Of a stretch of DNA of 64,000 nucleotides, positions 1 to 64,000 are shown piece after piece. The notes under the pieces are model-generated. The model ran no database searches. It was not told the DNA's origin and worked only from the letters and a program-made list of their open reading frames with translations. Source of the stretch: Phycisphaerales bacterium (GTDB lineage Bacteria > Planctomycetota > Phycisphaerae > Phycisphaerales > SM1A02); contig SIAD01000004.1 in assembly GCA_009691915.1 (NCBI GenBank), positions 62,001 through 126,000 of the forward strand, in the 5' to 3' direction. How positions within the stretch are numbered: position 1 is the stretch's first letter; every line of letters starts with the position of its first letter. The position numbers were made by a program, and so were the translations under genes.

Positions 1-218
1 CGTCGTCGATTGTGGGGTACTGACGGGTCCGCCGTCGCGCCAGCCGTCGTCGTGCACACTTCCACAAAACTGGCGAGCGTCCGCGGGTCGTGGCGACCCA
101 GGCTCGCGCTCATCCAGACGATCTCCCCTGAGGCATCCACGATTCCGCAGCCATCACCAGCCCCCTCGAAGGACGAGGCGATCTGCGCACCGGCAACTGA
201 GGGGAGTGGATCGGCCAT
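1..218 (-). CDS. Unidentified protein, N-terminal part only (possible PAS-type sensor)
   Basis: An open frame of 72 codons starts at ATG 218 and runs off the left edge without a stop. The peptide begins MADPLPSVAGAQ and contains the stretch GIVDASGEIVWMSASL, which resembles the start of a PAS sensory domain (I/V-V-D-x-x-G-x-I-x-W-x-S). It is divergent from the ABC transporter operon, with a 43-base gap that must hold both start regions. Function is not assignable from so short a piece; a sensor kinase or PAS regulator is only an inference. The alternative is a chance open frame. Confidence 0.45.
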   Translation of the reverse strand, partial: MADPLPSVAGAQIASSFEGAGDGCGIVDASGEIVWMSASLGRHDPRTLASFVEVCTTTAGATADPSVPHNRR

Positions 219-261
219 CGGGCGATCGAGTGTACGGATGCCATACACTCTGGGTTCCCCC

Positions 262-1227
262 ATGATTCTCGTCGACAGGGCCAGCAAGCGCTTCAATGCC
301 GTGGCGGCAGTTTCAGCCCTCTCGTTTGAGGTGCCTTCGGGGTGCGTCTGCGGATTCATCGGTCCCAACGGTGCCGGCAAGACGACGACGATCCGAATGC
401 TGGCGGGGGCCATTCTTCCCGATAGCGGGCGACTGTTCGTGGGTGGTGCTGATGTCGTTCTCGAGTCGTACGAGGCGCGACGGCGCCTTGGATACCTCCC
501 CGACAACTCACCGCTTCCGGGCGAGCTGCGCGTGGTGGAGTACCTCAGGTTTCGATGCGCGCTCTGGGGGGTTGAGCCACGATTACGGCGAGGAGCGATC
601 GACGCCGCGATTGACAGGTGCGATCTCGCGGGGGTCAGGCGGTCACTCATCTCGACACTGAGCCGTGGGATGAGGCAACGCCTCGGCCTCGCCGCAACGC
701 TGGTGTCGGCGCCGAGAGTCATCATCCTCGACGAGCCGGGGACCGGCCTCGATCCGACGACGGCGCTCTCGTTTCGCTCGCTGGTGCGCTCGCTGCGCGG
801 GACCCACACGGTGCTCTTCTCCAGTCACAATCTCGCGGAAGTCGAGGCCACCTGCGACCATCTGGTGTTGATTGACCGGGGAAGGCTGGTCGCGGAGGGC
901 AGCAGTGATGCCCTCGCCAGCGCGGGGGCGGTCGCCGCGCGCTATGAGATTGAATCCACCCGCAGTGATGCCAGCGCAATCCGTGCGCTGCGCGGGGTTC
1001 GCAGTGTGCGCTGTCAGACACTCGACGCTGCGTGGATCCGAACGGATGTTGAGGTCGACCCCGCGGCGCGCGCCGACCGGGCGATTGCGGAGGCGATCGG
1101 AGAGGCTCTCGCCCACTCGGGGGCGATTGTGCGACGGTTCGAGCGCGCCTCGACACCGCTGGCCGAAGTCTTCGCACGGCTCGTGGGCGGTTCAGAGCAC
1201 ACACCGCCCGACGGGGAGTCGGGATGA
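262..1227 (+). CDS. ABC transporter ATP-binding protein (GldA/NatA-like)
   Basis: This is the nucleotide-binding subunit of an ABC exporter, 321 aa and cytoplasmic. Visible motifs are Walker A GPNGAGKT at residues 34-41, the signature LSRGMRQ at about 133-139, Walker B VIILDEP at about 153-159 and the switch histidine in SSHN near 189. ATG 262 is preferred because the homologous domain begins at once with MILVDRASKRF. The frame is open further upstream, but that part does not look like an ABC protein and overlaps the divergent start. The gene overlaps the permease by ATGA at 1224-1227. With the next two genes it forms a Gld-like set: ATPase, permease with GldG-type domain, and DUF4340 protein. 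The substrate is unknown. Confidence 0.93.
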   Translation: MILVDRASKRFNAVAAVSALSFEVPSGCVCGFIGPNGAGKTTTIRMLAGAILPDSGRLFVGGADVVLESYEARRRLGYLPDNSPLPGELRVVEYLRFRCALWGVEPRLRRGAIDAAIDRCDLAGVRRSLISTLSRGMRQRLGLAATLVSAPRVIILDEPGTGLDPTTALSFRSLVRSLRGTHTVLFSSHNLAEVEATCDHLVLIDRGRLVAEGSSDALASAGAVAARYEIESTRSDASAIRALRGVRSVRCQTLDAAWIRTDVEVDPAARADRAIAEAIGEALAHSGAIVRRFERASTPLAEVFARLVGGSEHTPPDGESG

Positions 1228-3995
1228 CCGCTCGTTGGTGGAACGCGCTCTTTGTGGTGGCAGGCCGCGAGTTCCGGGCACTCGCATGGACTCCGGTTCT
1301 CTGGGGATCGATGGCGATCTTCACTTTTCTGACGGGGACCGTTGCAGGAATCGCGGTGCTTGTACCCGGCGGTCCCGCCGAGATCCGCACGGTGGCTGCC
1401 GCCGCTGGTTGGGCGATGCTCCTGGCCGCGCCGGTTCTCTCTCTGAGGCAAACTTCGGAGGAGCAGCGCAGCGGATTCTGGGAGATACTCGCCACCAGCC
1501 CCGCACCGATCGGCGCCCTCGTCGGCGGGCGGTTTCTTGCTGGGTTACTGGCGATTTCGCTTCTGGCGCTCGCTGGCCTGGGTGCCCCATACGCCGTTCT
1601 CGAAACGCTCAGCCGACCCGATCCCGCGCAGGCACTGTGTGCGGCACTCGGAGTCGTCCTGATCGGCTCGGCCTATCTGGCCTCGGGACTGCTGTTCGGA
1701 CTCGTGTCGCAGAGCGCATCGGTGGCCTACCTCCTCTCATTCTTCTTCTGGATGATCTTGCTCATCGCGGTGAGATCCATTGCCCCTGTGCTTCCGATTG
1801 CTCAGGCGGACATTCTCTACGCCGCCGATCCGGTCCGTCGGCTCGAGTCATTCCTAGATGGCAGCGTCGACACCTTCAGCATCGTGTACTTCGCCTCGTT
1901 GACAGGCGCGTTCCTCGTGTCCGCGGCGGCACTTCAGGCCACGATGGCCCAGCGCAGTTCCGGCGTTCGCGCCATGCGGGCCTGGGTGCGTCCGATCGCC
2001 GTCGCCATGGCCGGGTTCACGACGGCGGCGGCAGTCGCAACGCTGGCCCACTCGGGCCCGCTGCGCAGCTCCTTCGACGCCACAAAGACGAGGCAGTGGG
2101 AGTTGGAGTCATCTACCAGTGCCCTCGTTGGCTCGTTGGACAACGGATGGAGCATCACCTGGATCGCCCCCATGGGCACGCTCGATCAGGGGATTCAGGG
2201 ACAAGTGGCCCAAGTGCTGGGGGCGATTGATCGGAGCCGTCCTGAGGGCGGACCCCTGACGCGGCGCATAGACCCCATCACTGCTGATGGTGCCGAGGAG
2301 TATTCGCAGTGGATCGAGGCACTCATTGCGAGACGGAGGCCTGACGATGCGGCCGCGCGCGAAGCGATCGCCGGTGCGCTCTCTGAACTCGAGGAATTGC
2401 AGACCGTGGCGGTGCAGGTGGTGACGGCACTTCGTGTCCTGAATGATTCGCTTCCGGATGGTTCCCCCGATCGACTTCAGGCCGAACAGTCCGGCGGCGC
2501 CTTCCGTGCGCTCTGCGCCGGCGGCCCGATCCTCGCGCAGCAGGTTCGTGGCATGCTCGAACCATCGGCCGTCGGCTCGCTCGGGGAGTCATCGCAGGCG
2601 GCCTCGTTACTGGCGTCGTGCCATCGTGACTGGTCAGCGCAGCTGGGCGCACTCTCCTCGTGGCTCGCTAGGGCGGAGTTCGATGAGCGCGCACCGGCGG
2701 AGCTGCGGGGTTGCGCACGAGCGATCCGCCCCGAGCTCGCGTCACGCGCTCGACGGCTCCTTAGGAGCGTGGAAGCGCTCGAGGCGATCGCGCCGGATCC
2801 TCTGCGGGAAGTATCCGTCGCCCTCATGCAAGGGGGGGCGATCGTGGTCGAGTCCCCGGTCGGCATCGCAGTCCTGACCGACCGACAACTGGCGACGGGA
2901 TCCGCTGATCAGGAGCTCGTCATCAGGTTCGATCGCCGCTTTCGAGTTGAGCAGCTGATCACCGGGGCGATCCGCACGGTCCTCGATGCGCAACGCCCCC
3001 AAGTGATCATCGTCCACACGCAGGAGAAGTCGATGCTCGACGCGAGTTCCGATGGCGATGATTGCGCGGCAATCGCCGATGCGCTGCGAACCGCAAGGAT
3101 CGGCGTCTCGGAGTGGCGCCCTGGGACCGAACCTCGACCGATTGTGGGCGCGCGCACGGTCTTCTTGATCATTCCTCCGCGGCAGTGGGCCATCGAGCAG
3201 AATCCGTCGGAGCGAGCGATTCTCGAGGCCGCAAAGGCGCTCGCCCTCGAAGGACGGCCGGTACTCCTCTCGATCGGCCCGAGCCTGCGGCCCATCTCCG
3301 GACGGTTGGACCCATGGGCTGAACTCTCGGAGCGCCTCGGCGCTCGGGCGCTCACCGATGCCGTGATTGTCGACGATGTTCCGGTCGCTCAGGGGCGCAC
3401 CCAGCGCCGCACTTCAATCGAGCCGTCAATCGAACTGGGAGCGAATCCCATTGCGCAGGCGCTCCGTGGGCAGCGGATCACTCTCCCCGTTACTGTCCCT
3501 GTGCAACCCCTGCGAACCACCGACGAGGGTTCGAGCGAGGTCATCCTGACGGCCCGCGCGCAGGCGGGGCGGTCACTTGAGAGGGACTGGCGCCGACGCG
3601 ATCAGGGTCCGAGCCCGACGCGCGCGAGCGAAGGAGATGTGCCACTCGCGGTCGCGTCGAAGCGCACGACTCCGGCGGGCCAGCATGCCCGCTTCGTCAT
3701 TATCGGGTGCCCGTCATGGATGCTCTCGGCGACCGTCGACTTCTCGCGCTCGCTGGGTGGTGGCCGTGAGGCGCTGTTGACGCCAGGCAACCGCGAGCTC
3801 GCGATCAATGCGACCCTCTGGCTTGCCGGTCTTGATGACCGCATCGGTCCCTCCGGAAGCGGGCGTGAGGCGCCGCGCATCGGTGCGATCTCGGTCGAAG
3901 AACGATTGAAGTGGACCGCCCTTCTTGCACTGGGTGTGCCCGTGAGTGCGCTCCTCTCCGGAACCGCTGTACTTGTGTGGAGGAGACGCTCGTGA
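1224..3995 (+). CDS. ABC permease fused to a GldG-type auxiliary domain
   Basis: A 923-aa membrane protein. Residues 1 to about 260 hold about six hydrophobic helices of the ABC-2/GldF permease type. About 260-890 is a long extracytoplasmic region of the GldG-like auxiliary type (ABC_transp_aux family), with internal alpha/beta segments. A final membrane helix (ALLALGVPVSALLSGTAVLVW) is followed by a basic end, RRRS. In the Bacteroidetes gliding system GldF and GldG are separate proteins; here they appear as one chain. The start overlaps the ATPase stop (ATGA) and the stop overlaps the next start (GTGA), which indicates a coupled operon. It probably moves or anchors an envelope component; the cargo is unknown. 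Confidence 0.85.
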   Translation: MTARWWNALFVVAGREFRALAWTPVLWGSMAIFTFLTGTVAGIAVLVPGGPAEIRTVAAAAGWAMLLAAPVLSLRQTSEEQRSGFWEILATSPAPIGALVGGRFLAGLLAISLLALAGLGAPYAVLETLSRPDPAQALCAALGVVLIGSAYLASGLLFGLVSQSASVAYLLSFFFWMILLIAVRSIAPVLPIAQADILYAADPVRRLESFLDGSVDTFSIVYFASLTGAFLVSAAALQATMAQRSSGVRAMRAWVRPIAVAMAGFTTAAAVATLAHSGPLRSSFDATKTRQWELESSTSALVGSLDNGWSITWIAPMGTLDQGIQGQVAQVLGAIDRSRPEGGPLTRRIDPITADGAEEYSQWIEALIARRRPDDAAAREAIAGALSELEELQTVAVQVVTALRVLNDSLPDGSPDRLQAEQSGGAFRALCAGGPILAQQVRGMLEPSAVGSLGESSQAASLLASCHRDWSAQLGALSSWLARAEFDERAPAELRGCARAIRPELASRARRLLRSVEALEAIAPDPLREVSVALMQGGAIVVESPVGIAVLTDRQLATGSADQELVIRFDRRFRVEQLITGAIRTVLDAQRPQVIIVHTQEKSMLDASSDGDDCAAIADALRTARIGVSEWRPGTEPRPIVGARTVFLIIPPRQWAIEQNPSERAILEAAKALALEGRPVLLSIGPSLRPISGRLDPWAELSERLGARALTDAVIVDDVPVAQGRTQRRTSIEPSIELGANPIAQALRGQRITLPVTVPVQPLRTTDEGSSEVILTARAQAGRSLERDWRRRDQGPSPTRASEGDVPLAVASKRTTPAGQHARFVIIGCPSWMLSATVDFSRSLGGGREALLTPGNRELAINATLWLAGLDDRIGPSGSGREAPRIGAISVEERLKWTALLALGVPVSALLSGTAVLVWRRRS

Positions 3996-5461
3996 GCGCG
4001 CGCCGTGTGTTTGCTGCGTGGCTCGTGGCACTCGTCGCGTGGCTCCTAGTGTGGGGGGTGATGACGGCGCAGTCCGCGCGATCCAGGACCGATGGGTCCG
4101 AGGCAGGCAATGGATTCGCAGCGGTGTACACGCCAGGGAGTGTCCCGTGGGAATCGGTCGATCGAATCGAAGTCTCCCGTGGCGATCTTGTCGCCTGGCA
4201 GTTCCTGCGACGAGACGGTCAGTGGCGGCAATCCCAACCCTTTGACTTCCCTCTCGAAGGTCTCTTGGTCGAGGAGATCCTCGACACGCTGCGAACGCTC
4301 GACGCGCGAGCCGCGCCGGAAGGGTCCGGGTCGTCGGCGGACTCGCTGGCCTCTGCCAGCGGAATCAGCAATGACAGCCCTCGCGTGACAGTCGGTTGGA
4401 ATGGAGGGAGCGCAGCACTGGCACTGGGCAGGCGGCTTCCCGCAGGGTGTGCCTGGATTGCGCCGCTCAAAGGTGACAGACTCCCCCGTGTCGCACGGGC
4501 CACGGTTCACGACGCATTCCTTGGCGGTGACCTGCGACGACTCCGTCGCACCGCTCTGTTCGAGCGGGCCGATGTGGAGTGTCAGAGCATTGCTTCGTCG
4601 GCACTGGCAAGTGACGGATCGGTCCAGCACCTTGAGGTTCTCCGTGATGAGGCATCTCCCTCTTCGTGGCGAATTGCCGCACCGGTTTCCACGCGGGCAG
4701 ATCGCGAGGCGGTGGAACGGTGGCTTGACGCACTGGCGCGCGCTCGTGCGACCGGGTTTGTAGTCGATAGTCCCACCGATCGTGCCGCGTTCGGTCTCGA
4801 CGAGCCGCTGGCGACCGTGCAGATCCGGTCGAGCGTGCGCTCGGTCGATCCCCAAGGCCAGATCGTTGATGCGCCACGAGTGGAGCGACTGGAGATCGGT
4901 GCGCCGGTGCGAGCCGAAGCACCCGAGCGCTTCGCGCGGCTTGCGAGCCATCCCGAGGCGATCATGGAAATCGACGAAGCTGCGGTGGCAGCGGCGATGC
5001 CTCCCGCCCTTTCATTGGTTGATGCGACAGCCACCGGTCTGCGCCCCGCCGACATCCGCGGGGTTCGGCTCGAGCCCGGAGACGCCTCGTCGGCACGGCT
5101 TGAGCGCGCAGCTGGAGACTGGATGCTCGTCGACACCCGCGGCACTCGCGCGGCCGATGCGCGCGCGGTCGAGGGACTGCTCGCGCGGCTGTGCAGTGAT
5201 CGGGCGACGGAGATCGCTCAGGGAGCGCCGCCGACGGAATTGCTTCTGGGCCGGATTGTGGTGGAAGGGTTTGATGGGCGGGAGATCGCATCGCTTGCGA
5301 TCTCCCGCGAAGTCGACGGTGGACGATTCGGGATCGACGATGGCTCCGGGATCCTCAGGATCTTTCCCCGATCGACCTCGCTGTTTCTTGAAGCCGAAGA
5401 CTACGAAGTCCGCGATCCCGCAGCCACGCGAGTGTCACCTCCGGTGGTACTGCCTCGTTGA
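3992..5461 (+). CDS. DUF4340 domain protein, third gene of the Gld-like ABC operon
   Basis: A 489-aa protein with one N-terminal membrane helix (FAAWLVALVAWLLVWGVM) and a long extracytoplasmic portion. Repeated segments such as DRIEVSRGD, LEVLRDEAS and RLEPGDASS fit the DUF4340 repeat pattern. GTG 3992 is chosen because it overlaps the permease stop as GTGA and has a GGAGGAG ribosome site about 7 bases upstream (around 3979-3985). DUF4340 proteins are commonly encoded directly after GldF/GldG-type genes, so a structural partner of the transporter is likely. The 3' end overlaps the convergent ribD by 61 bases. Confidence 0.8.
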   Translation: MSARRVFAAWLVALVAWLLVWGVMTAQSARSRTDGSEAGNGFAAVYTPGSVPWESVDRIEVSRGDLVAWQFLRRDGQWRQSQPFDFPLEGLLVEEILDTLRTLDARAAPEGSGSSADSLASASGISNDSPRVTVGWNGGSAALALGRRLPAGCAWIAPLKGDRLPRVARATVHDAFLGGDLRRLRRTALFERADVECQSIASSALASDGSVQHLEVLRDEASPSSWRIAAPVSTRADREAVERWLDALARARATGFVVDSPTDRAAFGLDEPLATVQIRSSVRSVDPQGQIVDAPRVERLEIGAPVRAEAPERFARLASHPEAIMEIDEAAVAAAMPPALSLVDATATGLRPADIRGVRLEPGDASSARLERAAGDWMLVDTRGTRAADARAVEGLLARLCSDRATEIAQGAPPTELLLGRIVVEGFDGREIASLAISREVDGGRFGIDDGSGILRIFPRSTSLFLEAEDYEVRDPAATRVSPPVVLPR

Positions 5462-6600
5462 CGGCGCCGCCAGAGGAGCATCGCGTCGACGCCGCGGCGG
5501 CGAATGTCGAGGAGCTCAAAGCGCAGGCTCTCAACCATCTGGATGCGACCAAGCCCGGAGGCGACGGGCGATCCTGCGGAGTCGGCAACGGCCAGCGGTG
5601 CGGCGAAGCACCACGCGTCATCGATGAGATCTTCATCAAAGAGCGCCCCAAGCAGCGACGCGCCCCCTTCGCAGAGAACGGTGCTCACGCCGCGCAAATG
5701 GAGATCGCACAGCAGCCCTCCGAGCGAGCCGTGTGTCAAGCCGCGCATCGACGATCGCGCGGCGGACTCGCTGACATCGCTCAGTGGAGTCAGGCGCACC
5801 CCCGAGGACATCCAGAAGTCCCTTGCGTGTGGCGTCAGCGAACTGATCGCGTCACGCGTTGCCGCAATCTCGACCGCACCATCGCGGGCGGTCCGAACCA
5901 CCTGCGCATCCATCGGGGTAGCCAGCGCCGGATCGACAATGACCCGGCGCGGGATCCGTCGGCGCGAGGAACAGCGCGGCAGTAAGTTTGGATCGTCGGC
6001 GAAGACCGTCCCGATCCCCACCATGACCGCGTCGACGCGCGCGCGTTCGCGGTTGACCATCGCGCGGCTTCGCGCCGAGCTGATCCACTTGCTGTCGCCA
6101 CCTCGGGTCGCCGTGCGGCCATCGAGCGTCTGAGCCCATTTGGCGATCACCCACGGTCGCCCTTCCCTGTGGCGAAGGAGAAATGGCGCAGTGACTTCGG
6201 AGCAGGGGGTGCACTCGACCTGATCGACGCGCACTCCCGCCTCGCGCAGCGCCCGAGCGCCGCCGCCGGCCAGGAGACTGGGATCAGGCTCCGCGTAGAC
6301 CACCCGGGAGATGCCCGCATGGATCAGCGCATCGGTGCAGGGGGGAGTCCGGCCGTGGTGGGCGCATGGTTCGAGCGTCACGAACGCCGTGCATCCCCGC
6401 GCCGACTCCCCGGCTCGCGCGAGCGCCACGGCCTCTGCGTGAGGACCCCCGCAGCGAGTGTGGGCACCCCACGACACCAAGCGTCCGTCCGGGTGGACGA
6501 TGATGCATCCGACCATCGGATTTGGTTCGACGCCGCCGTGGCCACGCAGCGCGAGCCTCGCCGCATGCGCCAGCCAACGCTCGTCGGCAGACGGCCTCAT
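5401..6600 (-). CDS. ribD: Bifunctional riboflavin deaminase/reductase RibD
   Basis: RibD deaminates diaminohydroxyphosphoribosylaminopyrimidine and then reduces the ribose side chain, two steps of riboflavin synthesis. The N-terminal deaminase has the zinc site HAE (H54, E56) and EPCAHHGRTPPC (C79, C88). The C-terminal reductase starts near WVIAKWAQTLDGRTAT and contains the conserved DAVMVGIGTVFADDP. The 399-aa length is slightly above the usual 360-380, because the C-terminus carries a low-complexity tail (GSTTGGDTRVAAGSRTS) that overlaps the DUF4340 gene. It lies 22 bases after fusA on the same strand and is probably cotranscribed with it. No other riboflavin gene is adjacent; ribF is about 31 kb away. 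Confidence 0.95.
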   Translation of the reverse strand: MRPSADERWLAHAARLALRGHGGVEPNPMVGCIIVHPDGRLVSWGAHTRCGGPHAEAVALARAGESARGCTAFVTLEPCAHHGRTPPCTDALIHAGISRVVYAEPDPSLLAGGGARALREAGVRVDQVECTPCSEVTAPFLLRHREGRPWVIAKWAQTLDGRTATRGGDSKWISSARSRAMVNRERARVDAVMVGIGTVFADDPNLLPRCSSRRRIPRRVIVDPALATPMDAQVVRTARDGAVEIAATRDAISSLTPHARDFWMSSGVRLTPLSDVSESAARSSMRGLTHGSLGGLLCDLHLRGVSTVLCEGGASLLGALFDEDLIDDAWCFAAPLAVADSAGSPVASGLGRIQMVESLRFELLDIRRRGVDAMLLWRRRQRGSTTGGDTRVAAGSRTS

Positions 6601-6622
6601 GCTGGCGTGGCGGCGTCAGGTA

Positions 6623-8737
6623 TCACTGCTTGGCGAGAACTTCGTCCTTGAGGCGATCGGGCATGATGCGGTAGGTAAGGGGCTCCATCGACATGGAGGC
6701 GCGGCCCTGACTCATGGAGCGAAGGCTCGTCGTGTAACCGAAGAGCTCCGAGAGGGGCACTTCGGCCGTCACGAGGCGGACCACGCCGCGCAACTCGCTG
6801 TCGACGATGTGGCCTCGGCGGCTGGCGATGTCTCCCGAGACATTGCCGAAGAATTCATCGGGAGTCGTCACCACGAGTTTCATGATCGGTTCGAGAAGTG
6901 CGAGCCCCGCCTCGGTGCACGCCTCGCGGAAGGCGAGCGCGCCCGCCTGTTCGAAGGCGATCTGACTCGAGTCGACATCGTGATAGGACCCATAGACCAG
7001 CTCGACCCGGACATCGATGACCGGGTAGCCGCCGAGGATTCCGCTGGCCGCCGCCTGGCGAGCGCCGTACTCGACGCTGGGAATGAATTCGCGTGGAATC
7101 ACGCCTCCGCCGATGCCATCGACAAAGACAACGCCATTCTTCATCACCAGTTCCTGCGCCTCCGCCTCTTCCTTGGTGATCGGCGAGACCGAGACAACCG
7201 CGTCGCCATACTGGCCGCGTCCGCCGGTCTGCTTCTTGAATAGTCCGCGCACACGCTGCGCGCTTCCGGTGATCGTCTCGCGGTACGCAACCCGCGGTCT
7301 GCCCACCGTCACACCGATCTTCATATCGCGGACCAGTTTGTTCTTGATGATCTCGAGGTGAAGTTCTCCCATTCCCGAGATGATCGTCTCTCCCGTCTCG
7401 TCGTTGTAGCTGGAGCGGAACGAGGGATCCTCGCGGCGAATCGTGGTGAGCGCCTCGCCCAGTTTCTTCTTGTCGTCGGCAGTATTGGGCTCGATCGACA
7501 TGGAGATGACCGGCTCCGGGAAGACCATGCGCTCAAGAATGATCGGGTGGTCCGGATCGCACAGCGTGTCGCCGGTGAACGAGTCCTTGAGGCCGACCAC
7601 GGCGACGATCTGGCCCGCGCCAGTGGCGTCGAGGGCATTGCGATCCGACGAGTGCATCTCGTACAGACGGGAGACATTCTCCTTGCGGCCATTGCCAGGA
7701 TTGAGCACCCGTGAGCCCTTGGTCAGCGTGCCCGAATAGATGCGCAGATAGGTGAGAGTTCCGGCCACATCCGCGACAACCTTGAAGACCAGTGCCGAGA
7801 AAGGGGCGCTCTCGGAGTGCGGGCGGGTGAGCTTGATGTTCGGGTCGCGTGCGTCACACCCGTCCATATCTGGGCGCTCGGTGGGGCAGGGGAGGTAGTC
7901 GATGGCAGCGTCCAGCACCTTTTGAATGCCGACATATTTGAGAGCGGATCCGCACAGGACAGGGAAGGCGCGCAGATCGATCGTGGCCTTGCGCAGGACG
8001 GCCTTGAGCTCCTCGGCCGTGATGCGCGACGGATCGTGGAGGTACTTGTCGGTGAGCGCGTCGTCGAGCTCCGCGATCTTTTCCACCATCCTGTGATGCC
8101 AGGCCTCCGCCTGCTCCCTTTTGTCCTCGGGGATCTCGCCGATCGTGATCTCCTGCCCCTCGTTGTCCTGGGACCAGTACATCGCCTTCATGGTCATGAG
8201 ATCGACGATGCCGTTGAATTCGTTGCCCCAGCCCATCGGCCATTGAATCGGGATGCCGTTGGCGCCTAGACGCGTAAGGATCGAGGAGAAGGAGTAGTCG
8301 AAGTCCGCCCCGAGCTTGTCCATCTTGTTGATGAGGCAGAGGCGGGGGACTCCATAGCGATCGGCTTGGCGCCAGACCGTCTCGCTCTGGGCCTCTACAC
8401 CCTCCTTGCCGTCGAACACGGCGACCGCTCCATCAAGGACGCGCAGGGATCGCTCGACCTCGATGGTGAAGTCAACATGGCCCGGCGTGTCGATGAGATT
8501 GATCTTGTATTCGATGCCGTTGTGGTCCCACGGACAGGTTGTCGCGGCCGACTGGATGGTGATTCCTCGCTCCTGCTCTTCCTGAAGCGAATCCATGGTG
8601 GCCGTTCCCTCGTGCACCTCGCCCATGCGGTGGATTTTCCCCGTGTAAAAGAGAATCCGCTCAGTGACCGTGGTCTTGCCGGCGTCGATATGCGCGCACA
8701 CTCCTATATTGCGGACTCTGGTCAGATCAGTGGCCAT
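6623..8737 (-). CDS. fusA: Translation elongation factor G
   Basis: A 704-aa GTPase that drives ribosomal translocation. G-domain motifs are AHIDAGKTT near the N-terminus, DTPGHVDFTIEVER and NKMDKLGAD. All later EF-G domains appear present and the length is normal. The switch I region reads MDSLQEEQERGITIQSAATT, closer to mitochondrial EFG1/spdEFG1 (MDS..E..RGITIQSAAT) than to the usual bacterial MDWMEQE form. spd-type EF-Gs are known from planctomycetes and a few other phyla, so assignment to that subfamily is an inference. A GAAGGAG ribosome site lies about 11 bases before ATG 8737. Confidence 0.96.
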   Translation of the reverse strand: MATDLTRVRNIGVCAHIDAGKTTVTERILFYTGKIHRMGEVHEGTATMDSLQEEQERGITIQSAATTCPWDHNGIEYKINLIDTPGHVDFTIEVERSLRVLDGAVAVFDGKEGVEAQSETVWRQADRYGVPRLCLINKMDKLGADFDYSFSSILTRLGANGIPIQWPMGWGNEFNGIVDLMTMKAMYWSQDNEGQEITIGEIPEDKREQAEAWHHRMVEKIAELDDALTDKYLHDPSRITAEELKAVLRKATIDLRAFPVLCGSALKYVGIQKVLDAAIDYLPCPTERPDMDGCDARDPNIKLTRPHSESAPFSALVFKVVADVAGTLTYLRIYSGTLTKGSRVLNPGNGRKENVSRLYEMHSSDRNALDATGAGQIVAVVGLKDSFTGDTLCDPDHPIILERMVFPEPVISMSIEPNTADDKKKLGEALTTIRREDPSFRSSYNDETGETIISGMGELHLEIIKNKLVRDMKIGVTVGRPRVAYRETITGSAQRVRGLFKKQTGGRGQYGDAVVSVSPITKEEAEAQELVMKNGVVFVDGIGGGVIPREFIPSVEYGARQAAASGILGGYPVIDVRVELVYGSYHDVDSSQIAFEQAGALAFREACTEAGLALLEPIMKLVVTTPDEFFGNVSGDIASRRGHIVDSELRGVVRLVTAEVPLSELFGYTTSLRSMSQGRASMSMEPLTYRIMPDRLKDEVLAKQ

Positions 8738-8771
8738 TGGGGTCGATTCTCCTTCGAATGTCGAGCTCCGA

Positions 8772-8801
8772 AGCGTAGCAGAGAGCGGAGCCCTTGGTCA
8801 A
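8772..8801 (-). promoter_or_regulatory. Putative sigma-70 promoter of fusA-ribD
   Basis: Read on the minus strand, TTGACC (8801-8796) and TACGCT (8777-8772) are separated by 18 bases, 34 bases before the fusA start codon. The -35 is near consensus but the -10 is weak (about three of six matches). The position, in the 127-base gap after the RNase HII-like gene, is right for a promoter of fusA-ribD. Confidence 0.4.
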
Positions 8802-8864
8802 TACTCGACCGCGTGACTCGTGCGGGTGCAGAGGCTCACGGGTGGAGCTCTGAGGGCGGTGGGT

Positions 8865-9857
8865 TCAAATGGCGCGAACCAACATCGCCTCCGGGAGGTT
8901 TCTCTGGGCGAGGGCGCCGCGAACCGTTTCCACGAATCTTCGACCATCCTTCACATACCCAGCCGTCGGCGCGAGCCCCGCGACCTCAAGGGCAAACCAG
9001 CGGTTGAGTCTGGCCATCCAGAGTTCTCGAACATACTTGGCGGTCATCGAGGCGAGCGCAATCGGGAGGTGATGGGTCTCGCCCGCGACTGTGAACGAGA
9101 GCACCATCGAGGCCCCGATCCCTTCGATGCGGTATGCGCTCTCCTCCGCATCCTCGCGGAGGATGGTCAGGCGCGCCGAGTCGAACTCCCGCATCAGGTC
9201 TTCGCGGTATCGCATTCGACCACCTTGACGGTCGACCGCGATCCGCATCGGTGTGTCATGGTGCTGGCTCTTGAGCCGCCGCACATGCCCCATGAGGAGA
9301 CCCCATGGCACACTCGACTTGACTGCACCCGAGTGGGCGGCGGAGTTGATCTCCTGGGCGTCGACGGCGGCGCAGTCGAGGCGGTGGCCGTGCACCTGCG
9401 TCGCGCCGCAGGATTTCGCGATCATGGCACGACCGACCATGACTCTCGGTTCCTCACAGGCATAGGGGATCGCGAACGCACCCGAGTACCACGGTGCACG
9501 AGAGTCGAGCCCGTCGGCCCCGAGGTGCGCGAGCAGTTCGCCGTCGGTCTTGGGAAGGGGCGCGTCTGGTTCTGAAATCATCAGGAGCGAGAGGACCCCT
9601 CGCTCGATCTCGCGCATCGGATGTGTGCCGCGGGCGCCGGTTCCCTTTAGTTTCTTGCTGTCAGCGATGGCGACGCGCCCGGTGCGATCACGAGCCTTCT
9701 TGCAGACCGCCCGGCAAAGCGACTTCCAGAGATCGGGTGGAGACTCGGGGCAGTGCGACCCGTCGATCTCCCATGAGGAGCACGCCACGCACAGCGGACC
9801 CATCAACGGTCCGTAGCCTGCCTCATCGATGCCTGCGTAGACGAGCATCGTGCGCAT
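8865..9857 (-). CDS. Divergent ribonuclease HII-like protein
   Basis: A 330-aa protein with an RNase H2-type fold signature. The start [16 protein letters not shown] aligns with the RNase HII motif GIDEAGRGPLAGP (D11, E12); DSKKL follows at about 66-70, AVD at about 207-209, and [14 protein letters not shown] at about 266-279 aligns with the IAAASIIAKVTRD helix. Two signature changes are visible. The GRG triad that contacts the RNA strand is GYG, and the fourth carboxylate is Glu260 instead of Asp. The protein is also longer than standard RNase HII (about 200-230 aa), with an insert between about 75 and 200. It may cut a different substrate or be a diverged paralogue. ATG 9848 (MLVYAG) is an alternative start. 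Confidence 0.75.
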
Positions 9858-9926
9858 TGTGACCAGTCACGGGTATTCTTGCCTGAGCACACGCTACGAT
9901 TCAGAGTCGCCGCGAGGAGCGAACCC

Positions 9927-11021
9927 ATGACCACCGCCACACGACCATCCGCCGCGCCGTCAGAGTCCCTCGAGTCGCTCCTGGGTGCGGAGGCCGCGTC
10001 CCTCCTTGGGCACACCGCGAAGGTGTCGAAGGACCTCCTGCACCTGCCCGGCCCGGACTTCATCGATCGGACCTGGGTCCAGAGCGACCGCAACCCACAG
10101 GTGCTGAGAAACCTCCGCGCGATCTTTGGTCATGGGCGACTCGCGGGAACCGGCTACTGCAGCATCCTGCCGGTAGACCAGGGGATCGAGCACTCGGCCG
10201 GAGCGAGCTTCGCCCGAAACCCCATCTACTTCGATGGCGGGAACATTGTGAAGCTGGCGATCGAGGGTGGCTGCAACGCGGTCGCCACGACCCTTGGTGT
10301 CCTCGGGAGCATCTCGCGCACCTACGCCCACCGGATCCCGTTCATCGCGAAGCTCAATCACAATGAGTTGCTCACATATCCAAACGGGGCACAGCAGATA
10401 ATGTTTGGGACCGTCGAAGAGGCGTGGAATCTCGGGGCGGCCGCCGTCGGTGCGACGATTTATTTCGGATCCGAGGACAGCGATCGCGAGATTGTCGAAG
10501 TGGCCGAGGCCTTCCAGCATGCGCACGAGCTGGGGATGGCCACGGTTCTTTGGTGCTATCTGCGCAACAGCGCCTTCAAGAAGGACGGGAAGGATTTTCA
10601 TGTCTCGGCGGATCTCACCGGGCAAGCCAACCATCTCGGGGTGACGATCCAGGCCGACATCATCAAGCAAAAATTGCCGGAGAACAATGGGGGCTTTGAG
10701 GCGCTCAACATGGGTGGATCGTCATACGGAAAGTTCGACAAGCGGATCTACACGGACCTCTGTTCCGACCATCCCATCGATCTCTGCCGCTATCAGGTGC
10801 TCAACTGCTACTGCGGGCGCGCGGGCCTGATCAATTCAGCTGGGGCGAGCGGCGCGAACGATTTTGCCGACGCTGCACGGACGGCGGTCATCAACAAGCG
10901 CGCGGGCGGCACCGGCCTCATCTCCGGACGCAAGGCGTTCCAGCGGCCGATGACCGAGGGGATCAGGATCCTCAACACAATTCAAGATGTCTATCTCAAT
11001 CCCCGCGTGACAGTGGCCTAA
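9927..11021 (+). CDS. fbaB: Class I fructose-bisphosphate aldolase (FbaB/DhnA family)
   Basis: This enzyme cleaves fructose-1,6-bisphosphate to glyceraldehyde-3-phosphate and dihydroxyacetone phosphate in glycolysis, or joins them in gluconeogenesis. The 364-aa chain shows the DhnA-type TIM barrel: [35 protein letters not shown] and [18 protein letters not shown]. The lysine in ADIIKQK is the likely Schiff-base residue by comparison with E. coli FbaB. ATG 9927 is chosen because a GAGGAG ribosome site (9914-9919) lies 7 bases upstream, although the frame is open from 9879. Its stop overlaps the last four bases of the convergent cytochrome gene. Confidence 0.94.
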
Positions 11022-12118
11022 GGGGCCGCGAGCACGACAACCGTCGGTTCACTCATTGCGGCGGCGTGCGAAGTCGGGGGGATCTCGGGAGCTTCCGGGT
11101 CTCTCGTCCACTCCACAGACAGTAGAGATCCTGTGTCCAACGGCACGGGTGGGTCGAACACCCATGGCTCTGAGAAGCGGTCATTCCAGCGCGGGATGTT
11201 CAGGAGCAAAGTGCGCGCTCCGTCGGGCGAAGTCGCGACAACTTCAATGGTCTGGGCGTTGGCCGCAGCGCGCACCATGACCGCCACGGCGCGAGCGCAC
11301 TCCGGGATTGTGGCCGGGCGAAGGCGGCTGAAGGAGTGTGCGCGGACGATCGTGGATCCCGGTACTGCGGCGATCAGATCGACTCGGCATGCCGCCGACT
11401 CGCTCTTTCCGCGCCCCTCGGCGTGCGCCTCGACAACCAGCGTGGATTGGCTAGGAATCTCGAGCGCAAACCCTGGGGGGAGTACCCACGAGGGGTCTAG
11501 GCGCGAAGCCGCCCCCTCAGAACCTGAGGCGCGAAGACCGATGTCCCCAGGTGCGTCGTAGCCGGCCTCAGGATCAGAGGCGTCGAGCCGCGTGGCGTAT
11601 CCACCGGTGTCCGCAAGAAGCGAAACCGAATGGACCGCTCCCGGAGACTGGCACACGAGGCGGACGCCACGCACCCTCATGGGTCGCGCATTGTTGAGAG
11701 GAACAGCAAAAGAGCGCAGTTGCATTTCGGGCGCGGCACCCGCCGACCAGCCCTCGACCGCTGCAATGCGCATGCACGCGATCCCGTCCGTTGCATCCGA
11801 GGTGGGCGGCAGAGGCCGGGTGACTCTCGCACCCGCTTCGAGCCACTCGGCTAGAGCCAGGCGGTCGGAGTCGGACAGATCTCGAGGGGCACGCAGGCTC
11901 GCGGATCCCGGCCCGGGAAGCCACGGTGGCATGAGGCCATCCCGCACGGCCTTCGCGGCTGTCAGCGCACGCCGCGTGCGGGAGTCAGCAGACTCCAGAT
12001 CGACCGCCGATTCGGACCCAGGTCGATGACAGTCCAGGCACACGCGCACAAATAGCGACTCGCCGTCGCCGCTCACGGCAACCGCGACGCACGCAGCCAG
12101 AAGAATCGCAGGACTCAC
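11018..12118 (-). CDS. Exported cytochrome c/ascorbate-monooxygenase-like protein with degraded copper sites
   Basis: A 366-aa protein with an N-terminal signal sequence ([16 protein letters not shown]) and one heme c site, CLDCH, at about residues 28-32. The segment [11 protein letters not shown] after the heme site is typical of planctomycete cytochrome domains. The C-terminal half follows the copper type II ascorbate-dependent monooxygenase pattern: [17 protein letters not shown], then [20 protein letters not shown]. The expected HH and HxH copper ligands read VHSVS and EAHAEG, so at least one site appears lost. The start is GTG 12118, overlapping the upstream cupredoxin stop (GTGA), which implies coupled synthesis. 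It probably works in periplasmic electron transfer; monooxygenase activity is doubtful. Confidence 0.65.
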
Positions 12119-12627
12119 GATGTCCAGTTGGACAGAATCACGCTCAGATCGATCGCGTCGACGGCGCCATCATCATTGATGTCGGCGGCGGCGTCGCTGG
12201 TACCCCACGCGCTCATCAACTGCGTGATGTCCAGTCCGTTGACCAGATTGTCGTGATTGATGTCCCCAGGCGGCCAGGTCGGTGCCGCGACATTGATGGA
12301 TCCCTCCATGAAAAATAAGCAGTGGGGCATGCAGAAGTAGTCGACGGTGGTGCCAGCGACGGACGCAGGGACGACCCATGCGAAGGAGGTCGAACTGGAG
12401 GAGAGATCGCCGTCGAAGAGTCCGTCAGCGGTGCAGTTCGATCCGCTCGTGACGGTGTGACCCTGACCGCTCCACATCCAGTGGATCGTGTCGCCGACAT
12501 TTGCGTTCACGACGGGCGGGACGAAGTTTGCGCCGGATTGCGCTACATGGATCACAGCGGCATCGACGGAGGTGGCCGCGAGCACGGATAGTGCCGAAGC
12601 GAGAAGGAGATGACAGCGAGGCTTCAT
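12115..12627 (-). CDS. Secreted plastocyanin-like cupredoxin with dockerin-type tail
   Basis: A 170-aa secreted copper protein. A signal peptide (KPRCHLLLASALSVLAATSVDA) is followed by a cupredoxin domain: VNANVGDTIHWMW, then GHTVTSG and YFCMPHCLFFMEG, which supply the His, Cys, His and Met ligands of a type 1 blue copper site. The C-terminus is a dockerin-like EF-hand pair, GDINHDNLVNGLDITQLM and ADINDDGAVDAIDLSVIL, a tail common in Phycisphaerae. ATG 12627 is preferred to ATG 12651 because the signal peptide starts there and a GAAAGAG ribosome-site-like stretch precedes it. It overlaps the cytochrome gene by GTGA and may pass electrons to it. Confidence 0.85.
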   Translation of the reverse strand: MKPRCHLLLASALSVLAATSVDAAVIHVAQSGANFVPPVVNANVGDTIHWMWSGQGHTVTSGSNCTADGLFDGDLSSSSTSFAWVVPASVAGTTVDYFCMPHCLFFMEGSINVAAPTWPPGDINHDNLVNGLDITQLMSAWGTSDAAADINDDGAVDAIDLSVILSNWTS

Positions 12628-12758
12628 GGGGCTCTTTCTGGACAGTGGCAAACGGGTGACATACGAGACACGCGGCCGAAAACACCCAGCGACACCGACA
12701 GTATTCCCCAGCGTCAGAGGGAATCAAGCGGAAAGTTGGACGATTCGTCCGTGGTGGG

Positions 12759-14798
12759 CTACGCGGATGGAGAAAGACGATGGGCGGCCCTCAAGGGCTT
12801 CTCCGCCTTCCGCGTCTCAGTAATTCGGCGTATGTCCTCGGCGTCGGAATATTCCTCACCGAAACGCACCAGTCGGAGACTGTTGGCGATCACGAACACA
12901 TAGGCCGCCGCCTGATAGAAGGGGGTGATCCAAATCTCGATCTGACCGGTGGCCGCTAGGGCGAGCCCGACCAGAGCCAGCAGCAGGCTGGCTGCAATAT
13001 TCACCGCGATCACTCCGCGCGCCCTCCCAGCGAGCTCCAGCAGGAACGGAATATGCCTCAGGTCCTCGTTCATCAGTGCGACTCCGGCGCTATTGGTAGC
13101 GATATCCGATCCCGAGAGACCCATCGCGACTCCGACATCGGCGCTGGCGAGAATGGGTCCGTCATTGATTCCGTCACCCACGACGAGCACCCTGTGGCCG
13201 CGCTTCAGGAGGTACTTGAGCTCTTCGTGCTTCTCTTCGGGAAGGCACTCAGCCTCGATCGTGTCGACGCCGACCGCTTCTCCGATGCTCTTGGCAACCG
13301 CGAGCCGATCTCCGGTGAAGATGCAGACTCGACGAACACCGAGCTGACGAAGCCGCGCGACCGACTCGCGGGCGTGCGTTCGCAACTTGTCCTCGAGGCC
13401 CACCGCGCCGAGATACACCCCATCCCTGACGACATGGACACTCGACATTCCGTGGATCTTCTCTTCTACCTTGGCGATTTCCTCGCCGATGCCCGAGATG
13501 ATCTCGCTGATCCAGTGCGCGCGCCCCGCATGAATCGTTGATCCCGACGCCGTCCGCGCGATGACGCCGCGCCCATGGATCTCCTCGTACTGCGAGAGCG
13601 CCTCCGGCTTGATCCGGGCGCGCTCGGCGGTCTCGAGAATGCTGCGCGCCAGCGGGTGATTCGAACTCTGTTCGCAGTCGGCGGCGGTTTGCAGAAGCCG
13701 GGCACCATCACTGGCAGTCGATGGAGCCAATCGGCTGACGCTGAACTTGCCGGTCGTCAAGGTCCCAGTCTTGTCAAGGACGACTGTGTCGATGCGCGAC
13801 GCAGCTTCGAGCGTTCGCGTCTGCTTGATCATGATCCCGCGGCGCGCCGCCGCAGCGAACGCCGCCACCATTGCAGTGGGATAGGCAATGAGGAGCGCCC
13901 CTGGGCAGGTCACAACCAGGACGGTGATGGCGCGCACCGAGGCATGGTCGCGCACCGTGGCCAGATCGCTCTTGCTCGTGAAGAACCAGACGAGCCCAGC
14001 CACCATCAGAACGACGGGGACATAGTAGGAGGCGAGCCGTTCGATGAGCTCCTGCCGATCACTCCTGGACTTCTCCGCCTCGCGGATGAGCGACTCGACT
14101 TTTCCGATGGTGGTCTCGCCGGCGACCGCAGTGACTTCGATGTCCAGCTGCCCGGTGAGGTTGGTGGTACCTGCGTAGACATCAAGGCCGGGCTGTGCCT
14201 CGACGGGCACGGCCTCACCGGTCAACGACGCCTGATTGATGTTGCTCGTTCCGCGGATCACCCGACCATCGGCGGGAAGATTTTCGCCAGGACGAACTCG
14301 GACCACATGGCCGACGCTGAGCTCTTTGCGGCTGACCTCGCGTTCACCACCCGCCTTGTCGAGGAGTCGCGCTATGTCCGGAGTGAGTTCAAGGAGTTCT
14401 CGGATTGCGCGCTGCGCTCCCCACGCCGTGCGCGAGAGAACCAGTTCCGAGAGCCAGAGAAAGAACGCCAGGAATCCGGCGGCGAGATAGAGCTGATTGG
14501 CGATCGCCGCCAGCACCGCGAGTGTCGCGAGCGAGTCGCTCGATGGACGGCCCGCGCGCAGCTCTCGCAGGGCCCCGATCGCCATAGGCGTCATGAGGAT
14601 GATCGCCCCCACGACCGCCGGAATCTGCGCGACGGCGGGCTCAATACCCAGCGCCGCCTCGCCAAGCCATGCCACTAGGAGGAGCATTCCGCCGCAGAGG
14701 GCGACAAACAACTTGCGCTCGAGGCGGACTCCCCCTTGGGCGCCGTCGGCTTCAAGCGAGGCGGTCGCGGTTCGAGAGTCGCTGTCGAGTGTCGTCAT
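12759..14798 (-). CDS. P1B-type heavy-metal ATPase with CPG motif
   Basis: A 679-aa P-type ATPase of the metal-transporting P1B group. Motifs in order are SLTGEAVP (actuator domain, about 191-198), TCPGALLIAYP in the metal-binding helix (about 297-307), LDKTGTLTTG with phosphorylated Asp342, SSNHPLA (about 379-385) and GDGINDGP (about 541-548). About eight membrane helices are expected. The usual CPC is CPG here: the codons read TGC CCA GGG at C298-P299-G300, and no N-terminal HMA domain is present. Metal specificity cannot be read from the sequence. It lies alone on the minus strand after a 77-base gap from gpsA. Confidence 0.9.
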   Translation of the reverse strand: MTTLDSDSRTATASLEADGAQGGVRLERKLFVALCGGMLLLVAWLGEAALGIEPAVAQIPAVVGAIILMTPMAIGALRELRAGRPSSDSLATLAVLAAIANQLYLAAGFLAFFLWLSELVLSRTAWGAQRAIRELLELTPDIARLLDKAGGEREVSRKELSVGHVVRVRPGENLPADGRVIRGTSNINQASLTGEAVPVEAQPGLDVYAGTTNLTGQLDIEVTAVAGETTIGKVESLIREAEKSRSDRQELIERLASYYVPVVLMVAGLVWFFTSKSDLATVRDHASVRAITVLVVTCPGALLIAYPTAMVAAFAAAARRGIMIKQTRTLEAASRIDTVVLDKTGTLTTGKFSVSRLAPSTASDGARLLQTAADCEQSSNHPLARSILETAERARIKPEALSQYEEIHGRGVIARTASGSTIHAGRAHWISEIISGIGEEIAKVEEKIHGMSSVHVVRDGVYLGAVGLEDKLRTHARESVARLRQLGVRRVCIFTGDRLAVAKSIGEAVGVDTIEAECLPEEKHEELKYLLKRGHRVLVVGDGINDGPILASADVGVAMGLSGSDIATNSAGVALMNEDLRHIPFLLELAGRARGVIAVNIAASLLLALVGLALAATGQIEIWITPFYQAAAYVFVIANSLRLVRFGEEYSDAEDIRRITETRKAEKPLRAAHRLSPSA

Positions 14799-14875
14799 CG
14801 CAGGTCGGCTCGCAGGCGCAGGCAGGGCGGGAGGGTATCACGCGTGCGACAGCAGCGGCGTGGTACGGTTGCGTC

Positions 14876-15868
14876 ATGGCGCAGCGTGTGGCTGTCATCG
14901 GATGCGGGCAGTTCGGGATGGTGCTGGCGTGTCATGCGTCGCACTGCGGTCACGAGACCTCTCTCTGGGCTCGGACGCCGGACGAGTTGGCCCCGCTCAT
15001 CGATCACAGAGAGAGTCCTCGGCTCACGGGGGTCAGGATTCCAGCGTCGGTCATCGTGACGGGCGACGCTGCTGCGGCACTTGCGGGGGCTTCTCTAGTC
15101 ATCACCGCCATTCCGTCGCAGTACGCGCGCCGCATCTGGTCGGTTCTTGGGAGCCACCTCCCGGATGGGGCGATTCTCGTGAGCGTCGCCAAGGGATTCG
15201 AGATGACCTCGCTCCTGAGACCATCCGAGGTGCTCCGCGAGATCTGCCCGCAGGCCGAAGTCATCGCACTCTCCGGGCCGACGATCGCCACCGAGGTGGC
15301 GAAGGGCCTTCCGACCGCACTCGTCGCCGCCGGATGCGAGCACGCGGGAGGGGTCGTGAAGAGCGTCCTCGGGGGTGACTCCTGGCGGATCTACACGAGC
15401 CGCGACCTCGTTGGCGTCGAGTGTGCGGGGGCGATCAAGAATGTGATCGCATTGGCGGCGGGAATGATCGACGGGATGGGTCTCGGTTTGAACGCCAAGG
15501 CCACACTGCTGGCGCGCGGCATCGCAGAGATGGCACGACTGGGCGTGGCGCTTGGCGGGTTGCGTGACACATTCTTCGGCGTGGCGGGAGTGGGGGATCT
15601 CGCTACTACCTGCTTCAGTCCGGACGGTCGAAACCGAACGCTGGGAGAGCGCCTCGGAGCAGGAACGAGCTTGGGGGCAGCACTCGACTCGATGAACTCG
15701 GTGGTCGAAGGGGTCGACACCTGCCGAGCAGTCATCGATCTCTCGACGCGTCACGGAGTGGAGATGCCGATTTCGCAAGCGGTCCACCGTGTGCTCTTCG
15801 AGGGAACGCCGCCGCGGACCGCGCTCCTCGAACTCATGCGCCGCGAGAGCGCCCTCGAACGGATCTAG
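14876..15868 (+). CDS. gpsA: Glycerol-3-phosphate dehydrogenase [NAD(P)+]
   Basis: GpsA reduces dihydroxyacetone phosphate to sn-glycerol-3-phosphate, the backbone of phospholipids; it is cytoplasmic. The 330-aa chain opens with a Rossmann motif, AVIGCGQFGMVLA, in place of the usual GxGxWGTA. It continues with SVAKGFE, ALSGPTIATEVAKGLPTA, the catalytic lysine region VECAGAIKNVIALAAG and FGVAGVGDLATTCFSPDGRNR. ATG 14876 is chosen because the Rossmann fold begins directly after it (MAQRVAVIG). The 3' end overlaps the convergent pseudouridine synthase by four bases. Confidence 0.94.
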   Translation: MAQRVAVIGCGQFGMVLACHASHCGHETSLWARTPDELAPLIDHRESPRLTGVRIPASVIVTGDAAAALAGASLVITAIPSQYARRIWSVLGSHLPDGAILVSVAKGFEMTSLLRPSEVLREICPQAEVIALSGPTIATEVAKGLPTALVAAGCEHAGGVVKSVLGGDSWRIYTSRDLVGVECAGAIKNVIALAAGMIDGMGLGLNAKATLLARGIAEMARLGVALGGLRDTFFGVAGVGDLATTCFSPDGRNRTLGERLGAGTSLGAALDSMNSVVEGVDTCRAVIDLSTRHGVEMPISQAVHRVLFEGTPPRTALLELMRRESALERI

Positions 15869-17001
15869 CCCTTGTCGGGCGGAGGCGAATCGGCGACGCG
15901 CACCACCGTGCCGCCAATCGAGAGTCGTCGCTTGAGCTGCGTGGCGCGCAGGAGGTCGATGCACCGCCGGATGTCCGGCCATGGCTCGGCGTGAAACTCC
16001 ATCGGCGCCTCGGATATGGGATGGCGGATGCCAAGAAATGCCGCGTGCAGCGCCTGCCTCGTCATCGCGGGTGCCTGGCTCTCGCCGCCCAAGTCGCACT
16101 CGAGACAGTGGCGACCTCCGTACATGTCATCTCCCACGATCGGATACCCGATGTGCGAAAGGTGCACACGGATCTGGTGGGTGCGTCCCGTGCGCAGTTC
16201 GAGTTCTACCAGCGAGTACCGCTCGTACTCTTCGAGCACTCTGTAGACGGTCTGCGATGCCTTGCCGGTGTCGTCGTGCCGGACCGCATATTTCTCGCGG
16301 ATCGATGGGTGTTTCCCCAGCGGAAGATCGATGAGGTCCGCCTCCGGTTCCATGTGCCCGTGCACGAGGGCGAGGTAGCGCTTCTGCGTCTGACGCAACT
16401 CGAATTGCCTTCCGAGCCTCCAGTGCGCCGTGTCTGTCTTGGCGGCCACCATCACGCCGCTGGTGTGCTTGTCGAGGCGGTGAACGACCCCCGGCCGCGC
16501 GAATTCCGCTCCGAGGGTCGAGAGCTGGCCGCTGGAACGGTGGTGGAAGTGCCATGCAAGCGCATTGATCAGCGTCCCGGACTTGTGGCTACGCGCGGGG
16601 TGGACGATCAGCCCCGGCTGCTTGTTGACGACGATGATGTGCTCGTCCTCGAAGAGCACCGTGAGGGGGATCTCCTCCATAGGGACTTCGCTGCTGGGTG
16701 GAGGTGGCAGCGTGGCGTGGACGACATCACCCAGTCGAAGGCGTGTGCTCGCCTTCGCCACTCGACCGTTGACGAGGACCGCGCGCTCCTGAATGATCCG
16801 TTGCAGGGCAGTGCGGCTCAGGAATGGCACGCGATCGACGAGATACCGGTCGAGCCGCTTGTCAAGGTCATGGCTGAGTGTGAACGAGACCGCAACGGGT
16901 GTGTCGTCGTCTGTCGCCGCAGCCTCCTCGAAGAGGGCGAGGAGCGCGTCGGGATCAACTGTCCCGGCTTCGGTCAGGAGCGGTCGCGGTTCGTCGGGCA
17001 C
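15865..17001 (-). CDS. RluA/RluD-family ribosomal pseudouridine synthase
   Basis: This enzyme isomerises uridines to pseudouridine, most likely in 23S rRNA. The 378-aa protein has an S4 RNA-binding domain (about 50-95, KRLDRYLVDRVPFLSRTALQ) and a RluA-type catalytic domain: DEHIIVVNKQPGLIVHPA, the catalytic aspartate in PGVVHRLDKHTSGVMV, then RTGRTHQIRVHLSHIGYPIVGDDMYG. The order and length fit RluD, although the exact target uridine cannot be read. An N-terminal acidic extension of about 40 residues precedes the S4 domain. It starts 16 bases after the TPR-like gene on the same strand and is probably cotranscribed with it. Confidence 0.92.
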   Translation of the reverse strand: MPDEPRPLLTEAGTVDPDALLALFEEAAATDDDTPVAVSFTLSHDLDKRLDRYLVDRVPFLSRTALQRIIQERAVLVNGRVAKASTRLRLGDVVHATLPPPPSSEVPMEEIPLTVLFEDEHIIVVNKQPGLIVHPARSHKSGTLINALAWHFHHRSSGQLSTLGAEFARPGVVHRLDKHTSGVMVAAKTDTAHWRLGRQFELRQTQKRYLALVHGHMEPEADLIDLPLGKHPSIREKYAVRHDDTGKASQTVYRVLEEYERYSLVELELRTGRTHQIRVHLSHIGYPIVGDDMYGGRHCLECDLGGESQAPAMTRQALHAAFLGIRHPISEAPMEFHAEPWPDIRRCIDLLRATQLKRRLSIGGTVVRVADSPPPDKG

Positions 17002-17017
17002 GGCGAGTCGCCGCGCG

Positions 17018-17854
17018 TCAAGGCGTCGGCGCGGGGGTTGGTGCAGGCGCAGGGGTTGGCGGATCGGCGGGTTGCGTTGCTGAGGCCGACGGTGCCGATG
17101 CAGCGGCGTCCCCCAAGAGCATCGTGAGTGGATCCACTTGCGCCGTTACATTCGTCGGATTGGGATTGACGGTCGGCGGAAGCGCGGCGACGGGAGCCGG
17201 CGGAATCGGGTACGGGGCGGCAATCTGCGATAGTGACTCGATCCGTGCCTGCGCATTCTTGACGAGCCACGGGAAGTGATCCCCGGCCGCCCTCTTTGCA
17301 CTCTCAAGGGCAGCCCGTGCGCCATCAACATCGCCCATGGATTCGGCGACCGTGGCCCGGCCGAACCAAGCGCTCACTTCGAAACCCAGCATGCCGCCAG
17401 CGCGGTCGGAGGGCGCCGCCTTCGCTGCGGTGATGACATCCCCATACAAAGTGTTCGCTTCCGCCAGCCACTGGGTCCGCAGTTCGGGTGTGATCGCGGC
17501 GTCGCTTGCCGTTGCTTCACGGTCGAATCTCGTTCCGGCGAGAACGCTCTGGAGGTACCGGTCGCCAGCGCTGAGGAGCGCGTACACCGGGATCGAGTCG
17601 ATGTCGGAGTGCTTCAAGGCGACATCCTTGAGAGACGATGGAATGTCTGCGGCATCGAGTTCGGACCACGCGATATCGCGCGCCTGCACCGCCCGATTCT
17701 TCCACCAGTTCCAACCCATCACTAGCGCGGCAACGACCATGACCGCGAGCAACCAGTTGGGGCCGCTCGTCTTGAGCCAGTAGACAAAGTCATCATTGAT
17801 GCGGCTTTCCGTGATGTCCGTCTGCTGAACGCCGCCGAGTCGCTTTCGATCCAT
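17018..17854 (-). CDS. Membrane-anchored TPR-like protein (YfgM-type)
   Basis: A 278-aa protein with an N-terminal cytoplasmic stub, one membrane helix at about 33-50 (NWLLAVMVVAALVMGWNWW) and a helical extracytoplasmic domain. Segments such as YALLSAGDRYLQ, WFGRATVAESMGDVDGARAALE and FPWLVKNAQARIESL fit TPR-like repeats of the YfgM/TPR_21 type. The last 60 or so residues are a Pro/Ala/Thr-rich tail ending in repeated PAPTP units. YfgM-like proteins act with the Sec translocon in enterobacteria; a similar chaperone-adaptor role here is an inference. It is first in a likely two-gene operon with the pseudouridine synthase. Confidence 0.6.
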   Translation of the reverse strand: MDRKRLGGVQQTDITESRINDDFVYWLKTSGPNWLLAVMVVAALVMGWNWWKNRAVQARDIAWSELDAADIPSSLKDVALKHSDIDSIPVYALLSAGDRYLQSVLAGTRFDREATASDAAITPELRTQWLAEANTLYGDVITAAKAAPSDRAGGMLGFEVSAWFGRATVAESMGDVDGARAALESAKRAAGDHFPWLVKNAQARIESLSQIAAPYPIPPAPVAALPPTVNPNPTNVTAQVDPLTMLLGDAAASAPSASATQPADPPTPAPAPTPAPTP

Positions 17855-17880
17855 AGGATGGGCAAGTGTAGCATCGTCCG

Positions 17881-18750
17881 ATGCGACCTCGCATGCTCGT
17901 GACCGACCTCGATGGCACGCTGCTCAACCGCCAGGGCGAAGTCTCCGAGGCCAACGCGAGGGCGATGAAACGAGCCAGCGATGCGGGGATTGAAGTGGTT
18001 GTCGCGACCGGCCGCGCCTTTGTCGAGTGTCACGGGGTCGTCCGCGGTGTGCTTGAATCTGGCTACGCGATCTCTGCGGGCGGGGCCGCGCTCCACGACA
18101 TCGCCTCGGGAGAATGCCGCGACAGCCAGGCGATTTCGCACGACCTCGTCGAACACTGTACGGAGAGCCTTCTCGCCCACGGGCATCTGGCCCACCTTCT
18201 CAAGGACCCTCATCAGGCTGGTTTCGACTATCTGCTCGTTGGGGACTCCGCCCTCGACGACGCGAGCCGCTGGTGGTTCTCGGTTCACCCGCTTTCGACG
18301 AGATCGGTGCCGACGCTTGACCAGTATGAAGGAGGCCGCTCGGAGGCACTGCATCATGTACTGCGGGTGGGGACGGTCGCTCCCGTCGCGGAACTAGAGG
18401 CGGTGGCGAATGCGATCACCGCGCAGGTCGGTGAGCGGCTCGCCATCAGACACTGGCCCGCGCTGGTGGCGCTTGGTACCGCCGGGATCGAGACCCACCT
18501 GCTGGAGATATTCGCGGCGGATGTCGACAAATGGACGATGGTCGTGCGCCTGTGCAGGCGGCTCGGCATCGATCCATCAACGGTCGTCGCGGTCGGCGAC
18601 GGACTCAATGATCTTGGGATGCTTCGCGGGGCCGGTCTCTCCTACGCAGTCGGCAACGCGTCGGACAGCGTCGTGGCGGCGAGCCACCGTCGTGCCCCCG
18701 ATCACGATCTCGACGCGCTCGCGTTCGTAGTCGACGAGATCCTCGCCTAG
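17881..18750 (+). CDS. HAD-superfamily hydrolase, Cof/IIB type
   Basis: A 289-aa cytoplasmic phosphatase of HAD subfamily IIB. Motif I is MLVTDLDGTLL (nucleophile D9, acid/base D11), motif II is VVATGR near residue 43, and motif IV is VAVGDGLNDLGML with the magnesium-binding acidic pair. A cap domain sits between motifs II and III. Members act on sugar phosphates or flavin/pyridoxal phosphates; the substrate cannot be predicted. It is divergent from the TPR-like gene with only 26 bases between starts, and is followed 22 bases later by the large IOR-like gene on the same strand. Confidence 0.88.
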   Translation: MRPRMLVTDLDGTLLNRQGEVSEANARAMKRASDAGIEVVVATGRAFVECHGVVRGVLESGYAISAGGAALHDIASGECRDSQAISHDLVEHCTESLLAHGHLAHLLKDPHQAGFDYLLVGDSALDDASRWWFSVHPLSTRSVPTLDQYEGGRSEALHHVLRVGTVAPVAELEAVANAITAQVGERLAIRHWPALVALGTAGIETHLLEIFAADVDKWTMVVRLCRRLGIDPSTVVAVGDGLNDLGMLRGAGLSYAVGNASDSVVAASHRRAPDHDLDALAFVVDEILA

Positions 18751-18772
18751 AGCGCGCCAATAGACTCCCCGC

Positions 18773-21700
18773 GTGCTCCACCCTGAAGGAAATGGCATTG
18801 GCGCATCGTGGACGCCGCCCTTGGCGCGTGCCGACGGATACGCGCTCTGCACGGCGGCGGAGGCGCTCCTCAAGGGTTTTCTGGAGACCGAACTCGATGT
18901 TCATGCAGTTTTCGCCGTACGCGCTTCGGCGTTCGGGGGGCTCTTCGCAGTCGTCGACAGCGAGGAGCACCGCGTCGTGCTCGCCCGCAACGGTGTCGAA
19001 GTCATCGAAGTCGCCCACGCGTCGCGCGGGATCGAACTTGCGGCGCAAGAGGCGTCACGGGGGAGGCGCACCGCCGTGCTCGTCGGAAACGAGGAGCTGG
19101 ACGCGGTGATCCTCGCGCTTGCCGAGATCGCGCGCGTTCCGCTGCCGGTGGAGGCAGGCATCTGCCTGGTACTCGAAGACAATCCATACGCAGTTCCGAC
19201 GACCTGTCCCCGGCGCGTCTGTCGCCGCACGGGGCTCGTGGCTCTGGAGCCCAGCGACCTCAGCGCGCTCAGGGACGCCTGTGATGGAGCGATGCGACTG
19301 TCGCGCGGGACGCGGCGCCCCGCGGTCATCGTCACCCATGTCTCGCTGCTTCGTTCCGGGGCAACGCTGCCCGTGGCACCGAATCGGCAGGTGAGCAGGA
19401 TGGACCACGCGGCGTGGCTCCGGCGCCGAAGAGTGCAGCGCGCCGCGGACGCGACGGATCCGCTGCAGATTGTGAGGCGGATGGAAGTGAATCGCCTCGA
19501 GCACCTGCCAAATCCCGGTGAGCGCGAGCAGTACGGATTCATCGCCGTCGGCGCCGCGGCGACGGCGGTGCGCCACATGCTCGACGAACTCGGGCTCTCC
19601 GGCCGCGTGCCGCTGCTGCGGCTGGTGGCACTCGACCCACTCGACGAGGCGGTCGTCTCGCGCATCCTCACACGGTGCCATCATGTAATCGTCGTGGAGC
19701 CGAGGCCGGGCTCGGTGGCTCCTCGCATCGTGGCGCTGGCCCAGACGATGAAATCCATCGACACTCCTCCCGCTCAGGTGTGGTGGGACTCGCTTCCTGC
19801 GGCGGCAGGCGATGTCGAGAAGCTGGGGATCAACGATGGGATGCGTACCAGCCTCCTCACCCGGAGGGTCATCCGCCTTCTGCACGAAGTGCGCCCTCGG
19901 CTCAATGTCGAAGAGCGACTGGCGCGGATTCCGGCGTCCGTCGCCACCATGGCGATTCCGCGCCGTTCCCACGGCATCGGGTCGGGCGCGGCGCGCGAGG
20001 CCATTGAGGCCGCGATCGCTGCCGCCGCGGCCACGCTGGCGTCGCGCACGGGAACCGAAATCGCCGCGCGCGGCATCGTGTCGGAACGGGGAGCGCCTCC
20101 GGAGTGCGCCACGCTGTGCACGATTGAAGTCTGGGATCTGGCAAGGTTTGTCCGAGACTCGATCGCGCTCATTGATCAAGTCGCACGCGAGTCCGGTCCG
20201 CGTGTCGTCGTGGTGACCGAGCTCGGTGGCAGTAGTAGGGTCGACTGCGAACGGCTCGCTCGCGCCGTCGCCGGATCGGGGGTCGAAAGCCGACTCGCCT
20301 TTGTGTCGATTGATCTCAACGACCACAAGGGCCTTCATGCGGCACTTGTGGCCGCGGCCGACTCTAACTCGCTGACGGTGGTGACTGCGCGAGACGGCCC
20401 GCCCGCGCGTTATGACATCGCCGCGCACAATCGAAGGGCCCAGGAGATCGACCGCGATGGATTCCTCAGGCAACAGCGTTTCGTTCTTCCCGCCGACAAT
20501 GCGTGTGAACTGAGGGATCCAGGTCTGGCAACGCAGGTGGCGCGAGGGCTCCTGCGCGGCGCTGATCCGCTTCAGGCGGAGCCTCGCGTGGAACGGCTGT
20601 CAGTTCCGGGCGGACAGGGGATCCATGTGAAAGTCGACCTCCTATATGAGCAGGTCGAGATCGTTCGGAGCCGGCCACCGGCGGCGATCGACGCACTACG
20701 CGAACCCCTTCGAATGGCTCCGCCCACTCCGCTGCACGCAACTCAGGGGATCTGGCGTGCGCACTTGGCGGGGATTCGAGGAGATGCTCCCGGCGCCGCG
20801 GGTCAGGTGATCGCAGAGGCGGGGCGCGCGATGGGCTTTCGTGTGGAGTGGACGCACCTTGGTGCGGCGATCGGACCAGGACGCCGCGCTTGGTCGCAGG
20901 TGATGTTCACTCGCATGGACACTCCGTCCGGATCAGGCCACGATCCGGCGGTCGACGGCCTCTCGGAGCTCCCCAGCGTCGCCGTGCAGATTCCCTACGG
21001 GGAGGCGGATCTGGTGATGGGTGTCGATCCCGTCGAGACGATTCGGGCTGTGGCGACCGATCCACAACTTCGCGTGGCCAGTCCCACGGTGACCGCGATT
21101 GTCGCCAATACCCGGCCGCTCGAGGACCAGATCGATCCGGAAACGATGGTCGCGGCAGCGCAGTTGGCGTCCGCGGTCGAGGCGACCACGATGCCGGATC
21201 GTCGTGTTCTCCTCGACTTTGCCTCGGATGTCCGCGGGATATTCCTGACTGACCGACCCGTCGATCTCGTGATCGTTGGTGTGGCGTTTCAGCGCGGGTT
21301 CATCCCCGTGTCGATCGAGGCGCTGGAGGCGGCGGTTCGACGGCTTGAGGCGCGTGGCTATGCCCGCAGTTTTGAGGCGATCCAGCTGGGCCGCGTGCTC
21401 GGCGGAAGTGGCGCCCCGGCACAGGGCATACCGCGAGGCACGCGAACTGATGCTGCGACCGATGCACTGCGTCTTGCGCGGCGGGTGAGCGCGGATCGAC
21501 AGCTTGGTAGACGGCGCGATCGAATCCGCGGCGAGCGCCTACGGACGGCGGTCGCCGCCACACTGGCGCGGATGAGCGACCTCGGTTCGACTAGCGACGG
21601 ACGCACGGCCCTGCGCGACTTCGCGACGGCGATGCGACGATGCGAGATGTGGGGCGGATTCGAGTACGCCATGCGCTACGCCTCGGTCATCGAGCGACTG

Positions 21701-22219
21701 TTGGGGTCGACTCCCGACGCCAGCGCCCTTGAGCTGGCGAAGCTCACGATCCTTCCTGTGGCCGAACTGTTCCTGATCCGCGATCTCTGGTATGTCGGTG
21801 CGCTTACCACGAGCCTCGATCAGAGCCATCGCATCCGCGCGACGCTGGGTGTGCGGCTCGCGCGCGGCGACGAGATTCACCGACGCTACCTCCACCGGCT
21901 CGACATCCGCCTCCGCTCGCGCCAGTGGGTGATCGAATTCCGCTCCAGCGACTGGCCTGACCGGATCCTGCGCGCGACGCTGCCATGGATCCCCTCCGGG
22001 CTGCGTGGCACCCTCGTCCAGCGTCAGTCGCGCGAGACGCTTGTCCGACTCATGGAGCGGGCGGCCAGGGAAGTGGATCGGCGCGCGGAGTGGATCGAGT
22101 GTGCGCGGATCCTTCTCGGAGCCGCCATTGACGGAAGTCTGCGCACCCTTGATTCAGAGGGAATCAAGGCGATCGCCCCCGACACCACTCGAAATGCGCC
22201 AGGCGCCGAGGGCGCCTAG
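18773..22219 (+). CDS. Indolepyruvate:ferredoxin oxidoreductase-like fusion lacking visible cofactor motifs
   Basis: A 1148-aa protein whose domain order follows fused IorA-IorB proteins. About 25-200 resembles the pyrimidine-binding domain (GICLVLEDNP, LEPSDLSALRDA, RRPAVIVTHVSLLRSG). About 250-335 is the transketolase-C-like domain (YGFIAVGAAATAVRHML). About 660-860 is the IorB/gamma domain (EADLVMGVDPVETIRAV, AIVANTRPL, GVAFQRGFIPVSIEALEAA), and about 940-1060 resembles the C-terminal DUF6537 region. Expected catalytic elements are not seen: there is no CPGCPHR-like or GDG..N TPP motif, no ferredoxin CxxCxxC clusters, and the gamma GGQG reads RGDAPG. It may be a non-catalytic homologue or work differently. 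The start is GTG 18773 without a clear ribosome site. Confidence 0.7.
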   Translation: MLHPEGNGIGASWTPPLARADGYALCTAAEALLKGFLETELDVHAVFAVRASAFGGLFAVVDSEEHRVVLARNGVEVIEVAHASRGIELAAQEASRGRRTAVLVGNEELDAVILALAEIARVPLPVEAGICLVLEDNPYAVPTTCPRRVCRRTGLVALEPSDLSALRDACDGAMRLSRGTRRPAVIVTHVSLLRSGATLPVAPNRQVSRMDHAAWLRRRRVQRAADATDPLQIVRRMEVNRLEHLPNPGEREQYGFIAVGAAATAVRHMLDELGLSGRVPLLRLVALDPLDEAVVSRILTRCHHVIVVEPRPGSVAPRIVALAQTMKSIDTPPAQVWWDSLPAAAGDVEKLGINDGMRTSLLTRRVIRLLHEVRPRLNVEERLARIPASVATMAIPRRSHGIGSGAAREAIEAAIAAAAATLASRTGTEIAARGIVSERGAPPECATLCTIEVWDLARFVRDSIALIDQVARESGPRVVVVTELGGSSRVDCERLARAVAGSGVESRLAFVSIDLNDHKGLHAALVAAADSNSLTVVTARDGPPARYDIAAHNRRAQEIDRDGFLRQQRFVLPADNACELRDPGLATQVARGLLRGADPLQAEPRVERLSVPGGQGIHVKVDLLYEQVEIVRSRPPAAIDALREPLRMAPPTPLHATQGIWRAHLAGIRGDAPGAAGQVIAEAGRAMGFRVEWTHLGAAIGPGRRAWSQVMFTRMDTPSGSGHDPAVDGLSELPSVAVQIPYGEADLVMGVDPVETIRAVATDPQLRVASPTVTAIVANTRPLEDQIDPETMVAAAQLASAVEATTMPDRRVLLDFASDVRGIFLTDRPVDLVIVGVAFQRGFIPVSIEALEAAVRRLEARGYARSFEAIQLGRVLGGSGAPAQGIPRGTRTDAATDALRLARRVSADRQLGRRRDRIRGERLRTAVAATLARMSDLGSTSDGRTALRDFATAMRRCEMWGGFEYAMRYASVIERLLGSTPDASALELAKLTILPVAELFLIRDLWYVGALTTSLDQSHRIRATLGVRLARGDEIHRRYLHRLDIRLRSRQWVIEFRSSDWPDRILRATLPWIPSGLRGTLVQRQSRETLVRLMERAAREVDRRAEWIECARILLGAAIDGSLRTLDSEGIKAIAPDTTRNAPGAEGA

Positions 22220-23316
22220 ACCCGCACTCGCTCGTGCCGGAGCTGTCCGCAGGCGGCGGCGATGTCGCGACCGCGGCTGGCGCGAATATGCGCGTTGACT
22301 CCCTTACTCCGCAGGATCTCCTGGAACGAGTGCACCGCTTCCGATCCCGGGCGTGAGTAGGGCATCCCGCGGACCTCGTTGTATCGAATCAGGTTCACAT
22401 TCGCGTGGACTCGCCGCGCGTGGACCGCGAGCTCAGCCGCGTGTTCCGCTGTGTCGTTGACCTGGCCGAGGAGGATGTACTCAAGCGTGATCTCTCGGCC
22501 AGTCCGTCGGAACCACTCGTCGCAGGCATCGAGCAGTTCGGCGATCGTGCTGAACTGGGCCCACGGAATGATCTCCCGCCTCAGTTGATCATTGGGCGCG
22601 TGCAGGCTGAGCGCCAGCGTCACCGGAATCTCGAAGTCGCAGAACTTCCGGATCGCCTCGGGAAGTCCGACGGTCGACACCGTGATCCGTCGCGCGCTGA
22701 TCCCGAGCCCCCACGGCGCGTTGATCGTGCGGATCGCCTGGGTCACGGCTGCGTAGTTGGCAAGCGGTTCCCCCATCCCCATGAACACGACATGCGAGAT
22801 TCGCTCGACCGCGCCGAGTCGTCCCAGCCTCCAAACCTGTTCGACGATCTGCCCCGCGGTCAGGTTTCCCTCGAGTCCTCCGATCCCAGAGGCGCAGAAT
22901 GTGCAGCCGACTGGACAGCCCAGCTGGCTGGAGACGCAGGCGGTGTGACGATCCTCGCTGGGGATCATGACACACTCCGTTTCTCGACCACGGGCCACCC
23001 GCCGCTGGTCAAGTACCTGCAGCGCGCCCGCCGGGGGATCCGTCGGATCATCCGTCGAACTCCAAGCGAGCAGCAGCTTCTGTGTCCCGTCGGTTGCGGA
23101 CTGATGGGCGATCACCCGTGATCGTTGGAACTCGAATTCCGATGCGACCAGTTCGCGATGTGCCTTCGAGAGGTCGGTCATCGCCGCAGGATCCACCACG
23201 CCTTTGCGATAGACCCAGTTGAGCCACTGCGTCGCCGCATGGCGTGGCATCCCACGCGACTGTCCCCACTGGGACACTCCCTCGAGGTCGCAGTCAAAGA
23301 AGTGGAGGAGGCTCAA
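22216..23316 (-). CDS. rlmN: 23S rRNA (adenine2503-C2)/tRNA methyltransferase RlmN
   Basis: A radical-SAM enzyme that methylates A2503 of 23S rRNA. The SAM cluster motif is CPVGCTFCASG and the substrate-bound catalytic cysteine is in AAACGQL near the C-terminus. Other family blocks are QLGCPVGC, VFMGMGEPLANY, ITVSTVGLP and LALSLHAPND. TTG 23316 is the preferred start because it overlaps the ispH stop as TTGA, and the normal RlmN N-terminus (short helix, then QWLNWVYRKGV) follows, giving 366 aa. The frame is open to an ATG at 23385, but that adds 23 unrelated residues inside ispH. The 3' end overlaps the convergent IOR-like gene by four bases. Confidence 0.93.
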   Translation of the reverse strand: MSLLHFFDCDLEGVSQWGQSRGMPRHAATQWLNWVYRKGVVDPAAMTDLSKAHRELVASEFEFQRSRVIAHQSATDGTQKLLLAWSSTDDPTDPPAGALQVLDQRRVARGRETECVMIPSEDRHTACVSSQLGCPVGCTFCASGIGGLEGNLTAGQIVEQVWRLGRLGAVERISHVVFMGMGEPLANYAAVTQAIRTINAPWGLGISARRITVSTVGLPEAIRKFCDFEIPVTLALSLHAPNDQLRREIIPWAQFSTIAELLDACDEWFRRTGREITLEYILLGQVNDTAEHAAELAVHARRVHANVNLIRYNEVRGMPYSRPGSEAVHSFQEILRSKGVNAHIRASRGRDIAAACGQLRHERVRV

Positions 23317-24383
23317 TTCGCAATCGCCGACCCGCGCAGGGTCATGTCCACAGTGCGGAAGGGGATACGGTGCCTGTCGAACCACTCACGCAGCCGTACG
23401 CCATCGTCACTTCGCACGATCCGACGCCCCGCAGGGTCAATGCCACGCGCACGCATCATGCCCTTGAGTGTTCCTGGCAGCCCGAACTCCACATCTTCAT
23501 GACGGATGTCGTGCTGCTCGACTTCCGCGCCGTGATCGCGCACCAGAGTCTCAATGATGTCGTGCACGAGGTCTTCGGGAGCACTCGCCCCAGCTGTGAG
23601 GAGCAGCGTCTCGACCCCCACAAACCATGCGGGGTCGATCTCGCTCCGATCATCGACTAGGCGTGCCGGAGTCCCGACGTTCTGTGCGATCTCGGTCAGA
23701 CGGACAGAGTTTGAGCTGTTGGCGCTGCCGACGACGAGCACCAGATCGCACTCGGGGGCGATCGCTCGGACGGCCGTCTGCCGGTTCGTCGTCGCGTAGC
23801 AGATGTCGCTGGCGGGCGGATCCTTGATCTTGGGAAATGCTCGCTTCAGCGCGTCGATGATGATTGTGGCGTCGTCGAGCGACAGGGTTGTCTGGGTTAG
23901 GTAGACGAGCTTCTCGGGGTCGTGAATCGTCAGGGCGGAAATGTCAGCGGGAGTTTCGACCACCTGCATCGAGTCCGGTGCCTCGCCCAGCGTCCCGACG
24001 ACCTCCTGATGGTGGCGATGCCCCACGAGAAGAATCTGATAGCCCTTGCGCGCGTAGCGGATCGCTTCAGCGTGCACCTTGGTCACGAGCGGGCAGGTGG
24101 CGTCGATGGCTGCGAGTCGCTTTTGCCGAGCCTCCTCGCGGATCGCCGGGCTCACGCCATGCGCGCTGAAGACGACAATAGCCCCGTTGGGGACTTCATC
24201 GATCGACTCGACGAATGTGACGCCGCGCGCCTTGAATCGTTCCACCACATGGCGGTTGTGGACGATCTCGTGGAACACAAAAATCGGCTCACCCGCGCAG
24301 ATGTCGAGTAGTTGGTCAACGACATCGATCGCCATGTAGACGCCTGCGCAGAAGCCGCGTGGATTGGCGAGCACGATCTTCAA
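23313..24383 (-). CDS. ispH: 4-hydroxy-3-methylbut-2-enyl diphosphate reductase
   Basis: IspH is the last enzyme of the MEP pathway and reduces HMBPP to IPP and DMAPP with a [4Fe-4S] cluster. All three cluster cysteines are visible: C12 (RGFCAG), C97 (DATCPLV) and C195 (DICYATTNRQ). The catalytic histidine regions HEIVHN and SAHGVSP are also present. TTG 24383 is chosen since the conserved start (M/L)KIVLANPRGFCAG begins there, giving 356 aa. Longer starts, such as ATG 24440, would overlap the divergent hpnC start. The neighbour across the 55-base divergent gap is the squalene operon, which uses the downstream products of IspH. Confidence 0.95.
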   Translation of the reverse strand: MKIVLANPRGFCAGVYMAIDVVDQLLDICAGEPIFVFHEIVHNRHVVERFKARGVTFVESIDEVPNGAIVVFSAHGVSPAIREEARQKRLAAIDATCPLVTKVHAEAIRYARKGYQILLVGHRHHQEVVGTLGEAPDSMQVVETPADISALTIHDPEKLVYLTQTTLSLDDATIIIDALKRAFPKIKDPPASDICYATTNRQTAVRAIAPECDLVLVVGSANSSNSVRLTEIAQNVGTPARLVDDRSEIDPAWFVGVETLLLTAGASAPEDLVHDIIETLVRDHGAEVEQHDIRHEDVEFGLPGTLKGMMRARGIDPAGRRIVRSDDGVRLREWFDRHRIPFRTVDMTLRGSAIAN

Positions 24384-24438
24384 GGACCTCTCATCATAGC
24401 CGGGACATCGGGATGACTGCGGTAGTCTTGGTCCCTTC

Positions 24439-25395
24439 ATGAACGATACGAAGGCGGATCGCACGGTCGGACTGCGCGAGTACGGGCCCGACTCGGACAC
24501 GGCGCCGTCGCTCCAAGAGGCCCGCGAATGGTGTCGCCGCCTCACCAGGACGCACGGCGAAAACTTTTCAGTGCTCAGTAGCCTCGTCCGCGCCGATCTC
24601 GTGGCCGACTTTTCGTCCGTCTACGCCTTTTGCCGCTGCGCCGATGACCTCGGCGACGCGGCAGGTTCGTCGGCACGATCCTCGGAACTGCTGTGCTGGT
24701 GGCGCACACAACTTCATCGCTGCTTTGCGGGCGAGGCGAGCCACCCTGTGTTCGTCGCATTGCAGGACACACTGTCGCGGCGGTGTCTGGGGATCAACCT
24801 CTTCGAAGATCTCATCAGCGCGTTCGAGCTTGATCAGTCGAAGCGTCGCTACTCGACATGGGAGGAACTGCTCGGGTACTGCCGCTTGAGTGCCGACCCC
24901 GTGGGGCGCCTTGTCCTCGCCCTTCTGAAAGACGATGTGGGGCGCGACGGGGTCGCCGCCAGTGATGCCATCTGCACGGCCTTACAGCTGACCAACCACT
25001 GGCAGGATGTGCGGCGGGATCTAGTCGAGCGCGATCGCATCTATGTCCCCGCCGAAGCGTTCCGCGGCCAACGATTCGAGGAACGGCTCGCGTCGACCTG
25101 TCGGCAGGGGTACGCCCCGGACCGGGAGTTTCTCTCCGAGTGGCGAGAGACGCTGAGGCCGCTGGTCGAGCGGACCTGGTCGCTCTTCGAGCAAGGCGGG
25201 TCGCTCGTCGACATGGTGGGTCCATCAAACCGCGGGCTGATCTGGCTTTTCCTCAAGGGCGGCGAAGGGACACTTCGAGCGATCGAACGGTGGAACTTCG
25301 AGACATGCCTAGTTCGCCCGCGGCTCTCCGGGGTTGTCAAAGGCTCGCTGCTGCTGCGCGCGCGCTGGCGAATGACCCGGGGAGTCCCGCGGTGA
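24439..25395 (+). CDS. hpnC: Hydroxysqualene synthase HpnC
   Basis: HpnC converts presqualene diphosphate to hydroxysqualene in the three-enzyme bacterial squalene route. The 318-aa chain has the HpnC-type N-terminal block GENFSVLSSLV (about 40-50), the first aspartate-rich motif CADDLGD (67-73) and the second, QLTNHWQDVRRD (183-194). It is the first gene of an operon with hpnD (GTGA overlap) and hpnE (GTGA overlap). A substrate supply link is suggested by the divergent ispH. Assignment to HpnC instead of HpnD rests on the ENF..S motif and gene order. Confidence 0.9.
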   Translation: MNDTKADRTVGLREYGPDSDTAPSLQEAREWCRRLTRTHGENFSVLSSLVRADLVADFSSVYAFCRCADDLGDAAGSSARSSELLCWWRTQLHRCFAGEASHPVFVALQDTLSRRCLGINLFEDLISAFELDQSKRRYSTWEELLGYCRLSADPVGRLVLALLKDDVGRDGVAASDAICTALQLTNHWQDVRRDLVERDRIYVPAEAFRGQRFEERLASTCRQGYAPDREFLSEWRETLRPLVERTWSLFEQGGSLVDMVGPSNRGLIWLFLKGGEGTLRAIERWNFETCLVRPRLSGVVKGSLLLRARWRMTRGVPR

Positions 25396-26306
25396 CTCTC
25401 ACCAGTGGGGCGAGTGCTCTCTTGGCTGATGGGCCGACACGCGAGGCGGTCATGGCGTGTCGCGAGGTCACCCGCCGTCGGGCGGGCAACTTCTACTGGG
25501 GGCTCCGGCTCACCCCCGAGCCGTGGCGCTCGGCGATGTTCGCGATCTATGCCTGGATGCGCGCTGCCGATGACTTAGTGGATGGGAAGGAGTGCTCGAA
25601 CAGCACGGATCTCGCCCCCGGGGTAGTCGCCGCGATTGAGGCGTTCCGTCGCGCCACGAGAGATGCGGTGGCTGGGAATGCCTCCACAGAAGTGCCGCTC
25701 TGGCGCGCGCTCGCCGCGGTGGCACGGGAGTACCCGCTCGACATTCGAGACTTCGATGAGATGCTCGATGGGCAGCTCTCCGATCTGACTCCGCGCTCGC
25801 TTCAATCTTGGGCAGAGGTCGATCGCTACTGCCACCAGGTTGCCAGCACCGTCGGCTGCGCGTGCATACGGATCTTCGGGTTCTCTGACCCGAGCGCGAT
25901 TGCACTGGCGGAAGCCCGCGGTGTCGCCTTCCAACTCACCAACATTGTCCGCGACATCCGCGAGGACTACGCGCGCGGTCGCGTGTATCTCCCGGAGGAG
26001 GAGCTGCGCCGCGAAGGACTCTCCGCCGCAGAACTCTGTCGGTGGCAACGGCCGGAGCAGTGTGCAGCACTCATCGAGCGGGTCATCGCACGGGCGCGCG
26101 AGCAGTTCGAAATCAGCGCACCTCTTGACTCGATGGTCGATCGCGAGTGTCGCCCGACGCTGTGGGCCCTCACGCGGATCTACCGGGAATTGCTGGAGCG
26201 GATTGCCAGAGATCCATCGCAGATTGCGCGGGGACGGATCTCGCTCCCGATTCACCGCAAGCTCCTCATCGCGCTCAGGGCGCGCTCGCGGGGCGCCCAG
26301 GCGTGA
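25392..26306 (+). CDS. hpnD: Presqualene diphosphate synthase HpnD
   Basis: HpnD condenses two farnesyl diphosphates to presqualene diphosphate. In this 304-aa protein the aspartate motifs are RAADDLVD (about 57-64) and QLTNIVRDIRED (about 181-192), followed by the family block RVYLPEEEL. The start region TRRRAGNFYWGLRLTPEPWR matches the usual HpnD N-terminus. GTG 25392 is chosen because it overlaps the hpnC stop (GTGA); longer in-frame starts would lie within hpnC. The stop overlaps the hpnE GTG start in the same way, so the three proteins are probably made in fixed ratio. Confidence 0.92.
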   Translation: MTLTSGASALLADGPTREAVMACREVTRRRAGNFYWGLRLTPEPWRSAMFAIYAWMRAADDLVDGKECSNSTDLAPGVVAAIEAFRRATRDAVAGNASTEVPLWRALAAVAREYPLDIRDFDEMLDGQLSDLTPRSLQSWAEVDRYCHQVASTVGCACIRIFGFSDPSAIALAEARGVAFQLTNIVRDIREDYARGRVYLPEEELRREGLSAAELCRWQRPEQCAALIERVIARAREQFEISAPLDSMVDRECRPTLWALTRIYRELLERIARDPSQIARGRISLPIHRKLLIALRARSRGAQA

Positions 26307-27691
26307 TCGCGCCGGTCGTCGTCGTCGGTGGCGGACTCGCCGGGATCTCGGCGGCGGTGCGGCTCTCGAGCGCGGGACGGCGTGTGGTGGTGATTGAGTC
26401 CCGAGGGAAACTTGGCGGTCGAGCCACGAGCTTCGTCGATCCCCGCGATGGCACCACGCTGGACAACTGTCAACATGTCCTCATGGGGTGCTGCACGAAT
26501 CTCTTGGACCTCTACGAGCGCCTCGGTGTGCTCGATGCCATCCGATGGCATCCCACGATCCACTGGGCGAACCCGCCGCACGAGCCAGACGCGATGGTTC
26601 CCGGGTGGTGCCCCGCGCCAGCTCACTTCATGGGCAGTTTCCTGCGCATGCGCTTCCTGTCACGCAAGTCGAAGCGTGCGGTCGCCCGGGCGATGTGGCA
26701 GATGATCCGTCTGGGCCGTGACGGACGGGGGCGCTGGAGCGGGCGTCCGTTTGTCGAGTTCCTCGCGGCGTCGGCGCAGACCCCGGAAGCGACGGAGAAA
26801 TTCTGGGATCCCATCGTGACGAGTGCCTGCAATCTCCCATGCGCGTCGGTCGATGCCTCGTCCGCGATGCTCGTCTTTCAGCAGGGATTCCTGCAGGATT
26901 CCTGGAGTCCGGTGATGGGGCTCCCGTCGGTGCCGCTCATAAGCCTCTACGACCCGGCAGTAAAGATCATCGAGACCGCGGGCGGGTCGGTGAGACTGGG
27001 CGAAAGTGCACTCGCCCTCTCCTACGACGGTTCCCGCATCGCCGCAGTCGTTACCGATGAGGGATCCATCGAGTGCTCCGTGGCCATCTGCGCGTTGCCT
27101 CCGGATCGACTCCTCAAGATCTGCTCCGAGACACTCAGACGGGCAGACTCGCGGCTCGCCCGTCTCGACGAGTTCACATTCAGCCCGATTCTCGGGGTTC
27201 ACCTCTTCTTCGACCAGAAGGTGATGAGGACTCCGCATCTTGTGCTGCCCGGGCGCAGAACCCACTGGCTCTTCGACAAGGGAATCGATTCGTGGGGACG
27301 ACACCATGTTCATGCCGTCATCAGCGCGGCAGATGCATGGATGGACCTCGACGAAGGCGACATCGTCGCGCGCGTCATGACCGATCTGGTGTGGGCGATT
27401 CCGCAGGCCTCGGGGATCGAGCCCCTGGCATACCGAACCGTCAAGGAGAGGCGCGCCACGATTGCATGTACTCCGGGGATTGATGCGATCCGCCCGGGCG
27501 CGGCGCGTGACGGGATCCGTGGCGGCATCGACAATCTGTTCCTCGCCGGGGACTGGTGCGCTTCCGGGTGGCCCGCGACGATGGAGGGTGCGGTGCGAAG
27601 CGGTTCCATGGCGGCTTCCGCAGTGCTCGGTAGCGGGGGACTCGTTGGCGATGTTCCGGCATCGTGGCTGGCCCGCATGCTTGGGCTGTGA
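26303..27691 (+). CDS. hpnE: Hydroxysqualene dehydroxylase HpnE (FAD-dependent)
   Basis: HpnE is a flavoprotein that reduces hydroxysqualene to squalene. The 462-aa protein starts with a dinucleotide-binding motif, VVVVGGGLAGISAAVRLSSAG, followed by ESRGKLGGRATSF, and ends with the FAD-binding block LFLAGDWCASGWPATMEGAVRSG typical of amine-oxidase/phytoene-desaturase relatives. GTG 26303 overlaps the hpnD stop. The squalene could feed hopanoid synthesis, but no squalene-hopene cyclase gene lies in this window. The next gene, queG, begins three bases after the stop. Confidence 0.92.
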   Translation: MIAPVVVVGGGLAGISAAVRLSSAGRRVVVIESRGKLGGRATSFVDPRDGTTLDNCQHVLMGCCTNLLDLYERLGVLDAIRWHPTIHWANPPHEPDAMVPGWCPAPAHFMGSFLRMRFLSRKSKRAVARAMWQMIRLGRDGRGRWSGRPFVEFLAASAQTPEATEKFWDPIVTSACNLPCASVDASSAMLVFQQGFLQDSWSPVMGLPSVPLISLYDPAVKIIETAGGSVRLGESALALSYDGSRIAAVVTDEGSIECSVAICALPPDRLLKICSETLRRADSRLARLDEFTFSPILGVHLFFDQKVMRTPHLVLPGRRTHWLFDKGIDSWGRHHVHAVISAADAWMDLDEGDIVARVMTDLVWAIPQASGIEPLAYRTVKERRATIACTPGIDAIRPGAARDGIRGGIDNLFLAGDWCASGWPATMEGAVRSGSMAASAVLGSGGLVGDVPASWLARMLGL

Positions 27692-27693
27692 CG

Positions 27694-28800
27694 ATGAGAC
27701 CCAGCGAGTCGATCGCGTGCGCGTGCCCAGGGGATCCGGAATCCCCGGACGCAATCTCTAAGTGGGCGATCGCGCGAGCGAAAGAACTCGGGTTCGCTGC
27801 TGCGTGTATCTGCGAGGCGCGACCAAGCGCGCGGGGCGGGGAACTGAAGAAGTGGATCGAAGACGGCATGCATGGCCCGATGGCTTGGATGACGACGAAT
27901 GTTGATACCCGGCTCGATGTTTCTCTGCTCTTTCCCAGTGCGCGCAGCATCCTCGTTGTCGCGGATCGATACCACGACGGGACTCCCGATACGCGAAGAG
28001 GAGATGGGAGCGGACGGGTCGCGCGCTACGCACGGGGACGGGACTATCACCGGCGGATGAAGCGCCGGCTCCGCACGCTTCAACGGGAGATGGAGGCTGC
28101 CCTGCCGGGCGTCCGTGGCAAGGTCTGCTGCGACATAGAACCATTCATGGAGCGCGAGCATGGCGAGCGGGCCGGGCTAGGTCGGTGCGGGAAACACACG
28201 CTACTCATCGTGCCAGGTCTCGGGTCGTGGGTGCTGCTCGCGGCGTATGTCACCTCGGCAAGGATGGCCTCGACCGGTGCCTCTCCAGCGACCGCGGATC
28301 CCTGCGGCTCCTGCACCCGCTGCATCGACGCTTGCCCCACGGGAGCGATCACCCCATGGATGGTTGACTCGCGAAAGTGCCTGAGCGCAGTGACTCTTGA
28401 AGAGCGGGGGAGCCCTGACCCCGAGATTGCCGCCCAAGCTGGTGACTGGCTCCTTGGTTGTGACATCTGCCAGGAAGTCTGCCCGCACAATCAGCCGACT
28501 CGGAAGTCGAAGCGGGCGGGGACTGGAGACACCTACGACGGGCGCAACGCGTCATTCTCGCTCCTCAGCGTGCTGGGATGGGATGACGCGGCGAGGCGCA
28601 CTGCGTTCGGTCCCAGTGCGCTCAATCGGGTGCGTGCAGATCAGGTCAGGCGCAATGCGCTCTGGTGTTCGCTCTCTGAATTGCGGCAGAGGCCAGGGGG
28701 AGCGCTGGAACAGGCTGTGAGGGCGATCTCAGTCGATCCGGGCAGTACGACGATTGTGCGCGAAGCCGCGATTGAGGTTCTCAATCGGCTCTCGCGTTGA
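27694..28800 (+). CDS. queG: Epoxyqueuosine reductase QueG
   Basis: QueG reduces epoxyqueuosine to queuosine at tRNA position 34, using cobalamin and two [4Fe-4S] clusters. The 368-aa protein shows CDIEPFMEREHGERAGLGRCGKH (the conserved E..A..AGLG.GK block, about 146-167). Its cluster cysteines are CGSCTRCIDACP (204, 207, 210, 214) and CDICQEVCP (256, 259, 263). The C-terminal 80 residues look helical, as in the HEAT-like part of the family. ATG 27694 is preferred; GTG 27688, overlapping the hpnE stop, is in frame and equally possible. It probably rides on the hpn transcript. Confidence 0.93.
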   Translation: MRPSESIACACPGDPESPDAISKWAIARAKELGFAAACICEARPSARGGELKKWIEDGMHGPMAWMTTNVDTRLDVSLLFPSARSILVVADRYHDGTPDTRRGDGSGRVARYARGRDYHRRMKRRLRTLQREMEAALPGVRGKVCCDIEPFMEREHGERAGLGRCGKHTLLIVPGLGSWVLLAAYVTSARMASTGASPATADPCGSCTRCIDACPTGAITPWMVDSRKCLSAVTLEERGSPDPEIAAQAGDWLLGCDICQEVCPHNQPTRKSKRAGTGDTYDGRNASFSLLSVLGWDDAARRTAFGPSALNRVRADQVRRNALWCSLSELRQRPGGALEQAVRAISVDPGSTTIVREAAIEVLNRLSR

Positions 28801-28804
28801 GAGT

Positions 28805-30757
28805 TCAGCCGCCGCCGGGCATCGTTCCCTGCATGGCGCCCTGTATTGCGGCCATGAGTGCCCCTTGGACCTGTTCGGCATCGGCGAATTCGCCAGACTC
28901 CACTCGCGCGGCGACATCGTCGAAGGCGCTCGCCAGCGGCCTCGTCATCGCGCTGGCGCCAGCAATCTGTGCCCGCTCCTGGGGACTCATCGCCTCGGCC
29001 GTGGCATCAAGGTCGACCTTCCAGCCGTCGTCAGTCTTGACGGCCGAGTACTTAAACGATCCCATCGGGCCCCCAAAATCGATCGTCGCACTCGTGTCTG
29101 TGGCGTCAATGACGGTTGCGATCGGCTTCCCGGCGTCTTCCATCTGATCGAATGGCTGGCCCAGGCTCGTCGATCCGAACTTCGCCTTCATCGCCAACTT
29201 CAGCCGCGCGGTCGCCTTCGCCACAGGGACGATGGTCGCGAGGAGTGCCTTGGCGTCGGGCGAACTCCCTTGGAATGCCTCGTCGATGCGTAAGAGGGCG
29301 GATGAATCCTGACTGCCTCCGCCGACGAACGCCGCCAACGCGTCGACGGTCGCAAACGGAGGACCATCCCCGGCGCTGGCGGAGTCGGGACTGGCATCGC
29401 CAGCATCATCAGCGGAGGCGCTTGCGGGAGTGGTCGGCTTCGCGCGAGGGGCCGATCTGGAGGGCACATCGAAGCTCGGCCTCCCGATCGCAGCAATCGC
29501 CCGGTCGATCGTTGAGGCGAGAGCGGCCAGTTCCGCCGACGCCTCCCTAGAACCACTCAAGGACTCCTTCGCCGATGTATAGGCCTCGATGGCTTCCTTG
29601 GCCCGTTCCTGCGCCGTGGAAAGTTCCGCATCTGCTTGCCGTTCAAGCGCGGACGCTGCGGACTCCATCGTCGCGCTCACCGACAGGTGATGGAGCAAGA
29701 GGGCGTGCTGGAAGTGCGCCTCGCTTTGTGCAAACAGTGCGCGGGCGAGGGCAATCGTCACATTTCGCTGCCCCGACTCGTTGTTGAGGGCTTGGCTGAG
29801 AGCCCCCTTGGCCTCCTCAAGATCAGCAGTCAGCCGCTTGACGCCCTCAGTCCATCCCTCGTTCTTGCTCGGATCAGTCGACGCGACAAGTTCTGTGATC
29901 GACTCGCGGAGGTTAGAGACGATCTCACCACCCTCGACGCCAGTAGCGTCGAACTGCTGGGCCAGTACCTCCAGCGCGGCCATGGCGCGTTCAACAGCGG
30001 CTGCCCGTCGTCGCGCGCTTTCCGCGTCGCTGCCGTGAAGCCTGAGCACAGACTCCTGCGAGGCAAGCGCCATCTCCCCAATAGCCGCCTGCGTACGAAA
30101 CTCGCGTGCGCCGTCGCGCTGCCGTCCAGCCTCTTCTGCAATCACCGTGATTTCTCCACGGCCGGCGCCGAGCCCACGCTGCCTCGTCACTTCTGCTTCA
30201 ACCGAGAGAACCTCCGCCTGCTCGAGGGCGGACTGATTCGATCGGCGCAGTTCACTCACCCGAGACTCGAGATCGGCATGCGCCGAATCCAGGCTGCGGC
30301 TGGCTCCCTGCGCTTCCGCCTGCTGCGGAGCGAAGGCGGAGATCGACGGAGCCACGGCTGACTTGTCGTGGGCCGCAATGAAGGAGTGCATCGCGTCAGA
30401 CGCTCGCATGAGCCCGAGGGCGAGAGCGCGACTGGCCCGGTTGGAACTCTCGATCTGATTGAGACGGCCCAGTTCAAGGAGCGCCGCTTGCGTACGCGCA
30501 GAGGCGGCCATCGCGGCGGCGGCCTGCTGCTGCGCGGAACTGGCGCCGGGAATCGATTGCACTTTCGCTGCGGCACTGCGGAGATCCTCGGCGGCCGCAA
30601 CCCGATCAACGCTGGCCTGCCGTGCCGCGAGCGTGATCGCCGAGCAGGCCTCGTCGAGTTGCCGCTGGGCCTCAACCCGTTGCGCGACTAGCGGATCTTC
30701 GCAGGCACACAGAGCAATGACGAGGCACGGAACGACGAGAGGAAGTGCGCGTGGCAT
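28805..30757 (-). CDS. Large alanine-rich coiled-coil lipoprotein of unknown function
   Basis: A 650-aa protein I do not recognise. It starts with a lipoprotein signal (VVPCLVIALCAC, lipid cysteine near residue 19). Residues about 25-420 are almost entirely helical and rich in Ala, Glu, Gln, Arg and Ser with heptad-like spacing, so a long coiled coil is likely. A Ser/Pro/Ala/Asp-rich linker (about 425-470) leads to a compact C-terminal domain (about 475-650) with the beta-rich core ATVIDATDTSATIDFGGPMGSFKYS and KTDDGWKVDLD. It may be an envelope tether or structural protein. It sits convergent to queG, four bases from its stop. Confidence 0.7.
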   Translation of the reverse strand: MPRALPLVVPCLVIALCACEDPLVAQRVEAQRQLDEACSAITLAARQASVDRVAAAEDLRSAAAKVQSIPGASSAQQQAAAAMAASARTQAALLELGRLNQIESSNRASRALALGLMRASDAMHSFIAAHDKSAVAPSISAFAPQQAEAQGASRSLDSAHADLESRVSELRRSNQSALEQAEVLSVEAEVTRQRGLGAGRGEITVIAEEAGRQRDGAREFRTQAAIGEMALASQESVLRLHGSDAESARRRAAAVERAMAALEVLAQQFDATGVEGGEIVSNLRESITELVASTDPSKNEGWTEGVKRLTADLEEAKGALSQALNNESGQRNVTIALARALFAQSEAHFQHALLLHHLSVSATMESAASALERQADAELSTAQERAKEAIEAYTSAKESLSGSREASAELAALASTIDRAIAAIGRPSFDVPSRSAPRAKPTTPASASADDAGDASPDSASAGDGPPFATVDALAAFVGGGSQDSSALLRIDEAFQGSSPDAKALLATIVPVAKATARLKLAMKAKFGSTSLGQPFDQMEDAGKPIATVIDATDTSATIDFGGPMGSFKYSAVKTDDGWKVDLDATAEAMSPQERAQIAGASAMTRPLASAFDDVAARVESGEFADAEQVQGALMAAIQGAMQGTMPGGG

Positions 30758-30851
30758 GGTGCGGGTTCTGGGTCGAGCAGTCTAGGGGAATCGGCCGAGC
30801 GGGCGCAGCATGCCGCACCCTGGCGCTGCCCAAGGCGCTCTATCGAGAGGG

Positions 30852-32213
30852 TCAGCGCGTTGGTTCGTCGGAATCCTGAGGTGACCCGGGGAGCGGAGTC
30901 CGCAGATCCGGCGGTGTGTAGTCGATGGGGTACACCGGCCGCGGCTGATAGAGGGACCGGATCCACTGCTCGGTCTCTTGCAGCTTCTGCGGGTGAACCT
31001 TTGATCCCAGCACCGCCCGCCATCCTTTGACCGCGGGGTGCGGATGGGACGACTCCTCAGCCGGCAGCGCATACTGGATCAGAATCGACTCCGAAGGCTT
31101 CTCGAAGTCGATCAATGGAGCATCATGGGAACTCCCGCGCAGGATGTTCAGGAGGTTGGCATAGCGGACCCGTTGATCGGCGGTGTTGGTATTGAAGAGA
31201 AAGAACGCACCGGCATCGGGTCCCCCGTGGCAGCGGCTGGTCGCACAGTTGGGAATGAGCCATCCATCGTGGACCTTGCGTCGAAAGTCTGAGAGCGCGA
31301 TTGGCTCGCTGATGACTTTGATCTTCGGGTAGAAGTCGCGTGCCTTGAGTCCGAAGGCGAGCCTCACCACATTCAGTGGATCTCCGTGCATCAACGCCGC
31401 GCGGCTGGGTTGGTCTGCGGGCACGAGCGGGTTGGCACTGAACTCCTCCATGAGTGCCTTCGCGTCCGTCGGCGCCACTTCGAGGCGCGGGGGTCGGTCG
31501 AAGTCGATCTCGTAGACGCGAAGGAGGTTTGCCTCATCCGCCGTCAGTACTCGTGTCGGTAGCGGACTCCCATGACGCTGCGGAAGTTCAGGAGGAATCT
31601 CATCGCTCTCGCTGAGGACTACCTCAGGCTTCGGCTTGATGGTCGAGAGCTGGGCCTCGACTCGCCGTAGCAGCGCGACCGCCTCCGGGGACTTCGTGTC
31701 GTCGACCAACGCGATGAGTTGGTTCTTCGCCTCCTCGTACTGGCGCTCCTTCACCAGCCAGTCACACAGCGCCAGCCTCCTGACGAGATCGTCCTTGTTG
31801 ATTGACTCCCGCAGCGCCTTGTACCGCTCCTCGAATGGGCGGCTCAGGCCGATGCGGAAGACATCCCGTCGCGCGACCGACCCCGGCACCTTGCCGATCC
31901 GGTAGCGCACCGCGTCCAAGTCATCCGCCACGATTTCGGCTCGGAATGCCGAGCCATCTCGCCGGTAGATGACTCCCGGTGTCGGCTGGGCTATCTCCAG
32001 CAGAGGGATGATGTCGAGGATCGCATCCTTGCGGAACTCCGATCGTGTTCCCGCGTGCTCGATGATGATCCGCTCGTCATCCTGCGAGACGACGGTGCCG
32101 CCGATCTCGGTCGTCCTATCGACGAAGATGTAAACGCGCTGTGGTACCGTCGCCTGCCAAGCGAGAGCCGCCGTCGCGCCGAGGATTAGCAGGATGTGCG
32201 TCAACCGTGGCAT
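30852..32213 (-). CDS. Secreted protein with CX4CH heme-like motif, planctomycete type
   Basis: A 453-aa secreted protein. A signal sequence follows ATG 32213 (MPRLTHILLILGATAALAWQ); longer in-frame starts would cross the divergent isomerase gene. The first half has beta-rich repeats on the theme RTTEIGGTVVSQDDERIIIEH and RDGSAFRAEIVADD, followed by a helical part (ALCDWLVKERQYEEAKNQL). The C-terminal part carries NCATSRCHGG, a C-x4-C-H variant of the heme c motif, followed by SSHPHPAVKGWRAVLG and a typical cytochrome end, WIRSLYQPRP. It may bind heme in the periplasm. The exact family is not recognised. Confidence 0.65.
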   Translation of the reverse strand: MPRLTHILLILGATAALAWQATVPQRVYIFVDRTTEIGGTVVSQDDERIIIEHAGTRSEFRKDAILDIIPLLEIAQPTPGVIYRRDGSAFRAEIVADDLDAVRYRIGKVPGSVARRDVFRIGLSRPFEERYKALRESINKDDLVRRLALCDWLVKERQYEEAKNQLIALVDDTKSPEAVALLRRVEAQLSTIKPKPEVVLSESDEIPPELPQRHGSPLPTRVLTADEANLLRVYEIDFDRPPRLEVAPTDAKALMEEFSANPLVPADQPSRAALMHGDPLNVVRLAFGLKARDFYPKIKVISEPIALSDFRRKVHDGWLIPNCATSRCHGGPDAGAFFLFNTNTADQRVRYANLLNILRGSSHDAPLIDFEKPSESILIQYALPAEESSHPHPAVKGWRAVLGSKVHPQKLQETEQWIRSLYQPRPVYPIDYTPPDLRTPLPGSPQDSDEPTR

Positions 32214-32258
32214 CTTGAGCGGCGCTGAGAATAGGGCACCAGATAGCATCCGGAAACG

Positions 32259-33251
32259 ATGAAACTCGGAGTCATGGCGGCGCTGTTTGCGGGACGATCG
32301 CTCGAGGAGGCGGCGAAGGTCGCGGCGGATCATGGGCTTTCCGCCATCGAACTCCCGGTCGGGGCGTATCCGGGGAAGCCCTTCTTCGAACCCTCACGCG
32401 TCCTCGAGAGCCCGCGCGAGCAGGCGCGGATCCGCGCGATTCTCAAGGATCACTCGCTGGAACTCTCCGGGCTCTCCTGCCATGGGAATCCAGTTCATCC
32501 CGACCGATCGATTGCCCGCGCGCATCACGAGGCGTTCGTTACGGCAGTGAAACTCGCACCGAAGCTCGGCACCGCCACGGTCATTACCTTTTCGGGATGC
32601 CCAGGTGGCTCCAAGAGCGACAAGACGCCGAACTGGATCACCTGTCCGTGGCCGGGAGATTTCACCGACGCGCTCGAGTATCAGTGGCAGTCCGTCATGA
32701 TCCCCTACTGGGCTCTGCAGGTGAAACTCTGCGCGAAGTTGGGGGTGCGAGTGGCGTGGGAGGCCCACCCTGGGTTCTGTGTTTACAACCCGGACACGAT
32801 CATCCGCCTCTCGGAGTTCGCTACCAAGGCATCCCGGGTGCGAGGTGTGGTACGTCTGGGCGCCAATCTCGACCCGTCGCATTTCTTCTGGCAGGGGATC
32901 GACCCAGTGCTCTCCGCGCAGGTGTTGGGGGATGCGGGTCTCGTCTTCCATGTGCATGCCAAGGACACGGAACTCGACAAGACTGAAGGTCCGCGCAACG
33001 GGTACCTCGATGCACGGCCATACAGCGGCCTCAATCATCGGTCGTGGAGCTTCAGAACCTGCGGGGATGGCCACGGCCATGAGTTCTGGAAACCGTTCAT
33101 TTCGATGCTGCGCCGATACGGCTATGACCATGTCCTCTCGATCGAACACGAAGATGCCCTGTTGAGTGTCGACGAGGGGTTCAGGCGCGCTGTCGGCTTT
33201 CTCAAGGAGGCGATCATCACCGAGCCGGCCGCGACTCCGTGGTGGGTCTGA
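32259..33251 (+). CDS. Sugar phosphate isomerase/epimerase family protein (TIM barrel)
   Basis: A 330-aa enzyme of the AP-endonuclease-2-like TIM-barrel family that includes inosose dehydratase, xylose isomerase-like and IolE/IolH proteins. Metal ligand positions are visible in VAWEAHPGF (Glu), ANLDPSHFFW (Asp, His), VFHVHAKD (His) and LSIEHED (Glu). A full-length barrel is present and there is no signal peptide, so it is cytoplasmic. Planctomycetes carry many such genes in sugar and inositol breakdown, but no linked pathway gene is near and the substrate is unknown. It is divergent from the CX4CH protein with a 45-base gap. Confidence 0.88.
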   Translation: MKLGVMAALFAGRSLEEAAKVAADHGLSAIELPVGAYPGKPFFEPSRVLESPREQARIRAILKDHSLELSGLSCHGNPVHPDRSIARAHHEAFVTAVKLAPKLGTATVITFSGCPGGSKSDKTPNWITCPWPGDFTDALEYQWQSVMIPYWALQVKLCAKLGVRVAWEAHPGFCVYNPDTIIRLSEFATKASRVRGVVRLGANLDPSHFFWQGIDPVLSAQVLGDAGLVFHVHAKDTELDKTEGPRNGYLDARPYSGLNHRSWSFRTCGDGHGHEFWKPFISMLRRYGYDHVLSIEHEDALLSVDEGFRRAVGFLKEAIITEPAATPWWV

Positions 33252-33273
33252 CACCCGAGGTCACGATTCGCGG

Positions 33274-35031
33274 CTACTCCAGGGGAAGTGGCGTGATCTC
33301 GATGTCCTTCGATCGGCTGACGACCACCGTCCACGCGACGAGAGTGCCCTCGCCTCCGGTCGGAGTAGGCGGAACCGCGAGATCCCAACGCAGAATTCCC
33401 TGTGGAAGCAGCGACTGAACGAACTCGGGATCCTTCGAGAGCGGTTGGCTGTTGGCCGCGAGGCTGACCTCGACCTTGCTGCTGCGGCTCACCGGCCGGA
33501 AGTCGAGGAGCTCGAGCGGGATCTCTCGACCTGTGGCGTTGATGATCGAAGTGCGGTAACTCGAGACCGTGTCGAGCCCGCCACCAAAGAGGCCAGATGC
33601 CTTGTCTTCGCGGGTCAAGAGCCGCCTCGTTACGGTGATCGCGGAATCCGCGCCGAAGTAGACGCTGAACTCCTCCGTGGGCGACGCGCCTCCGAACTCC
33701 ATGGAGCCGACGAACTCGGCGTTGACGAATACCGACGCGCGGCCGGGGAGCATCTGGAAAGGACTCGAATTGGAGAGTGTGCCGCGGAGGAACGCGCCAT
33801 CGGTGACCGCGGGCTGCGCCTGATAGATGAACTTCGCGCTGGCCTCGAACGACGCGATCCGCGCACGCCGCCGAGTCTGCGCATCGCTGGGCGCGTCGAA
33901 CGGCAGAGCGATCGTGTAGGTGACGCTCGGTCCGGCCCCTGAGACGATCGCCTCCTGACCCAATTGCTCCGCGAGAGCTTTGTCTGCCGTCGCGACCCGA
34001 TCCCTCGGATCTGACTTCTCAAGCGCGTCGACTTCAAACACCGTCGTCATGCCGCTGGGAATCTGTTCGGACGGGCTTCTCGCGACAGTGGGAGTGATCA
34101 GATCGACGAACCACGGTCGAATCGACGGCGGGCTGGCCGCGCGCGAAGGCCGCGCGGTCGAGAGCGAGAGTCGGACCCCGTCCCATGATTCCCCCGATGC
34201 CTGCACGACCATCGCGTCGACCTCGATGTTCATCGATTTCTTGTCGGGCGATGCGCGCATGGAATAGACGGGCTCCCAGCGAGCACCAGTGACGAGATAG
34301 GAGACGCGGAGGGTGATGGTGCCGGGCTCGGTCACTGCCAACAGCACCTCGGCCGCCTGCGCCGAGCCGGTCGCGGCGCCCAACGCCGTGCGGCGCGCTT
34401 CGAGCGCGGCGAGCGCACTTCGCTGCGCGTCGAGGCGGCTCGTGGCCGTCCGGAGCGTCGTCTGGATCCGCTCCCGTTGCGTGCCAATCCACTTCAGCTG
34501 AGCATCGATGGCGGCAAGTTCGAGCCTCGGCGTCCCGGCATCGCTTGACGCATCACTAGCGGCCCGTACACCAACCGACGCGACGAATGCGCCATCCGCA
34601 ACGAGGCCCGCGATGACGGCATTGGTCGCTCCCGCCGCTTCCTCGGCCGCGCGGATCTCGTCCGCGAGCGCGAGGGCTTCCGGCGAGGCGCTCGCATCGG
34701 GGGTACGCCGCTGCGTGTAATCAACCGAGAGAATCGTGCCCGCGCTCGACTTGGCTTCAAGAGTGTCCGACTCGATGGAGGCAGGAAGGCCGTCAAATCG
34801 CAACTTCCAGAACCCCGCAGTGAGTTCGACCGAGGCGACCCGGGTCACTGAGGCACGGCCCTGATAGAGCACGACTGAGTCGATTCGCGATACGAGTTCC
34901 CTCTCGATTGGCGCGTCGGGCCGTCGAGACGGGTTCGTGACCGAGGGTGCTCCCTGCGGGCTCGCCGAGGTCGCGGCACTCGCCAGCGAGAGCACCGCGA
35001 AAGCCAGTGTCACATGCGGTCGCTGGGGCAT
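33274..35031 (-). CDS. MuiA-family (DUF4139/DUF4140) secreted protein
   Basis: A 585-aa protein with a signal peptide (VTLAFAVLSLASAATSASP). It then has a DUF4140-like N-terminal part (DSVVLYQGRASVTRVASVEL, LRFDGLPASIESDTLEA), a coiled-coil stretch (about 150-225) and a DUF4139 C-terminal part (LRVSYLVTGARWEPVYSMRAS, SWDGVRLSLSTARPS). The name comes from the mucoidy inhibitor A family; biochemical function is unknown. The start overlaps the stop of the glutamate dehydrogenase gene as ATGA, so the two are probably cotranslated, although no functional link is obvious. Its 3' end is convergent with the isomerase after 22 bases. Confidence 0.85.
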   Translation of the reverse strand: MPQRPHVTLAFAVLSLASAATSASPQGAPSVTNPSRRPDAPIERELVSRIDSVVLYQGRASVTRVASVELTAGFWKLRFDGLPASIESDTLEAKSSAGTILSVDYTQRRTPDASASPEALALADEIRAAEEAAGATNAVIAGLVADGAFVASVGVRAASDASSDAGTPRLELAAIDAQLKWIGTQRERIQTTLRTATSRLDAQRSALAALEARRTALGAATGSAQAAEVLLAVTEPGTITLRVSYLVTGARWEPVYSMRASPDKKSMNIEVDAMVVQASGESWDGVRLSLSTARPSRAASPPSIRPWFVDLITPTVARSPSEQIPSGMTTVFEVDALEKSDPRDRVATADKALAEQLGQEAIVSGAGPSVTYTIALPFDAPSDAQTRRRARIASFEASAKFIYQAQPAVTDGAFLRGTLSNSSPFQMLPGRASVFVNAEFVGSMEFGGASPTEEFSVYFGADSAITVTRRLLTREDKASGLFGGGLDTVSSYRTSIINATGREIPLELLDFRPVSRSSKVEVSLAANSQPLSKDPEFVQSLLPQGILRWDLAVPPTPTGGEGTLVAWTVVVSRSKDIEITPLPLE

Positions 35032-37982
35032 CAGTCAACCTCCAGCAGTGCTGCGCGGGTCCCGGAGCGCTCGAGCAGGGCCGCGATGCGCTCTCCGTGG
35101 CGCAGGTCGCTGGCGCGAACCTCTCCGATCAAGCCCCGGAGCTCGCGATCCTTCTTCAGATAGTTGAGGGCAATCTGCGCCACCGCTGCGGACTCCATCG
35201 ACGCGAAGAAGTCGATCCCCTCGCGATAGACGATCCGGCTGGCCACGCTCTTCGCGACCACCCAGTCGAGGTACGCCGCGGGCAGTTCAGTGAAGATCCG
35301 TTCACCCACGGTGGCGGATAGTTCCCGAGGAAGGTGTTCGAGGATCACTTCTCGGTAGAGCTGCGATTCCTGTGCGTTCCACGAGGCCGCTGCGGGCTGC
35401 ATCGCGTCGGCGGCGGCGTTGATGGCGCGCGAGAGGCGGGTCGAGAGCTCGGGCAACGGCACCGAGGGATGGCGTCTCGCCTCGCCGAGCAGCACGACCG
35501 CTTCGTCCCGCGCTGCCTTACGGAGTTTCTCAAGAACCTGGGCCACGAATGTCGGTTTGATCCTGAGGAACTCCGCCTCGGTGAGGAGCATGCTCGAGGC
35601 GATCTCGAAGCTCGAGCACATGACGCCGCACTTGTTGGCGCTCGAGTCCTTGATGATCAACACGCCGACCCTCGACAGTTCGGTACGCGCTTCGGGAGTG
35701 AGGAACAGATTCGCCCCCTCCACGATGAGGGGGCTCGATGGCGTCCCATCGGCAGTGAGAAACTCGCGCCAGTTGCGCGAGTTGATCGTCGCAGGCCGTC
35801 CGCCGCCGGGAATGAAGGCGTCGGCGACCAGCCGATTGTGCAGCGTGTTTCGCAGCTGAACACCCTCAGGGTGGTCGGCCCTGACGATGCGCCCACGCAG
35901 GCTGAGCTTTGTGGCATCGAACTGGGCAATCGGCAGCCCGGCGTGGAACAGGCGAATGAGTTCCGTGTGGCTGAGCCCCTCGGGATCTTCCCCCACGCCG
36001 CTTCCGTCGGCCACGCCGACGATCCGCGCGTTTGCACCATAGTCGCGGTTGAGGATGCACATCATGTTGCCTGCGACATCCCCATCGGGTCCGCCGGTGA
36101 TCTTGACAGTGAATGGCCTTCGCGTGGGGTCGATCTCCTGCGCCGAAAGCGCGATCCTGAGGAAGACATTCACTCCTTCGCTGGTGACCCCGTACTCCTT
36201 GTGATTGATCCCGCCGTTGGGCTTGGAACTCATGAAGGCATTGGCCAGCGGGTAGCCACGGAATGCCGCGCGCTCGACGATCCACTCGATGTGCTCCGGA
36301 GTGATGTTCTCGTCCGGACCGAGGAAGATGAACTCGCGCGTCCCCAGCCGGTCGACCACTCTGGAAAGCGTCGACTCCTCGGGAGTGATGAGGTCGAGGA
36401 TCCCGTCCACGAACGCCTTGACCGAGCGATTGGTCTCGGCCGGTGGCTCCAGGATGATCGCCGCCTTGGCCCCGCCTTCGGGGATGTCCTTGTTCTTGAG
36501 TTGCTGCGCTGAGGCCAGACCGTACGCCTCGTCGTACAATCGCTCGGACTCGCGCTCGTAGAGGGCTGGTGTTTGCGGCTTCACGACACGGAGTCCGCCT
36601 CGCGCGATTTCCTTGAAGCGCACATGGAATCCATGGAACCCCCGGCCTTGGACGAAATACAGGCCATAAGGGACTTCGGGGCGCGAGGGGCCGTGCAGCA
36701 GCGCACCATCGAGCCGTAGCGCGAACGAGAATCGCTTGGCGACGAAAAAGTTCGTCCGGCGAACGGCGGCAATTGCCTTCAGAAGCGCGTGGAAAATGGT
36801 CGCAACATCGTCGCTCTCATTGAGGGCATCGATGTCCGCGCCGAGTGACGCGAGGGACTCCTCGAAGGCGACATCGCTGAGAAGTGTTCGCGGGTTGAAC
36901 CGAGCCGCGAAGAGGTCGATCGCCTGCTGGGAGATGGACAACCGCGAGAGCAGTGCGCCAACCACTCGGTCGCGGCTGAATGCCAACGCGTTGGTGGGGA
37001 CGAGCATCGCCCGGACGAGATCGGCGAACGCCAGCAGGGCTTCGCATTGGCTGAGCGAGAGGCTCGGTTTCTCGACGAGCGTCTCGAGAACCCTGAAGTC
37101 AAGCCACTTGATCCGTTCAAGTTCGTGACACAGCGCAGGCCAGCGCGGATCACTCGCGGAGATCGCGGTCTGATCGACCCACTGCACTAGGAAGCCAAGG
37201 AAAGTCACAGACCCGTGGGGGGGATCCTGCGCGAGGTCGAGGTGCGCTCGCACGATGTTGACGCCATGCCGGGTTAGTACGCGTGCCGCTCTCTCGAGCA
37301 TCGTCCTCGTTCTCGCATTTGAAACGGCGATAGTGATGCGGCTGGTTGAGGGGTCTCTCTCGCCCTCAAGTTCGACATGCGCGGCCTCGGTTCCGCTGAC
37401 GAGACGGAACTGGGAGTAGTGTCGGCAGAGACGCAGAGGGGTGACGGTTGTCAGGTACGAGGCGGAGCAGCCATCGAAGTAGGCGCGCAGTCCCGCCTCG
37501 GGGCAGTCGGGAGCGGCCGTGCGCGCGTAGGCGATCGCGTTCTCCGCCTTCGCGACTTGGGCGGGGTTCCGGTGGTCGTATGGTTCGCTGTCGCCGAACT
37601 CGAATGTGTCGATGACCAGCGAACCATCCCGCGACGTGTGGATCTTGGCGGAACGCAGCGACGCATCCAGCGGCAGGGCTCCCACGATCTCGGCGAGGAC
37701 CCCGGCGCGGTTGCCAGCCCGGATGGCCGTGATCGACTGCCCGTCGGTGCCTTTGATCAGAACATCGAGCGGGCGTCCGGATGTCCGCGCCGCGAGGATC
37801 GATCTCAGGTGCGACCGCTGGTCATCCGGCGAAGTGTCTTGGAAGTACATCGCGGGCATGTTGTCGAGGAACCACGGCACCACACTGGAGGCGGTCTCAC
37901 GGAACTCCGCGGCGAGGAGGTCGAGGAGGTCCGGCGTTGCCCCATGAGCGGCGCCCAAGGGAGTTGATCGAAGCGAACTCAT
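35031..37982 (-). CDS. Large NAD-specific glutamate dehydrogenase (L-GDH class)
   Basis: A 983-aa enzyme predicted to interconvert glutamate and 2-oxoglutarate plus ammonia with NAD. Diagnostic blocks are the ACT-like N-terminal region (RAGNRAGVLAEIVGAL), then in the catalytic half KNKDIPEGGAKAAIIL, GPDENITPEHIEWIVERA, SSKPNGGINHKEYGVTSEG, the NAD-domain segment VKITGGPDGDVAGNMMC and VEGANLFLTPEARTEL. The length fits the approximately 115-kDa subclass and is shorter than the 180-kDa GDHs of Proteobacteria and Streptomyces. It is first in a two-gene unit with the MuiA-family gene (ATGA overlap). ATG 37982 gives a complete N-terminus. Confidence 0.88.
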   Translation of the reverse strand: MSSLRSTPLGAAHGATPDLLDLLAAEFRETASSVVPWFLDNMPAMYFQDTSPDDQRSHLRSILAARTSGRPLDVLIKGTDGQSITAIRAGNRAGVLAEIVGALPLDASLRSAKIHTSRDGSLVIDTFEFGDSEPYDHRNPAQVAKAENAIAYARTAAPDCPEAGLRAYFDGCSASYLTTVTPLRLCRHYSQFRLVSGTEAAHVELEGERDPSTSRITIAVSNARTRTMLERAARVLTRHGVNIVRAHLDLAQDPPHGSVTFLGFLVQWVDQTAISASDPRWPALCHELERIKWLDFRVLETLVEKPSLSLSQCEALLAFADLVRAMLVPTNALAFSRDRVVGALLSRLSISQQAIDLFAARFNPRTLLSDVAFEESLASLGADIDALNESDDVATIFHALLKAIAAVRRTNFFVAKRFSFALRLDGALLHGPSRPEVPYGLYFVQGRGFHGFHVRFKEIARGGLRVVKPQTPALYERESERLYDEAYGLASAQQLKNKDIPEGGAKAAIILEPPAETNRSVKAFVDGILDLITPEESTLSRVVDRLGTREFIFLGPDENITPEHIEWIVERAAFRGYPLANAFMSSKPNGGINHKEYGVTSEGVNVFLRIALSAQEIDPTRRPFTVKITGGPDGDVAGNMMCILNRDYGANARIVGVADGSGVGEDPEGLSHTELIRLFHAGLPIAQFDATKLSLRGRIVRADHPEGVQLRNTLHNRLVADAFIPGGGRPATINSRNWREFLTADGTPSSPLIVEGANLFLTPEARTELSRVGVLIIKDSSANKCGVMCSSFEIASSMLLTEAEFLRIKPTFVAQVLEKLRKAARDEAVVLLGEARRHPSVPLPELSTRLSRAINAAADAMQPAAASWNAQESQLYREVILEHLPRELSATVGERIFTELPAAYLDWVVAKSVASRIVYREGIDFFASMESAAVAQIALNYLKKDRELRGLIGEVRASDLRHGERIAALLERSGTRAALLEVD

Positions 37983-38027
37983 CCCGTAAAACTACCCGTT
38001 CGCGTGCCGTCCATGCGGAGCCCTGAA

Positions 38028-38906
38028 ATGACAACCGTCACCATCGGAAACTTCGACGGAGTTCACATTGGGCATCAGGCGCTTCTGCGGCGCGCCACGG
38101 AGGTTGCGAATGGGGGAGAAATCGTCGCTGTGACCTTCGATTTGCACCCCGCGGGCATCCTGCGGGGGGTTGCCCCTGGGGAATTGATCCCCTTGGCCCA
38201 GCGGAAACTGCGGCTCCGTGAGGCGGGGGCGACCCGCATCGAGATCCTCCACGCGACGAAGGAACTTCTGGCGCTTGAACCCGAAGACTTCGTGAACTGG
38301 CTTCGAACGCGGATCAAGTTCACGACGGTCGTCGAAGGGGCGGACTTCCGCTTCGGCCGCGATCGCAGCGGCGGCGTTGCAACCCTTGAGCGGCTCGGCC
38401 AGCATCTGGGCTTTGAGGCGATCAAAGTCGATGAGGTCGAGGTCGCCCTGACTGATGGACATGTGGCGCGTGTGCGGAGCTCGACGATTCGCTGGCTGCT
38501 CTCCCAGGGACGGGTCGCGGACGCCGCCCGGATGCTCGGCCGTCCTCATCGTGTGTCGGGGATCGTCGTCGAAGGGATGCGCCGTGGGACCGTCATCGGA
38601 TTCCCGACGGCGAACATCGATGCACCGGGTGCGCTTCTTCCAGCCGACGGCGTGTATGCCGTGAGGGTCCACCTCGGCGACGGACGATCATGGCTCGGCG
38701 CCGCGAGTGTCGGCACGAACCCGACATTCGGCTCGGCGCCGCGCACGCTTGAAGTTCATCTTCTTGGGGCGCCCGAGGGCACGGATCTCTACGGCGCGCT
38801 CCTCAGCGTCGAGTTCACTGCATGGATTCGCGAAATGCTGGCGTTCGACTCGGTCGAACGGCTGGTCATCCAGATGCGGCGCGATTGCGATATGGTTGGC
38901 GCATGA
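38028..38906 (+). CDS. ribF: Bifunctional riboflavin kinase/FAD synthetase
   Basis: RibF phosphorylates riboflavin to FMN and adenylylates FMN to FAD. The N-terminal adenylyltransferase shows IGNFDGVHIGHQALL and AVTFDLHPAGIL; the C-terminal kinase has RRGTVIGFPTANID and SVGTNPTFGSAPRTLEVHLL. The protein is 292 aa, near the usual 300. ATG 38028 is preferred because a CGGAG ribosome site lies about 7 bases upstream and the Rossmann-like core starts right after; ATG 38004 and 38013 are in frame but less likely. It overlaps the following DHH gene by ATGA, the first of three coupled genes. Confidence 0.94.
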   Translation: MTTVTIGNFDGVHIGHQALLRRATEVANGGEIVAVTFDLHPAGILRGVAPGELIPLAQRKLRLREAGATRIEILHATKELLALEPEDFVNWLRTRIKFTTVVEGADFRFGRDRSGGVATLERLGQHLGFEAIKVDEVEVALTDGHVARVRSSTIRWLLSQGRVADAARMLGRPHRVSGIVVEGMRRGTVIGFPTANIDAPGALLPADGVYAVRVHLGDGRSWLGAASVGTNPTFGSAPRTLEVHLLGAPEGTDLYGALLSVEFTAWIREMLAFDSVERLVIQMRRDCDMVGA

Positions 38907-39940
38907 GCGAGTACCGATCGACCTGCGACCTCGGCGAGTTGGCACAGCGGGTGAAACTCGCGCGATCCGTCGCGGTGGTGAGCCACTCGCGCCCCGACGG
39001 CGACGCGGCGGGATCGATCCTCGCCGTGTCGCGCGCCTTACGGCTGCTGGGAACGCGGGTCGATGCGATATTCACGGGGGCGGTCGATCCCAACATTCTC
39101 GCGCTGGCCGAGGCGGGGGAAGTACGGCTCGACACGGCGGGGCCGATCGATCCGCTGGTCGAACTCGCCATCGTTGTGGACACCGGGTCTCAGAGCCAGT
39201 TGGAGCCGCTGGATGTCTGGCTCCGTGGCATGGGTGATCGGGTCCTGGGGATCGACCATCACGCGCGCGGCGAAGACATCGCGAGGCACCGTGTCGTCGA
39301 CACGAGCGCGGCTTCCACTACGCAGATTGTGACGAGGCTCATGGACCTCCTAGGTGTCGATGTTCGTAGCGCCGGTCCCGGGTGCCGCCGCACGATTGCT
39401 GAGGCGTTGTTTGTCGGACTGGCCACAGATACTGGATGGTTCCGCTATCAAAGCGCCGATGCCGCAGTGTTTGCCCTGGCGTCGCGGCTGCTTGACGCGG
39501 GGGTTGACCGCATCGCGCTCTACCAGGCGCTTGAGGAAAATGGGCGCGTGCCGAGGCTCGCCGCGACGGCGAGGGCGCTCGCATCGATCACCCATCATGC
39601 GGGCGGGCGGGCGATCCTGATGTCGCTCTCTCCCGCAGACTTTGCCGCCACGGAGGCCACCTCGGACGATGTCGGAGGTGTCGTCAACATTCCGCTCGAG
39701 ATCGGCAGTGTCGGACTCTCTGTGCTCTTGACGGAGACGAAGCCGGGAGTGACTAAGGCCAGCTTCCGCAGCAAGAGCCGCCCTGATGGAACGCCGTGGC
39801 TCAATGTCAGCGATTTTGCCAGCAAATTCGGCGGCGGCGGGCACGCCCTGGCGGCGGGGGCGCGGTTTGCGTGCGCCATCGACGAAGCGCGGACCCGTGT
39901 CGCCGACGCCATCGCGCGCGACGAGGGGTTGCTCCTGTGA
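38903..39940 (+). CDS. DHH/DHHA1 phosphoesterase (NrnA-like oligoribonuclease)
   Basis: A 345-aa metal-dependent phosphoesterase. The DHH motifs are SHSRPDGDAAGS (about 32-43), AIVVDTGSQ, GIDHHAR and the DHHA1 glycine-rich block FGGGGHALAAGARF near the C-terminus. NrnA-type members degrade short RNA (nanoRNA), pApA and pAp; which of these applies here is not readable from sequence. It overlaps ribF (ATGA) at its start and the HMA lipoprotein gene (GTGA) at its end, forming a compact operon. Confidence 0.9.
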   Translation: MSEYRSTCDLGELAQRVKLARSVAVVSHSRPDGDAAGSILAVSRALRLLGTRVDAIFTGAVDPNILALAEAGEVRLDTAGPIDPLVELAIVVDTGSQSQLEPLDVWLRGMGDRVLGIDHHARGEDIARHRVVDTSAASTTQIVTRLMDLLGVDVRSAGPGCRRTIAEALFVGLATDTGWFRYQSADAAVFALASRLLDAGVDRIALYQALEENGRVPRLAATARALASITHHAGGRAILMSLSPADFAATEATSDDVGGVVNIPLEIGSVGLSVLLTETKPGVTKASFRSKSRPDGTPWLNVSDFASKFGGGGHALAAGARFACAIDEARTRVADAIARDEGLLL

Positions 39941-40248
39941 ACTCGGCCATCCCCTGGACCGCGCAGGCGCGCCACCTTGCTCTGGCCATGTTCCTTGCGA
40001 TTCCTGCCTGTGATCCTCCGCCGCGGGAGTCCGTCACGCTCAAGTTCGATGTTGAGGGGATGCACTGCAAGGGGTGCGTCGAGGCGATCGACACCGAGGT
40101 CCGCGAAGTCGAAGGAGTGCGCGGTGTTCGAGTGTCCCTCGAAGAGCACTGCGCAGTTGTAGAAACTGATGGCGCGTCGCGCACGGCGGCGATCGAGTCG
40201 GCAATCCGCAGCCTCGGCTACACCGTCCGGCCGATTCCTGAGAGCTAG
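39937..40248 (+). CDS. Small lipoprotein with heavy-metal-associated (HMA/MerP-like) domain
   Basis: A 103-aa protein starting at GTG 39937, which overlaps the DHH stop (GTGA). A short hydrophobic signal (ARHLALAMFLAIPAC) ends in a probable lipid cysteine at residue 25. The mature part is a single HMA fold: VTLKFDVEGMHCKGCVEAID, with the metal-binding pair CKGC (44-47), then GVRGVRVSLEEHCAVVE and SAIRSLGYTVRP. It should bind a soft metal such as copper or mercury at the outer face of a membrane. The last four bases overlap the convergent RND gene. The P1B ATPase at 12759-14798 lacks its own HMA domain, but the two genes are far apart. Confidence 0.82.
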   Translation: MNSAIPWTAQARHLALAMFLAIPACDPPPRESVTLKFDVEGMHCKGCVEAIDTEVREVEGVRGVRVSLEEHCAVVETDGASRTAAIESAIRSLGYTVRPIPES

Positions 40249-42974
40249 ACACGCGCCGGTGGCGGCGCCCTGAGCCCCATCAGTCGCGGATAACGGTGGA
40301 GGAGCGCCGGGAGGAGTATCACGCTGGAGACGATGGTCGCCGCCGTCCCGAGGAGGATCAGCCACCCGAGGCTCCGAAGCCCCTGATGCGACGCGAAGAG
40401 CAGCGTTCCGAATCCGATCGCCGTCGTGGCGGCGCTCACGATGACCGCTCTCGTTGTCCAACCAAGCGCGCGAGGGTTGCCGGTCTCGCGCGCCCGATGC
40501 ATGAGATGGACGCTTGAGTCGATGCCGAAGCCCATCAGCATGGGGATTCCGAAGAAGTTGGCGAGATTCAGCGTGATCCCAAGGAGCGACATGATCCCGA
40601 GGGTCCACGCAAGCGCCACCAGGAGTGACACGACGCAGGTTGCGGTGGCCGCAATCGAACGGAAGTCAAGCCAGACGATGGCCGCCACAGCGAGCAGCGA
40701 GAGCGTCGACATCAGGATGAACGCGCTGCGCATGTCGATCAGCGACTCGTAGACGGTGATCGGAACACCCGTGGCATGCGCCGAGACAGCGCGGATCGCG
40801 GCGACGAACTGACTGAGAGGCGAGAACTCCCAGATGTCTTCGCGCGGCATCATCGAGACGAACATCCCTCCATCAAGTGAGACAAGGCGTGGGGCCAGTG
40901 CCGCAGGAAGACTCTCCCGAAGCGAGAGGCGCGATCCCTCGCCGATGGCGGTGAGCGCTGCAGCTGTCGTCAGTACCGCCCGTTCCGACCCTTGTGCGGC
41001 GGCGGCAGCAGTGCGCGGATCCGAAAGCGCGCCCGAGAGAGTCGTGAGCTGCTGGGCGATCCCACGCAGCGTTTCCATGTCCGCCTTGGACGCAGTCATC
41101 CACGCCAGTGCGGTCATCGTGTTCAGCTTCGCCGCAAGCGGTTCAATCACTGCGGCGGAGAGTGGCGGCGCGATGGCACTCGGTGAGAGTTGGGGACTCG
41201 ACGAGTGACCAAAGGCTGGAACGAGCGCCTCGGCGAGCTCCGCCCTCAACGCCACCCGCCGAGGCGTGTCGGCGCGAACGAGGTCGAGAACGCTGCGGAC
41301 TTGTTCGATGGCAGGCTGTTGTCTCGCGCGCTCGGAGATCTCCAGGACCTCTTCTTCGCTGCGCGCGATGACACCAGCGAACCACGACGCGCTCACCGAG
41401 TCTTCAAGGATGCGATTCTCCCACGCCACCGACGGCAGGCCATCAGCCTGCATGTGGAGGAGGTTGCTCTCGAATCGCAGGGCCGGGATGAGCGCTCCGA
41501 GAAGTCCGATCGCGCCCGCGCACCCGGCGAGTGTCCAGCCGGAGTGGAGGCGCGCTGCGCGTGATGGCGGCGCGCCGCAGGGTGCAGTGCTATCCATCTC
41601 CGCACGACGATCCTCGGCGTGGCGTCGCGCGGCGTGGGCGCCGCCGCGCCGGGCACGCCAGCGGTCGTAGATCAGAATCGACGCTGGGAGTGCCGTCGTC
41701 ATGACGGCTGCACAGATCAAGAGTCCAGTCCCGGCGATGACCCCAAGCTCGATGAGCCCGCCGAAATCCGTGAACACTGCGGTGAAAAACACTGCGGCGC
41801 TCGTCAGGGCTCCGGTCCAGATCGGGAGCGTGTTAGTCACAATTGCTCCCACGAGGGCGCGCTCCGGGTTCATGCGCTCCTTGAACTCGGTGTACCGCGC
41901 GACGAGATGAATCCCGTAGTCGATTCCGGCGCTGACGAGGACCAGCATGAATACAAGGCTCAGGAGATTTAGACGACCGACAAGAATCGCCGCAGCTCCA
42001 TAGGTGCATGCAAACCCAAGGCCGAGCGACAGGGTCGCCAAGAGCGCCGGGGCGGCACTCCGAAGGAGCCAGACGGTCAGAAGCGCGATGATGATTGCAG
42101 CGGCGAGGGTTCCACGCATCATGTCGCGGTTGCTCGTCGCCAGTTCGTCGGCCTGCAGGACTGGCTTGCCCGTGAGCCCAATCTCGACTCGTGGATGGTG
42201 TGGTGCGACCTCGTCGATGACTCCGCGGATCGCCCTCAGCGACTCGTCGATCGTCTCAAACGCCCCGAAGTCCTTGTCGGGAAGGATCTCGACGAAGTAC
42301 ATGAGACCGCTGGACGATTCGAGATACTTCGGTGAGAGGGGAGTGTTCAGCGACCCGCGTTCATCGTCTCCCGGCAAAAGTGACTCCAACTGAAAGATCG
42401 CCGCGGCGCCCGCTCGCTCGCGCGCGGCCGCGTCCATCGAGAGCCCGTCGCGGAGAAGGCGGTCGAGCGTGTTCGCCGCGGCGGTGGCGACAGAGACGGC
42501 GGAGGCATCGGATCCAAATGGAGCGAAGCCGTCCTTCGCCCCGGCGAGCTCCTCCAGTTCGCTGGTCGCAAGTGCGCGCGGCGCCATCCGCCACTGCTCA
42601 CTCGCCGAGATTGTGGCGTGAACTTCCCGCAGCGAGGCGATGCTCGCGAGCCGCGGTGCAAGTTCATCAACCGTCGCGCGCGCCGCGGCGGAGTTGCCTT
42701 TCGAGTCGACGGCGACATACAGGTACTCAAGGTCGCCGAATTCGGCGAGAAACGCCTGGTACTCCTTCATGAACGGCCGATCGCTCCGGATGAGCGAGTC
42801 GGTGTTGGCGTCAAGCGTGAGGCGCTGAACCGCGATCCAGCCAAGCAGCGCGGAGATCAGAAGCGTCGAGGCAAGAAAGACCCACGGGCGTGAGCCCACG
42901 AGGCGCGCGTAGGCCGCGAGGCCGGGGCGGGCATGCATGGCGGCATCGAGGTCATCCGGGTCGTCGCTACGCAT
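40245..42974 (-). CDS. hpnN: RND/MMPL-family transporter, HpnN-like
   Basis: A 909-aa inner-membrane transporter with two symmetric halves, each with one helix, a large periplasmic loop and about five more helices. Visible motifs include SAGIDYGIHLVARYTEF in the first half and GIPMLMGFGIDSSVHLMHRARE in the second. The first loop starts DANTDSLIRSDRPFMKEYQAF and the second FESNLLHMQADGLPSVAWENRIL, which resembles HpnN, the hopanoid shuttle. Its start, ATG 42974, overlaps the HpnO-like aminotransferase gene by 8 bases, strengthening a hopanoid link. A generic MMPL lipid exporter remains possible. Confidence 0.7.
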   Translation of the reverse strand: MRSDDPDDLDAAMHARPGLAAYARLVGSRPWVFLASTLLISALLGWIAVQRLTLDANTDSLIRSDRPFMKEYQAFLAEFGDLEYLYVAVDSKGNSAAARATVDELAPRLASIASLREVHATISASEQWRMAPRALATSELEELAGAKDGFAPFGSDASAVSVATAAANTLDRLLRDGLSMDAAARERAGAAAIFQLESLLPGDDERGSLNTPLSPKYLESSSGLMYFVEILPDKDFGAFETIDESLRAIRGVIDEVAPHHPRVEIGLTGKPVLQADELATSNRDMMRGTLAAAIIIALLTVWLLRSAAPALLATLSLGLGFACTYGAAAILVGRLNLLSLVFMLVLVSAGIDYGIHLVARYTEFKERMNPERALVGAIVTNTLPIWTGALTSAAVFFTAVFTDFGGLIELGVIAGTGLLICAAVMTTALPASILIYDRWRARRGGAHAARRHAEDRRAEMDSTAPCGAPPSRAARLHSGWTLAGCAGAIGLLGALIPALRFESNLLHMQADGLPSVAWENRILEDSVSASWFAGVIARSEEEVLEISERARQQPAIEQVRSVLDLVRADTPRRVALRAELAEALVPAFGHSSSPQLSPSAIAPPLSAAVIEPLAAKLNTMTALAWMTASKADMETLRGIAQQLTTLSGALSDPRTAAAAAQGSERAVLTTAAALTAIGEGSRLSLRESLPAALAPRLVSLDGGMFVSMMPREDIWEFSPLSQFVAAIRAVSAHATGVPITVYESLIDMRSAFILMSTLSLLAVAAIVWLDFRSIAATATCVVSLLVALAWTLGIMSLLGITLNLANFFGIPMLMGFGIDSSVHLMHRARETGNPRALGWTTRAVIVSAATTAIGFGTLLFASHQGLRSLGWLILLGTAATIVSSVILLPALLHRYPRLMGLRAPPPARV

Positions 42975-44418
42975 CGCGCGAGGTGTACAACGGCTCGCGC
43001 GCGTTCGGCTGGGCCTGTTCTCGCGCGGGTCGTGCCGGTCGTCGGATCGAGTTGGCGGCGATTCGCTGCACAACATCCCATCCCGGCCCCGGGAATCGGT
43101 GCAGCGCAGCCATCGTCGAGTCAAAGGCCCCGAGGAACCGATCGGCCTGCTCAATCGTCAGCGTCAGCGGTGGGGTCAGCTTGAGCACGCTGAGTCCGTG
43201 TCCCGCGACTTGCGTGAGGATCCGATGATCTTCCATCAATGGGATTGTGACCGCTTGTGTGAACAGGTTTCTGTCAAGTGTGGAGACCAGCTTCCAGGCG
43301 GCCATCAAGGGCAGGCTCTTGGGCTTCCCGAACTCGATCCCGATCATCAGCCCGCGCTGGCGAATCTCTCGCATGAACTCGTAGCGAGATTGCATGGCGC
43401 GGAGCCCGTGGGCGAGATGGGCGCCGGTAGAACGGGCGCGTTCGGCCAGGCGTTCGTCGTCATACACCGCGAGTGTTGCCAACGCTGCGACCATCGCCAG
43501 TGATCCCATGTGAAAGCTCGACGAGTGGACGATCGCCCTGTCCAAGCGCGAGAAGACGCTGTCCCAGACCCGTCGGGTCAGAAGGACTGCTCCTACTGGG
43601 ACGAATCCGCCCGAGAGTCCCTTGCTCAGCACGACCATGTCCGGCTCGATCGACCCCTCCTGATCGATGGCGAGGAACGATCCTGTCCGCCCCACCCCAG
43701 TCTGGACTTCGTCGACGACGAATAGTGTCTTGTGTCGCTTGCAGAGGCGCGAGGCTTCCTCAAGGTATCCCGGAGGCGGAATGTTGACTCCCTTCCCCTG
43801 AATCGGTTCGACAACAAAGGCTGCGACATCGCCGAGCGACAGCTCGCGCTCGAGGGCTTCAAGGTCCCCAAAGCCGACGCGGCGGATTCGGCCATCGAAC
43901 GGTCCGAATCCCTCGCGGAAGCTCTCGCATCCCGTGATCGCAAGCGCTCCTGAAGTAAGTCCATGGAAGGCGTTGTGCGTCGAGACAATCGTCGGCCGCC
44001 CGGAGGCACACTTCGCGAACTTGATTGCTGCTTCGATCCCTTCTGCCCCGGAGTTAGCGAAGAACACACGGTCGAGTCCGCGACCGACGCGCGACACGAG
44101 CGACGCGGCCAGCGCGCCCGCAAGCGGGGGCACTTCAAACTGCACCATCGACGGGTGGTCGCTCGCGAGCAGATCCGCGAGCGCCTTTCGCACGACGGGA
44201 TGGTTGCGTCCGATGTTGCAGACGGCGTACCCCCCGATCATGTCCAGATACTCCCGCCCCTCGCGATCCCAAAGCGAGCATCCACTTGCCCGGACATACT
44301 CCCGATCAAATCCGATGATCTTGAGGACCCGGGCCCAGAGGGGGTTCACATGCTCAGCGAACTGACCGACCCCGTCTGCGCGCAGGTCTTCGAACTGCGA
44401 CCCCAAGTCAAATGGCAT
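42967..44418 (-). CDS. hpnO: Class III aminotransferase, HpnO-like
   Basis: A 483-aa PLP enzyme of the ornithine/acetylornithine aminotransferase fold. The PLP site shows VVDEVQTGVGRTG (Asp236) and VVLSKGLSGGFVPVGAVLL (Schiff-base Lys266); FFANSGAEGIEAAIK binds the cofactor phosphate. The block SRLDRAIVHSSSFHMGSLAM followed by AALATLAV closely resembles HpnO, which aminates a hopanoid side chain to aminobacteriohopanetriol. The C-terminal 30 residues are an Arg/Pro/Ala-rich extension overlapping the RND gene by 8 bases. It overlaps pyrC by 11 bases upstream. Other class III aminotransferase functions cannot be excluded. Confidence 0.72.
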   Translation of the reverse strand: MPFDLGSQFEDLRADGVGQFAEHVNPLWARVLKIIGFDREYVRASGCSLWDREGREYLDMIGGYAVCNIGRNHPVVRKALADLLASDHPSMVQFEVPPLAGALAASLVSRVGRGLDRVFFANSGAEGIEAAIKFAKCASGRPTIVSTHNAFHGLTSGALAITGCESFREGFGPFDGRIRRVGFGDLEALERELSLGDVAAFVVEPIQGKGVNIPPPGYLEEASRLCKRHKTLFVVDEVQTGVGRTGSFLAIDQEGSIEPDMVVLSKGLSGGFVPVGAVLLTRRVWDSVFSRLDRAIVHSSSFHMGSLAMVAALATLAVYDDERLAERARSTGAHLAHGLRAMQSRYEFMREIRQRGLMIGIEFGKPKSLPLMAAWKLVSTLDRNLFTQAVTIPLMEDHRILTQVAGHGLSVLKLTPPLTLTIEQADRFLGAFDSTMAALHRFPGPGWDVVQRIAANSIRRPARPAREQAQPNAREPLYTSRDA

Positions 44419-45763
44419 GACTCACCTCTCGCGGCGAGCGATCCGAGTCGATCAGTGTGCCACCGCAGAGCAGCCATCGCCCGCCGACGAAAACTTCGCG
44501 CGCACGGCCCTCGACCTGCCAGCCGTCGAAGGGGCAGTTGCGGCTCTTCGAATGAAATGCCCCCGAGTCGATTCGCCACCTCGCCTCAGGGTCGATGACG
44601 GTGACATCGGCCCTCTGCCCCACATCCAGCCGCCCAAGGCCGGTCTGTTCCAAGCCAAGGAGTCTCGCGGGCTCGATCGTCATCATCGCCAGGAGCCGCG
44701 GCCAGGAGATCGCTCCCGAAGTCACCAGCGCCTTCACATAGAGGGGCAGCGCGCACTCGAGGCCGATCATCCCGAATGGCGCACTCGCGAAGTCACGCGC
44801 TTTGTCTGATGCGCTGTGGGGCGCGTGATCGGTCGCCAGCACGGAGATCGTCCCATCGACGATCCCCTCGATCAGCGCGCGAATGTCCGAGTCCGCCCGC
44901 AGCGGCGGATTGACCTTCATAACCGCGTTGTACTGGTCGCAAGCGTCCTCAGTCAGCAGGAGATGGTGTGGGGACGCTTCCGCGCTGATCGGCTGACCGT
45001 CCGCCCGCGCGCGCCGGATGATCTCGACGGCCCCCGCAGACGAGAGGTGTTGCGCGTGATAGCGGCACTGATACGCCCTGTTCAGGCGGATGTCCCGCTC
45101 AATGATCACTTCCTCGGCGACCCGCGGCCAGCCGCCAAGTCCGAGGCGCGCGCTGACGACCCCAGCATTCATGACGCCACCGTCGGTCAGCGTCGGGTCC
45201 TCACAGTGCTGCATGAACGCCTTCCCGAGTGAGACGCAGATCGCCAGCACTTTCCCCATCATCCCAGCACTGGCGATGCACTGTCCGTCATCAGTGAAGG
45301 CGACCGCACCAACCTTGGCCATCGCCCCCATCGGTGCGAGTTGCTCCCCCTGACGGCCGACGGTTGCGGCCCCGGCGACGAACACCCGTGCGCGCTCTGC
45401 AGAGTGCGCACGCATCTGCACAAACTCCACGGTGCTGGGGAGGTCGATCGCAGGGGTCGTGTTCGGCATGCAGCAGACGGAGGTGAATCCACCCGCGATG
45501 GCCGCCGAGGCACCAGAGGTGATCGTCTCCTTGTTTTCGGCCCCCGGCTCTCGAAGATGCACATGGGGATCAACGAGGCCCGGCGAGACGATCGTCCCCT
45601 CGCACTCGATGACTGTGCATCCTTCTGGCGGCAGCACTCGTCCCGGGCTCGTGCAGATTTCGGCAACGACTTGGCCCACGATCAGGAGATCGGCGGTGGC
45701 ATCAAAGCCGCTCGCCGGATCGATGACCCTTCCGCCACGAAGCAAGTACGACCTAGTCACCAC
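44408..45763 (-). CDS. pyrC: Dihydroorotase, class I
   Basis: PyrC cyclises carbamoyl-aspartate to dihydroorotate in pyrimidine synthesis. The 451-aa amidohydrolase has the metal motif DPHVHLREPG (H67, H69), VAFTDDG (the aspartate typical of class I enzymes), ISAEASPHHLLLTE and VLATDHAPHS. No aspartate carbamoyltransferase gene is adjacent, so catalytic independence is not tested by context. It is the first gene of a tightly overlapping minus-strand set, pyrC-hpnO-hpnN. A strong terminator of the preceding lipoprotein gene lies just upstream, so pyrC must have its own promoter in the short gap. Confidence 0.92.
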   Translation of the reverse strand: MVTRSYLLRGGRVIDPASGFDATADLLIVGQVVAEICTSPGRVLPPEGCTVIECEGTIVSPGLVDPHVHLREPGAENKETITSGASAAIAGGFTSVCCMPNTTPAIDLPSTVEFVQMRAHSAERARVFVAGAATVGRQGEQLAPMGAMAKVGAVAFTDDGQCIASAGMMGKVLAICVSLGKAFMQHCEDPTLTDGGVMNAGVVSARLGLGGWPRVAEEVIIERDIRLNRAYQCRYHAQHLSSAGAVEIIRRARADGQPISAEASPHHLLLTEDACDQYNAVMKVNPPLRADSDIRALIEGIVDGTISVLATDHAPHSASDKARDFASAPFGMIGLECALPLYVKALVTSGAISWPRLLAMMTIEPARLLGLEQTGLGRLDVGQRADVTVIDPEARWRIDSGAFHSKSRNCPFDGWQVEGRAREVFVGGRWLLCGGTLIDSDRSPREVSHAI

Positions 45764-45789
45764 AACCCGATCCTATCGGAACGAGCCTC

Positions 45790-45824
45790 AAAAAAAGAAA
45801 GCCCCGCCACAACTGTGGCGGGGC
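45790..45824 (-). terminator. Rho-independent terminator of the Cys-rich lipoprotein gene
   Basis: A perfect 10-bp stem (GCCCCGCCAC and its complement, 45801-45810 and 45815-45824) has a 4-base loop, AACT. On the minus strand it is followed by a run of mostly T (45800-45790). This is the only textbook intrinsic terminator seen in the window. It separates the lipoprotein gene from pyrC on the same strand. Confidence 0.93.
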
Positions 45825-45868
45825 GGATGATCCGTCGGTGATCGTCGCGAACGACGATGAATACCGGT

Positions 45869-46156
45869 TCAGCCGTTGCTCTTGCCCGACATCGGGCAGG
45901 CGCCGCAGCCGGACTTCTTCTGACCGCTGACAGCGCCAGGTGCAGCGGCGGCTGGGGTAGCAGCCGCGTCGGCCTTGGCAGCCTTGTCCTTGGAGGAGCA
46001 AGCAGCCTTGGTGGCCGCATCGCAGGTCACGGCCTTGTTCTCTTTGCAGCAGGTGCTGCTGCCGACGGCGCCCGGGGCGGTCGTCGATGAGGTTGAGTTG
46101 CAGGCCGCGAGGGCGAGGAAGAGGGCGCTGCCGGTGATGAGTGCGAAACGCTTCAT
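45869..46156 (-). CDS. Small cysteine-rich lipoprotein
   Basis: A 95-aa lipoprotein of unknown function. The signal KRFALITGSALFLALAAC ends in a lipid cysteine at residue 19. The mature chain is Ala/Lys/Thr-rich with cysteines at about 36, 37, 45, 53, 84 and 87, in the order CC, C, C and GCGACPMSG. The pattern suggests metal or disulfide chemistry, but I know no named family. ATG 46156 is chosen because the signal peptide begins there; ATG 46174 is in frame. The gene has its own strong terminator and stands alone, divergent from uvrC, which suggests high, independent expression. Confidence 0.75.
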   Translation of the reverse strand: MKRFALITGSALFLALAACNSTSSTTAPGAVGSSTCCKENKAVTCDAATKAACSSKDKAAKADAAATPAAAAPGAVSGQKKSGCGACPMSGKSNG

Positions 46157-46218
46157 AGTGGTTCGATGCTCCATTAGTGGTGTTGGTGATTGCTTGACGA
46201 GTGAGTTGCGATCCTAGC

Positions 46219-47601
46219 ATGGTGAACGGCCAATCCCTCCTAGTATTTCACGCCGTGCCCGAGGAATCCGCAGACTCGCTGCTCGCAAAGGCCCGGGCAC
46301 TGCCGCGGGTCCCAGGGGTCTACCTGCTCAGGGACTACGCCGGAGTGGTCCTCTATGTCGGGAAAGCCCGTTTGTTACCGGATCGAGTCTCCGCGTATTT
46401 CGTCCCCAAGGCTGACCATGGACCGAGGAAACAGCCCATGCTCGCGCTCATTTCGGACTTCGACACCGTGCCCTGTGAGGGGGAGTGGGAGGCGCTCCTC
46501 ATGGAGGCGCGCCTCATCAAGGATCTCAAACCGAAGTTCAATCGGATGCTCCTGGACGACAAGTCCTTCCCGTACCTCGTCGTCACCACCCGAGACGAAT
46601 TCCCCGGTGTCTATATCACGCGCGATCCCGAATCCGAGGCGACCCGAGGTGGACGGGTGTTTGGCCCATTCGTCAGCGGTGGTTCGCTGAGGCGTGCCGT
46701 CGAGATGCTTCAGCGCGTGTTCAAGTACCGCACCTGCGAACTGACGATCCGAGCTGACGATCCAACGAATTCGCGCTTTCGGCCGTGCCTGTTGCACGCC
46801 ATCGGCCAGTGCAGCGCACCCTGCGCCAACAGAATCTCCCGCGATGCCTACGGCGAGGACATAGGCCGCTTCCTGCGCTTCATTGTGAGCAAGCGAAGCG
46901 CAATGAAGCGCGAACTCACCCAGGAGATGACCTTGGCGGCCGACGGGCAGCAGTTCGAGCGTGCCGCCGTATTGCGGGATCAGATTGAGGCGATCGAGCG
47001 GCTCGATGATCGCGAGCAACGCGGAGATCTTGCCGAGTACGAGTGGCAGCCGGAAGTGACTTCATTGATCGAGGATCCGGTAAAGGGGCTGCGCTCCCTC
47101 CAGCGGGCACTCGGGCATCCCGCACAGATCCGCTGCATTGAAGCGATCGACATTGCCCATCTTGGGGGCAACGAGACAGTCGGCAGCAAAGTGTGCTTCA
47201 TGGATGGCCGTCCCTTCCGCGATGGCTATCGCAGGTATCGGGTGCGCAGCGTCACGAACAACGATGTCATGGCCATTCGCGAGGTCGTGTCCCGCCGCTA
47301 CCGCGACGCCGGCGAGGGCAAAGAGCTCTTCCCCGACCTCATCATCATCGACGGCGGGAGTGCCCAACTCAGCGCGGCGATGGATGCATTCGGCGAGCTC
47401 GGTCAGACGCCGCCAATGGTGATCGGTCTCGCCAAGCGCGAAGAACTTATCTACACCGTTGGGTGTTTGGAGCCGATCCGCCTCGGAAGGGAAAATCCAG
47501 GATTGCGCCTCTGTCAGGCGGTGCGCGATGAGGCGCATCGCTTCGCGCAGCACTATCACCACATTCTTCGGAGCAAGCGCGTGATCGGCGAGCCACCGTG
47601 A
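46219..47601 (+). CDS. uvrC: Short UvrC-type excinuclease subunit lacking the C-terminal HhH domain
   Basis: UvrC makes both incisions in nucleotide excision repair. This 460-aa form has the GIY-YIG nuclease (GVYLLRDYAGVVLYVGKA, about 33-50) and the cysteine set proposed to hold an iron-sulfur cluster (C173, C190, C198, C202). It also has a UVR helix pair that binds UvrB (DGQQFERAAVLRDQIEAI, 242-259) and the RNase H-like nuclease with D311, D378 (LIIIDGGSAQL) and H440 (DEAHRFA). It stops right after HYHHILRSKR, where normal 600-aa UvrCs continue into tandem helix-hairpin-helix motifs. No HhH sequence follows in any frame. Confidence 0.88.
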   Translation: MVNGQSLLVFHAVPEESADSLLAKARALPRVPGVYLLRDYAGVVLYVGKARLLPDRVSAYFVPKADHGPRKQPMLALISDFDTVPCEGEWEALLMEARLIKDLKPKFNRMLLDDKSFPYLVVTTRDEFPGVYITRDPESEATRGGRVFGPFVSGGSLRRAVEMLQRVFKYRTCELTIRADDPTNSRFRPCLLHAIGQCSAPCANRISRDAYGEDIGRFLRFIVSKRSAMKRELTQEMTLAADGQQFERAAVLRDQIEAIERLDDREQRGDLAEYEWQPEVTSLIEDPVKGLRSLQRALGHPAQIRCIEAIDIAHLGGNETVGSKVCFMDGRPFRDGYRRYRVRSVTNNDVMAIREVVSRRYRDAGEGKELFPDLIIIDGGSAQLSAAMDAFGELGQTPPMVIGLAKREELIYTVGCLEPIRLGRENPGLRLCQAVRDEAHRFAQHYHHILRSKRVIGEPP

Positions 47602-47608
47602 GTTGCGG

Positions 47609-47654
47609 CGCCCCCCCGCGCGCGCGTCCCCATCCGAGTGCGGGCGGGGGGGCG
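47609..47654. terminator. GC-rich hairpin between convergent uvrC and ftsH
   Basis: An 11-bp perfect inverted repeat (CGCCCCCCCGC at 47609-47619 and its complement at 47644-47654) encloses 24 bases. It lies just after the uvrC stop, in the 129-base convergent gap. No T-run follows on either strand, so it may be a transcription barrier or a Rho-assisted terminator and is not a classical intrinsic terminator. Confidence 0.55.
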
Positions 47655-47730
47655 AGTCGGTGCGCGATTCTCTCGCCCGTGCGGCTTACGCGGCGGACTG
47701 CCGCATCGGACCCCGCAGTCCTTCGCAGCT

Positions 47731-49785
47731 TCAAACCGGATTGGCGATCGCCCCGGGGGGAATGTCAGTCTGCGACTCGGGACCTGGGGTGGCTGCCGGG
47801 GGCTTGGGCAGTTCGCGCTGGAGGAGATCCGAAACCGTGGGTCGCTCGAACGGTTCGCCTCGGAGGACCTTGTCAACTTCCTCCTGCGACAGAGTCTCGA
47901 CGCGCAGCAGTGCTTCGGCGATCGCGACCACCTTTGGCCAGTTCTCGGTGACTTGCTGGGCGGCGTCGCGGTACGCGGCGTCGATCAACTCGCGGACCTC
48001 CTCGTCGATCACCCGCGCAGTTTCGGGTGAATAGTCCTTCTCGGGGATGAAGGTTTCGCGCTCGTCCGCCCCCGAATAATTGACGAATCCGAGCCGCTGC
48101 GACATCCCCCACTGGAGCACCATCGTGCGCGCGTACGCTGTCGCCATGCGGATGTCCATTGCGGCCCCGCTGGAGATGTCGCCGGTCTTGCGCTCTTCCG
48201 CGATCCGTCCTCCGCAGAGCACCCTCATCGTGGCTAGGAGGTACTTGCGCGAGTAGCCGTACCGATCCTTTTCAGGAAGACTGAAGGTCGCCCCCATCGC
48301 CTGCCCGCGCGGAATGATCGTGACCTTGTGCAGGGGATCGGCATCGGTGAGGATCACCTGCAGCAGGGCATGCCCGGCCTCGTGGTAGGCGGTCGCAACT
48401 CGCTCCTGTTCCTCGATCTTGCGGCTCTTGTTCGCCCGTCCGAAACGCACCTTGTCGCGCGCCTCCTCAAGATCCTCGGTCCCGACGAAGTCCTTCTCCG
48501 CCATCGTCGCGATGATCGCGGCCTCGTTGATGATGGCTGCGAGATCCGCTCCCGAAAACATCGGTGTCCCTCGCGCCAGCCGGTCGAGGTCGACATCCGG
48601 GGCCGTCTTGACCTTGCGCGCGTGGACCGCAAGGATCTGACGGCGGCCCTGGATGTCAGGCAGCGGGACCGCGACCTGCCGATCGAATCGTCCGGGCCTG
48701 GTGAGCGCGGGGTCGAGCACATCGGGGCGGTTCGTCGCCGCAATCACGATGATCTGATCGTTGGCTTCGAAGCCGTCCATTTCCACGAGGATCGCGTTGA
48801 GGGTCTGTTCGCGCTCGTCATGCCCGCCGGAAGAGAATCCCCCGCCGCGTCGCCTGCCGACCGCGTCGATCTCGTCGAGAAAGATGATGCACGGAGAGTT
48901 GTCCTTGGCCTGCTTGAACAGATCACGCACGCGGCTGGCGCCGACCCCGACGAACATCTCCACGAAATCCGAACCTGAGATCGAGAAGAAGGGGACATCG
49001 GCTTCACCGGCGATCGCCTTGGCCAGCAGCGTCTTGCCGCACCCGGGTTGTCCCGAGAGAAGCACTCCGCGCGGGATCCTCCCTCCGAGCTTGCTGAACT
49101 TCTTGGGGTTCTTCAGAAACTCGACGATCTCCTTCACTTCGTCCTTCGCTTCATCAACTCCCGCGACATCGGCGAAGGTGATGTTCACATTTTCCTTGTT
49201 CGTCACGCGGTGACGGCTCTTGCCGAACGCCCCCAGCATGCCGCCGGGACCTCCGCCTCCCGCTCCGCGCATGCTGCGCGAGATGAGAAAGAACAGGACG
49301 CCGAAGATCAGCACAACCGGCGCCACCGAGATGAGCAGCTGGACCATCACGCTCTGGCCGACCTGCTCCTGCCACTTGACACCGGCGGTGGTGAGTTGTG
49401 CGCGGATCCAGTCGTATTCGCCGGGGATGATCTTGACCCAGACCTGGCTGCCCTTTTGTCCATCGCGGTCCTTGGCCCCGGGTAGTGCCTTTGCGAGGGT
49501 CGCCATCAGTTGGTTGTCTTCGATGATCACGGAGGCGGGTTCGAAGTACCCCTCCTTGGCCATGACGAAGAATTCCTGCTGCGTCTGAATCGCCTCGCCC
49601 CTCTGCGAAGTGCTCGTGAGCACGGTCCAGATGACCGCGATCACCGCCAACAGCAGGATGTAGGTCACGAACTGACGCCGGGCCTTGGGTGGCGGATTTC
49701 CGCCCGCACCGGGCTTCGTTGGGCCGCCGCCTGAACCTCCACCGGAGTTGCCTTCGGACGGACCATCACCCTTGCTCATAGCCAT
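47731..49785 (-). CDS. ftsH: ATP-dependent zinc metalloprotease FtsH
   Basis: FtsH is a membrane AAA+ protease that degrades misfolded membrane and regulatory proteins. The 684-aa chain has a Gly/Pro-rich N-terminal stretch, helix 1 ([18 protein letters not shown]), a periplasmic domain and helix 2 ([20 protein letters not shown]). It also has Walker A GQPGCGKT (usually GPPGTGKT), Walker B IIFLDEID, the second region of homology [20 protein letters not shown], and the zinc site HEAGH. The tail is Pro-rich. ATG 49785 or 49779 (MSKGD) is the likely start; earlier in-frame starts overlap the lptE-like gene region less plausibly. It follows the bamD-lptE-like pair on the same strand. Confidence 0.95.
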
Positions 49786-49843
49786 ACGGACATCGGGATG
49801 GCCGAGACGATCGAAGTGCATTCTGGACAGGTCTTTCAATGCG

Positions 49844-50371
49844 TTACCACTCGCCTTGCATGTTTGCAACTATATCTCGCGCCAACTGCTGCGAGACTGC
49901 GAATCTCCCAAGGTCAATCGGCTGATTGTTGGGAAGGCTCGCAACAAACACGGCGGATCCTTGGAAGCCATTGCGCGCCACGATCGGCTTTCCGGTGCGC
50001 ATGTCGATCCATTCGAAGTCGACCGTGACGCGGATCGCCATTTCCTCAGTCAACCGGGTTGCCAGACTCTGCGAGAGCGTATTGAGTGTCACGCTCTTGA
50101 CCGACGCCCTGAGCACGGTGTCGGCGCGCCCCTCGGGAACGACCTTGTAGGGGGTGGATGATTCGATTTCCTTGATCGTCGCATCGGTAAGTTGGAAGGA
50201 GATCCCGCGATCCTGGCTCGAGTTCTGGAAGATGGGTACCGCGACCGAGCGATACTTCGACGGATACAGCGCTCCCGAGGAGTATCCGGTCGTGGGATCC
50301 GAAGCACATCCAACTGTGAGTGTCAGAACCGCAGCCCACGATGCGGCGACGATGGACATGCGAATGCTCAC
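49844..50371 (-). CDS. lptE: LptE-like LPS-assembly lipoprotein
   Basis: A 175-aa lipoprotein. A signal sequence (SIVAASWAAVLTLTVGC) ends at lipid cysteine 22. The mature part fits the LptE fold: RSVAVPIFQNSSQDRGISFQLTDA, KVVPEGRADTVLRASVKSV, then a strand/helix pattern ending FAVSQQLARDIVANMQ. LptE plugs the LptD barrel that places LPS in the outer membrane. GTG 50371 is chosen because it overlaps the upstream BamD-like stop (GTGA); ATG 50359 is an in-frame alternative. The longer open frame upstream is only a shadow of the BamD-like gene. The LptE assignment rests on length, signal and pattern, so it is moderate. Confidence 0.72.
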   Translation of the reverse strand: MSIRMSIVAASWAAVLTLTVGCASDPTTGYSSGALYPSKYRSVAVPIFQNSSQDRGISFQLTDATIKEIESSTPYKVVPEGRADTVLRASVKSVTLNTLSQSLATRLTEEMAIRVTVDFEWIDMRTGKPIVARNGFQGSAVFVASLPNNQPIDLGRFAVSQQLARDIVANMQGEW

Positions 50372-51441
50372 CGCTCCGCCTTGGCCGGGCGTTCGTCCCA
50401 TGTGAGCCCAAGCAGCTGCAGTCTGAGCGCGGCATAGTCGGGCAACTGCGGTCGGATCGTCGCGGGAAGTCTCGCAACCAACTGGGGAAGATCCCTGAGC
50501 GCCACGAGTGTGGCGATCGACTTCGGGTAGTTCTGAACAAGCCGCCTGATGAATACTTCGGCGGAGATCGGGTCGTCGACATAGGCGTACCACCCCGCTT
50601 CGGACAGGAGCTTCGATGCCTCCGACTCGTAGATGCGCACTAGCAGCGCGTCTGCCCCGACCCGCTGGGCAGTGATCGGGTCGAGTGCCTGTAGTTCCTT
50701 GAGCCGTGCGCTCGCCTCGAAGAGTCCCCTGGCGTCGTAGAGAGGTCCCTTGTACGAAGCAAAAAGCGAGTAAATCAGCCGCAAGCGGGCCTTTTCGACC
50801 TGTCGCGAGCGGGGGTAGTTCTGGACGAAGAGGTCGTAGGCATCGGCCGCGAGCTGAAGATCCCGTCGCCGAAAGTAGAAGTCGGCGAGCTCCATTCCAG
50901 CCTGCTCCGCCAGCTCGCTGCCAGGAAGGCGCTCCTGTATGCGGATGAGGAGTTCCTGAGCGTTGTCCTCGGTGTTGATCCACCGAAATGTTCCGAAGAA
51001 CTTCTGCAACAGCCCGTTGGCGTAGGCGGTGGCAATTGACTGCTCCCGCTGGAGCGCGGTGACGAATACGTCGCTCCCCGGGTACTTGCGCACGAGGTCC
51101 TCGTACTCGTAGAGCGCCTTGTCCTCATCCCCTTGGGCCAGCAGCGAGTCCCCCTTGAGAAGGAGCGCATGTGCGCGCATCGGATCGGCTGGGAATCGTT
51201 CGAGCCATGCCGTCGCGAGATTGAATGAGCGCGCCGCCTCGCCTCGCGCCAAGGCGAGTTGTGCCTGCCTAAGTTGATTCTGTGGGCTGTCTGAGTTCCC
51301 ATCGGCGGGAGCGATCCACTGGTCATCGCTTCCAAGCTTGAAGTCGACCTGGCCGAGCGCCACCGGATCAGACGAGATCGCTGCCAGCATCCCCGCAAGG
51401 ACGAGGGAGCTGTATCTTGGCGAGGGGAGTGAACGAGCCAC
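50368..51441 (-). CDS. bamD: BamD-like outer-membrane assembly protein (TPR)
   Basis: A 357-aa secreted protein starting at GTG 51441 with signal SSLVLAGMLAAISSDPVALG but no lipid cysteine at the expected place. TPR-like repeats run through the chain: QLRQAQLALARGEAARSFN, HALLLKGDSLLAQGDEDKALYEYEDLVRKYPGS, ELADFYFRRRDLQLAADAYDLFVQNYPRS and AEVFIRRLVQNYPKS. The NYP-S spacing is typical of BamD/YfiO. BamD is part of the BAM machine that folds outer-membrane proteins. Being longer than BamD (about 245 aa) and non-lipidated, it could also be a BamD/CpoB-like relative. It is coupled to lptE by GTGA. Confidence 0.7.
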   Translation of the reverse strand: MARSLPSPRYSSLVLAGMLAAISSDPVALGQVDFKLGSDDQWIAPADGNSDSPQNQLRQAQLALARGEAARSFNLATAWLERFPADPMRAHALLLKGDSLLAQGDEDKALYEYEDLVRKYPGSDVFVTALQREQSIATAYANGLLQKFFGTFRWINTEDNAQELLIRIQERLPGSELAEQAGMELADFYFRRRDLQLAADAYDLFVQNYPRSRQVEKARLRLIYSLFASYKGPLYDARGLFEASARLKELQALDPITAQRVGADALLVRIYESEASKLLSEAGWYAYVDDPISAEVFIRRLVQNYPKSIATLVALRDLPQLVARLPATIRPQLPDYAALRLQLLGLTWDERPAKAER

Positions 51442-51501
51442 GGGTGGTACGATTCTACGGAAATGTTCGCTGCCGAGCGGAGGATCTTCGGGCTAAGCGC
51501 T

Positions 51502-51519
51502 ACCACAGGATCCTGTGGT
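51502..51519. promoter_or_regulatory. 18-bp perfect palindrome, possible operator
   Basis: ACCACAGGATCCTGTGGT reads identically on both strands. It lies 60 bases beyond the bamD-like start and about 100 bases before the sigma-gene promoter. The symmetry and central position suit a dimeric regulator, but no other copy is seen in the window and the protein is unknown. Confidence 0.45.
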
Positions 51520-51621
51520 GCGTCGGGCGGTTGCCCACGAAGGCTCGGGGTCGAGGGAGCCTGGGCCCCAGCACAGCACCCGCGGTCGCCGGGGTCTCAG
51601 CGTGAAAATCGCAGCGTCGTG

Positions 51622-51651
51622 TTGCACACTTCGAAAACCGAGATGTATAGT
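51622..51651 (+). promoter_or_regulatory. Putative sigma-70 promoter of the sigma-factor gene
   Basis: TTGCAC (51622-51627) and TATAGT (51646-51651) are separated by 18 bases. Both hexamers match consensus in at least four of six positions. Transcription would start near 51658, leaving a leader of about 84 bases before ATG 51742. Confidence 0.7.
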
Positions 51652-51741
51652 TCCCTCGTCAAGGTCAAGGATCGGCCTTGGCGTCCGCGCGATCAGGACG
51701 ATTGCGTTGGATGATCGGAATAGGTCAAGGAGAGACCACCC

Positions 51742-52665
51742 ATGAGTCGTACCAGCAGCACGCACGAATCTAATCGGGGTCAACGCCCCGCTGTCGCTCC
51801 GCCCATCAGGACGAAGACCGCGGGAAAATTACGCGAAAACAAGGTCGAATCGCACACTTCCGTGAAGGGAAGTGCCAAGTCGACCTCCGACGATCTCTGG
51901 CGGAAGTACGCCAGTGTGCGCAACGCACCGGGCAAGGACGCTGAGCGCGAAGAGATTCGCAATCAGCTCATCGTGAAGTTTCACCACCTGGTGCGATACA
52001 CGGCGGAGAGGATGCGCACGAGGCTCCCGGCGGAGGTTGAGGTCGATGACCTCATCTCGGCAGGTCTCTTCGGGCTCATGGATGCCATCGACGCCTTCGA
52101 CACTTCGCGTGGGATCAAGTTCGAGACCTATTGCCCTCAACGAGTCCGCGGGGCCATCTTCGACGAGCTTCGGGCGATGGACTGGGTGCCGAGGCTGGTG
52201 CGCTCCCGGACTACCAAGGTCGAGCGGGTTCGCAAGGAGATCGAGATGAAAAACGGTCGGCCTGCGACCGATCCCGAAATCCGCGATCGGCTCGGTGTCA
52301 GTGCGGACGAGTTCGAGAAGATCAGCCGAGATTCGAGGCCGGTCGGGGTGGTAAGTCTGAACAAGAAATGGGCCGATCCCGATGCTGCAAACGAGTCCCG
52401 CGAGATCGATGTGGCCCAGCCTGATGGCGAGGGAGATCCATTCAAACTTCTGCAACGGCAGGACTTACAAACACTGCTGACGAAGGGGCTGACCCGCGCG
52501 GAGCGGCTTATCGTCATCCTCTACTACTACGAAGAGCTCACCATGAAGGAGATCGGTCTGACACTCGATCTCTCCGAGAGTCGAGTCAGCCAGATGCACT
52601 CGTCAATCCTTGCGAGGCTCAAGTCACAGATGAAGCACCGACTCAAGGAGATTGAGCAGGCGTAG
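51742..52665 (+). CDS. RNA polymerase sigma factor, FliA/WhiG type
   Basis: A 307-aa alternative sigma factor. Region 2 shows LIVKFHHLVRYTAERM and LISAGLFGLMDAIDAFDTSRG, then IKFETYCPQRVRGAIFDELRAMDWVPR, the FliA/WhiG hallmark. Region 3 follows, and region 4 shows LTRAERLIVILYYYEELTMKEIG and LDLSESRVSQMHSSILARLK. About 50 basic residues precede region 2, longer than in FliA. An AAGGAG ribosome site (51726-51731) lies 10 bases upstream. In other bacteria this type controls flagella or development; no flagellar gene is in the window, so its regulon is unknown. The 3' end overlaps the convergent DUF1080 gene by 23 bases. Confidence 0.92.
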   Translation: MSRTSSTHESNRGQRPAVAPPIRTKTAGKLRENKVESHTSVKGSAKSTSDDLWRKYASVRNAPGKDAEREEIRNQLIVKFHHLVRYTAERMRTRLPAEVEVDDLISAGLFGLMDAIDAFDTSRGIKFETYCPQRVRGAIFDELRAMDWVPRLVRSRTTKVERVRKEIEMKNGRPATDPEIRDRLGVSADEFEKISRDSRPVGVVSLNKKWADPDAANESREIDVAQPDGEGDPFKLLQRQDLQTLLTKGLTRAERLIVILYYYEELTMKEIGLTLDLSESRVSQMHSSILARLKSQMKHRLKEIEQA

Positions 52666-54022
52666 GCCCGAGTGGCCGAAGAAAGATGTTGGTGAACTGC
52701 AGCGGGCTGCCGTGGTGCTGGAGGCCTATCGGGCCGCTCGCCGGCACGCCCGGAAGTGTCGCGCCGGGGAGGACATGGACACCATTGAGGGTGACCCAGA
52801 GCCGGTCCCCGACCATCGAGATCAGAAATCGGTTCCACTGCCCTATGGGCGAATCGGCGGTGGCAGTGGGGGTGCAGGCGGCGCGCAGCTCGGCTGAGGC
52901 CGCAGGGTCGGTGCGGTATCCGTAGACCTCACCGCTTCCAATGGGCCAGTTCCACATGTTGACTTGGCTCTTCGAATAGCCGCGCAGAAAGACACCGCTG
53001 TCGTACTCGTCCACTTCGATGTCCATGGCCTTTCCCGAGGCGTCGATCTGGGTTGATCCATCGCGGTTGATCAGTGGACGACGGACTCTCTCTGTAGCTT
53101 TCGCCGGCCAGCGCCAGTCGACGACGAGTTCGAAGTCGGCGACTGCCGCCTTGGTCCACAGGTCTCCTCCCTTGCCGTCGTAGTTGAGGAGTGTTCCGTC
53201 CAAGGTCCAGTGGCCGGAAGCGCCCGCGCCTTCATTCCATGCCGACAACGAGCCATTGAGGAGGTCCACGAAACCGCTCGCGTCAGTGGCGCACTGGCTG
53301 GGTGCGAGCGCGGGCGCGGCGTCTGGCAGCGGTGTGAGGACGATGTTTCGGAAGCGGATCGGAGTGCCTTCGCTCTCGAGACAGATGTACCCCTTGCGAG
53401 GATTGATCTCGGAGCCGCCGCTGACTTCGACCCCATTGACGGCAAGCGTGAGGCGCCCCTGATCGGCCCTCACGGTGTAGTGATTCCACTCTCCCTTGCC
53501 CTTGGTCTGACGAGATGACGGGAGGCAGCGAATCCAGCCGGCGGGGTGAGGTCGGTCGGGGGTCATCGAAGAGCCATGGATGGCGAACATGTCCCCCTGG
53601 CCGGTGTACAGGAGTCGTCCGTCGGAGTCGTGCACATCGGGGGTGAGCATGATCTGCACTTCGATTGAGCGGGTGAAGGGGAGTCCCTTCGCCGGGATCC
53701 CGTCACTCCAGAGGAAGAGCCCTGCGTTTCCTGGCTCCGCCTCGTGCATCCAGTCGAGGTCGAGGATGAAGTTCTCGAACATGCGTTCAGTGCGCAGGAC
53801 CCCGGTGGGAACTCCCGTGCAGGCGAGGTATCCGAGGCCGTCATCCCCGATCTTCGCGCTCCATGTGTCCTGCGCGCAGTTGACATTGACCCAACCGGAG
53901 AGGTCCTTGCCGTTGAAGAGTGGCAGGGGGTCGGAACGGGATGATTCGTCCGGGAAGGGAGCCCCGATCGACGACGCGGTCAGGGCGAGTGCGCAGAGGG
54001 CCGCTGAGACTCGGTGGGTCAT
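52643..54022 (-). CDS. Secreted protein with two DUF1080 (3-keto-disaccharide hydrolase) domains
   Basis: A 459-aa secreted protein with a short signal (VSAALCALALTASSIGAP). The first DUF1080 domain (about 35-230) starts PLFNGKDLSGWVNVN and contains FENFILDLDWMHEAEPGNAGLFL and KGEWNHYTVRADQGRLTLAVNGVEV. The second (about 250-450) starts VDLLNGSLSAWNEG and contains FELVVDWRWP, GVFLRGYSKSQVNMWN and QWNRFLISMVGDRLWVTLNGV. DUF1080 is a concanavalin-like lectin/hydrolase fold abundant in planctomycetes and Bacteroidetes, some members of which cleave 3-keto-sugars. A role in extracellular glycan breakdown is likely; the exact sugar is unknown. Confidence 0.88.
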   Translation of the reverse strand: MTHRVSAALCALALTASSIGAPFPDESSRSDPLPLFNGKDLSGWVNVNCAQDTWSAKIGDDGLGYLACTGVPTGVLRTERMFENFILDLDWMHEAEPGNAGLFLWSDGIPAKGLPFTRSIEVQIMLTPDVHDSDGRLLYTGQGDMFAIHGSSMTPDRPHPAGWIRCLPSSRQTKGKGEWNHYTVRADQGRLTLAVNGVEVSGGSEINPRKGYICLESEGTPIRFRNIVLTPLPDAAPALAPSQCATDASGFVDLLNGSLSAWNEGAGASGHWTLDGTLLNYDGKGGDLWTKAAVADFELVVDWRWPAKATERVRRPLINRDGSTQIDASGKAMDIEVDEYDSGVFLRGYSKSQVNMWNWPIGSGEVYGYRTDPAASAELRAACTPTATADSPIGQWNRFLISMVGDRLWVTLNGVHVLPGATLPGVPASGPIGLQHHGSPLQFTNIFLRPLGPTPAQSP

Positions 54023-54050
54023 TTCGGAAGGCTACTTGCCCGGAATGAAT

Positions 54051-54094
54051 CGATCGGCAGGCACCACCTGCGTGGCCGTGGTGCCTGCCGATCG
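54051..54094. terminator. Strong 17-bp hairpin after the lectin-relic region
   Basis: A perfect inverted repeat of 17 bases (54051-54067 and 54078-54094) has a 10-base loop, between the stop of the relic (54125) and the start of the DUF1080 gene (54022). No clear T-run follows on the minus strand. It probably ends transcription of the ppi-aldh-scoB unit. Confidence 0.65.
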
Positions 54095-54124
54095 AGAGAA
54101 CTGTCTGATAATCGGAATGCCGCG

Positions 54125-54583
54125 CTAGGGCTTGCATCCCCAGTTCGAGAAGACAACGGTCAAGTCGCCGCCGCCAACCGAACCACTTCCGTCAAGATCG
54201 GCCACGGGGACATCAGTCATTCCCCAGGTGGCGAGGATGAAGCTCAAGTCGAGCCCCTCGACGCACCCGTTGAGATCAAAGTCTCCGATGGCGTACTCGC
54301 ACGAGTCGGGGACGCCATCCTGATCCTTGTCGGTCTCGCCAGCAGCGATGTCGCAGGCGTCCGCGATGCCGTTGCCGTTGCAGTCAGCTTCGCAGGAGTC
54401 GGGCACGCCGTTACCGTCGCAGTCGGGCTCGGCGGTGAAGTCCCATTCGACGATTGCCTGCCACGAGTGTGTATCGTTGCTGTCGTTCCACTGTGGGTTT
54501 CCTCCCTTGCGGAGCTCGGCGACATTCTCACTGGTGGAGCCGTTTGGTTCCCCGGCGAACCAATTCGTGAACTGGAACGACAG
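54125..54583 (-). pseudogene. Truncated C-type lectin/dockerin-like protein, 5' end missing
   Basis: A 152-codon open stretch ends at TAG 54127-54125 and begins straight after an in-frame TAG at 54586-54584, with no normal start codon near its upstream end. Its first part, TNWFAGEPNGSTSENVAEL followed by GNPQWNDSNDTHSWQAIVEWDF, is the last third of a C-type lectin fold (W.PGEPN..... WND). Then come DCDGNGVPDSCE repeats and a dockerin-like pair, GDFDLNGCVEGLDLSFIL and ADLDGSGSVGGGDLTVVF. The signal peptide and first two thirds of the lectin are absent, and the scoB stop is only nine bases upstream, so a deletion or recombination has fused a gene fragment to this place. A GTG at 54406 could start a 93-aa remnant. 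Confidence 0.75.
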
Positions 54584-54594
54584 CTATGTCTGAC

Positions 54595-55272
54595 TCAGCC
54601 TGCCAAGGCCAATAACTTCATGGTCGACAGGGTCGGCGACACGGTGAATCCCGCCGAAGTCTTGGCACGGATCTCGTCCAGCGACACCCCCGGCGCAGCT
54701 TCACAGAGCACGAATCGCCCAGCCCCGGGATCCATTTCAAACACACCGAGATCGGTGATGAGCATGTCAACGCACCGTTTGCCGGTCAGAGGCAGCGTGC
54801 ACGCGGGGATCACCTTCGACTCGCCACGTTTGTTGGTGTGTTCCATCACGACGATGCGCCGCTTGACCCCCGCGACGAGATCCATGGCTCCACCCATTCC
54901 CTTGACGAGCTTGCCGGGGATCATCCAGTTGGCGAGGTCTCCCTCCTCGGAGACTTCCATCGCCCCGAGAATCGCGAGATCGACATGCCCACCGCGGATC
55001 ATCGCAAAGCTGTCGGCGCTCGAAAAGAATGAGTGGCCGGGGACACCAGTCACCGTCTGTTTGCCCGCGTTAATGAGGTCCGCGTCGACCGCGTCCTCGG
55101 TCGGGAACGGCCCCATTCCGAGCAGCCCGTTCTCCGACTGTAGCCAGACGGTCATTCCCGCGGGGACGAAGTTGGCAACCAGCGTCGGGATGCCGATTCC
55201 CAAGTTGACATAGAAACCATCCCGAAGTTCCTGCGCGGCGCGCTGCGCCAGTTGGTTGCGGTCAAGGGCCAC
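54595..55272 (-). CDS. scoB: 3-oxoacid CoA-transferase subunit B
   Basis: This is the beta subunit of a succinyl-CoA/acetate:3-oxoacid CoA-transferase, which activates acetoacetate-type acids. The 225-aa chain has the N-terminal [17 protein letters not shown] and the catalytic-glutamate motif [12 protein letters not shown]. It continues with [34 protein letters not shown] and the final [11 protein letters not shown]. The alpha subunit, normally adjacent and upstream, is not present: the preceding gene (3-base gap) is an aldehyde dehydrogenase. It needs a partner from elsewhere in the genome to be active. Confidence 0.92.
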
Positions 55273-55275
55273 GGG

Positions 55276-56847
55276 TCAATCTCCGAACTTGATTCCCTGG
55301 GCCAGCGGAAGACTCCCGCTCCAGTTGATGGTGCAGGTCTGCCGCCGCATGTACGCCTTCCACGAGTCCGATCCCGATTCGCGCCCGCCCCCTGTGTCCT
55401 TCTCGCCACCGAACGCGCCGCCGATCTCCGCGCCGCTGGTACCGATGTTGACATTGGCGATCCCGCAATCGCTGCCCGAGACACCGAGGAACCGCTCCGC
55501 ACTGCGGATGCTGTCAGTGAAAACTGCGCTGGAAAGCCCCTGATCAACGCCATTCTGAATGGCGATAGCTTCGTCAAGGGAGCCGACCGAGAAGACATAG
55601 AGGATGGGCGCGAAGGTCTCCTCCTTGGTGATCGGCGGAGTCTTGCCCTTGGGAACGCGGATGATCGTCGGTTCGACGAAGTGACCCGGGGAGCTCGCTC
55701 GGCGATCGATCCCTTCGATGCCGCCAGCTACCACCGTGCAGCCCTGACTGACGGCGGTGGAAATTGCGGCGCGCATCTGCGTGACCGCGCGCGCATCGAT
55801 GAGCGGGCCCATCAGCGTCTTCGGATCCAGGGGATCGCCGATGGGAATCGAGGCGTAGGCCTTTTTCAGGCGATCCACCAGGCCGTCGACGACGCGCTCA
55901 TCGACGACCAGCCGCCGCGTGGTCGTGCATCGCTGTCCAGCAGTGCCGACCGCGCCGAAGAGCACGGCTCGTGTTACGAGGTCCATGTCCGCATCGGCCA
56001 TCACGACTATCGCATTGTTTCCCCCAAGTTCAAGGAGTGTGCGCCCGAGGCGCGCCCCGACCACCTGCGCGACCCTTCGCCCCATTCGACAGGATCCTGT
56101 GGCGCTGATCAATGGAATGCGTCGGTCCGCGATCATCGGCTCGCCGACGGCGTCGTCGGTTCCGATCACCAGCGCGAAGAGATCTGCGGGGTCGATCCCT
56201 GCTGGCCGGAAGAGCTGCTGCTGGGTCATCACGCGCCGCGCGATCTCGTTGGAGGCGATGGCCGTGAGTGGCGTGAGAAGGCTTGGCTTCCAGAGACAAC
56301 TGTCGCCGCAGGCGGCCGCGATCATTGCGTTCCACGCCCAGACCGCGCAGGGAAAGTTGAATGCCGAGATGATGCCGACCGGCCCCAGGGGATGCCACTG
56401 CTCGTACATGCGGTGACCGGCTCGTTCCGAGTGCATCGCCAGTCCGTACAGCTGGCGCGAGAGACCAACGGCAAAGTCGGAGATGTCTATCGCCTCCTGC
56501 ACCTCGCCGAGCCCTTCGGCGCGGATCTTGCCCATCTCCATGCTGACGAGTTCGCCCAGCGGCTCCTTGAGCCTTCGGAATTCGTTGCCAATGAGTCGGA
56601 CGATTTCGCCCCGATGGGGAGCTGGCACCGCGCGCCACAATTCAAACACCGCAAGTGATCGCGCGATGGTCGACTCGAGTTCTTCGCGCGACTGAAGCCG
56701 CACCGACGCAATCGCCTCGCCGCACGCGGGATTCACTGAAACGACCGTGCCTATCTCGCCGACGCCACCGTCCGCGATCATGGGATGCGACGCAATCCCG
56801 AGTCGCGACAACACCCCGTGGCGCGCGGGTGCCGTCGTCGCGGTCAT
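55276..56847 (-). CDS. Aldehyde dehydrogenase, ALDH7 (aminoadipate-semialdehyde) type
   Basis: A 523-aa NAD-dependent aldehyde dehydrogenase. Signature blocks are LGPVGIISAFNFPCAVWAWN, LWKPSLLTPLTAIASNE, LLELGGNNAIVVMADADMDL (general-base Glu), and FGAVGTAGQRCTTTRRLVV with the catalytic cysteine. The GNNA and GQRCTTTRR forms are typical of ALDH7/antiquitin, which oxidises aminoadipate semialdehyde in lysine breakdown. ATG 56847 is chosen: it overlaps the cyclophilin stop by four bases (ATGA), and the protein body begins soon after. The frame is open further upstream inside the cyclophilin gene but has no homology. scoB follows after three bases; a shared acid-degradation role is plausible. 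Confidence 0.9.
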   Translation of the reverse strand: MTATTAPARHGVLSRLGIASHPMIADGGVGEIGTVVSVNPACGEAIASVRLQSREELESTIARSLAVFELWRAVPAPHRGEIVRLIGNEFRRLKEPLGELVSMEMGKIRAEGLGEVQEAIDISDFAVGLSRQLYGLAMHSERAGHRMYEQWHPLGPVGIISAFNFPCAVWAWNAMIAAACGDSCLWKPSLLTPLTAIASNEIARRVMTQQQLFRPAGIDPADLFALVIGTDDAVGEPMIADRRIPLISATGSCRMGRRVAQVVGARLGRTLLELGGNNAIVVMADADMDLVTRAVLFGAVGTAGQRCTTTRRLVVDERVVDGLVDRLKKAYASIPIGDPLDPKTLMGPLIDARAVTQMRAAISTAVSQGCTVVAGGIEGIDRRASSPGHFVEPTIIRVPKGKTPPITKEETFAPILYVFSVGSLDEAIAIQNGVDQGLSSAVFTDSIRSAERFLGVSGSDCGIANVNIGTSGAEIGGAFGGEKDTGGGRESGSDSWKAYMRRQTCTINWSGSLPLAQGIKFGD

Positions 56848-57587
56848 TGGCCCTTGGATCCAGTCGGCGGCGGTGTCGGAGTCGGCTCCCCTGCGGTGGG
56901 AGCGGCCGATGGTTCGTCGGCCTTCGGCGGCCCGGGGAGGATCTCGACTTTCTCGATCACAACACTCGCTTTGGGGACATCGCCCATCCCGGCCGACATC
57001 CCCGTCGGTGTCGCGGCAATCGCGTCCACGACCTCCATGCCCTTGATGACCTTTCCAAAGACCGCGTAGGCCGCCCCGTCGCGCGGCTGGTCGAGCATCT
57101 TGTTGTCGACTGTATTGATGAAGAACTGGCTGGTGGCACTGTCTGCCACTTGTGTCCGCGCCATCGCAAGCGTCCCGCGCGAATTCGGCAGGCCGTTCTT
57201 CCACTCATTCTTTATCGGAGGACGCGTCGACTTCTGCTTGAGGTCCGCCGTGAAGCCGCCCCCCTGAATCATGAAGCCCTTCATCACCCGATGGAAGACC
57301 GTTCCGCTGTAGAAACCGTCCTTTGCGTACTGGACGAAGTTCTCGACACTCAGGGGAGCCTTCGCGGGGTTGAGTTCGAGCACGATGACTCCCTTGTTCG
57401 TGGTCATTGCCGCGTAGACGGGCGTTGCGGGCGCGGCGGGAGCCGCCACGGGTGGTGGCGTCGCGGGAGAGCTCGGAGCGGGTTCCTGCGCTACTGCCAC
57501 TGAGCCCAGTGACGCGACGAGGGCGACGGCAAGCGCGGTGAAGGGGGCGAACGCGGATCGAGGACGATCAATGGCAGTCTGGTTCAT
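56844..57587 (-). CDS. Secreted cyclophilin-type peptidyl-prolyl isomerase
   Basis: A 247-aa periplasmic protein-folding enzyme. The signal peptide (FAPFTALAVALVASLGSVAVAQ) is followed by a Pro/Ala-rich linker. The cyclophilin domain then spans about 58-215: MTTNKGVIVLELNPAKAP, SGTVFHRVMKGFMIQGGGF, NSRGTLAMARTQVADSATSQFFINTVDN and AYAVFGKVIKGMEVVDAIA. The catalytic Arg and the FHRV and SQFFI pocket residues are retained. A Pro/Thr/Ser-rich tail ends the protein. It is divergent from the cytochrome maturation gene (32-base gap), and its stop overlaps the ALDH start, making a likely ppi-aldh-scoB operon. Confidence 0.94.
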   Translation of the reverse strand: MNQTAIDRPRSAFAPFTALAVALVASLGSVAVAQEPAPSSPATPPPVAAPAAPATPVYAAMTTNKGVIVLELNPAKAPLSVENFVQYAKDGFYSGTVFHRVMKGFMIQGGGFTADLKQKSTRPPIKNEWKNGLPNSRGTLAMARTQVADSATSQFFINTVDNKMLDQPRDGAAYAVFGKVIKGMEVVDAIAATPTGMSAGMGDVPKASVVIEKVEILPGPPKADEPSAAPTAGEPTPTPPPTGSKGQ

Positions 57588-57619
57588 GGGCGGGGCATCG
57601 TATCGTCCTACCCAATAGG

Positions 57620-60600
57620 ATGACCGCTGTTCCCATGTCGTTGGCGCGCGGACTACTTGCCGTGTTTTCCTCGGTCAGGTTTGGCATCGTCCTTATGGCG
57701 CTGCTCTTCCTCTATATGTCCGTGGGGAGCGCGGGGATCATCTATCCGGTCCACCCGAACATTTTCCATCCCGACGCATGGGTTCACGAGCAGCTTCGCC
57801 AGTGGCCCGCGCTTGAAATGACCGAGTTCGAATGGTTTCACTGGTGGCCCTTCGATCTCCTCATTGCGCTGATCGCCCTGTGCATGGCGACGACGACGGT
57901 GCGCCATATCCGGCTGAGCCGGATCAATCTCGGAGTCTGGATGATCCACACCGGGATCCTCGTTCTGATCGCGGGGAGCGTCATCTACTTCCACACGAAA
58001 GTCGAAGGCGATGCCCCCGTGGCGCGGCGGAAGGTGGTGGTCACTCTCGAGGGGATCCCAGGAACCGTCGAACTCATCGCCTCACCCGGTGCGACTGCGC
58101 ACATCGGCGAGGGAGAGGATCGACTGGCCATTGAGGTGGCTGAGATCGACCCGGCGTGGAGTATGCGCACCGGGGCCGACCAAGGGGAAGGCGCCTACAG
58201 CGTGACCGTGATGGTGACATCCGCGTCGAGGCGGTTCATGCGCCAACTGATCGCGGGCCACCCGGAGTACACCGAGGATCTCATCCTCACCGACGACCCG
58301 AAGCAGCCGATGAAACGGGCGGTCAAGGAGACGGGCACGGCAATCGTCGATCCGCGACTCTCGATGGTCCTCGACTACGAGGCGCAGGAGTACTTCTACC
58401 TTCGCAACGATCTCGCCAAGTCGTGGGCGCTTTATGTGCGTCCCGTCGGCGCGGCGAAGTGGACGATGCGGCCCATTGACGGCCTGCCGCTCTACAACGA
58501 CCGCATTGCCTCGCGCGGCGATGTCTTCGAGGCGGACGACGAAACGCCCGTCGCGGTCGACCCGATCTCACTCACGGTTGGAGCAGTCGCCGTAGACGAC
58601 CCGTTCCCCGATGTTGCGCTCACCGTGAGTGGCTACCTCCGATACGCGCAGACCAAGTCTCTCTTGGTGGCCGGTGGCGAGGGGGCGCCCTTCAATCCAA
58701 CCGTGGCCCTCGATATCTCCAGTGCGGATGGTGCGAAGGCGAGGTACCGGCTCATCGCCTTCGACCCCGAGCGCGCGACGGCCTATGGCGGACTCATCCG
58801 CATGGTCTCACTCGAGAACGAGAGTGCCATCGCGGGGCTTGGTGAGCCGGCGTCGATTCGCATCGTGATTCCGGGAGCGGGCGTCGACCTCGTCGAACCC
58901 ATCCGCGGTCACTCCGGCGAGGGCCCGCCTCCTTTCGTGACGATTGCCGATCCAGAACTTGGATACGCCTACCGAGTGCTCGCCGCGCAGGACAACCTGC
59001 CGGTCGGAGCGAAGCATGCGAGCGTGCTGATCGTGGACATCAAGATGCCGACACGGACCATTCGGCGATGGGTATTCGACGACGCGATTCTGACTCGGGA
59101 TGTCCCTGAGGCGGGCGCGGCACACGGCACCACCCAGCCTCCCGATGAGGCGATCTCAATGGAGTACCGACCAGGCGGCGGACGGTCGCTGCTGACTCTC
59201 GCGGTCGGGCCGGCATCGGGGCAGTTGCGCCTCGTGTCATCGATCGGAGACGGAAAGGGGGAGATCCACCCAGTGAGCGCCGGAGTGCCGATCACGCTTC
59301 CGGAGGGACTGACGGTGACGGTGACTTCATACGAGCCGCGCGCGGTCATCGAGACGAAGCCAATGATCGTGCCGCTGTCGCAGCGCATTCGTGATGCCCG
59401 CGAGATGTTCGCTCAGACGCATGTTTCGGCGGCGGGGGGGAGTGCGGCGTGGGTTGAGTTCAGCCCGTACGCCTACGACGACTTTCGATTCACATTGCCA
59501 CGGCATCCCTACAACCCGGCGCGGATCAGGCTCGCCGACGGGCGTGAGATGGAAGTTCTGTTCTCGCGGCAGAGAGTGCCGCTGGGCACACTCGCGGCAC
59601 TTGAAGAGTTTGTGCTGACGGCCCACGATGGTGGCTACACCGGCGAGTCCGGGTCGATCCGCAATTACACGAGCCTCATCCGGTTCAAGGACAGCGCGGG
59701 GGCAGCGTGGAGCGAGCCGGTCGCGGTGAGTGTGAATGAACCGGTCGAGCATGAAGGACTCTGGTACTTCCAGGCGCAGTGGGATCCGCCCGAGCCGCCC
59801 TCTGAACGCAATCAGCGAGGATCGGCGGGGCTCAATTACACCGTGCTTGGAGTGGGAAATCGCAACGGCGTGTGGATTCAACTCGCCGGATGCGTGATCG
59901 CCGTCTCGGGAATGATCTACGCTTTCTATGTGAAACCTGTGCTGATCAGGCGGCGTTCAGCGCGTGCGCGCGCCGCGGCTTTGCTGACACTGGTGATGGC
60001 TTCGGGTGCGGGCGCCGCTGTTGACGGGGACTTCGCTTCGCGCGTCGATCTCTCGCCGCTCGGATCGGTGGCGGTGCAAACCGACGGGCGAGTCAAGAGT
60101 TTCGGGTCTTTCGCGCGCTCAGAAATGGCCTTGATTAGCGGGCCGAAGAGGATCGCCGACCAGTCGCCGGAGTACACCTACCTCGATCTCCTTATGCGCC
60201 CCGAGGCGTATGTGGATGCGGATGTGATTTTCGTCAAGGGGGGGATCATTCGTGCCCCGATCGCGCAGGCAATCTTGACGGCTGACCCTCGGCTCAGCGA
60301 GCGAATGGAGTCGTTCACGAAGAGCGGACTCATCTCGGAAGCGCTGCTGGCGCGCCCCGAGACCGAGGCGGTCCTGTCGCAGATGCAGGCGGACCTCTTG
60401 CGAACCGAGAAACCGATGAGCGCGCTTCGCTCAGCCCGCGCGCTCATGCGCCGGGAGACGCTGCTCAGCCGACTTCGTGTGATTCCTCCTCCCCCGGGCG
60501 ATGACTCCGGGCGTTTTCGCTCGATCGCCGAGGTGATGCTCCTTGCGGCCGACCCCGCGGCACTGCGCGCGGCGGGGGAGAGTGCCAAACCGCTTCCGGG

Positions 60601-61690
60601 CATTGACCCCAAGACGCAGCTTGCCTGCGCGATGGCATGGAAGGGGCTCGTCGAAGCGTGGACCAACGGCGATGCCGAGCGAGTGAACGAGGCGGTTGCG
60701 TCGCTCGCCGCAGTGCTGCCGTCCATGAATCCCTCGGCATATCCGGATGCGGCGCGGCTCTCGTGGGAGTCGTGGTACTTCGCCAACGGCAACCTCGTGT
60801 GGATCTGGATGGTCTACGCACTCAGCGTGACGCTTCTGCTCCTCGGAGTCTCCTACCAGTGGAGGTGGGCGAAGTTTGGTGGGCTCACGGTGTTCGGAGT
60901 GGCGTTCGTCCTTCATACGCTGGCGCTGGCGCTCAGGTGGTGGATCTCCGGCCGCTGGCCCAACTCCAACATGTTTGAGGCAGTAACGACTTCCGCATGG
61001 TTCGGCGCGTGCGCCGCCATCATTCTCGAGTTCGCGTTGCGGCGCCGCGCGGCCGCGGGCATGTTCGCGCTGGTCAGCGGGATCGCCTGCGCCGCGGCAC
61101 TGATGGCGGCACACTTCCTCCCCGTCGAACTGAATGCCCAGATCTCCAACATGATGCCGGTGCTGCACGATGTGTGGCTGTACATCCACACGAATGTGAT
61201 CATTTTCTCGTACTGCCTGATCTTTATGGCGGCTCTCGCGGCGGTGGGATATCTCGGCTACCGGATGTTCGGGGGCGCGGCGGTGTATGCGCGGGTCGGT
61301 GTAGGGGGCGCGGTGCTCGCGGGTTCGAGCTCCGAGGGAGGCGCAGCCGCTCCTGATCCTCGGCAGAGGCTGCGAGGGGAGCGCCTGGGTGAAATGCTCG
61401 ACGGCGTGACGATGCTCCTCATGAAACTCTCCTTCGTCCTCCTTTGGACGGGAATCGCCATGGGCGCCATCTGGGCTGACCATTCCTGGGGCCGTCCGTG
61501 GGGGTGGGATCCCAAGGAAGTATTCGCGCTGAACACCTTTGTCGTTTTCGCACTGCTGGTACATGTGCGCTACAAGGTCAGGGACAAGGGACTCTGGACA
61601 GCAGTGCTTGCGGTCGTGGGCGCGGCGGTCATGCTCTTCAACTGGATCGTCATCAACTTTGTGATCACGGGACTGCACTCCTACGCATGA
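57620..61690 (+). CDS. Giant fused cytochrome c biogenesis protein (ResB-CcsA)
   Basis: A 1356-aa system II heme-attachment protein. The N-terminal ResB part has three membrane helices (about 18-45, 75-95 and 105-125) and a very long extracytoplasmic region (about 130-745), then a helix near 750-772. A linker domain follows, with VAVQTDGRVKSFGSFARSEM, common before CcsA in Bacteroidetes/Planctomycetes fusions. The C-terminal CcsA part (about 1055-1356) has multiple helices and the heme-handling tryptophan-rich motif WADHSWGRPWGWDPKEV at about 1285-1300. It should export and attach heme to the CxxCH proteins encoded in this genome. Its stop overlaps the next gene by ATGA. Confidence 0.88.
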   Translation: MTAVPMSLARGLLAVFSSVRFGIVLMALLFLYMSVGSAGIIYPVHPNIFHPDAWVHEQLRQWPALEMTEFEWFHWWPFDLLIALIALCMATTTVRHIRLSRINLGVWMIHTGILVLIAGSVIYFHTKVEGDAPVARRKVVVTLEGIPGTVELIASPGATAHIGEGEDRLAIEVAEIDPAWSMRTGADQGEGAYSVTVMVTSASRRFMRQLIAGHPEYTEDLILTDDPKQPMKRAVKETGTAIVDPRLSMVLDYEAQEYFYLRNDLAKSWALYVRPVGAAKWTMRPIDGLPLYNDRIASRGDVFEADDETPVAVDPISLTVGAVAVDDPFPDVALTVSGYLRYAQTKSLLVAGGEGAPFNPTVALDISSADGAKARYRLIAFDPERATAYGGLIRMVSLENESAIAGLGEPASIRIVIPGAGVDLVEPIRGHSGEGPPPFVTIADPELGYAYRVLAAQDNLPVGAKHASVLIVDIKMPTRTIRRWVFDDAILTRDVPEAGAAHGTTQPPDEAISMEYRPGGGRSLLTLAVGPASGQLRLVSSIGDGKGEIHPVSAGVPITLPEGLTVTVTSYEPRAVIETKPMIVPLSQRIRDAREMFAQTHVSAAGGSAAWVEFSPYAYDDFRFTLPRHPYNPARIRLADGREMEVLFSRQRVPLGTLAALEEFVLTAHDGGYTGESGSIRNYTSLIRFKDSAGAAWSEPVAVSVNEPVEHEGLWYFQAQWDPPEPPSERNQRGSAGLNYTVLGVGNRNGVWIQLAGCVIAVSGMIYAFYVKPVLIRRRSARARAAALLTLVMASGAGAAVDGDFASRVDLSPLGSVAVQTDGRVKSFGSFARSEMALISGPKRIADQSPEYTYLDLLMRPEAYVDADVIFVKGGIIRAPIAQAILTADPRLSERMESFTKSGLISEALLARPETEAVLSQMQADLLRTEKPMSALRSARALMRRETLLSRLRVIPPPPGDDSGRFRSIAEVMLLAADPAALRAAGESAKPLPGIDPKTQLACAMAWKGLVEAWTNGDAERVNEAVASLAAVLPSMNPSAYPDAARLSWESWYFANGNLVWIWMVYALSVTLLLLGVSYQWRWAKFGGLTVFGVAFVLHTLALALRWWISGRWPNSNMFEAVTTSAWFGACAAIILEFALRRRAAAGMFALVSGIACAAALMAAHFLPVELNAQISNMMPVLHDVWLYIHTNVIIFSYCLIFMAALAAVGYLGYRMFGGAAVYARVGVGGAVLAGSSSEGGAAAPDPRQRLRGERLGEMLDGVTMLLMKLSFVLLWTGIAMGAIWADHSWGRPWGWDPKEVFALNTFVVFALLVHVRYKVRDKGLWTAVLAVVGAAVMLFNWIVINFVITGLHSYA

Positions 61691-62961
61691 GAGGGCTCTG
61701 CCGCGCCTGGACCTCGGGGTGGTTCATCGCCTGGATGGTCGTGTTCGCACTCTTGACCGGGATCTTCGGGTTCCGCGCCAACGAACTCGACAAGTGCTAT
61801 CTCAAGGCGGCTGACAGGTTCGTCGCGGGCGAAAACATCTACGCGCCGACGAGCGATGGCATCGGCTACTGGACCTATCCACCTGGGATGATTCTGACGG
61901 TCGCGCCTCTGGCGTGGGTCCCCGAGTGGGTCGCGCGCGTGCTTTGGGGGGCGTTGCTGGCCGCGGCAGCGGTCGTCTGCGTCCGGTGCATCGTGCGCGT
62001 CGTGATGCAAGGCGTTGCCGCTGCGCAGGAACGAAGGCGCCGCGTCATCGCGATGATCGTCGCGGCGGCTCTCGCGCACCAGGTGATCCTCTCGCCGCTG
62101 ACTTACTTCAGCCATGACTTGATCATTGCCTGCGCTCTCGGTGTGGCTCTCTGGGCGACGGTCTCTTCACGCGACGCGATGGCGGGGGGAGCGCTCGGAG
62201 TTGGCGCCGCTTTCAAGGTGACTCCAGCCCTGTTTGCAGTAGCGCTCCTTCTCGAGCGGCGGTGGCGCGCGCTTGTCGTGATGGTCTGCGCCGGGATGCT
62301 GGTGACGGCCGCACCCGACATTCTGCGGGGACAGTGGCGGCTGCCTCTGGTGCGCGAGTTCGCACAGATCGCGCTGCGCGCGTCGGACATCACTTCGGCG
62401 GGAGGTGGCTACTGGCATAGCTGGAATCCGCTGGCCCAGAATCTCTCCGCCTCGATTGCACGGCTGACGACGCCGACCCCCTCCGGGGATCGCGACATCA
62501 ATCAACGGGACTGGTCGCTGGTGCATCTCACTCCCCAGCAGCGGAGCGTCGCCACAGGCACCGCGCAGGCCGCCGTGCTCGGCGCGGTGATGGTTGTCGT
62601 CCTCCTGGGTGTAAAGCGGAACGAAGAGGGTTCGGCGCCGCTGGCACGGCTCAACGAGTTCGGAGCCCTCGCCTGCGGGATGGTCCTGCTTTCGCCCCAC
62701 TCGAGCAACTACCACTTCGCCATCGAGTATTTCGCGATTCTCTCCTGTGTGATTGTCGCCTGGCGAACACGCGATCCGTTCATGGTGGTCTGTGTCGCGG
62801 CGCTCGCAATCCTCGGCCTCCCATCCGGGCGTGATCTCGTGGGCAATTACGCCGTTGACGCCATGCTCATCTACGGGAAGCTGACCGCTGGCGCACTCGT
62901 CGCGCTTGCGGGATGCGTCCGCGCCGGAGTGCTGCTTCGAGCGGCGAGGGTGCCGCCGTAG
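61687..62961 (+). CDS. Polyprenyl-linked glycosyltransferase-like membrane protein (GT87/DUF2029)
   Basis: A 424-aa protein with about nine to eleven membrane helices. The first periplasmic loop has [20 protein letters not shown], where the YPPG motif and the nearby acidic residue are typical of GT87 (DUF2029) mannosyltransferases. [15 protein letters not shown] and LLSPH further on fit the family. Such enzymes transfer sugars from polyprenyl carriers in the periplasm. ATG 61687 overlaps the ccs stop (ATGA). The 3' end overlaps the convergent enolase by 91 bases. Its actual acceptor is unknown. Confidence 0.8.
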
Positions 62962-64000
62962 CGTCCCGACGCGCCGAGTTCCTCGGCGATCCGCAGCAGC
63001 TGGTTGTACTTGGCAGTGCGGTCGGAGCGGCACGGTGCGCCTGTCTTGATCTGTCCGCAGTTGGTCGCGACAGCGAGATCGGCGATCGTCGTGTCCTCTG
63101 TCTCCCCCGAGCGATGAGAGAGGATCGCGCGGTAGCCCGCCATGTGCGCGGTGTGCACCGCCTCGAGCGTCTCGCTGAGCGTGCCGATCTGGTTGACCTT
63201 CACAAGGATCGCGTTGGCGCAGCCCGCCGCGATCCCCTTCTTCAGAATGGCGGGGTTGGTGACAAAGATGTCGTCACCGACCAGCTGGATTTTCTTGCCG
63301 AGTCGCTTGGTAAGAGCGACCCATCCCTCCCAGTCACCCTCGCCGAGTCCATCCTCGATCGAGCGGATCGGCCACTTGTCGCACCACGACTCCCACAGAC
63401 CGATCATCTCGTCGCTTGACACGATTCGCTTCGGATCGCTCTTGAAATAGCAGTATCCCTTCTTTCCACGGGCGGCGGCCTCGTTGGCGAGTTCGCTCAT
63501 CGCCGGATCAAGGCAGATGAAAATCTGCCGTCCGAGGTCATAGCCCGCGGCCTCGACCGCGCGCGCGATCAGCTCAAGGGCTTCCTCGTTGGTCTTGAGG
63601 TTCGGTGCGAATCCCCCTTCGTCGCCGACCGAAGTTGAGAGTCCGCGGTCATGGAGCACCCGTTTGAGCGCGTGGTAGATCTCCACCCCGGCTCGCAGTG
63701 CCTCGCCGAACTCGGCGAATCCCCACGGCTGAATCATGAACTCCTGAAAATCAACCGTGTTGTCGGCGTGCTTGCCCCCGTTCAGAATGTTGAGCATGGG
63801 CGCGGGAAGGGTTCGGGCATGCGTTCCCCCCACATACCGATAGAGCGGCTGCTCGGTGGCGATGGCCGCCGCGTGGGCTACGGCAAGGCTCGTCGCCAGA
63901 GTCGCGTTGGCACCGAGCTTTGCCTTGTTGGGGGTTCCGTCTAGGAGGCAGAGCAGGGCATCGATCGCTTCCTGAGTGCGCGCGTCGGCGCCAAGGAGTT
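62871..64000 (-). CDS. eno: Enolase (5' end beyond the window)
   Basis: Enolase turns 2-phosphoglycerate into phosphoenolpyruvate in glycolysis. The first part of the gene lies right of the window. The visible chain reads [20 protein letters not shown] at about 63930, then [34 protein letters not shown] (metal-site Glu and Asp), [24 protein letters not shown] (catalytic Lys), [20 protein letters not shown] and [19 protein letters not shown]. The last 25 or so residues after ASGRYGG are an extra Ser/Thr/Ala/Pro tail not seen in ordinary enolases, and it lies antisense to the end of the GT87 gene. Confidence 0.95.

Follow-up and report, generated by a model that had tools for sequence, protein, structure and literature searches.

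A strongly selected homologue of fused indolepyruvate:ferredoxin oxidoreductase that lacks the cofactor motifs in a family of Phycisphaerales

Results

A full-length IOR homologue without Pfam match

We analysed a 64,000-nucleotide stretch (the window) of a Phycisphaerales genome. One of its open reading frames, with a GTG start, 1148 codons and no internal stops, encodes a full-length homologue of fused indolepyruvate:ferredoxin oxidoreductase (IOR), which we call pseudo-IOR. The features of the locus are the following (window coordinates, residues of the protein in brackets):

17881-18750, + strand: Cof-type HAD phosphatase (PF08282, E 9.8e-40), upstream with a 22-bp gap, possible co-transcribed partner
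18773-22219, + strand: pseudo-IOR, motif-less fused IOR homologue of 1148 aa (alignment, NCBIfam, predicted model)
18830-19462, + strand: domain I, pyrimidine-like (~20-230), catalytic Glu lost, AHAS in place of NNEA (fold match, motif table)
19463-19957, + strand: domain II, transketolase-C-like (~231-395), containing R235, P246, G249, G260 and E309
19958-20512, + strand: former TPP-binding domain (~396-580), shortened, TPP-enzyme-like fold without the motifs
19979-19999, + strand: GSGAARE (403-409), opposite CPGCPHR of intact homologues in the alignment
20504-20506, + strand: Cys578, sole ancestral Fe-S cysteine retained (62 of 73 family rows)
20513-20737, + strand: former 4Fe-4S region (~581-655), remaining cysteines lost, with a misleading GGQG at 613-616
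20738-21382, + strand: gamma or POR-like domain (~656-870; NCBIfam match 737-917, PFOR alignments reaching model residues 877-881)
20771-20794, + strand: GIRGDAPG (667-674) in place of GVGGMGIG, R669 in 99% of 69 family rows
21383-22162, + strand: C-terminal region, mostly helical (~871-1130), aligned with the DUF6537 end of intact homologues

Pseudo-IOR is homologous to the intact fused IORs of the same order (best piece, E 1.9e-49). NCBIfam IOR-family models matched it at 4.3e-12 (best stretch 737-917) and 9.2e-12 (737-978) and IOR_alpha at 7.9e-05 (residues 88-327), while two IOR beta models stayed above 0.01. Each of these matches lies far under its curated cut-off; the fused-IOR models PRK13029 and PRK13030, whose cut-offs are 952 and 816 bits, scored 44.8 and 43.5 bits. 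Homologues of similar length occur in 36 of the 37 genomes of its family (f1), the only one without being G032, which is 72% complete. Since the window protein has no Pfam match at E≤1, this near-universal family gene currently looks like an orphan; among 21 f1 members, Pfam detected DUF6537 in five and POR in two, a weak signal of the fused-IOR domain order when taken alone. A PDB search with the window protein retrieved no sequence, and one with profile A2 retrieved five, namely an OFOR alpha subunit (4e-08), two TPP N-terminal domain proteins (6e-05) and two unrelated chains (>0.05).

The AlphaFold model of the window protein (pLDDT 84.6, pTM 0.83) has a PFOR-like fold in domains I-III, which align with 7plm (Z 27.1 over 489 residues), 6cip (26.6 over 485), 1b0p (26.2 over 504) and 2c3y (23.3 over 490). 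The matches listed for the fold of residues 19-381 are OFOR, DXS and E1-beta chains, which is a weak test of the model outside that segment; resemblance to families beyond those listed in the fold searches is conceivable. Superposed on PFOR over its whole length, the model fits poorly (TM 0.29-0.33, rmsd 17-19 Å); the TPP domain of PFOR lies elsewhere in the chain than that of the fused IOR homologue. Predicted alone, the former TPP domain (pLDDT 75) had a best VIA match of Z 10.3 over 113 residues, with TPP enzymes among the best 50 matches listed, and Foldseek returned no match for it at E≤0.001. Alignment, NCBIfam and predicted structure thus agree with the fused-IOR ancestry and domain order proposed in a preliminary description.

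The cofactor motifs are lost throughout the family

We compared the motifs of 73 f1-type rows with those of 30 rows from the same order in which the motifs are intact (one of them, L166, a fragment and two others, L139 and L147, with GDS in place of GDG) and of 15 proteobacterial IORs, counting rows with the residue over rows with any letter at the position. Named loci (L053-L072), assigned by similarity and synteny and not by a family code, make up twelve of the f1 rows. Scattered single matches excepted, the f1 rows lack the TPP motifs, six of the seven Fe-S cysteines and the full GxGGxG loop of the gamma domain. The pyrimidine-domain Glu, both CPGC cysteines, the GDG Asp, the loop Asn, the six Fe-S cysteines and the third gamma-loop glycine are kept in every intact row of the order with a letter there (29/29 or 30/30) and in 15/15 proteobacterial IORs.

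In the TPP-related motifs, the pyrimidine-domain Glu is found in 0/70 f1 rows, the Asp of GDG in 1/71, the loop Asn in 1/71, and the first and second Cys of CPGC in 1/72 and 0/72. The window protein reads GSGAARE for CPGCPHR, WDLARF for MGDGTF and TELG for the Asn loop; the HGDTGC/GMG stretch is almost wholly deleted and ~33 residues are absent between the CPGC and GDG positions. The CPGCPHR-type and GDG..N losses that had been noticed in the window protein are hence real, and they extend across the clade in f1. For the Fe-S clusters, the earlier impression that the cysteines are not visible holds for six of them (0 in f1) but not for the seventh, Cys578, kept in 62/73 rows; the window protein reads CELRDPG for CEYCLEC, QVAR for TGCP, V-PGGQG for CVNDGAC and KVDL for HACP. 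The gamma loop, GIRGDAPG for GVGGMGIG, is broken (third glycine 0/73, sixth 4/73), although its first and fourth glycines persist (73/73 and 65/73). Residues 613-616 do spell GGQG, which had been described as not visible, yet in the alignment they fall in the former Fe-S region and not in the gamma loop.

Binding of TPP-Mg and [4Fe-4S] in the known way thus appears to be gone, which, as far as sequence can tell, would make the ancestral 2-oxoacid oxidation impossible. A still-active 2-oxoacid oxidoreductase with displaced TPP and Fe-S ligands might be suspected from the resemblance of the isolated former TPP domain to TPP-enzyme domains (Z 10.3 over 113 residues). However, the absence of GDG...N and of the catalytic Glu, the ~33 missing residues, and a total of 12 cysteines with no CxxC pair and just one of seven in the Fe-S region make this very improbable. 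The altered redox enzyme that had been considered is likewise disfavoured, since the protein retains no set of cofactor ligands. Judged on the predicted model, pseudo-IOR retains the fold and has lost the catalytic residues, as expected of a pseudoenzyme.

One or two possible losses

Motifs are likewise missing from the six f4 rows and the five rows of genus g34 (family f6), and one deletion is common to f1 and f4. One tree was inferred from 50 of the 135 rows of the alignment and the tree with clade supports from 33 rows. It groups f1, f4 and g34 in one clade (support 90), with f1 and f4 together at 99 (starred); the partly broken L158 adjoins this clade. Long branches and uneven letter composition call for caution with these trees. 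The grouping of g34 with f5/f6 was not rejected (p-AU 0.233), so the motifs may have been lost once or twice; separate losses in the three groups are conceivable.

The 135-row alignment omits the window itself (L001), L117, another IorA-type protein (L037), the split gene L182/L069 and the suspected, unchecked duplicate L064, as well as ten loci with the same score and length as included rows (L051, L052, L056, L058, L060, L062, L065, L066, L131 and L132). It uses 15 of the 58 loci from L073 to L130 and only the larger piece of the split L050. The 'part' group of f6 was named after the motif table had been seen.

Purifying selection in f1

Nei-Gojobori dN/dS estimates, computed with our own code from pairs that share members and in several cases have dS >1, were 0.074-0.106 for pseudo-IOR in eight same-genus pairs (dS 0.23-1.53). 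Over residues 20-1130, five f1 pairs gave 0.064-0.102 and two intact IOR pairs 0.072 and 0.132 (the intact pair L153/L155, with saturated dS, gave no value). Neighbour genes, measured on untrimmed stop-to-stop frames cut at locus ends, gave 0.074-0.111 for the rlmN control (four pairs) and, far above the rest, 0.354 for HAD (one pair) and 0.379 and 0.339 for YfgM (two pairs). The former TPP domain exceeded the whole protein in four of the five f1 pairs; the two intact pairs differ. Pseudo-IOR of f1 is therefore under strong purifying selection, akin to intact IOR and rlmN, as the preliminary description had supposed from the long open frame.

Constraint is weaker in g34 and f4 (0.35 and 0.23, one pair each), and single members have split frames (L182/L069 in f1, L050 in f4), as might be seen in a decaying gene. 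Nevertheless, in f1 the low dN/dS (0.06-0.11), the maintained full length and the presence in 36 of 37 genomes argue against decay, which we regard as most improbable; decay of g34 is possible. We conclude that these proteins are an undescribed pseudoenzyme lineage and not decaying genes.

Gene neighbourhood and other OFOR proteins

Among 50 de-duplicated f1-type loci, 35 have the HAD phosphatase next to pseudo-IOR and on its strand. No such adjacency was found in the other 15, three of which start at a contig end, so the HAD phosphatase is not an obligatory partner. Moreover, since other neighbours (yfgM-like, rluD, rlmN, ispH, hpnC/D) are similarly syntenic, the HAD adjacency may be inherited order and not function.

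A link with ketoacyl-synthase was rejected for f1 and f4, no such gene being found at E≤1e-15 in their loci with flanks. The f1 genomes contain just weak, generic matches, and all f4 genomes except G051 carry a close homologue elsewhere.

OFOR domains I and II also form inter-subunit contacts, and both are kept in pseudo-IOR, which could suit a pseudo-subunit that regulates, or lends structure to, an intact OFOR present elsewhere in the cell; six of 18 genomes of other f1 genera do carry another PF01558 protein. However, the second IOR that had been proposed as a check does not appear in the window's own genome (no second homologue, no other PF01558 protein), and the 19 genomes of its genus showed no other PF01558 protein in a search whose control succeeded in 11 of 14 known genomes. 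In that genus pseudo-IOR is thus unlikely to assist an intact enzyme, and the pseudo-subunit reading is largely refuted there; overall we consider it highly improbable.

Discussion

OFORs are ancient redox enzymes that depend heavily on cofactors. A lineage without TPP ligands and nearly all Fe-S ligands, in which the fold is strongly selected, tests other uses of that fold, and its partly broken relatives are candidate intermediate steps in motif loss. A literature search that covered few subscription papers found no OFOR-family pseudoenzyme and nothing on the window protein.

That pseudo-IOR is selected and no longer an OFOR is, in our view, very well founded. Since the motifs are lost and constraint nevertheless resembles that of a housekeeping gene, it probably performs a new, undescribed job. 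Ten columns conserved at ≥95% in f1 differ from the intact consensus: E238, R297, R301, E452, D560, R669, R821, R828, D831 and R1078. With 140 Arg and 7 Lys in the window protein, base composition may account for part of this conservation of Arg.

We lean towards a non-catalytic role overall. The descendant of fused IOR would retain its large multidomain architecture, the gamma and C-terminal domains binding an anionic ligand or a partner through f1-specific charged residues (E238, R297, R301, D560, R669, R821, R828, D831 and R1078), and would serve as a scaffold or sensor without redox function, often co-produced with the upstream HAD phosphatase. This specific reading, with its anionic ligand and HAD, is our best guess but tentative, and less likely than not. 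The charged residues newly conserved in f1, together with Cys578, might just as well signal a new active site, free of TPP and Fe-S and built from f1-fixed residues on the OFOR fold, for example one in the gamma/domain II region that catalyses a lyase reaction or a CoA- or phosphate-linked transfer. The ten f1-specific residues, Cys578 in 62 of 73 rows and a dN/dS as low as in real enzymes would fit such a neofunctionalised enzyme. However, no pathway partner is recognisable and seven of the ten residues are consensus in neither f4 nor g34 (the exceptions being R297 in g34, R301 in f4 and R828 in both), and we find it rather unlikely. The broader proposal that a cofactor-stripped OFOR was rebuilt in Phycisphaerales for a new near-universal function in one family, be it a new activity or a new ligand-sensing scaffold on the old fold, seems to us about as likely as not.

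Compared with known systems, pseudo-IOR shares with fused IOR the domain order (pyrimidine, transketolase-C, TPP, Fe-S, gamma and DUF6537-like end), but it lacks the TPP, Fe-S and full gamma-loop motifs of that enzyme and its TPP domain is ~33 residues shorter. With PFOR (7plm, 6cin-6ciq, 1b0p, 2c3y) its model has in common the fold of domains I, II and III (gamma) over 485-504 residues, at 9-13% identity and without the cofactor ligands. Bacterial pseudoenzymes in general combine a conserved fold, the loss of catalytic residues and maintained selection, and the same combination is found in pseudo-IOR.

Ancestry and predicted fold

Single-sequence searches barely detect the window protein as a relative of fused indolepyruvate:ferredoxin oxidoreductases (IOR). 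With this protein as query, no Pfam family appeared at E ≤ 1 and a PDB sequence search gave no match; the NCBIfam IOR models matched at about 1e-11 to 1e-12, scoring 44.8 and 43.5 bits where the cut-offs are 952 and 816. It is encoded in a genome of 2.27 Mb (34 contigs, 95.9% complete) by the following gene:

18773-22219 (+): open reading frame of 1148 aa, hereafter pseudo-IOR

An AlphaFold2 model built on 28 aligned rows (pLDDT 84.6, pTM 0.83) retrieved PFOR chains as its first 18 Foldseek matches. Whole-chain superposition on PFOR was poor (TM 0.29–0.33), as expected if the TPP domain occupies a different chain position than in PFOR. VIA-align gave Z up to 28.3 for domains I-II against OFOR chains and 23.3–27.1, over 485–504 residues, for domains I-III against PFOR. 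Modelled alone (pLDDT 75, pTM 0.64), the former TPP domain resembled TPP enzymes (Z 8.7–10.3 over 109–129 residues; best Foldseek E 1.3e-3). The fused-IOR ancestry proposed in the preliminary description is thus supported by the NCBIfam matches and by the PFOR/OFOR fold match of modelled domains I-III.

Distribution and loss of cofactor motifs

Homologues were present in 51 of the 61 genomes searched within the order: 36/37 in f1 (the family of the window genome), 6/6 in both f4 and f5, 3/5 in f6, 0/6 in f2 and 0/1 in f3. Of 251 genomes drawn from across the order, 148 matched (E ≤ 0.001; weak in a few cases), with at least 92 f1 genomes among the matches listed and none among 20 listed unmatched genomes (83 further unmatched genomes lay outside that list). 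Across the phylum, 17 of 294 genomes matched at E ≤ 1e-40, and the only new near-full-length match (L203, from another family of the class) keeps CPGCPHR, HGDTGC, CxxCxxC and GVGGMGIG; a pattern for MGDG found no match in it.

Motifs were counted in a 135-row alignment. Its 30 intact rows (f5, most f6 and one f2) and all 15 proteobacterial IORs keep the Glu, the CPGC/CSGC-type cysteines, the GDG Asp, the Asn, the Fe-S cysteines and the gamma glycines, whereas no proteobacterial IOR (0/15) has the GD of HGDTGC, which is specific to the planctomycete rows. Save for a few residues, this set is missing in 73 f1-type rows, six f4 rows and five rows of g34, a genus of f6 (one a fragment). The loss of TPP, Fe-S and gamma motifs read from the window alone therefore extends to all 73 f1-type rows, where the TPP exceptions are the first CPGC Cys (1 row), the GDG Asp (1), the first GDG Gly (6) and the Asn (1). 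Three details of the preliminary description need correcting: of the ferredoxin cysteines, reported as not visible, Cys578, the first, is kept in 62/73 f1 rows and the others are gone; the gamma loop is lost, but GGQG does occur at residues 613-616, in the former Fe-S region; and, of the gamma glycines, the third is gone and the sixth nearly so (4 rows), whereas the first (73/73) and fourth (65/73) persist. The f4 exceptions are one Fe-S Cys and the first (6), third (1) and fourth (1) gamma Gly; those of g34 are the first (4/4), fourth (3/4) and sixth (2/4).

Six f6 rows (L046, L156, L158, L159, L160 and L164) have all seven counted Fe-S cysteines and changed TPP motifs, and are candidate intermediate states of motif loss. 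In one f1 member (L182:4890-8393 (+), the same as L069:5881-9384), an in-frame stop leaves two frames; some other matches in the 61- and 251-genome sets also counted a stop.

Two shortenings are common to f1 and f4. Median CPGC-to-GDG spacing is 45 residues in f1 and 46 in f4 (intact 78, g34 79, proteobacteria 56), and a median of 6 and 10 residues, respectively, follow the Asn loop, versus 25 in intact homologues, 20.5 in g34 and 14 in proteobacteria. Rooted trees joined f1 and f4 with a support of 99 (starred). A topology with g34 beside f5/f6 withstood the AU test (p-AU 0.233), so that g34 may have lost its motifs either together with f1/f4 or separately.

Selection

Nei-Gojobori dN/dS of pseudo-IOR was 0.074–0.106 in eight same-genus pairs (dS 0.23–1.53), and 0.160 at dS 1.35 between the window protein and L002. 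The comparison gene rlmN gave similar values within the same genus (0.074–0.111, four pairs); therefore, motif loss in f1 brought no decay. Both the selection envisaged in the preliminary description and its proposed check, a clade-wide loss of the same motif set at low dN/dS, are borne out in f1. Single pairs gave 0.23 in f4 and 0.35 in g34. The former TPP domain (0.049–0.139 in five f1 pairs) exceeded the whole-protein value in 4/5, whereas in two intact pairs it was lower (0.083 and 0.049 versus 0.132 and 0.072), so that in f1 it may be somewhat freer than before.

Gene neighbourhoods

The usual f1 order is rluD< yfgM-like< HAD> [pseudo-IOR>] rlmN< ispH< hpnC> hpnD>, with names read from sequence; only HAD, a Cof-type HAD phosphatase gene, was scanned against Pfam (PF08282, E 9.8e-40; DLDGT motif present). 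Of the 50 f1-type loci left after de-duplication, 35 have HAD beside pseudo-IOR on the same strand, the stop-to-stop frames of the two genes ranging from a 229 bp overlap to a 51 bp gap. The other 15 have an opposite-strand HAD match (3) or none (12, of which L059, L070 and L071 begin at a contig end). In f4, a 279-aa protein precedes the dead IOR with frames almost touching (L134 and, at the corresponding position, the five remaining loci), and an ATP-synt_ab-domain gene, which looks like Rho, comes after it.

L134:8532-9368 (-): 279-aa protein, no Pfam match

A ketoacyl-synthase setting is absent from the f1 and f4 loci. Divergently upstream of the IOR gene, intact or dead, a ketoacyl-synthase gene occurs in 24/33 f6 loci, including all five of g34, and in the single f2 locus; in 4/7 f5 loci it lies downstream on the opposite strand. 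Overall, 29/41 f5/f6/f2 loci have it within 2.6 kb, always on the opposite strand. In g34, the gene immediately after the dead IOR encodes a protein in which the alpha and beta parts of 2-oxoacid dehydrogenase E1 are fused to a lipoyl domain and KAS III (FabH); this fusion is also found, full length or nearly so, in G041:C93 and G053:C22.

L150:3333-4712 (-): ketoacyl-synthase gene, example from the 29 loci
L161:1401-4985 (-): E1-lipoyl-KAS III fusion, 1195 aa, directly behind dead IOR
L197 (G057:C14:282643-286221): E1-lipoyl-KAS III fusion, after dead IOR

This fusion could use 2-oxoacids directly to prime the synthesis of fatty acids or polyketides. Together with the ketoacyl-synthase neighbours, it suggests that the ancestral IOR setting may have been the making of acyl starter units from 2-oxoacids; in g34 the fusion is a candidate substitute.

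Possible function

That pseudo-IOR serves as helper of an intact OFOR is unlikely in the genus of the window genome, where PF01558 had no match in any of 19 genomes; other f1 genera have a PF01558 protein besides pseudo-IOR in 6/18 genomes. Columns conserved in f1 (≥95% in 69 f1 rows) include R235, G260, E309, R632, H655, Q840, G842, P845, G873, R874, D1033 and W1061, common to intact homologues, and E238, R297, R301, E452, D560, R669, R821, R828, D831 and R1078, new in f1. Because six of these ten new residues are Arg, we favour the binding of an anionic ligand or partner; composition (140 Arg versus 7 Lys in the window protein) may contribute to this Arg-rich conservation. Found throughout the sampled family f1 and strongly selected, pseudo-IOR is a probable pseudoenzyme branch, not described before, of the fused IOR family.
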